From Candidatus Mcinerneyibacteriota bacterium (GTDB lineage Bacteria; AUK180; JAQVHJ01), in the NCBI GenBank assembly GCA_030630935.1, contig DAOVMD010000012.1:1-17240 (forward strand): a DNA stretch of 17,240 nucleotides, given 5' to 3'. Of the stretch, positions 1-17,240 are shown piece after piece; the stretch's first letter is position 1; each line of letters begins with the position of its first letter. The notes under the pieces were generated by a model, which worked only from the letters and a program-made list of their open reading frames with translations, searched no databases and had not been told where the DNA came from. Both the position numbers and the translations under genes were made by a program.

Positions 1-16
1 CCCATTAATCATGTTG

Positions 17-97
17 TTGGAATCTTTGATTCCAATCTCTGTTAAAAATCTGAACTTAAGTATTTTTTTCTCTCCGTGTCCTCCGTGTTCTCCGTGG
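17..97. repeat. Hairpin and 9-bp tandem repeats in the left intergenic region
   Basis: Bases 17-24 and 28-35 form a perfect 8-bp inverted repeat (TTGGAATC / GATTCCAA) with a 3-base loop. Bases 71-97 are three tandem 9-mers: TCTCCGTGT, CCTCCGTGT and TCTCCGTGG (CACGGAGRA on the other strand). Read on the minus strand they spell Thr-Glu-rich codons and open a spurious reading frame at 42-227. CACGGAG-type tandem repeats are, from general knowledge, widespread intergenic repeats in many bacterial genomes. No gene is seen in bases 1-255. Confidence 0.6.
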
Positions 98-255
98 TAA
101 AATATCTTTTTTTTTTGCTTTTATTTGTAAACTCCATCAAGACAGGCAAATGGGGGGAGAGAGATGAAAGTCCTGTAAATATTGTATTGTTCGAATCAAT
201 TAGAGATTTTACTAACAAACTTTTCACAGTACCATTAGTTTAGGAAGGAGATTAA

Positions 256-369
256 ATGAAAAAACAAATTTATTTAACAAGAACAGAAAAGATAAAATAT
301 AAAAAGCCGAAGTTAAAGAAACTGGAGTCGCTTAAGAAGATAACCTTGTTATCTATTCCAATTCCATAA
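256..369 (+). CDS. RiPP precursor-like peptide 1 with lasso-type leader motif (37 aa)
   Basis: This encodes a 37-residue, strongly basic peptide starting MKKQIYLTRTEKIK. The ATG is preceded at 5-nt spacing by a strong Shine-Dalgarno (GGAAGGAG, 243-250). From Tyr15 on it reads YKKPKLKKLESLKKIT and then the hydrophobic tail LLSIPIP to the stop. Tyr, Pro at +3, Leu at +5 and Thr at +15 reproduce the YxxPxL...T pattern of lasso-peptide leaders, which PqqD-like RRE proteins bind. The usual leader Gly (Tyr+9) is Glu. The last 23 residues are identical to those of the peptide at 4476-4580. Only six or seven residues follow the Thr, with no Asp/Glu acceptor, so a classical lasso macrolactam cannot form. 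The peptide is inferred to be a modified-peptide precursor or a signalling peptide; its product is unknown. No terminator is seen before the secreted-protein gene at 472, so the two are probably co-transcribed. Confidence 0.8.
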   Translation: MKKQIYLTRTEKIKYKKPKLKKLESLKKITLLSIPIP

Positions 370-471
370 ATATCCTGATGATATGCAATATACCGCGTAT
401 TTACATTAAGCCTTAAACAAAACAAAGGAGGTTAAAATTCTGAAATTAATAAACTTAAAAGGAGAGTGTAT

Positions 472-3400
472 ATGAAGAATTCTTTTAGAATTTTTTCTGT
501 CATTGTGGGAATTTTTCTTCTCACGATTGGCATGGCTTATGGAGATTTGATTATTTCCGAGGTTTGTGATCACCAAGTTGCCTGGGCAGCTAGGTATGTT
601 GAGATTTATAATCCTACCGATAATCCAATTGATCTCACAAATTATACCTTAAATAGGTATGCCGGCACTAGTCTAACCCCAGCAACATTTACTTTCACTG
701 GAACCATTGCATCTGGTGAAGCATTGGTTGTTGCCAGTAGTGCAACAGAATTCAACAATCAATTTGGTTTTGATCCCGATTGGTCAAACGGATCAGTTAT
801 AACCGGTAACGGTGATGATACTTATGAGCTTTGTTTTAGTGGTACTGGGATTGATATTTATGGAGAGATAGGTGTTGATGGTACAGGTGAACCATGGGAA
901 TATCTTGATGATAATGCTATAAGAGCTCAGACTGTTTGTACTGGGACCACAACCTGGACAGCTTCCGAGTGGACAATAACACCTGGTGTAGGGACTTGTG
1001 ATCCGAGAAACCATGTTTGTGATTGTCCAGCAGGAGCCTGTAATCCTGATACAACTGCTCCAGACTGGACGGTTTCAGGTGTTGCAAATTTAGTTGTAAC
1101 TGATCCGGCTACGAGCGGTGAACTTGATCTTGATTGGGATGATGCAACCGATGCAGATAACCCAACAACAATTAAGTATGCTGTTTATAGAGATACTTCG
1201 AGTGGTTTTTCTCCTGGTGCCGCAAATAGAATTGCAACAGGTTTAAGCACGAGTGCTTATGCGGATTCAGGTCTTAGTGATGGTACACCTTATTACTATA
1301 GGATTGAGACCTATGATTGTGCAGCACAGACAAGGTATAATACCGACGAAGGTTCAGGAACTCCAACTGCTCCTGTTCCTGATACAATCTATTCAGTTCA
1401 GTTTAATAATACAATCCAGGGAACAGACCCTGATTGCTTCCCGTCCACAAGAGATGCGGAAGTTGGTGTGACACTTCAGGGAATTGTTTCTGCAATTACC
1501 GGTGGTCATTTTTATATTGCTGAATCATCTGCACCGTGGCATTCAATTTATGTTTATAACTCAGGTGAAGCACCGTTAGTTGGTGATCTAATCACATTAA
1601 CCGGTGAAGTTGATGAGTATAACGGTTTGACAGAAATGAAGAACCTTTCTTATTATAATGTTGACTCTAGCGGTAATCCGGTTCATGGTCCATACACAAT
1701 TACCTGTGAAACTTATGGCGGCAGCGGTGACTGGGGTGCAGCTTGTGATGCAAACACGGAATCAATTGAAGGTTCACTTGTAACACTCTATAATGTTGAA
1801 GTTAGTTCTGAGATAAGTAAATACAACTACTGGAGAATTAAGGACCAGGGCGGAACATTGCATTTCGGCTGTGATGATACTTATTATGACCCTGCCGGAG
1901 ATATCATTAACGGTCGTCAGATTGATCAGATCACAGGTATAATAACGTATGGATATGGTTATTACAGATTAAACCCCAGAGATGCGGGAGATATTATTTT
2001 TGCAGGATGTAATCCTGATACGACTGCACCTGACTGGACAGTTTCAACTATTGCAAACTTAGTTGTTACTGATCCCGGCTCTGGTGGTGCACTGAACCTT
2101 GATTGGGATAATGCAACAGATGCAGATAATCCTACAACAATCAAGTATGCAGTTTACAGAGATACTTCAAGCGGATTTGTTCCCGGAGCAGCAAATAGGA
2201 TAGCAACTGATCTGACTAATAGCGATTATGCAGATTCAGGTCTTGTTAACGGTACACCTTATTATTACAGGATTGAGACCTATGATTGTGCAGCACAGAC
2301 AAGATACAATACAGATGAAGGCTCTGGCACTCCGACCTTGATTTCTTATAATCCCGGTGATATTGTTATCAATGAATTTTATCCAAAGGGAACGGAATGG
2401 ATTGAACTCTACAATACAACCGGTGGACCAATTGATGTTGGTAATTGGACTGTATTTATTGATAGCCAGAGCGATTCCGATCTCACGGGAATTCTCAGTC
2501 CCGGATTAACTGTTCCTGCTGGTGGTTTCCTAGTAATTGACAAGGATTCCATTTCAAATGTTGGGCATTGGGATGGAACTGATATGGATAATGACGGTGC
2601 TAAGATTTATTTAAGACAAAGCGCTGTAGATATTGATGTCGTTGGTTTTGGAATAGAAGGCAGTGCACCTCTTGCGCCATCAAATTTTACTATTGCTCGT
2701 GTATTAGATGGTATTGATACTGATGATGACGCTGTTGATTTCAATATCACCGGCGGAGCTGTTGGCTCTGTTACTAAAGGCACAACAAATAATGGCAGTG
2801 TTCCCGCAGTAAGTTTAGGAACAACTGTCGTTATTAATGAACTTGATAGAACCCCAGCTGTTGGAAATGATAAGATAGAGATTTATAATCCGACTGGTGT
2901 TGCGATTGATATGACCGGGTTTTTCTTCTCAGATGGCGATGGTTATCTTCCTCTTACTTCAACACCTATCGTTCCTGCAGGCGGCTTTGTTGTCCTTGAG
3001 GAAGGTATAGATTTTGCTAGCGGTCCTGAGATTGGTTCAACTGACGTAGCATATTTATTTAATGCAGTAGGTGTCAGGTTAGATCAGCTTGGTGTTAATG
3101 GCGAAACTGAAAATGAAACCTTCCAGAGAGTTCCGGACGGAGCAGGCCCCCATGATGGATATAACTGGCTTACTTCAGGCGGATGTACCACATACTTCGA
3201 TGTCCCTGAAACTCTTGGTGCAACGAATGGAACAAATGTTCCGCCAGCCCAGGTTACAAACCTTGCTGATCATGGTATTGGTTTTACTTATGTAACCTTG
3301 ACCTGGACTGCTCCGGGTGACGATAGCAATTGCTCCGGTACAGCACAAACTTATGATGTCAGGTATACCGTTCACCCAACTGTTCTCATAGAAGGAAATT

Positions 3401-4464
3401 GGAATGCTGCGACACAGGTAACCGGAGAACCGACTCCTTCAATTCAGGGAACTTCAGAGAAGTTCACTGTTATGAATCTTACAAGTGATACAACCTATTA
3501 CTTTGGAATAAAAACACAGGATACCGGTGCAGCATGGTCGGATATATCTAATGTTGTTTCAGTTCATACGGGTGTTATATTTGCAAATGATACCGATACA
3601 AAGAATTATACTGATCCGGGCGATGATTATCACTATATTAATTGGGAAGTAAATGTTAGATTCCATAATAACTCAGGTGCTGAAACTGCTTCAAATATTA
3701 CAGTTGAGATAGTTGATTGTACCGATTGGGTAATTGTTGATGATCCAACTTCTGTATATCCGGATATTGGTCCCGGAGCTGAACTGTGGAGTGATGAACT
3801 TATTCCGTTCCAGTTTGACCTGACAAATAGACCGCCGGCAACTAATTATATTAATGTCTGGTTTGATGTGACATATTCACTCGCAAAATCAGGTAATGTA
3901 TTTGAAAGAGTCGGTGTGACAATTGAGATTCCAAAAAGCTCACCTGTACCGCATAATATTACAGCAAAGTCTGTGGATGATGGTGTGAAATTAGATTGGG
4001 ATGCTGTTGACGGATCTGATGGGTATAATGTTTATAAATTGATAAATGATACCTGGACAAAGATCAATGGTAATCTGATTACTGATACAAGTTATCTCGA
4101 TAAGAATGTTACAGCTGGTGTTGAGTATTCATATAAGATAACAAGTATTGCAAGCGGAATTGAATCAGGTTATTCTGAAACAGTGAAGGTTGTATTTACT
4201 GAAGATTATGAAACCCTCGATGAAATAGTTACATATCCTAACCCGGCAAAAGATAAGGTTATATTTGATAAATTACCCAAAGGAAGTAAGATAGATATCT
4301 ATACGATGACAGGGGAACTTGTCTATTCTATGACTGTTAGAAATGCAAAATCTGAATGGCACCTTATTAATGCAGCGGGAAGAAAAGTCGGAAATGGAAT
4401 CTATTTCTACGTTGTGAAGCATAATGGTAATCTGAAAACCGGTAAAATTGCCATTGTTCGATAA
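472..4464 (+). CDS. Large secreted multidomain protein: lamin-tail, FN3 and C-terminal sorting domains (1330 aa)
   Basis: An N-terminal signal peptide (about residues 1-24, basic start then a hydrophobic run) precedes many beta-sandwich modules. These are a lamin-tail domain (about 25-185, IISEV...VEIYNPT), an FN3-like module (190-299), an OB-fold-like region (about 303-512), a near-copy of the FN3 module (513-622), lamin-tail domains 2 (about 624-760, VINEF...WIELYN) and 3 (about 782-900), another FN3 (about 924-1034), an Ig-like stretch and a fourth FN3 (about 1156-1242). The last ~80 residues (TYPNPAKDKVIF ... TGKIAIVR) are a Por/type IX-like C-terminal sorting or FlgD-like domain. The protein is expected on the cell surface or outside the cell as an adhesin or scaffold; no catalytic motif is seen. 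ATG 472 is chosen over GTG 466 because AAGGAG (459-464) sits 7 nt before it. The gene lies between two near-identical peptide genes, with an 11-nt gap to the second. Confidence 0.9.
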   Translation: MKNSFRIFSVIVGIFLLTIGMAYGDLIISEVCDHQVAWAARYVEIYNPTDNPIDLTNYTLNRYAGTSLTPATFTFTGTIASGEALVVASSATEFNNQFGFDPDWSNGSVITGNGDDTYELCFSGTGIDIYGEIGVDGTGEPWEYLDDNAIRAQTVCTGTTTWTASEWTITPGVGTCDPRNHVCDCPAGACNPDTTAPDWTVSGVANLVVTDPATSGELDLDWDDATDADNPTTIKYAVYRDTSSGFSPGAANRIATGLSTSAYADSGLSDGTPYYYRIETYDCAAQTRYNTDEGSGTPTAPVPDTIYSVQFNNTIQGTDPDCFPSTRDAEVGVTLQGIVSAITGGHFYIAESSAPWHSIYVYNSGEAPLVGDLITLTGEVDEYNGLTEMKNLSYYNVDSSGNPVHGPYTITCETYGGSGDWGAACDANTESIEGSLVTLYNVEVSSEISKYNYWRIKDQGGTLHFGCDDTYYDPAGDIINGRQIDQITGIITYGYGYYRLNPRDAGDIIFAGCNPDTTAPDWTVSTIANLVVTDPGSGGALNLDWDNATDADNPTTIKYAVYRDTSSGFVPGAANRIATDLTNSDYADSGLVNGTPYYYRIETYDCAAQTRYNTDEGSGTPTLISYNPGDIVINEFYPKGTEWIELYNTTGGPIDVGNWTVFIDSQSDSDLTGILSPGLTVPAGGFLVIDKDSISNVGHWDGTDMDNDGAKIYLRQSAVDIDVVGFGIEGSAPLAPSNFTIARVLDGIDTDDDAVDFNITGGAVGSVTKGTTNNGSVPAVSLGTTVVINELDRTPAVGNDKIEIYNPTGVAIDMTGFFFSDGDGYLPLTSTPIVPAGGFVVLEEGIDFASGPEIGSTDVAYLFNAVGVRLDQLGVNGETENETFQRVPDGAGPHDGYNWLTSGGCTTYFDVPETLGATNGTNVPPAQVTNLADHGIGFTYVTLTWTAPGDDSNCSGTAQTYDVRYTVHPTVLIEGNWNAATQVTGEPTPSIQGTSEKFTVMNLTSDTTYYFGIKTQDTGAAWSDISNVVSVHTGVIFANDTDTKNYTDPGDDYHYINWEVNVRFHNNSGAETASNITVEIVDCTDWVIVDDPTSVYPDIGPGAELWSDELIPFQFDLTNRPPATNYINVWFDVTYSLAKSGNVFERVGVTIEIPKSSPVPHNITAKSVDDGVKLDWDAVDGSDGYNVYKLINDTWTKINGNLITDTSYLDKNVTAGVEYSYKITSIASGIESGYSETVKVVFTEDYETLDEIVTYPNPAKDKVIFDKLPKGSKIDIYTMTGELVYSMTVRNAKSEWHLINAAGRKVGNGIYFYVVKHNGNLKTGKIAIVR
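1039..1368 (+). repeat. FN3-like module, copy 1 of an internal duplication
   Basis: These 110 codons (residues 190-299 of the secreted protein, from CNPDTTAPDW to GSGTPT) are repeated at 2008-2337. By direct alignment 95 of 110 residues are identical with no gaps. Many third-position changes separate the DNA copies, so the duplication is not recent. Each copy is followed by a different domain: the OB-like region after copy 1 and a lamin-tail domain after copy 2. Confidence 0.9.
2008..2337 (+). repeat. FN3-like module, copy 2 of an internal duplication
   Basis: This is the second copy of the 110-residue module (residues 513-622), starting with the same CNPDTTAPDW and ending GSGTPT. The 15 amino-acid differences cluster in two patches, around the VTDP(A/G) loop and around the SxYADSGL strand. 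The C-terminal 24 or so residues, including the DCAAQTRYN segment, are unchanged. Confidence 0.9.
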
Positions 4465-4475
4465 GGGGGATATTG

Positions 4476-4580
4476 ATGAATAGAAAAGAAAAAACGAAAA
4501 AAGTTGAGTATAAAAAACCAAAATTAAAAAAACTTGAATCACTGAAGAAGATTACTCTATTATCAATTCCGATTCCTTAA
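4476..4580 (+). CDS. RiPP precursor-like peptide 2 with lasso-type leader motif (34 aa)
   Basis: This encodes a 34-residue basic peptide starting MNRKEKTKKVE. From Tyr12 it carries exactly the same last 23 residues as the peptide at 256-369: YKKPKLKKLESLKKIT, then LLSIPIP and stop. The start is supported by a GGGGGA Shine-Dalgarno (4465-4470) at 5-nt spacing, and the stop of the secreted-protein gene is 11 nt upstream. The two DNA copies differ at 14 of the 23 shared codons, all synonymously, which is strong evidence of translation and selection on the peptide. The N-terminal 11-14 residues are only generally similar (Lys-rich). A strong terminator begins 11 nt after the stop. The lasso-like leader spacing is seen in the sequence; the link to modification by the kinase and methyltransferase downstream is inference. 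Confidence 0.82.
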   Translation: MNRKEKTKKVEYKKPKLKKLESLKKITLLSIPIP

Positions 4581-4591
4581 TACCGTAATGT

Positions 4592-4632
4592 CTATCTGCC
4601 CCGGGTTAATTCCCGGGGCAGATAGTTTTTTT
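4592..4632 (+). terminator. Rho-independent terminator of the peptide / secreted-protein / peptide unit
   Basis: The 14-bp arms at 4592-4605 and 4612-4625 (CTATCTGCCCCGGG / CCCGGGGCAGATAG) are perfectly complementary with a 6-base loop, TTAATT, and run into seven T residues (4626-4632). A second perfect 8-bp pair (CCGTAATG 4583-4590, CATTACGG 4635-4642) encloses the structure. It lies 11 nt after the stop of the second peptide gene. Confidence 0.95.
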
Positions 4633-4703
4633 ATCATTACGGCTGAACAACCGGGCATTGTAAAGTTGAAAACTTTAATTTATTATTAATAGGCTCCTTT
4701 GAG

Positions 4704-4947
4704 ACTGTCTGACAACTCCATTTTGTCATTGCGAAGGAGGAGTATTGCGACGACTGCGGCAATCTGGGGGGTGCAAGGCACCCATTTATAAACCCTGCTT
4801 GCAGGGGAAGCTCCCTTTTTAAAAAGCGAGATTACGGAGCCTGTTCCGAATATAGTGAGGAAGCTCGTGCGCTATTTACCGCACTTTCCTCGTAATGACA
4901 ATACTTTCTTTATTAATAAAAAAGTTGTCCACAAGTTATTGGACAGT
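4704..4947. mobile_element. MITE-like non-coding element with nested inverted repeats
   Basis: Three nested inverted-repeat pairs bound this stretch: ACTGTC 4704-4709 with GACAGT 4942-4947; GACAACT 4711-4717 with AGTTGTC 4923-4929; and TTGTCATTGCGA 4723-4734 with TCGTAATGACAA 4890-4901 (one mismatch). Inside are smaller hairpins, GGGTGC-AAG-GCACCC (4769-4783) and CCCTGC-TT-GCAGGG (4793-4806). There is no transposase or coding potential. The TTGTCATTGCGA ends match a dispersed family of 'TGTCATTGCGAG...' repeats that I recall from many environmental genomes. It fills the gap between the terminator and the Kelch-protein gene. No target-site duplication was established. Confidence 0.6.
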
Positions 4948-5006
4948 TCCAACGGAACTTACAAGGCCCCTCGGGAATATAGAAAACCTCTGTGAGGCAA
5001 TTACGT

Positions 5007-6704
5007 ATGGAAAAAATATCATTTATTTTAGTATTAACATTTCTGTTTATTTCAAATACTTTTTCTACAATAAACTGGACAAGTTTACCAAATTTAACTG
5101 AGAAGAAGAAAGGTTCAACTTCAGTTTCGTATGAAGACGAAATTTTTGTATTTGGCGGATTTAATTCGTCGAATGGATTTCTTAATACTGTAGAACATTA
5201 TAATCTCACGACTTCAACAGCATGGGTAACCCTTTCTGTTTTACCAACTCCCAGGGCGAATTTAAGTTCAGTCATCTGTGATACAAATGTATATGTAATT
5301 GGCGGCGGGAATGACCCGGGATCACCTGGCGCAGCCCTCGATGTTGTACAGGTATTTGATGTTATCAATAAAACTTGGGATACTTTTCCTTCCTTGAATA
5401 CTTCACGTTCTTATCATTGCTCTGAAGTTGTTGGTGATACAATTTATGTATTTGGCGGAGGTAATTCCACTGATGCATTTTTAGATTCGATTGAGAAGAT
5501 AACAATTGGTGATCCATCCTGGACCACGATTTCTACTACACTTCCATCAGGTTGGAAACAGATGGCATCTTGCGAATTGTCAGGGAAGATATATATCGTT
5601 GGTGGTCAAAACTCAGGTGCCACCGGCGACCTTTTGATTTTTGATCCGGCAGATGAATCAATTACCGAACTTACATCTTCGACAACTCCACGATTCTTAG
5701 CAGGTCTTATCTCCACACCATTTCGTTTATTCTTTGTAGGTGGAGATAATGCCGGACCATTAACAACAGTTGAGATGTACAAGACACCTGTTGACACTTG
5801 GGTTACAGAAACGGACCTTCCTTCTTCCCGTTCAGATTTCAGTATAACCTATTCTTCCGGGTTTGGTATAATTATTACCGGCGGGTTTTCCGGAGTACAG
5901 ATCCTGGATACGGTCTTAATAGGTGAACTTGTGCAGCCGCCATTGAAAGTTAATTCAATCTCAGGTAAGGTAATTAATTCTTATACAAAACTTCCTGTCG
6001 AAGGAGTAACCGTTTCTATAACTGACCAAGCCCTTCAGGAAACTACAGATTCTGATGGGAACTTTTTATTCTCAAATCTTGATTGGGGAGCGATTGAAAT
6101 AATTTGTGATAAGGACGGGTATATTCAGAATAATTACAACTTTGATTCTGAACCGGATAAAGATTATAATATTGAAATTGAATTAACAAATGATTCAGAT
6201 AGAATAATTTCAATTAATGGAATTGTGTATGATGAATTGACGGGTCTTCCGTTACAGGGAGTGAAAGTTACCCTATCACCTGATGATGAAATTATTACAA
6301 CGGATAATAGTGGTAATTTTTTATTTTCTGACATTATTTGGGGAGATAAAAAATTAACATTTAAGAAATCAGGATTTATTAGGCAAAGTAAATCTTTTCT
6401 TGGAGAGCCTAATGAAACTTACTCATTTGAAATTTATTTAAAACATCAGACTACAACTGAACCCCTGATATTTCCAAATCCATTTAATCCATTACGCGGA
6501 GACCTGAACTTGATATTTCAAAACCTGAAATATATAGAGGTTTATACTATTTCCGGAGAGAAAGTATTTGAGAAGGAGACCAATTCCTTTTCCTGGAATG
6601 GCCGTTTACAAAATGGAGATATTGTAAGCTCAGGAATATACATTTTTAGGATTGTAAATACTAATGATGAGGTTTTTATACGTAAAGTTGTGGTCTTAAA
6701 ATGA
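5007..6704 (+). CDS. Secreted Kelch-repeat protein with carboxypeptidase-regulatory-like and FlgD/sorting domains (565 aa)
   Basis: A signal peptide (MEKISFILVLTFLFISNTFS) leads into a Kelch beta-propeller of about six blades (about 25-315). The blades are recognised by repeated double-Gly strands (FVFGGF, YVIGGG, YVFGGG, YIVGGQ, FFVGGD, IIITGG) and spaced Trp or Pro residues. Two carboxypeptidase-regulatory-like (CarboxypepD_reg) domains follow (about 317-397 and 402-480, ISGKV... and INGIVYDE... with DSDGNF and DNSGNF). The C-terminus (about 485-565) starts EPLIFPNPFNP and ends FIRKVVVLK, the FlgD-like/sorting domain of FCB-type secreted proteins. ATG 5007 gives a proper signal peptide; GTG 4992 would add five residues in front of it. 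The stop overlaps the kinase ATG as ATGA, so the three genes from here are translationally coupled. Probable role: a surface-exposed binding protein; ligand unknown. Confidence 0.87.
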   Translation: MEKISFILVLTFLFISNTFSTINWTSLPNLTEKKKGSTSVSYEDEIFVFGGFNSSNGFLNTVEHYNLTTSTAWVTLSVLPTPRANLSSVICDTNVYVIGGGNDPGSPGAALDVVQVFDVINKTWDTFPSLNTSRSYHCSEVVGDTIYVFGGGNSTDAFLDSIEKITIGDPSWTTISTTLPSGWKQMASCELSGKIYIVGGQNSGATGDLLIFDPADESITELTSSTTPRFLAGLISTPFRLFFVGGDNAGPLTTVEMYKTPVDTWVTETDLPSSRSDFSITYSSGFGIIITGGFSGVQILDTVLIGELVQPPLKVNSISGKVINSYTKLPVEGVTVSITDQALQETTDSDGNFLFSNLDWGAIEIICDKDGYIQNNYNFDSEPDKDYNIEIELTNDSDRIISINGIVYDELTGLPLQGVKVTLSPDDEIITTDNSGNFLFSDIIWGDKKLTFKKSGFIRQSKSFLGEPNETYSFEIYLKHQTTTEPLIFPNPFNPLRGDLNLIFQNLKYIEVYTISGEKVFEKETNSFSWNGRLQNGDIVSSGIYIFRIVNTNDEVFIRKVVVLK

Positions 6705-7627
6705 CCTCACAAATCTATTCTTTTGCAGATAAGAATATTAAATTTAAATTTTCCGAAGAACAGCTTAAAGATTATATAGAAACAGCCTTCCCAGAGTTTA
6801 GCATTGAACCCGGGATAATTAATATTGAAGTAAATTTGAGTCTAATTAATAGCACACAATTTATAGAATTAACTTCAAAATTTAAGAGTAATAATTTAAC
6901 TGCTTCTCATCCTGAGTCAGGGTTGGAATATTTCTGTGATTCCGGGAGTTTATATATTAAATTAAGGGATGCCGGTGTTTCAGAGCTCAATTCAGGAAAG
7001 TATAATATTTATATAAATAAAAATTCAAATGCCTTAAGGTTGGTTCCAGATTTTCTTATTCAGCCAACAGTACTTGAGATATTAAGAATGAAGAACGTGT
7101 TCTTCTTTCATAGTGGAACATTATCATTTAAAGGATTAGGAGTTTCATTTACAGGATTGAGCGGTGCAGGTAAATCAACTTTAATATATTCACTTGTGAA
7201 ATCAGGGTGGAAGTTCCTTTCTGATGACCTGACTTTATTCAACTTGAACGGTGATAAACTCTTTTCATTTGGTAAGGATATAAAGGTTCCGATTGATTCA
7301 TTAAAATTACTCGGTGAGAATTCAGGAAATATTTTAACCGGGAAAAAACAGATAATAATATCAGATAATTATTTGGAATCTATTAATCCCGGATATTTAA
7401 TATTTCTTGAAGATAGGAAGAATGTACCGGCAATTTCAGAGGTATCCGGCACTGGGGTTCTTCAAAAATTACTGGGGAGCAGTATAATCCCAACGTTTAA
7501 GGACGTTAATTCCGAAAACTTCCAAGCCATAAATAAATTACTCGATAATTATAAAGGTATTTATCAGTTAACACTTTCAAATAACTTAAACGAAGTCAAG
7601 TCCTTGCTTGAGGTGACGCTTGGATAG
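6701..7627 (+). CDS. HPr-kinase-like (HprK C-terminal domain family) ATP-dependent kinase, possible RiPP-tailoring enzyme (308 aa)
   Basis: The C-terminal half matches the catalytic domain of HPr kinase. It has His137 ahead of the core strand, Walker A GLSGAGKST (152-160), and SDD (174-176) with the paired Asp expected about 17 residues after the P-loop. Residues 1-130 are a divergent N-terminal region, not the bifunctional HprK/P N-domain. I do not see the HprK/P signature segment needed for phosphorolysis, so a kinase-only role is likely. Such proteins (the ThcoK/PadeK type) phosphorylate a C-terminal Ser of lasso peptides. The two peptides in this window have one Ser in their invariant tail (LLSIPIP), a plausible but unproven substrate. 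ATG 6701 overlaps the preceding stop as ATGA. The 3' end overlaps the methyltransferase start by 8 nt. No PqqD-like partner is encoded nearby. Confidence 0.82.
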   Translation: MTSQIYSFADKNIKFKFSEEQLKDYIETAFPEFSIEPGIINIEVNLSLINSTQFIELTSKFKSNNLTASHPESGLEYFCDSGSLYIKLRDAGVSELNSGKYNIYINKNSNALRLVPDFLIQPTVLEILRMKNVFFFHSGTLSFKGLGVSFTGLSGAGKSTLIYSLVKSGWKFLSDDLTLFNLNGDKLFSFGKDIKVPIDSLKLLGENSGNILTGKKQIIISDNYLESINPGYLIFLEDRKNVPAISEVSGTGVLQKLLGSSIIPTFKDVNSENFQAINKLLDNYKGIYQLTLSNNLNEVKSLLEVTLG

Positions 7628-8456
7628 TTACAATGAAATCATAAAGATGTATGAAGATGAATTCAGGTTAAAACTCTACTCGGATATTTCCAGGATGGAG
7701 CACGGTTTATTTCTTGAGGAATTTGAAATTCGAAAAAGGTATTTAAAAAATCCGGGAAAACTCCTCGCTGTAGGTTGTGGTGGAGGAAGAGAAGTATTTG
7801 AACTTGAGAAAGAAGGGTTTGAGGTTACAGGTGTAGATTTATCTCCGGGAATGATCGAAGCTGCAGAGAGAAATAAAAAGACACTTAATAGTAATGCTGA
7901 ATTCAAAGTAATGAATGCAGTTGATCTCGATTTTGAAGATAACTCCTATGATTATATTTTAATGTGGAATCAGATATTTGAAAATATTCCAAAGGAAGAG
8001 GAGAGAATCAGAACTCTTAAAAATTGTAGTAGAATCCTTAAACCAAATGGAGTACTTTCTTATACTGTTTTTAATCAAAAATATTCATTTAGAAACTTAC
8101 TCGGGGTAATGACCAAATCAGGATCAGGTTTTTTTAAGGCACTTAGGTTCTATAAAAACTTTGTTTTTTGGAGAAATACACTCAGGTTTGTGAAAATTTA
8201 TAATTTTTTATTTAGACAGGATATGTTTAAGAAAAAATTAATTTATATAAATAAATCCGGGTACTGTTCAGTTCGTCAGAAAAAAGGAAGTGTGCTTGCC
8301 CATATCCATTCCTATAAAGATATAATTGCCGAATTAAACTCTGCAGGATTTGATAAATTTAAAATAACTTCTTTTGAAGAATTAAGATATGAAAAGAAAT
8401 TTAATTGGAAGACTCAGGGTAGTGTGCTTCTCTATGTGACAGTATTTAAAAAGTGA
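7620..8456 (+). CDS. Class I SAM-dependent methyltransferase (278 aa)
   Basis: This is a Rossmann-type methyltransferase with motif I VGCGGGRE (51-58), the acidic end of strand beta-2 in GVDLSPGM (Asp73), and later core segments (YDYILMWNQIFENIPKEEE; LKPNGVLSYTVFN). The C-terminal part (about 170-278) is Phe/Tyr/Lys-rich and shows no known substrate domain. The start is taken as TTG 7620, 6 nt after GAGG (7610-7613) and overlapping the kinase stop by 8 nt. The next in-frame ATG (7647) would lose nine residues and has a poorer ribosome site. Coupling to the HprK-like kinase suggests the two act on the same substrate. Lasso-peptide clusters include carboxyl methyltransferases, but a lipid, glycan or small-molecule substrate is equally possible from sequence alone. 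Confidence 0.85.
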   Translation: MDSYNEIIKMYEDEFRLKLYSDISRMEHGLFLEEFEIRKRYLKNPGKLLAVGCGGGREVFELEKEGFEVTGVDLSPGMIEAAERNKKTLNSNAEFKVMNAVDLDFEDNSYDYILMWNQIFENIPKEEERIRTLKNCSRILKPNGVLSYTVFNQKYSFRNLLGVMTKSGSGFFKALRFYKNFVFWRNTLRFVKIYNFLFRQDMFKKKLIYINKSGYCSVRQKKGSVLAHIHSYKDIIAELNSAGFDKFKITSFEELRYEKKFNWKTQGSVLLYVTVFKK

Positions 8457-8488
8457 TTGTTAACACTAAATATTATAAAGAAGTTATT

Positions 8489-8617
8489 ATGAAAAATATA
8501 ACTACAAGAAAAATAAGTTTTAGCTTTATTCCCTTTATTTTACTATTTATATTTTTTCTAAGTTGTCCAAGATTGATTAAAAGTGTTCAGAAAAGTGGGG
8601 GGCATTACAATTGCTAA
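8489..8617 (+). CDS. Possible small lipoprotein or remnant of a secreted-protein gene (42 aa)
   Basis: ATG 8489 follows an AAAGAAG purine stretch. The 42-residue product has a basic N-terminus (MKNITTRKIS), a hydrophobic core (FIPFILLFIFF) and a lipobox-like LSC with Cys26, then only 16 more residues before the stop. This is a credible lipoprotein signal peptide with almost no mature part. It is either a very small lipoprotein or the leftover start of a disrupted exported-protein gene. It begins 32 nt after the methyltransferase stop on the same strand, so it could be read in that operon. Confidence 0.35.
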   Translation: MKNITTRKISFSFIPFILLFIFFLSCPRLIKSVQKSGGHYNC

Positions 8618-8679
8618 ATACAATGTGCTTATGCAACTAAAAAGAACAGATAAATATAATAAAAATACTGTTGTATGAA

Positions 8680-9117
8680 ATGCTTGGGAGGTTAAGAAGA
8701 ATTAAAGGTAAAGAAAAACACGAAAGGATATTTTACAAAGAAGAGTCGTATAAAATACAAGGTGCAATTTTTGAGGTGTATCGAGAGATGGGCTGTGGTT
8801 TTCTTGAATCAGTATACCAGGAGTGTTTGGACCTGGAATTGAGAAATAGAAATATCCCCTTTTCTGCTCAGAAAGATGTAAAACTTACTTACAAAGGCGA
8901 GTTGTTACAGCAGAATTACAAACCTGATTTTATTTGTTACGACAGAATTATTGTAGAGATAAAAGCTGTAAAGGCAATTGCACCTGAACATCAGGCCCAG
9001 TTAATTAATTATTTAAAGGCGACTGGTTTGAAACTTGGTTTGCTGGTGAATTTTGGTTCATATCCAAAAGCAAAAATAGAACGGTTTATAAACAGCGAAA
9101 AACATGAAAAGAAATAA
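8680..9117 (+). CDS. GxxExxY family protein (PDDEXK-like fold)
   Basis: The conserved core contains GFLESVYQECLDLEL (the GxxExxY signature), a PDF...VEIKAVKAI stretch typical of the PD-(D/E)xK-like nuclease fold, and a C-terminal LINYLKATGLKLGLLVNFG block. Length (about 145 aa) is normal for the family (DUF/PF13366 type). Its biological role is unsettled; members occur as solitary, often multicopy genes in environmental bacteria, commonly near intergenic repeats. The start is uncertain: TTG 8671 and ATG 8680 are both in frame, neither has a good Shine-Dalgarno, and the usual conserved part begins about 20 residues later. No functional link to the neighbouring operon is evident. Confidence 0.88.
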   Translation: MLGRLRRIKGKEKHERIFYKEESYKIQGAIFEVYREMGCGFLESVYQECLDLELRNRNIPFSAQKDVKLTYKGELLQQNYKPDFICYDRIIVEIKAVKAIAPEHQAQLINYLKATGLKLGLLVNFGSYPKAKIERFINSEKHEKK

Positions 9118-9300
9118 AAAAGAAGAAGATTGAACATCGAAATGTGCGAAATACACGAAAAAAGAAAATGATTTATTTACCGGAAAATCGGATAATTCGG
9201 TTCGCGCTTTTCGCGTTTTTCGTTGTTCTAAATGAAATCATTTAATTGCAATTATAAGCTATCACCGATGTGAAATCGAGGTAAACTTAATTATCTCTCT
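9118..9300. other. Repeat-rich intergenic stretch at a convergent junction
   Basis: No gene is seen. The stretch contains GCGAAATACACGAAAAA (about 9148-9164) and, 40-60 bases on, TTCGCGCTTTTCGCGTTTTTCG. The latter is partly its reverse complement, so the segment can fold back on itself. This wording resembles common 'cgaaatacacgaaa / tttcgcgtttttcg' intergenic repeats often found beside GxxExxY genes. Confidence 0.4.
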
Positions 9301-9328
9301 CAGTTTGGCAGCCAGCTGAAGATTTTTT
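9301..9328 (+). terminator. Weak candidate terminator after the GxxExxY gene
   Basis: CAGTTTGGCAGCCAGCTG (9301-9318) can form an imperfect 7-bp hairpin (one wobble pair, one bulged T) followed by six Ts at 9323-9328. It lies at the meeting point of the two convergent transcription units. The stem is short, so support is limited. No clear T-tailed hairpin is seen for the opposing minus-strand operon. Confidence 0.3.
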
Positions 9329-9344
9329 ATTATTATTATTCTTT

Positions 9345-11429
9345 CTATTTTTTGTTTTGTGTTAGTTTTTCCTGTTTTGAAATGTAATTTGAAAAGATCA
9401 GTTCAATCAACAGGAGTGTAAATAGGATTATTAAGAATAACCTTGTTAAATCTTTTCTTCCGGTTCTTTCTGATCCGGAGTCTCTCTGGATAAAGTCATT
9501 TTTTGAAATAAAGTTAATTTGGGGAATAATTTTTTTCATTTCTTGTTTCGAGATATAATTAAGTTTAGACTCTTCCTTATCATAATTGATAGTGAAGACA
9601 TGTCTTTCATCTTCATTTATTGTTTCGTACTGAAGGGTATAAAACCCGATTGATTTTAATTCGGGGATTCGAACAAAGACTCCATTCTTTAGATATTTCA
9701 CAGAATCTGAGAGGTTAAGATTTAAGTTTTTTCCAATAAGATTGATGTTTTCTTTATACGTATCCTTGAGTTTAATGAGGATGTCTTCAGAGATATTGAA
9801 CTCTATTCTTCCTGCTTTCTTAAATTCAGAAGTTTTGAAGTCAAGTAAATTATGTATAAATGGTAAAAAGATAGGCTTTAACGGAAGATTTGACATACTT
9901 CTATCAGGAGAGAAACCCATTATAATAATTTTCCCCGGTGCTTTTTTCCCTGTTGCAATCACAATTTTCCCTGATGCATTTGCTAAACTAATAATACTAT
10001 CGGATTTCTGAAAACTAATCAACTGATAATAATCAACTTGATCCAATGAACCATTTTCTTTATGTCTCATGAATTCAAATGGCGGGAATGAAGTATCAAC
10101 AAAGTTTATCTTTAATGCTTTTTGTTGAGCATTAATGATCTCTTCAATTCGCAAATTAAATATATTAGAGAATTTTTCATTAAACGTTTTCTTTTCAGTC
10201 TCTCCACTCAGGAAACAAATCATCTCACCGCCTGAGTTAATAAATGTGCTCAAAATCTCAATTGAATCTAGGAAATCCATTGGATTCAAACAGATAAAAA
10301 ATTTATATTTCAAATCAGGAATTTCATCAGGTGAGATATTAGAATATCCAAAAGGCGATTTCCCCGGGTTCTCCGGGAATGGGTCCATCGCAAGTTTCAG
10401 GAACTTATCAGAATCATTTCTAACAAGCAGCGGAATAATAAATTGTTTAGAAGGTTTATAAATTTTGAAATATTTATTATCAGCTTCAAGGTCATCATTT
10501 GTAATTGAAACCTCAAGATATTGTTCAGTATTCTCCGGGATATTTATTTGAAAATGAAGGACTTCGCTTGAGTTACTCTGAATCGTGACGGTCTGCTCAA
10601 TTATTCTTTCTGGTTTTGCGACTTTAATATCAACTGTTGCAACTTTCTTTGATCTGTTAACCAAAGTTATCTTGAGCTCTTTCTGATTCGGTTTTTGTGT
10701 TGAACTCAATTCAACCGATTCAATTCCAACATTAGTTACCTGGCTTACATTAACTTCGTCACTGATTTTAGATGAGTAAATATCTATATTATCCTGCTTA
10801 GGAATTATTTCTGAGGTGAATGAAATCTTTTGATAATCAGATATGAGCAGAATTTCCTTATTTGTAAGTGTCGAATTCTTAAGAATCTTAATTGCGTAAT
10901 CTAATGAATTATTTATATATGCCCTGTTATCATTAGGTTTGATTTTATCAAGATTCTTTCTTAGGTTAGAAATATTTCCGTTATACAGCATCACCGGGAC
11001 ACGGTCAGTTGAAAGGATAATTATCTGATCTTTATCGGTAAAATTTTGAGTATAGTCATAAATAAACTCTTTCGCATTTGAGAAGAGGGGTTTTCCAAAA
11101 TAATTTAAGTTCATGGATGCAGATGTATCTAAAACAATTACTAAATTAGTTTGGGAATGAGATTTAAAGAAGGAAGCCGGCAGGTTATAAATAATTAATC
11201 CTGCAAATGAAATCACTAAAACTATAATTATTATGATTCTTAATAAGAGCAGTAAAAATTGTTCCAGCTTAAGTTTTCGCATTTGAACTTTATGGCTGAA
11301 CTTGAGGAATTTAAGTGATGGGAATAAAATCGTTTTAAATTTTTTTTGAAACAACAAGTGAATAATTATTGGGATTACAGTTGCAATTAATCCAATTAAC
11401 AAGGTATAATTCAGAAAGAAAAAGTTCAA
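9345..11429 (-). CDS. BatA/VWA-domain membrane protein (aerotolerance-type, 694 aa)
   Basis: The N-terminus is the classic BatA domain: a hydrophobic segment (FLNYTLLIGLIATVIPIIIHLL, about 5-26), a basic linker and a second membrane span (about 57-80). A von Willebrand factor A domain follows with the MIDAS motif DTSAS (101-105). The middle (about 235-620) is an extracytoplasmic beta-rich and glutamine-amidotransferase-like region as in other long BatA proteins. A C-terminal span (about 663-682) ends the protein. These proteins work with DUF58 proteins and a MoxR AAA+ ATPase in envelope stress or metal/chaperone-like functions; the exact role is not settled. The start is TTG at 11429, with GAGG 8 nt before it on the minus strand. 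It overlaps the DUF58 stop as TTGA and gives the usual family N-terminus, whereas no ATG is available nearby. Confidence 0.85.
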   Translation of the reverse strand: MNFFFLNYTLLIGLIATVIPIIIHLLFQKKFKTILFPSLKFLKFSHKVQMRKLKLEQFLLLLLRIIIIIVLVISFAGLIIYNLPASFFKSHSQTNLVIVLDTSASMNLNYFGKPLFSNAKEFIYDYTQNFTDKDQIIILSTDRVPVMLYNGNISNLRKNLDKIKPNDNRAYINNSLDYAIKILKNSTLTNKEILLISDYQKISFTSEIIPKQDNIDIYSSKISDEVNVSQVTNVGIESVELSSTQKPNQKELKITLVNRSKKVATVDIKVAKPERIIEQTVTIQSNSSEVLHFQINIPENTEQYLEVSITNDDLEADNKYFKIYKPSKQFIIPLLVRNDSDKFLKLAMDPFPENPGKSPFGYSNISPDEIPDLKYKFFICLNPMDFLDSIEILSTFINSGGEMICFLSGETEKKTFNEKFSNIFNLRIEEIINAQQKALKINFVDTSFPPFEFMRHKENGSLDQVDYYQLISFQKSDSIISLANASGKIVIATGKKAPGKIIIMGFSPDRSMSNLPLKPIFLPFIHNLLDFKTSEFKKAGRIEFNISEDILIKLKDTYKENINLIGKNLNLNLSDSVKYLKNGVFVRIPELKSIGFYTLQYETINEDERHVFTINYDKEESKLNYISKQEMKKIIPQINFISKNDFIQRDSGSERTGRKDLTRLFLIILFTLLLIELIFSNYISKQEKLTQNKK

Positions 11430-12322
11430 CGATATAACCTCTTTCGCTTGTTCAAGTATTTCAAAAGGACTCTATCAAAGGAAGTTGTAGTATCAACCAT
11501 CATATAATCAATTTGGTTTTTCCCAAGCTCCTTTAACAGTCTCATTTCCCAATCCTTCACCGATTTTTTATATGTCTCCCGGATATTTTCAGTAACAGTC
11601 TTTAATTGTAATCCTGTTTCCAGGTCAATAAATGTCATAGGCCCTTTAAAAGGTAGATAAATCTCATCATAATCTAAAATATGAAATACAATAACTTCAT
11701 GTTTCGCATGCCTAAGATGTTTAATCCCTGACATAATCTTATCCGGGTCATCCCATAAATCAGAAATAAGAATAATTAATCCACGTCGTTTAAGTTTCTC
11801 AGCAAGGATATGAAGGATTGGAGTAATATCAGTATTTCTTCCGGGCGTAATCTTTTCAAGTGAATGGAGAATATGCTGAAGGTTATGAATTGAATTTCTC
11901 GGCTGGATCATATCTCTGATTTTATTATCAAAAGTAACAAGTCCAACACTATCACTTTGTTTCAGCATGAGATAAGATAGGGTTGATGCAATGTAAGAAG
12001 CATAATCTAATTTTGTGATGTTTGAAGAGTTTTTTCCCGAGTAATTCATTGAAGCAGATTTATCAAGGAGAATATATGATTTCAGGTTCGTTTCTGCTTC
12101 AAATTGCTTAATATAAAATCGGTCGGTTTTTCCGAAGATTTTCCAATCAAGATATTTAATTTCATCACCCTGGTTGTAAGGGCGATGCTCCGCAAATTCT
12201 ACGTTGAATCCGTAATATGGACTTTTATGAAGACCTGTTAAGAAACCCTCAACAATTAACTTGGCAATTAATTCAAGCCGTTTTATTTTAGAAATTACTT
12301 CAGGTTTAAAATATTTATACAT
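11426..12322 (-). CDS. DUF58 family protein (298 aa)
   Basis: This contains the DUF58 hallmark HRPYNQGDEIKYLDWKIFGKT (46-66), written here in full as 46-HRPYNQGDE and 57-YLDWKIFGKT-66. A VWA-like segment follows with DKSAS (87-91) and a LISD..DDPD stretch further on. Length is typical. DUF58 proteins are normally encoded between a MoxR AAA+ ATPase and VWA membrane proteins. Here the VWA partner follows directly with a 4-nt overlap, but the upstream neighbour is gmhB rather than moxR. ATG 12322 abuts the gmhB stop with no gap, indicating coupled translation. Cytoplasmic, with no signal peptide or membrane span. Confidence 0.9.
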   Translation of the reverse strand: MYKYFKPEVISKIKRLELIAKLIVEGFLTGLHKSPYYGFNVEFAEHRPYNQGDEIKYLDWKIFGKTDRFYIKQFEAETNLKSYILLDKSASMNYSGKNSSNITKLDYASYIASTLSYLMLKQSDSVGLVTFDNKIRDMIQPRNSIHNLQHILHSLEKITPGRNTDITPILHILAEKLKRRGLIILISDLWDDPDKIMSGIKHLRHAKHEVIVFHILDYDEIYLPFKGPMTFIDLETGLQLKTVTENIRETYKKSVKDWEMRLLKELGKNQIDYMMVDTTTSFDRVLLKYLNKRKRLYR

Positions 12323-12904
12323 TTATTTTGAATATTCCTTTTTTATCCAATGCACAGCGTCAAGTATATCCCTGGCAACATAATCAGGAGATAATTCCCA
12401 TTTTTCACGATCATTCTCCCATTCTCCAATTCCATACCCGGTTAAGACAAGTATCGTTTTCAGGTTTAGTTTATTCCCAAATAATACATCTTTATATCTG
12501 TCTCCGATCATAAAAGAATTATCCATATCAATTTGAAATTCTTCAAGAGCCTTGTTAATCATTCCGGGTTTTGGTTTTCGACACTCACACCTAATCGCAT
12601 ATTTTTCAATTACACCATCGGGATGATGAGGGCAGAAATATAAAGCATCAATCTTCGCACCGCCATCTTTCATTTCACCGATTAATTTATTATGAATCTT
12701 ATTAAGAGTATCAAGGGTATAATAACCTCGAGCAATTCCTGCTTGATTTGTAATTATGATTGCTAAGAATCCCATATCATTAATTAACTTTACAGCTTCA
12801 ATTGCACCGGGTTGAAGAATTAAACGGGTAGGATGATTAATATAACCCCGCTCTTCATTAATTGTACCGTCTCGATCTAAAAATATCGCAGGCCTTTTCT
12901 TCAT
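12323..12904 (-). CDS. gmhB: D-glycero-beta-D-manno-heptose 1,7-bisphosphate 7-phosphatase (193 aa)
   Basis: A HAD-superfamily phosphatase that removes the C7 phosphate in ADP-heptose synthesis for the LPS core. Motif I is FLDRDGTIN with Asp10 (nucleophile) and Asp12 (acid/base). Motif II is TNQAG (Thr52). The GmhB zinc loop is present: Cys91, His93, Cys106 and Cys108 in CPHHPDG...CECRKPKPG. Motif III/IV is Lys112 and GDRYKD (134-139) with Asp135 and Asp139. Length is normal. The ATG overlaps the stop of the upstream waaF-like gene as ATGA. The histidinol-phosphatase homologue HisB is the main alternative, but the LPS gene neighbourhood favours GmhB. Confidence 0.9.
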   Translation of the reverse strand: MKKRPAIFLDRDGTINEERGYINHPTRLILQPGAIEAVKLINDMGFLAIIITNQAGIARGYYTLDTLNKIHNKLIGEMKDGGAKIDALYFCPHHPDGVIEKYAIRCECRKPKPGMINKALEEFQIDMDNSFMIGDRYKDVLFGNKLNLKTILVLTGYGIGEWENDREKWELSPDYVARDILDAVHWIKKEYSK

Positions 12905-13905
12905 AGTTTTTTCCCTTCTAATAATTCATTAACTTTTATTATTACTTCATTAGAAGTAATTTTATGCATACAAATATAATTAAACTTACACTTCTTCCTG
13001 AAACAGGGTTTGCAATCAAGATTAGATTCAACATACCTGGATTTATTTCCCCGTGGCCCTGTCCAGGTAGGGCTGGTCGAACCAAATATCGCAACAAGTG
13101 GAATTCGTAATGCATCTGCAATGTGCATCGGTCCTGAATCATTAGTAATAAAGAACTTTGATTCAGATGTAAGGATGATTAATTCTTCAAGATTTGTTTT
13201 ATCTATTAAATTGATGAAGGATTCAGGGATCTCAGTGTTAATCTCTATCTCATTACTGAAACCAATTAAAACAGGTGTAAATAAATATTTTTTTTGAATA
13301 TATTTCCCAACATCAATGAAATTTGAAAAGCTCCATCTTTTTGCAGGTCCGTAAGTTGCACCGGGTGAAATTATAAAAAATCTCTTATCCGGAAGGCTGA
13401 ATTTTTTTAAACACTCTTCAGAAGTTTCAGAATCAATGTTATATATATTTGATAATTTTTCAGGATTTACTCCTGACAGGAAAGAATATATCTCGGTAAA
13501 TCGGTCTGAGAGGTGAATAGACCTGAAATTATTTTTTTTAAAAGGAACCTTATCGGTAAGGAAAACTCCCCGAATTTCAGAGTTGAAACCTACAATCTTT
13601 TGTATTTTTGCTTTCTTAAAGATATGAGCAGATGAAAAAGATAATGGAAATATGATCCCAATGTCAAGCTTAAGTTCCTTTAACTGCATAATTAATTTCT
13701 TCTTAGCTTTCTTATCTTGAAAGTCACATGATAAAATCTTCAAGCCAGGAGTGAAGATTCGAAAGAATTCTTTTAATCCTTGCTTGGTCAGAATAAAGAT
13801 TTCGGATTTCTTATAAAAATTCATAAGATTATAAATCGTCTTTAAACTCATGATAGAATCACCTAACCAGTTAGGAGTTCTAATTATTATCTTTTTCCTA
13901 TTCAT
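12901..13905 (-). CDS. waaF: GT9 heptosyltransferase, WaaF (heptosyltransferase II)-like (334 aa)
   Basis: This GT-B glycosyltransferase of family 9 transfers heptose from ADP-heptose to the growing LPS inner core on the cytoplasmic face. The N-terminal RTPNWLGD (9-16) is the acceptor-side motif. PGATYGPAKRW (181-191) is close to the WaaF signature PGAxxGPAKRW. NDSGPMH (255-261) with IFGSTSP is the ADP-heptose-binding region. A Cys cluster (298, 301, 306, 312) near the C-terminus follows the family's CxPC...C...C pattern. It overlaps gmhB by 4 nt and the preceding GT9 gene by 8 nt. The assignment to heptosyltransferase II rather than another GT9 rests on the GPAKRW motif; the true acceptor is not proven. 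Confidence 0.82.
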   Translation of the reverse strand: MNRKKIIIRTPNWLGDSIMSLKTIYNLMNFYKKSEIFILTKQGLKEFFRIFTPGLKILSCDFQDKKAKKKLIMQLKELKLDIGIIFPLSFSSAHIFKKAKIQKIVGFNSEIRGVFLTDKVPFKKNNFRSIHLSDRFTEIYSFLSGVNPEKLSNIYNIDSETSEECLKKFSLPDKRFFIISPGATYGPAKRWSFSNFIDVGKYIQKKYLFTPVLIGFSNEIEINTEIPESFINLIDKTNLEELIILTSESKFFITNDSGPMHIADALRIPLVAIFGSTSPTWTGPRGNKSRYVESNLDCKPCFRKKCKFNYICMHKITSNEVIIKVNELLEGKKL

Positions 13906-14914
13906 GATTTACTAACCAGTTCTTAATTTTAGCTGCGACTTTTTCCGGGTTTAAATTAAACATACATTTAAAATGGCCCTTAGGACATTTTTCCCAACCA
14001 TGAAGAGAACATGGTCGACACAGCAATTCGGAGTCTTCAATAATTAATGAATTCTCTTGATTTGGAGCAAAACCTAACTGAGTAGTTGTGCAGCCGAATA
14101 ATGCAATTGTTGGTTTACCAATACCCGATGAAATATGCATTGGACCCGAGTCATTTGCAATTACCAATCTGGAAATTGCAATTGCAGCAGCGGTCTCTTT
14201 AATTGATAATTCCCCGGCAAGGTTTGGCATGCCTGTTTTTTCAGAGATAAATTGGCAAATTTCATACTCATCTTTTGTTCCTAATAAGAAGAATTCAGTA
14301 TCTAATCGATTAATTAATTCTATAAAATATTCCTTTGGGTACATTTTAGTTGGCCACTTTGACGCGGGAAAGATTAAGCCAGCTGAAACTAAACCCGGGA
14401 TTCTAAGTTTTAACTCTTCAGCAAGTTCGGTATTAAAGAAATATTTATATGAATTTGAAATATTATCATTATCATTATTAATATAGCTCTTTATAGTTTC
14501 GAGATATCTCCTCGTAACAGGCTGAATACTGAAGAGTAAATGAAATAAAACATAAATATTTCTTCTGAGTGCTTGTGATTTCCATGTAACCTTCCTTTTC
14601 GCATTAAGTTTTTTAGAAAGATAAACAGTTCTAAAATTCCAATGTAAATCAATTAATAAGTCAAAATTTATTTTATTCAATTCAAACTCATTGATAAAAG
14701 TATTTAACCCTTCCTTTTTATTATGCTTAATTCTGGTCTCAACATAGAAAATCTTATCGATATGAGGATTGTCGTCCATTAAACCATGGTATTGCGATGA
14801 TGTAATGAAGGAGATTCGGGCTTTAGGGTATAATCGTTTCAACTCCTCAAAAACTGGTGAGGTCATTACAATATCTCCCAGGGAACTAAGTCTTAAAATA
14901 ATAATTTCTTTCAT
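13898..14914 (-). CDS. GT9 family glycosyltransferase (heptosyltransferase-type, 338 aa)
   Basis: A second GT9 enzyme, distinct from the one downstream. N-terminal LRLSSLGDIVMTSPV (SLGD 11-14) is the typical start of heptosyltransferase I/III-like proteins. FPASKWPTKMYP (182-193) is the mid-protein motif, and NDSGPMH (254-260) with ALFGCTT is the nucleotide-sugar site. The C-terminal cysteines (299, 302, 310, 317) form the CxPC...C...C cluster. Likely role: adding the first or a later heptose to Kdo-lipid A. WaaC or another LPS core transferase are both possible, so no symbol is given. The ATG overlaps the lpxK stop as ATGA, tying it to lipid A synthesis in one operon. Confidence 0.88.
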   Translation of the reverse strand: MKEIIILRLSSLGDIVMTSPVFEELKRLYPKARISFITSSQYHGLMDDNPHIDKIFYVETRIKHNKKEGLNTFINEFELNKINFDLLIDLHWNFRTVYLSKKLNAKRKVTWKSQALRRNIYVLFHLLFSIQPVTRRYLETIKSYINNDNDNISNSYKYFFNTELAEELKLRIPGLVSAGLIFPASKWPTKMYPKEYFIELINRLDTEFFLLGTKDEYEICQFISEKTGMPNLAGELSIKETAAAIAISRLVIANDSGPMHISSGIGKPTIALFGCTTTQLGFAPNQENSLIIEDSELLCRPCSLHGWEKCPKGHFKCMFNLNPEKVAAKIKNWLVNHE

Positions 14915-15948
14915 AACTTGCTTAAAATTATCTCCTGTAATTTTGGTTCATCATCAATTTTTAAATTTAATCTCGAATAAATTAAATTTTCAGGGACTCC
15001 TTTTAGTTTATTAATCTTCACAAAGTCTTTTTGAGTTGTAATTATAAAAGAAACTTCTTTTGAATCAGCGTAATGATTAATCACTTCCAGATTTTCTTCG
15101 GAATAAGGATGATGATCCGGAAAAATAAAACTTTTCAGTATTCTACATCCAAGATCCTTAAGTATCTTATTAAATGAATAAGGATTTGCAATGCCTGTAA
15201 CAGTGATTATATTCTGTTCCCCGACTTCATTTAATTCAATGGTTCGACCACTGTTATTATGAAATTTTTCGATTATATGACTGGAGTGAAATATGGGAAC
15301 ATCTTTGGTTAGACGTTTTCTTAAAATTATACTAATCTCATTAATTTTCTCGGGCGAAACTTCCGAAACGTGAGTTAATATTATTATATCGGCTCGCTTA
15401 ATACTTGAGAGAGGTTCCCTTAAAATACCTGCGGGTAATGTCAGATAATTACCAAAAGGAAGAGTCGAATCTATTAATAAAATATCAAGGCACTTTTTTA
15501 TGCCCCATTGCTGGTAGGCATCATCTAAAATCGCCAGATCTAAATTCTTACCTTTGAACTTATTGATATTGGCAGCACGGTTTCTCCCTGAAATAACCGG
15601 GATGTTTTTTAACTCATTTGAAATCTCAAGGGTTTCATCTCCAAATTTATCCTGATGGTTTATTCCTGTAGCTTTCTTTGATGAAGCCTTGTATCCAGTT
15701 GTGAAAATCCCCGGCTTTAAATTTCTCCCGGTTAAAAATTTCCCTAACCAGATTGTAAAAGGAGTTTTTCCTGTTCCGCCAACTGTAATATTCCCAATTC
15801 CAATGATAGGGATTCCAAGTTCTATCTTAGATGTAGCGCTCTTTTTAAGAAACAATAAAAACTGATATAAAATAGACAATGGAAATAAAAAAATACCCCA
15901 TATTATTCTGAACAGCTTAGATTTCCTAAATAAAAGATATATACTCAT
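14911..15948 (-). CDS. lpxK: Tetraacyldisaccharide 4'-kinase, LpxK (345 aa)
   Basis: Phosphorylates the 4' position of the lipid A disaccharide precursor at the inner membrane. The N-terminal membrane segment (about 13-34) is followed by Walker A GNITVGGTGKT (52-62). GDETLEI (103-109), PVISGRNR and the LDDAYQQW block (141-148) come next, then FGNYLTLPAGILREPLSSIKRAD and the late DHHPYS (278-283), whose His matches the catalytic His region. The central block differs from the canonical DDGFQHR (Ala for Gly, Gln-Trp for His-Arg), while the flanking motifs are intact. Length is normal. It is the first gene of the minus-strand operon, with a sigma-70 promoter 27 nt ahead of the ATG and only a weak AG-rich ribosome site. 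Confidence 0.93.
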   Translation of the reverse strand: MSIYLLFRKSKLFRIIWGIFLFPLSILYQFLLFLKKSATSKIELGIPIIGIGNITVGGTGKTPFTIWLGKFLTGRNLKPGIFTTGYKASSKKATGINHQDKFGDETLEISNELKNIPVISGRNRAANINKFKGKNLDLAILDDAYQQWGIKKCLDILLIDSTLPFGNYLTLPAGILREPLSSIKRADIIILTHVSEVSPEKINEISIILRKRLTKDVPIFHSSHIIEKFHNNSGRTIELNEVGEQNIITVTGIANPYSFNKILKDLGCRILKSFIFPDHHPYSEENLEVINHYADSKEVSFIITTQKDFVKINKLKGVPENLIYSRLNLKIDDEPKLQEIILSKL

Positions 15949-15974
15949 TATAAAACTCTACTTATTATTTTTGT

Positions 15975-16003
15975 ATTATATCAGAAAACTACTGTATATT
16001 CAA
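15975..16003 (-). promoter_or_regulatory. Sigma-70 type promoter of the lpxK operon
   Basis: On the minus strand, TTGAAT (16003-15998) and TATAAT (15980-15975) are separated by 17 nt. The -10 box ends 26 nt before the lpxK ATG, giving a 5' leader of about 20 nt. The -10 is a full consensus match; the -35 matches 4 of 6. Confidence 0.7.
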
Positions 16004-16149
16004 GTAAATTATGCTAATGAAGTTTTCAGGATATGTGAGCTCAGAAAATAAAAGTGAAGTGAAAAATGAAGCACCTGCATCCGAATTGCAATTCTAAAAT
16101 ACTGCGGATATATAAATCATTGTTCAAGAAGTTTATTTCACTCAATTAG

Positions 16150-16189
16150 TCAATGTCACGATGTCGTATATACGACATCGTGACATTGA
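16150..16189. repeat. Perfect 40-bp palindrome
   Basis: The 40 bases are a perfect palindrome without spacer, centred on GTATATAC (around 16169/16170), with half-site TCAATGTCACGATGTCGTAT. No T-tract follows on either strand, so it is not a normal terminator. It lies in the 490-bp divergent region between lpxK and the peroxiredoxin gene (15949-16438), about 160 bp from either promoter. It could be an operator, a cruciform or a short mobile-repeat unit. Apart from this, the two promoters and a small ATGCACA-TTTT-TGTGCAT hairpin (16328-16345), nothing is recognised in this intergenic region. Confidence 0.85.
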
Positions 16190-16361
16190 AAACATTCAAT
16201 TATCCGAAATACATTTTCAGAAAAGGCGATTATCATGACCATTATCCTCACAAGGGGTATATTAAACCAATTAAGGCTGTTTCACAAATAAAATTTTCTT
16301 TTATTAAAGCATCTTCCCGCAACACCCATGCACATTTTTGTGCATTTGATTAAAAAAACTC

Positions 16362-16390
16362 TTGACAGTACTATGTTATAATGTTATAAT
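16362..16390 (+). promoter_or_regulatory. bcp: Consensus sigma-70 promoter of the peroxiredoxin gene
   Basis: TTGACA (16362-16367) and TATAAT (16385-16390) are both perfect consensus hexamers with an ideal 17-nt spacer. A second TATAAT (16377-16382) lies inside the spacer because ATGTTATA occurs twice in tandem (16373-16380 and 16381-16388). The predicted leader to ATG 16439 is about 40 nt. The TTATAA repeats could also be a regulator site. Confidence 0.85.
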
Positions 16391-16438
16391 TTTACATATA
16401 GTTTTAGGAATATTTAGATAATTAAAGAGGCAGCAACT

Positions 16439-16924
16439 ATGAAGAGAAAAAACGGTGAATTACAGCAAGGCGATACCGCACCGGATTTTGAGTTAGAAGA
16501 TTCAAATGGCAATAAAATAAAATTAAGTGATTATCGAGGTCAATATATCGTTTTATACTTTTATCCGAAGGATAACACTCCAGGTTGTACTCGCGAAGCT
16601 TGTGATTTCAGGGATGAAATTGAAGAATTCTCGAAATTAAATGCATTAATTTTAGGAATTAGTTTTGATCCGATTGATTCTCATAAGCAATTCAAGGCAA
16701 AATTTGGTTTACCATTCCGATTATTATCAGATATTGATAAATTTGTTGCGGAGAAATATGAGGTATTTGGTGAGAAGAAATTATATGGCCGGAAATTATT
16801 CGGGATTATCCGGTCAACATTTATAATTGATCCGGAAGGCATAATCGTAAAGATCTGGAAAAAGGTAAAACTTAAAGGTCATATTGAGGAAGTTTTAACA
16901 GATCTGAAGAAATTAACAGAATAA
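16439..16924 (+). CDS. bcp: Bcp/PrxQ-type thioredoxin-dependent peroxiredoxin (161 aa)
   Basis: Reduces hydrogen peroxide and organic hydroperoxides with thioredoxin as electron donor, in the cytoplasm. APDFELEDSNG opens the AhpC/TSA fold. YPKDNTPGCTREACDF holds the peroxidatic Cys50 in PxxxTxxC context (Thr47, Pro43) and Cys55 five residues later, the Bcp arrangement of resolving Cys. GISFDPIDSHKQF, LPFRLLSDIDK and RSTFIIDPEGIIVKIW complete the family. Length is typical. ATG 16439 has AAAGAGG (16424-16430) at 8-nt spacing. It is a single-gene unit with its own strong promoter; no clear terminator follows. Confidence 0.95.
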   Translation: MKRKNGELQQGDTAPDFELEDSNGNKIKLSDYRGQYIVLYFYPKDNTPGCTREACDFRDEIEEFSKLNALILGISFDPIDSHKQFKAKFGLPFRLLSDIDKFVAEKYEVFGEKKLYGRKLFGIIRSTFIIDPEGIIVKIWKKVKLKGHIEEVLTDLKKLTE

Positions 16925-17240
16925 ATACTACATAACTGCGCGAAATATATTCTACATTATTATTTTTGGTTCTTCTCCATTTTAGTTGGTTGAAATTCCA
17001 GGTAAAGCCTACTTAGCCTTTAATATGAAGTACTCTGTATCTTTGATCGAATAGATATTACTTGTTTATTAACTTTTGAAAACTTATTATTTCGGATTTT
17101 TGCTTGTAATTTTCCTTTTCTTCATGATTTAAATATTCGTTCTCTTTTTTTATTGTTTTCATACTAGCCCTAAACGGCTAGTTATTTTCAATCGTTTTCC
17201 TAGGGTTAAAACCCCAGGCTATGCATCATTTTCATAATAG
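16925..17240. other. Non-coding right end with small inverted repeats
   Basis: No convincing gene. A hairpin ACTAGCC-CTAAAC-GGCTAGT lies at 17163-17182. A near-palindrome, CCTAGGGTT-AA-AACCCCAGG, lies at 17199-17218 with one mismatch between its arms. The second looks like the edge of a dispersed repeat continuing beyond the window. A 34-codon minus-strand frame at 17058-17162 is Lys/Glu-rich and has no other support. Confidence 0.4.

Follow-up and report, generated by a model that had tools for sequence, protein, structure and literature searches.

Lasso-leader-type peptides with a seven-residue tail flank a sorted secreted protein in Candidatus Mcinerneyibacteriota, and matching peptides lie beside related proteins in a second phylum

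In the pathways that produce lasso peptides the B2 enzymes cut the precursor so that a threonine is left as the penultimate residue of the leader. Linear polyphosphorylated peptides (LPPs) have been described from Bacillota, with precursors that carry the motif YxxPxVLxHQxIxFETxxS; cleavage behind the Thr removes the leader, an HprK-like kinase phosphorylates the Ser three residues further on, and Asn33 and Asp70 of LppB bind the YxxP motif, though the final product could not be identified (PMC13381572, 2026). Among the phosphorylated lasso peptides, a group that includes BsfA and those of the paeninodin type, the kinase BsfK from Bradymonas depends on its RRE to phosphorylate Ser3 of the core efficiently (PMC10368454). 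Here we describe two short peptides that share features with both types of system. The window analysed is a complete contig of 17,240 nucleotides (C351 of genome G000) from an assembly of 471 contigs that is 80% complete, in a phylum sampled with seven genomes.

The two peptide genes, pepA and pepB, lie on either side of the gene for a 1,330-residue secreted protein (Table 1), pepA 102 nt upstream of it and pepB starting 11 nt beyond its end. With a hairpin that begins 12 nt past pepB, the three genes probably form one transcript. Reading of both open reading frames confirmed the preliminary description of two genes, of 37 and 34 codons, whose products end in the same 23 residues, YKKPKLKKLESLKKIT followed by LLSIPIP. 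A Tyr with Pro at +3, Leu at +5 and Thr at +15, followed by a short tail, had also been claimed correctly, the tail being of seven residues; the peptides thus have both the YxxPxL motif and the Thr some 15 residues after the Tyr that mark a lasso leader. Strong Shine–Dalgarno sites had been reported for both genes, and while that of pepA is clear (AAGGAG) the purine-rich GGGGGA before pepB is weaker than claimed. For pepB the ORF tool also offered a TTG start one codon upstream of the ATG. Downstream of the pepB terminator is a second run of overlapping genes, encoding a Kelch secreted protein, an HprK-related kinase and a methyltransferase. The preliminary description had overlooked this kinase and methyltransferase, the terminator, and the role of the secreted protein as a probable partner of the peptides. 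The stretch between the terminator and the Kelch gene (4690–4990) is non-coding with a repeat-like look (tcattgcgaaggaggag...), a protein of the PD-(D/E)XK nuclease superfamily (PF13366) is encoded 3′ of the methyltransferase at 8692–9117, and no Rfam families were found in the window.

Table 1. Positions of the features of the window
Feature	Position	Strand	Remarks
pepA, 37-aa precursor-like peptide	256..369	+	ATG start, 37 codons; leader YKKPKLKKLESLKKIT, tail LLSIPIP
Large secreted protein, 1,330 aa	472..4464	+	Lamin-tail (LTD) domains, fn3, C-terminal sorting domain Por_Secre_tail
Domain (110 aa) common to the peptide-neighbouring secreted proteins of the window, G001 and phylum f101	3580..3909	+	
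pepB, 34-aa precursor-like peptide	4476..4580	+	ATG start, 34 codons; last 23 residues as in pepA
Strong intrinsic-terminator-like hairpin with T tail	4592..4625	+	Ends the unit of pepA, secreted protein and pepB
Kelch beta-propeller secreted protein	5007..6704	+	C-terminal sorting domain; gene 1 of the kinase operon
HprK-related kinase, candidate peptide Ser kinase	6701..7627	+	H137, P-loop 152–159, D175 D176
Class I SAM-dependent methyltransferase	7620..8456	+	Possible tailoring enzyme

Over their last 24 codons, the stop included, pepA and pepB differ by 15 nucleotides in 14 codons and all 15 differences are synonymous. When changes were placed at random on pepA, none of 20,000 trials left the protein unchanged, the script placing 19 changes against the 15 observed. 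A further copy from a sister genus (G001, MAG STE_202) differs from pepA by two amino-acid changes and eight synonymous codon changes; its last 18 residues are those of the window peptides and its end, LKKLESLKKITLLSIPIP, is identical. The restriction of the differences to synonymous ones, together with the identical end in G001, indicates that the peptides are coding and under purifying selection, the tail included. The pattern YxxPx[LIVFM]x9TxxS was matched 18 times among the 3,191 open reading frames of 25–60 residues in the loci read, where residue shuffling gives an expectation of 0.13, but since many of these loci had been chosen for containing such peptides the count shows only that the motif is no chance pattern. 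None of the NCBIfam models matched the window peptides even at E 10. In particular the lasso leader model NF033521 (lasso_leader_L3) matched neither pepA, pepB nor the G001 copy and found nothing in G000, so that used alone it misses these peptides. The window peptides have no Cys and no radical SAM neighbour, and relatives were absent from the viral contigs searched.

The RRE and the B2 protease that might serve the peptides are encoded outside the window. A PqqD search found a single RRE in each of G000, where it is encoded on contig C236, and G001. The neighbours of the C236 RRE are a B2 protease, a radical SAM/SPASM protein, a 51-residue precursor, an HprK-related protein, a Wzy_C protein and a BMP-type ABC transporter. 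From the Tyr onwards the leader of this precursor, YHKPVLIKYNRMNKIT, aligns without gaps to that of the window peptides, so that YHKPVLIKYNRMNKIT-NTS stands against YKKPKLKKLESLKKIT-LLS, and across nine precursors the Tyr, Lys at +2, Pro at +3, Leu at +5, Lys at +7 and Thr at +15 are invariant. The best match of the RRE in the PDB is the lasso RRE TbiB1 (E 1e-5). It keeps the Asn/Asp pair of the LPP RRE, with Asn and Asp at the positions equivalent to Asn33 and Asp70 of LppB, given an offset of 18 between paper and PDB-chain numbering, which we infer because it places these two on Asn/Asp, and Gly42 and Gln79 of PbaB1 on Gly/Gln, in the alignments. The HprK-related protein of C236 (L065, 5243–6262) has its P-loop changed to ARKESGKT, where Ala replaces the first Gly, and reads Asp-Glu instead of Asp-Asp; by these residues its kinase activity may be weak or altered. 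Neither NTP_transf_5 nor an ABC-2 exporter was seen on C236, which ends inside a gene. A RiPP cluster is present in six of the seven genomes of the phylum (L065, which is G000:C236, L070, L066, L067, L068 and L069), comprising a BMP-type ABC transporter, a PqqD RRE, B2, a radical SAM/SPASM protein, a precursor of 50–51 residues with two conserved Cys and an HprK-related protein.

In contrast to the C236 protein, the kinase of the window has the whole motif expected from BsfK: His137, G-x-x-G-x-G-K-S/T and Asp-Asp, with the spacing from His137 to Asp176 the same as that from His148 to Asp187 of BsfK. Its matches to Hpr_kinase_C (E 1.6e-5) and TIGR04352 (E 1.1e-10) are both under the curated cut-offs. 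The order of Kelch C-terminal part, kinase and methyltransferase is kept on contig C380 of G001, whose contigs are too short to reveal whether kinase and peptide adjoin. In the window the kinase belongs to an operon separate from the peptides, beyond a terminator, and its link to them is the weakest step of the argument, being made through proximity and motif.

Peptides matching at Tyr1, Pro4, Thr16 and Ser19 are also found in a distant phylum (f101), where the lasso leader model followed by a peptide profile located them in six of seven genomes. These relatives score above the cut-off of NF033521, and those adjacent to secreted proteins for the most part have the sequence YEKP....HG.LKEIT[LM].S[FV], with the Ser positioned as in the window. 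Their pairwise similarity to the window peptide is not significant alone (E 0.53 for G105), and it is the motif, the spacing and the gene context that suggest a link. All seven genomes have NUDIX, RRE (PqqD), HprK-like kinase, B2, NTP_transf_5 and two ABC subunits (L117, L118, L119, L131, L132, L133 and L134). The clusters of G388, G243 and G387 contain precursors of this type, whereas no precursor (YxxP peptide) was found between NUDIX and RRE in G105, G389, G371 and G386. Since the peptide profile finds only secreted-protein-adjacent peptides in G105, G389 and G371, the simplest reading is that these are the substrates of the cluster in trans, although diverged precursors elsewhere in the three genomes could have escaped the profile. 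In G386 (82% complete, 830 contigs) the cluster is present and no peptide was found. No kinase gene adjoins the f101 peptides that lie beside secreted proteins. In another genome, G231, four short YxxPxL...T peptides with tails of 7–9 residues (for example ...RDITAANPSIT) are encoded on contig C7 (L122, 4979–9128) in a cluster that also holds an RRE, B2, a radical SAM protein, an HprK-like kinase and an NTP transferase, their Ser not being at the fixed position.

The preliminary description had proposed that a lasso-type leader is reused here for a product other than a lasso peptide, and had tied this to conserved-tail homologues in relatives, to tails that do not extend into a normal lasso core and to co-occurrence with an RRE or kinase. 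The proposal is supported by the conserved tail and by the RRE and B2 protease in the same genome: the tail of the G001 homologue is identical, the distant homologues have tails of 10–24 residues that are not lasso cores, and the gene of an HprK-like kinase begins 2.1 kb past pepB. The further suggestions of a cleaved and phosphorylated or methylated product and of a signalling role are more tentative, the interpretation as a whole being supported in part.

The most distinctive fact, which had gone unnoticed in the preliminary description, is the pairing of the peptides with secreted proteins that share a domain, which is conserved in the two phyla. In G001 a homologue of the secreted protein of the window precedes the peptide copy, which starts 9 nt beyond it. 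The f101 peptides were located without use of that protein, and the secreted proteins beside them have in common with it a domain of 80–110 residues, with approximately 39% identity over 80 residues and a pairwise E of about 1e-11. In G371 a secreted protein lies between two peptides, with a further sorted secreted protein after them, which repeats the peptide–protein–peptide order of the window. Among the 386 genomes searched, the strongest matches to a profile of the domain (E <1e-28) are only in the five peptide-bearing genomes, a distribution that is supportive rather than independent, the profile having been built from the peptide-neighbouring proteins. No peptide was found adjoining the other copies of the domain in G000 and G001; a peptide thus accompanies some of the paralogues but not all. 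It would seem probable that the peptides act together with the large sorted surface protein encoded between their genes. Among the open-licence papers searched, none was found to describe such peptides paired with sorted secreted proteins.

Compared with the LPPs, the system has the YxxP leader, a discrete RRE, the Tyr1/Pro4/Thr16/Ser19 spacing, an HprK-like kinase and a cluster with no cyclase among the genes scanned in common; within the leader motif Tyr1, Pro4, the hydrophobic residue 6, Thr16 and Ser19 fit, while the HQ and FE do not. The C-terminus of LppA, on the other hand, is long and variable (45 residues) against a core of seven in the window, and the LPP protease is the SpI-type LppS whereas the RRE cluster of the window's genome has a B2 protease. 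The precursors of the window are moreover detached from the RRE cluster and flank a secreted protein, and a methyltransferase lies beside the kinase. No SpI-type peptidase, NTP transferase or MsbA-like exporter was found in the window or on C236, and with these LPP features unseen the system is not classed as an LPP. The f101 clusters do have NTP_transf_5 and an ABC exporter, but their protease is again B2.

With the phosphorylated lasso peptides (PMC10368454) the system has in common a YxxPxL leader, a discrete RRE of the kind that boosts the kinase, a B2 protease, and an HprK-like kinase with the motif H-G-G-G-K-S-D-D, which in BsfK acts near the N-terminus of the core. It differs in that the peptides have no lasso core, no cyclase was seen and the precursors are outside the cluster; going by the numbering of BsfA (Tyr-17/Ser3), the Ser of the window, at Tyr+18, would be one residue nearer. 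A lasso peptide proper was rejected for pepA and pepB: as the preliminary description had noted, LLSIPIP offers neither a Gly1 nor an Asp/Glu acceptor. A lasso core has this acceptor at positions 7–9 for the macrolactam, and the tail leaves no room for it. C236, with its RRE, B2, radical SAM and HprK-related proteins, also resembles the SynChlorMet-like clusters, and the kinases of f101 and G231 and the f101 RRE match the ScmC and ScmD models weakly, though all far below the curated cut-offs. What is new is that the core has seven residues, that the precursors lie on either side of a sorted secreted protein and that this pairing recurs in two phyla.

Taken as a whole, the evidence leads us to favour, with some confidence, the reading that pepA and pepB encode linear RiPP-type precursors that are served by the RRE in trans, phosphorylated by an HprK-type kinase on Ser19 and cleaved by B2 to (L)LSIPIP, in the manner of the LPPs or of a phosphorylated lasso pathway that lacks a cyclase. 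The 16 residues from the Tyr (YKKPKLKKLESLKKIT) would be the leader that docks on the PqqD-type RRE of C236, and the docked peptide would present Ser19, three residues after Thr16, to an HprK-like kinase. This is likely to be the intact one in the window; it has the whole motif and spacing of BsfK where that of C236 departs from them, and as BsfK is RRE-dependent we propose that phosphorylation of Ser19 is RRE-guided and precedes the B2 cleavage. The leader would then be removed by the transglutaminase-like B2 protease of C236 at Thr16 or one residue after it, releasing a phosphopeptide of six or seven residues. A cut of the lasso type, leaving Thr penultimate, would make the Ser residue 2 of the product, and one of the LPP type residue 3. 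The methyltransferase encoded beside the kinase may in addition methylate the product.

An unlikely alternative is that the peptides are never processed and, as stand-alone leaders binding the RRE, regulate or compete in the radical SAM pathway of C236 or use the RRE as an adaptor for the secreted protein. The leader is that of the C236 precursor, one RRE was detected, and in so short a tail the Ser is the sole obvious reactive residue. Codon comparison of the copies, however, shows selection as strong on the tail as on the leader, Ser19 is retained in all orphan peptides, and the RRE–kinase–protease clusters of f101 without a precursor would be left with no substrate.

It is quite unlikely that the peptides are instead unprocessed small partners of the secreted protein, acting as chaperones or sorting helpers for its domain or sorting domain and resembling lasso leaders by convergence. 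Their place beside a protein with one common domain in two phyla would be consistent with such a role, but in f101 some peptides that have this leader and T16-x-x-S19 are encoded in a cluster beside RRE, kinase and B2, and an RRE is present in every searched genome that has such a peptide. More improbable is a regulatory upstream open reading frame or arrest peptide, where Ile-Pro-Ile-Pro-stop would stall the ribosome to control the neighbouring genes and the hairpin after pepB would be an attenuator. While the Pro-Pro-like end before the stop, the strong terminator close behind pepB and the position of pepA ahead of the secreted-protein gene fit this, no terminator follows the G001 copy and none was listed between pepA and the next gene; the residues most conserved across the phyla are those of the RRE motif (Tyr, Pro and Thr), which are far from the C-terminus, and the f101 peptides end differently. 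Truncated or decayed lasso precursors, which have lost the core and kept the leader, are very improbable: although the leader pattern and the NF033521 scores of the f101 relatives would agree, LLSIPIP is unchanged in three copies from two genera despite many synonymous changes, which largely refutes decay, it lacks the lasso residues named above, and there is no Asn-synthetase-type cyclase among the scanned genes of C236, an incomplete contig, or of the f101 clusters.

Returning to the favoured reading of RRE-served, phosphorylated precursors, we suggest, as a tentative extension, that short HprK-phosphorylated peptides, encoded outside their biosynthetic cluster and flanking sorted surface proteins with a dedicated domain, make up with these proteins a conserved system of two phyla or more, in which the mature phosphopeptide might bind, anchor or decorate the protein. 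The presence of matching peptides beside a related secreted protein in a distant phylum suggests that this use of the lasso-peptide leader has been overlooked. If the reading is correct, cyclase-free and probably phosphorylated RiPPs would extend to two phyla represented here mostly by genomes of uncultured organisms, and their precursors would have moved out of their clusters and hence been missed by cluster-based mining. The core of seven residues would be among the shortest products from a lasso-type leader, and the tie of such RiPPs to one kind of secreted surface protein would give a handle on the purpose of linear phosphorylated peptides.
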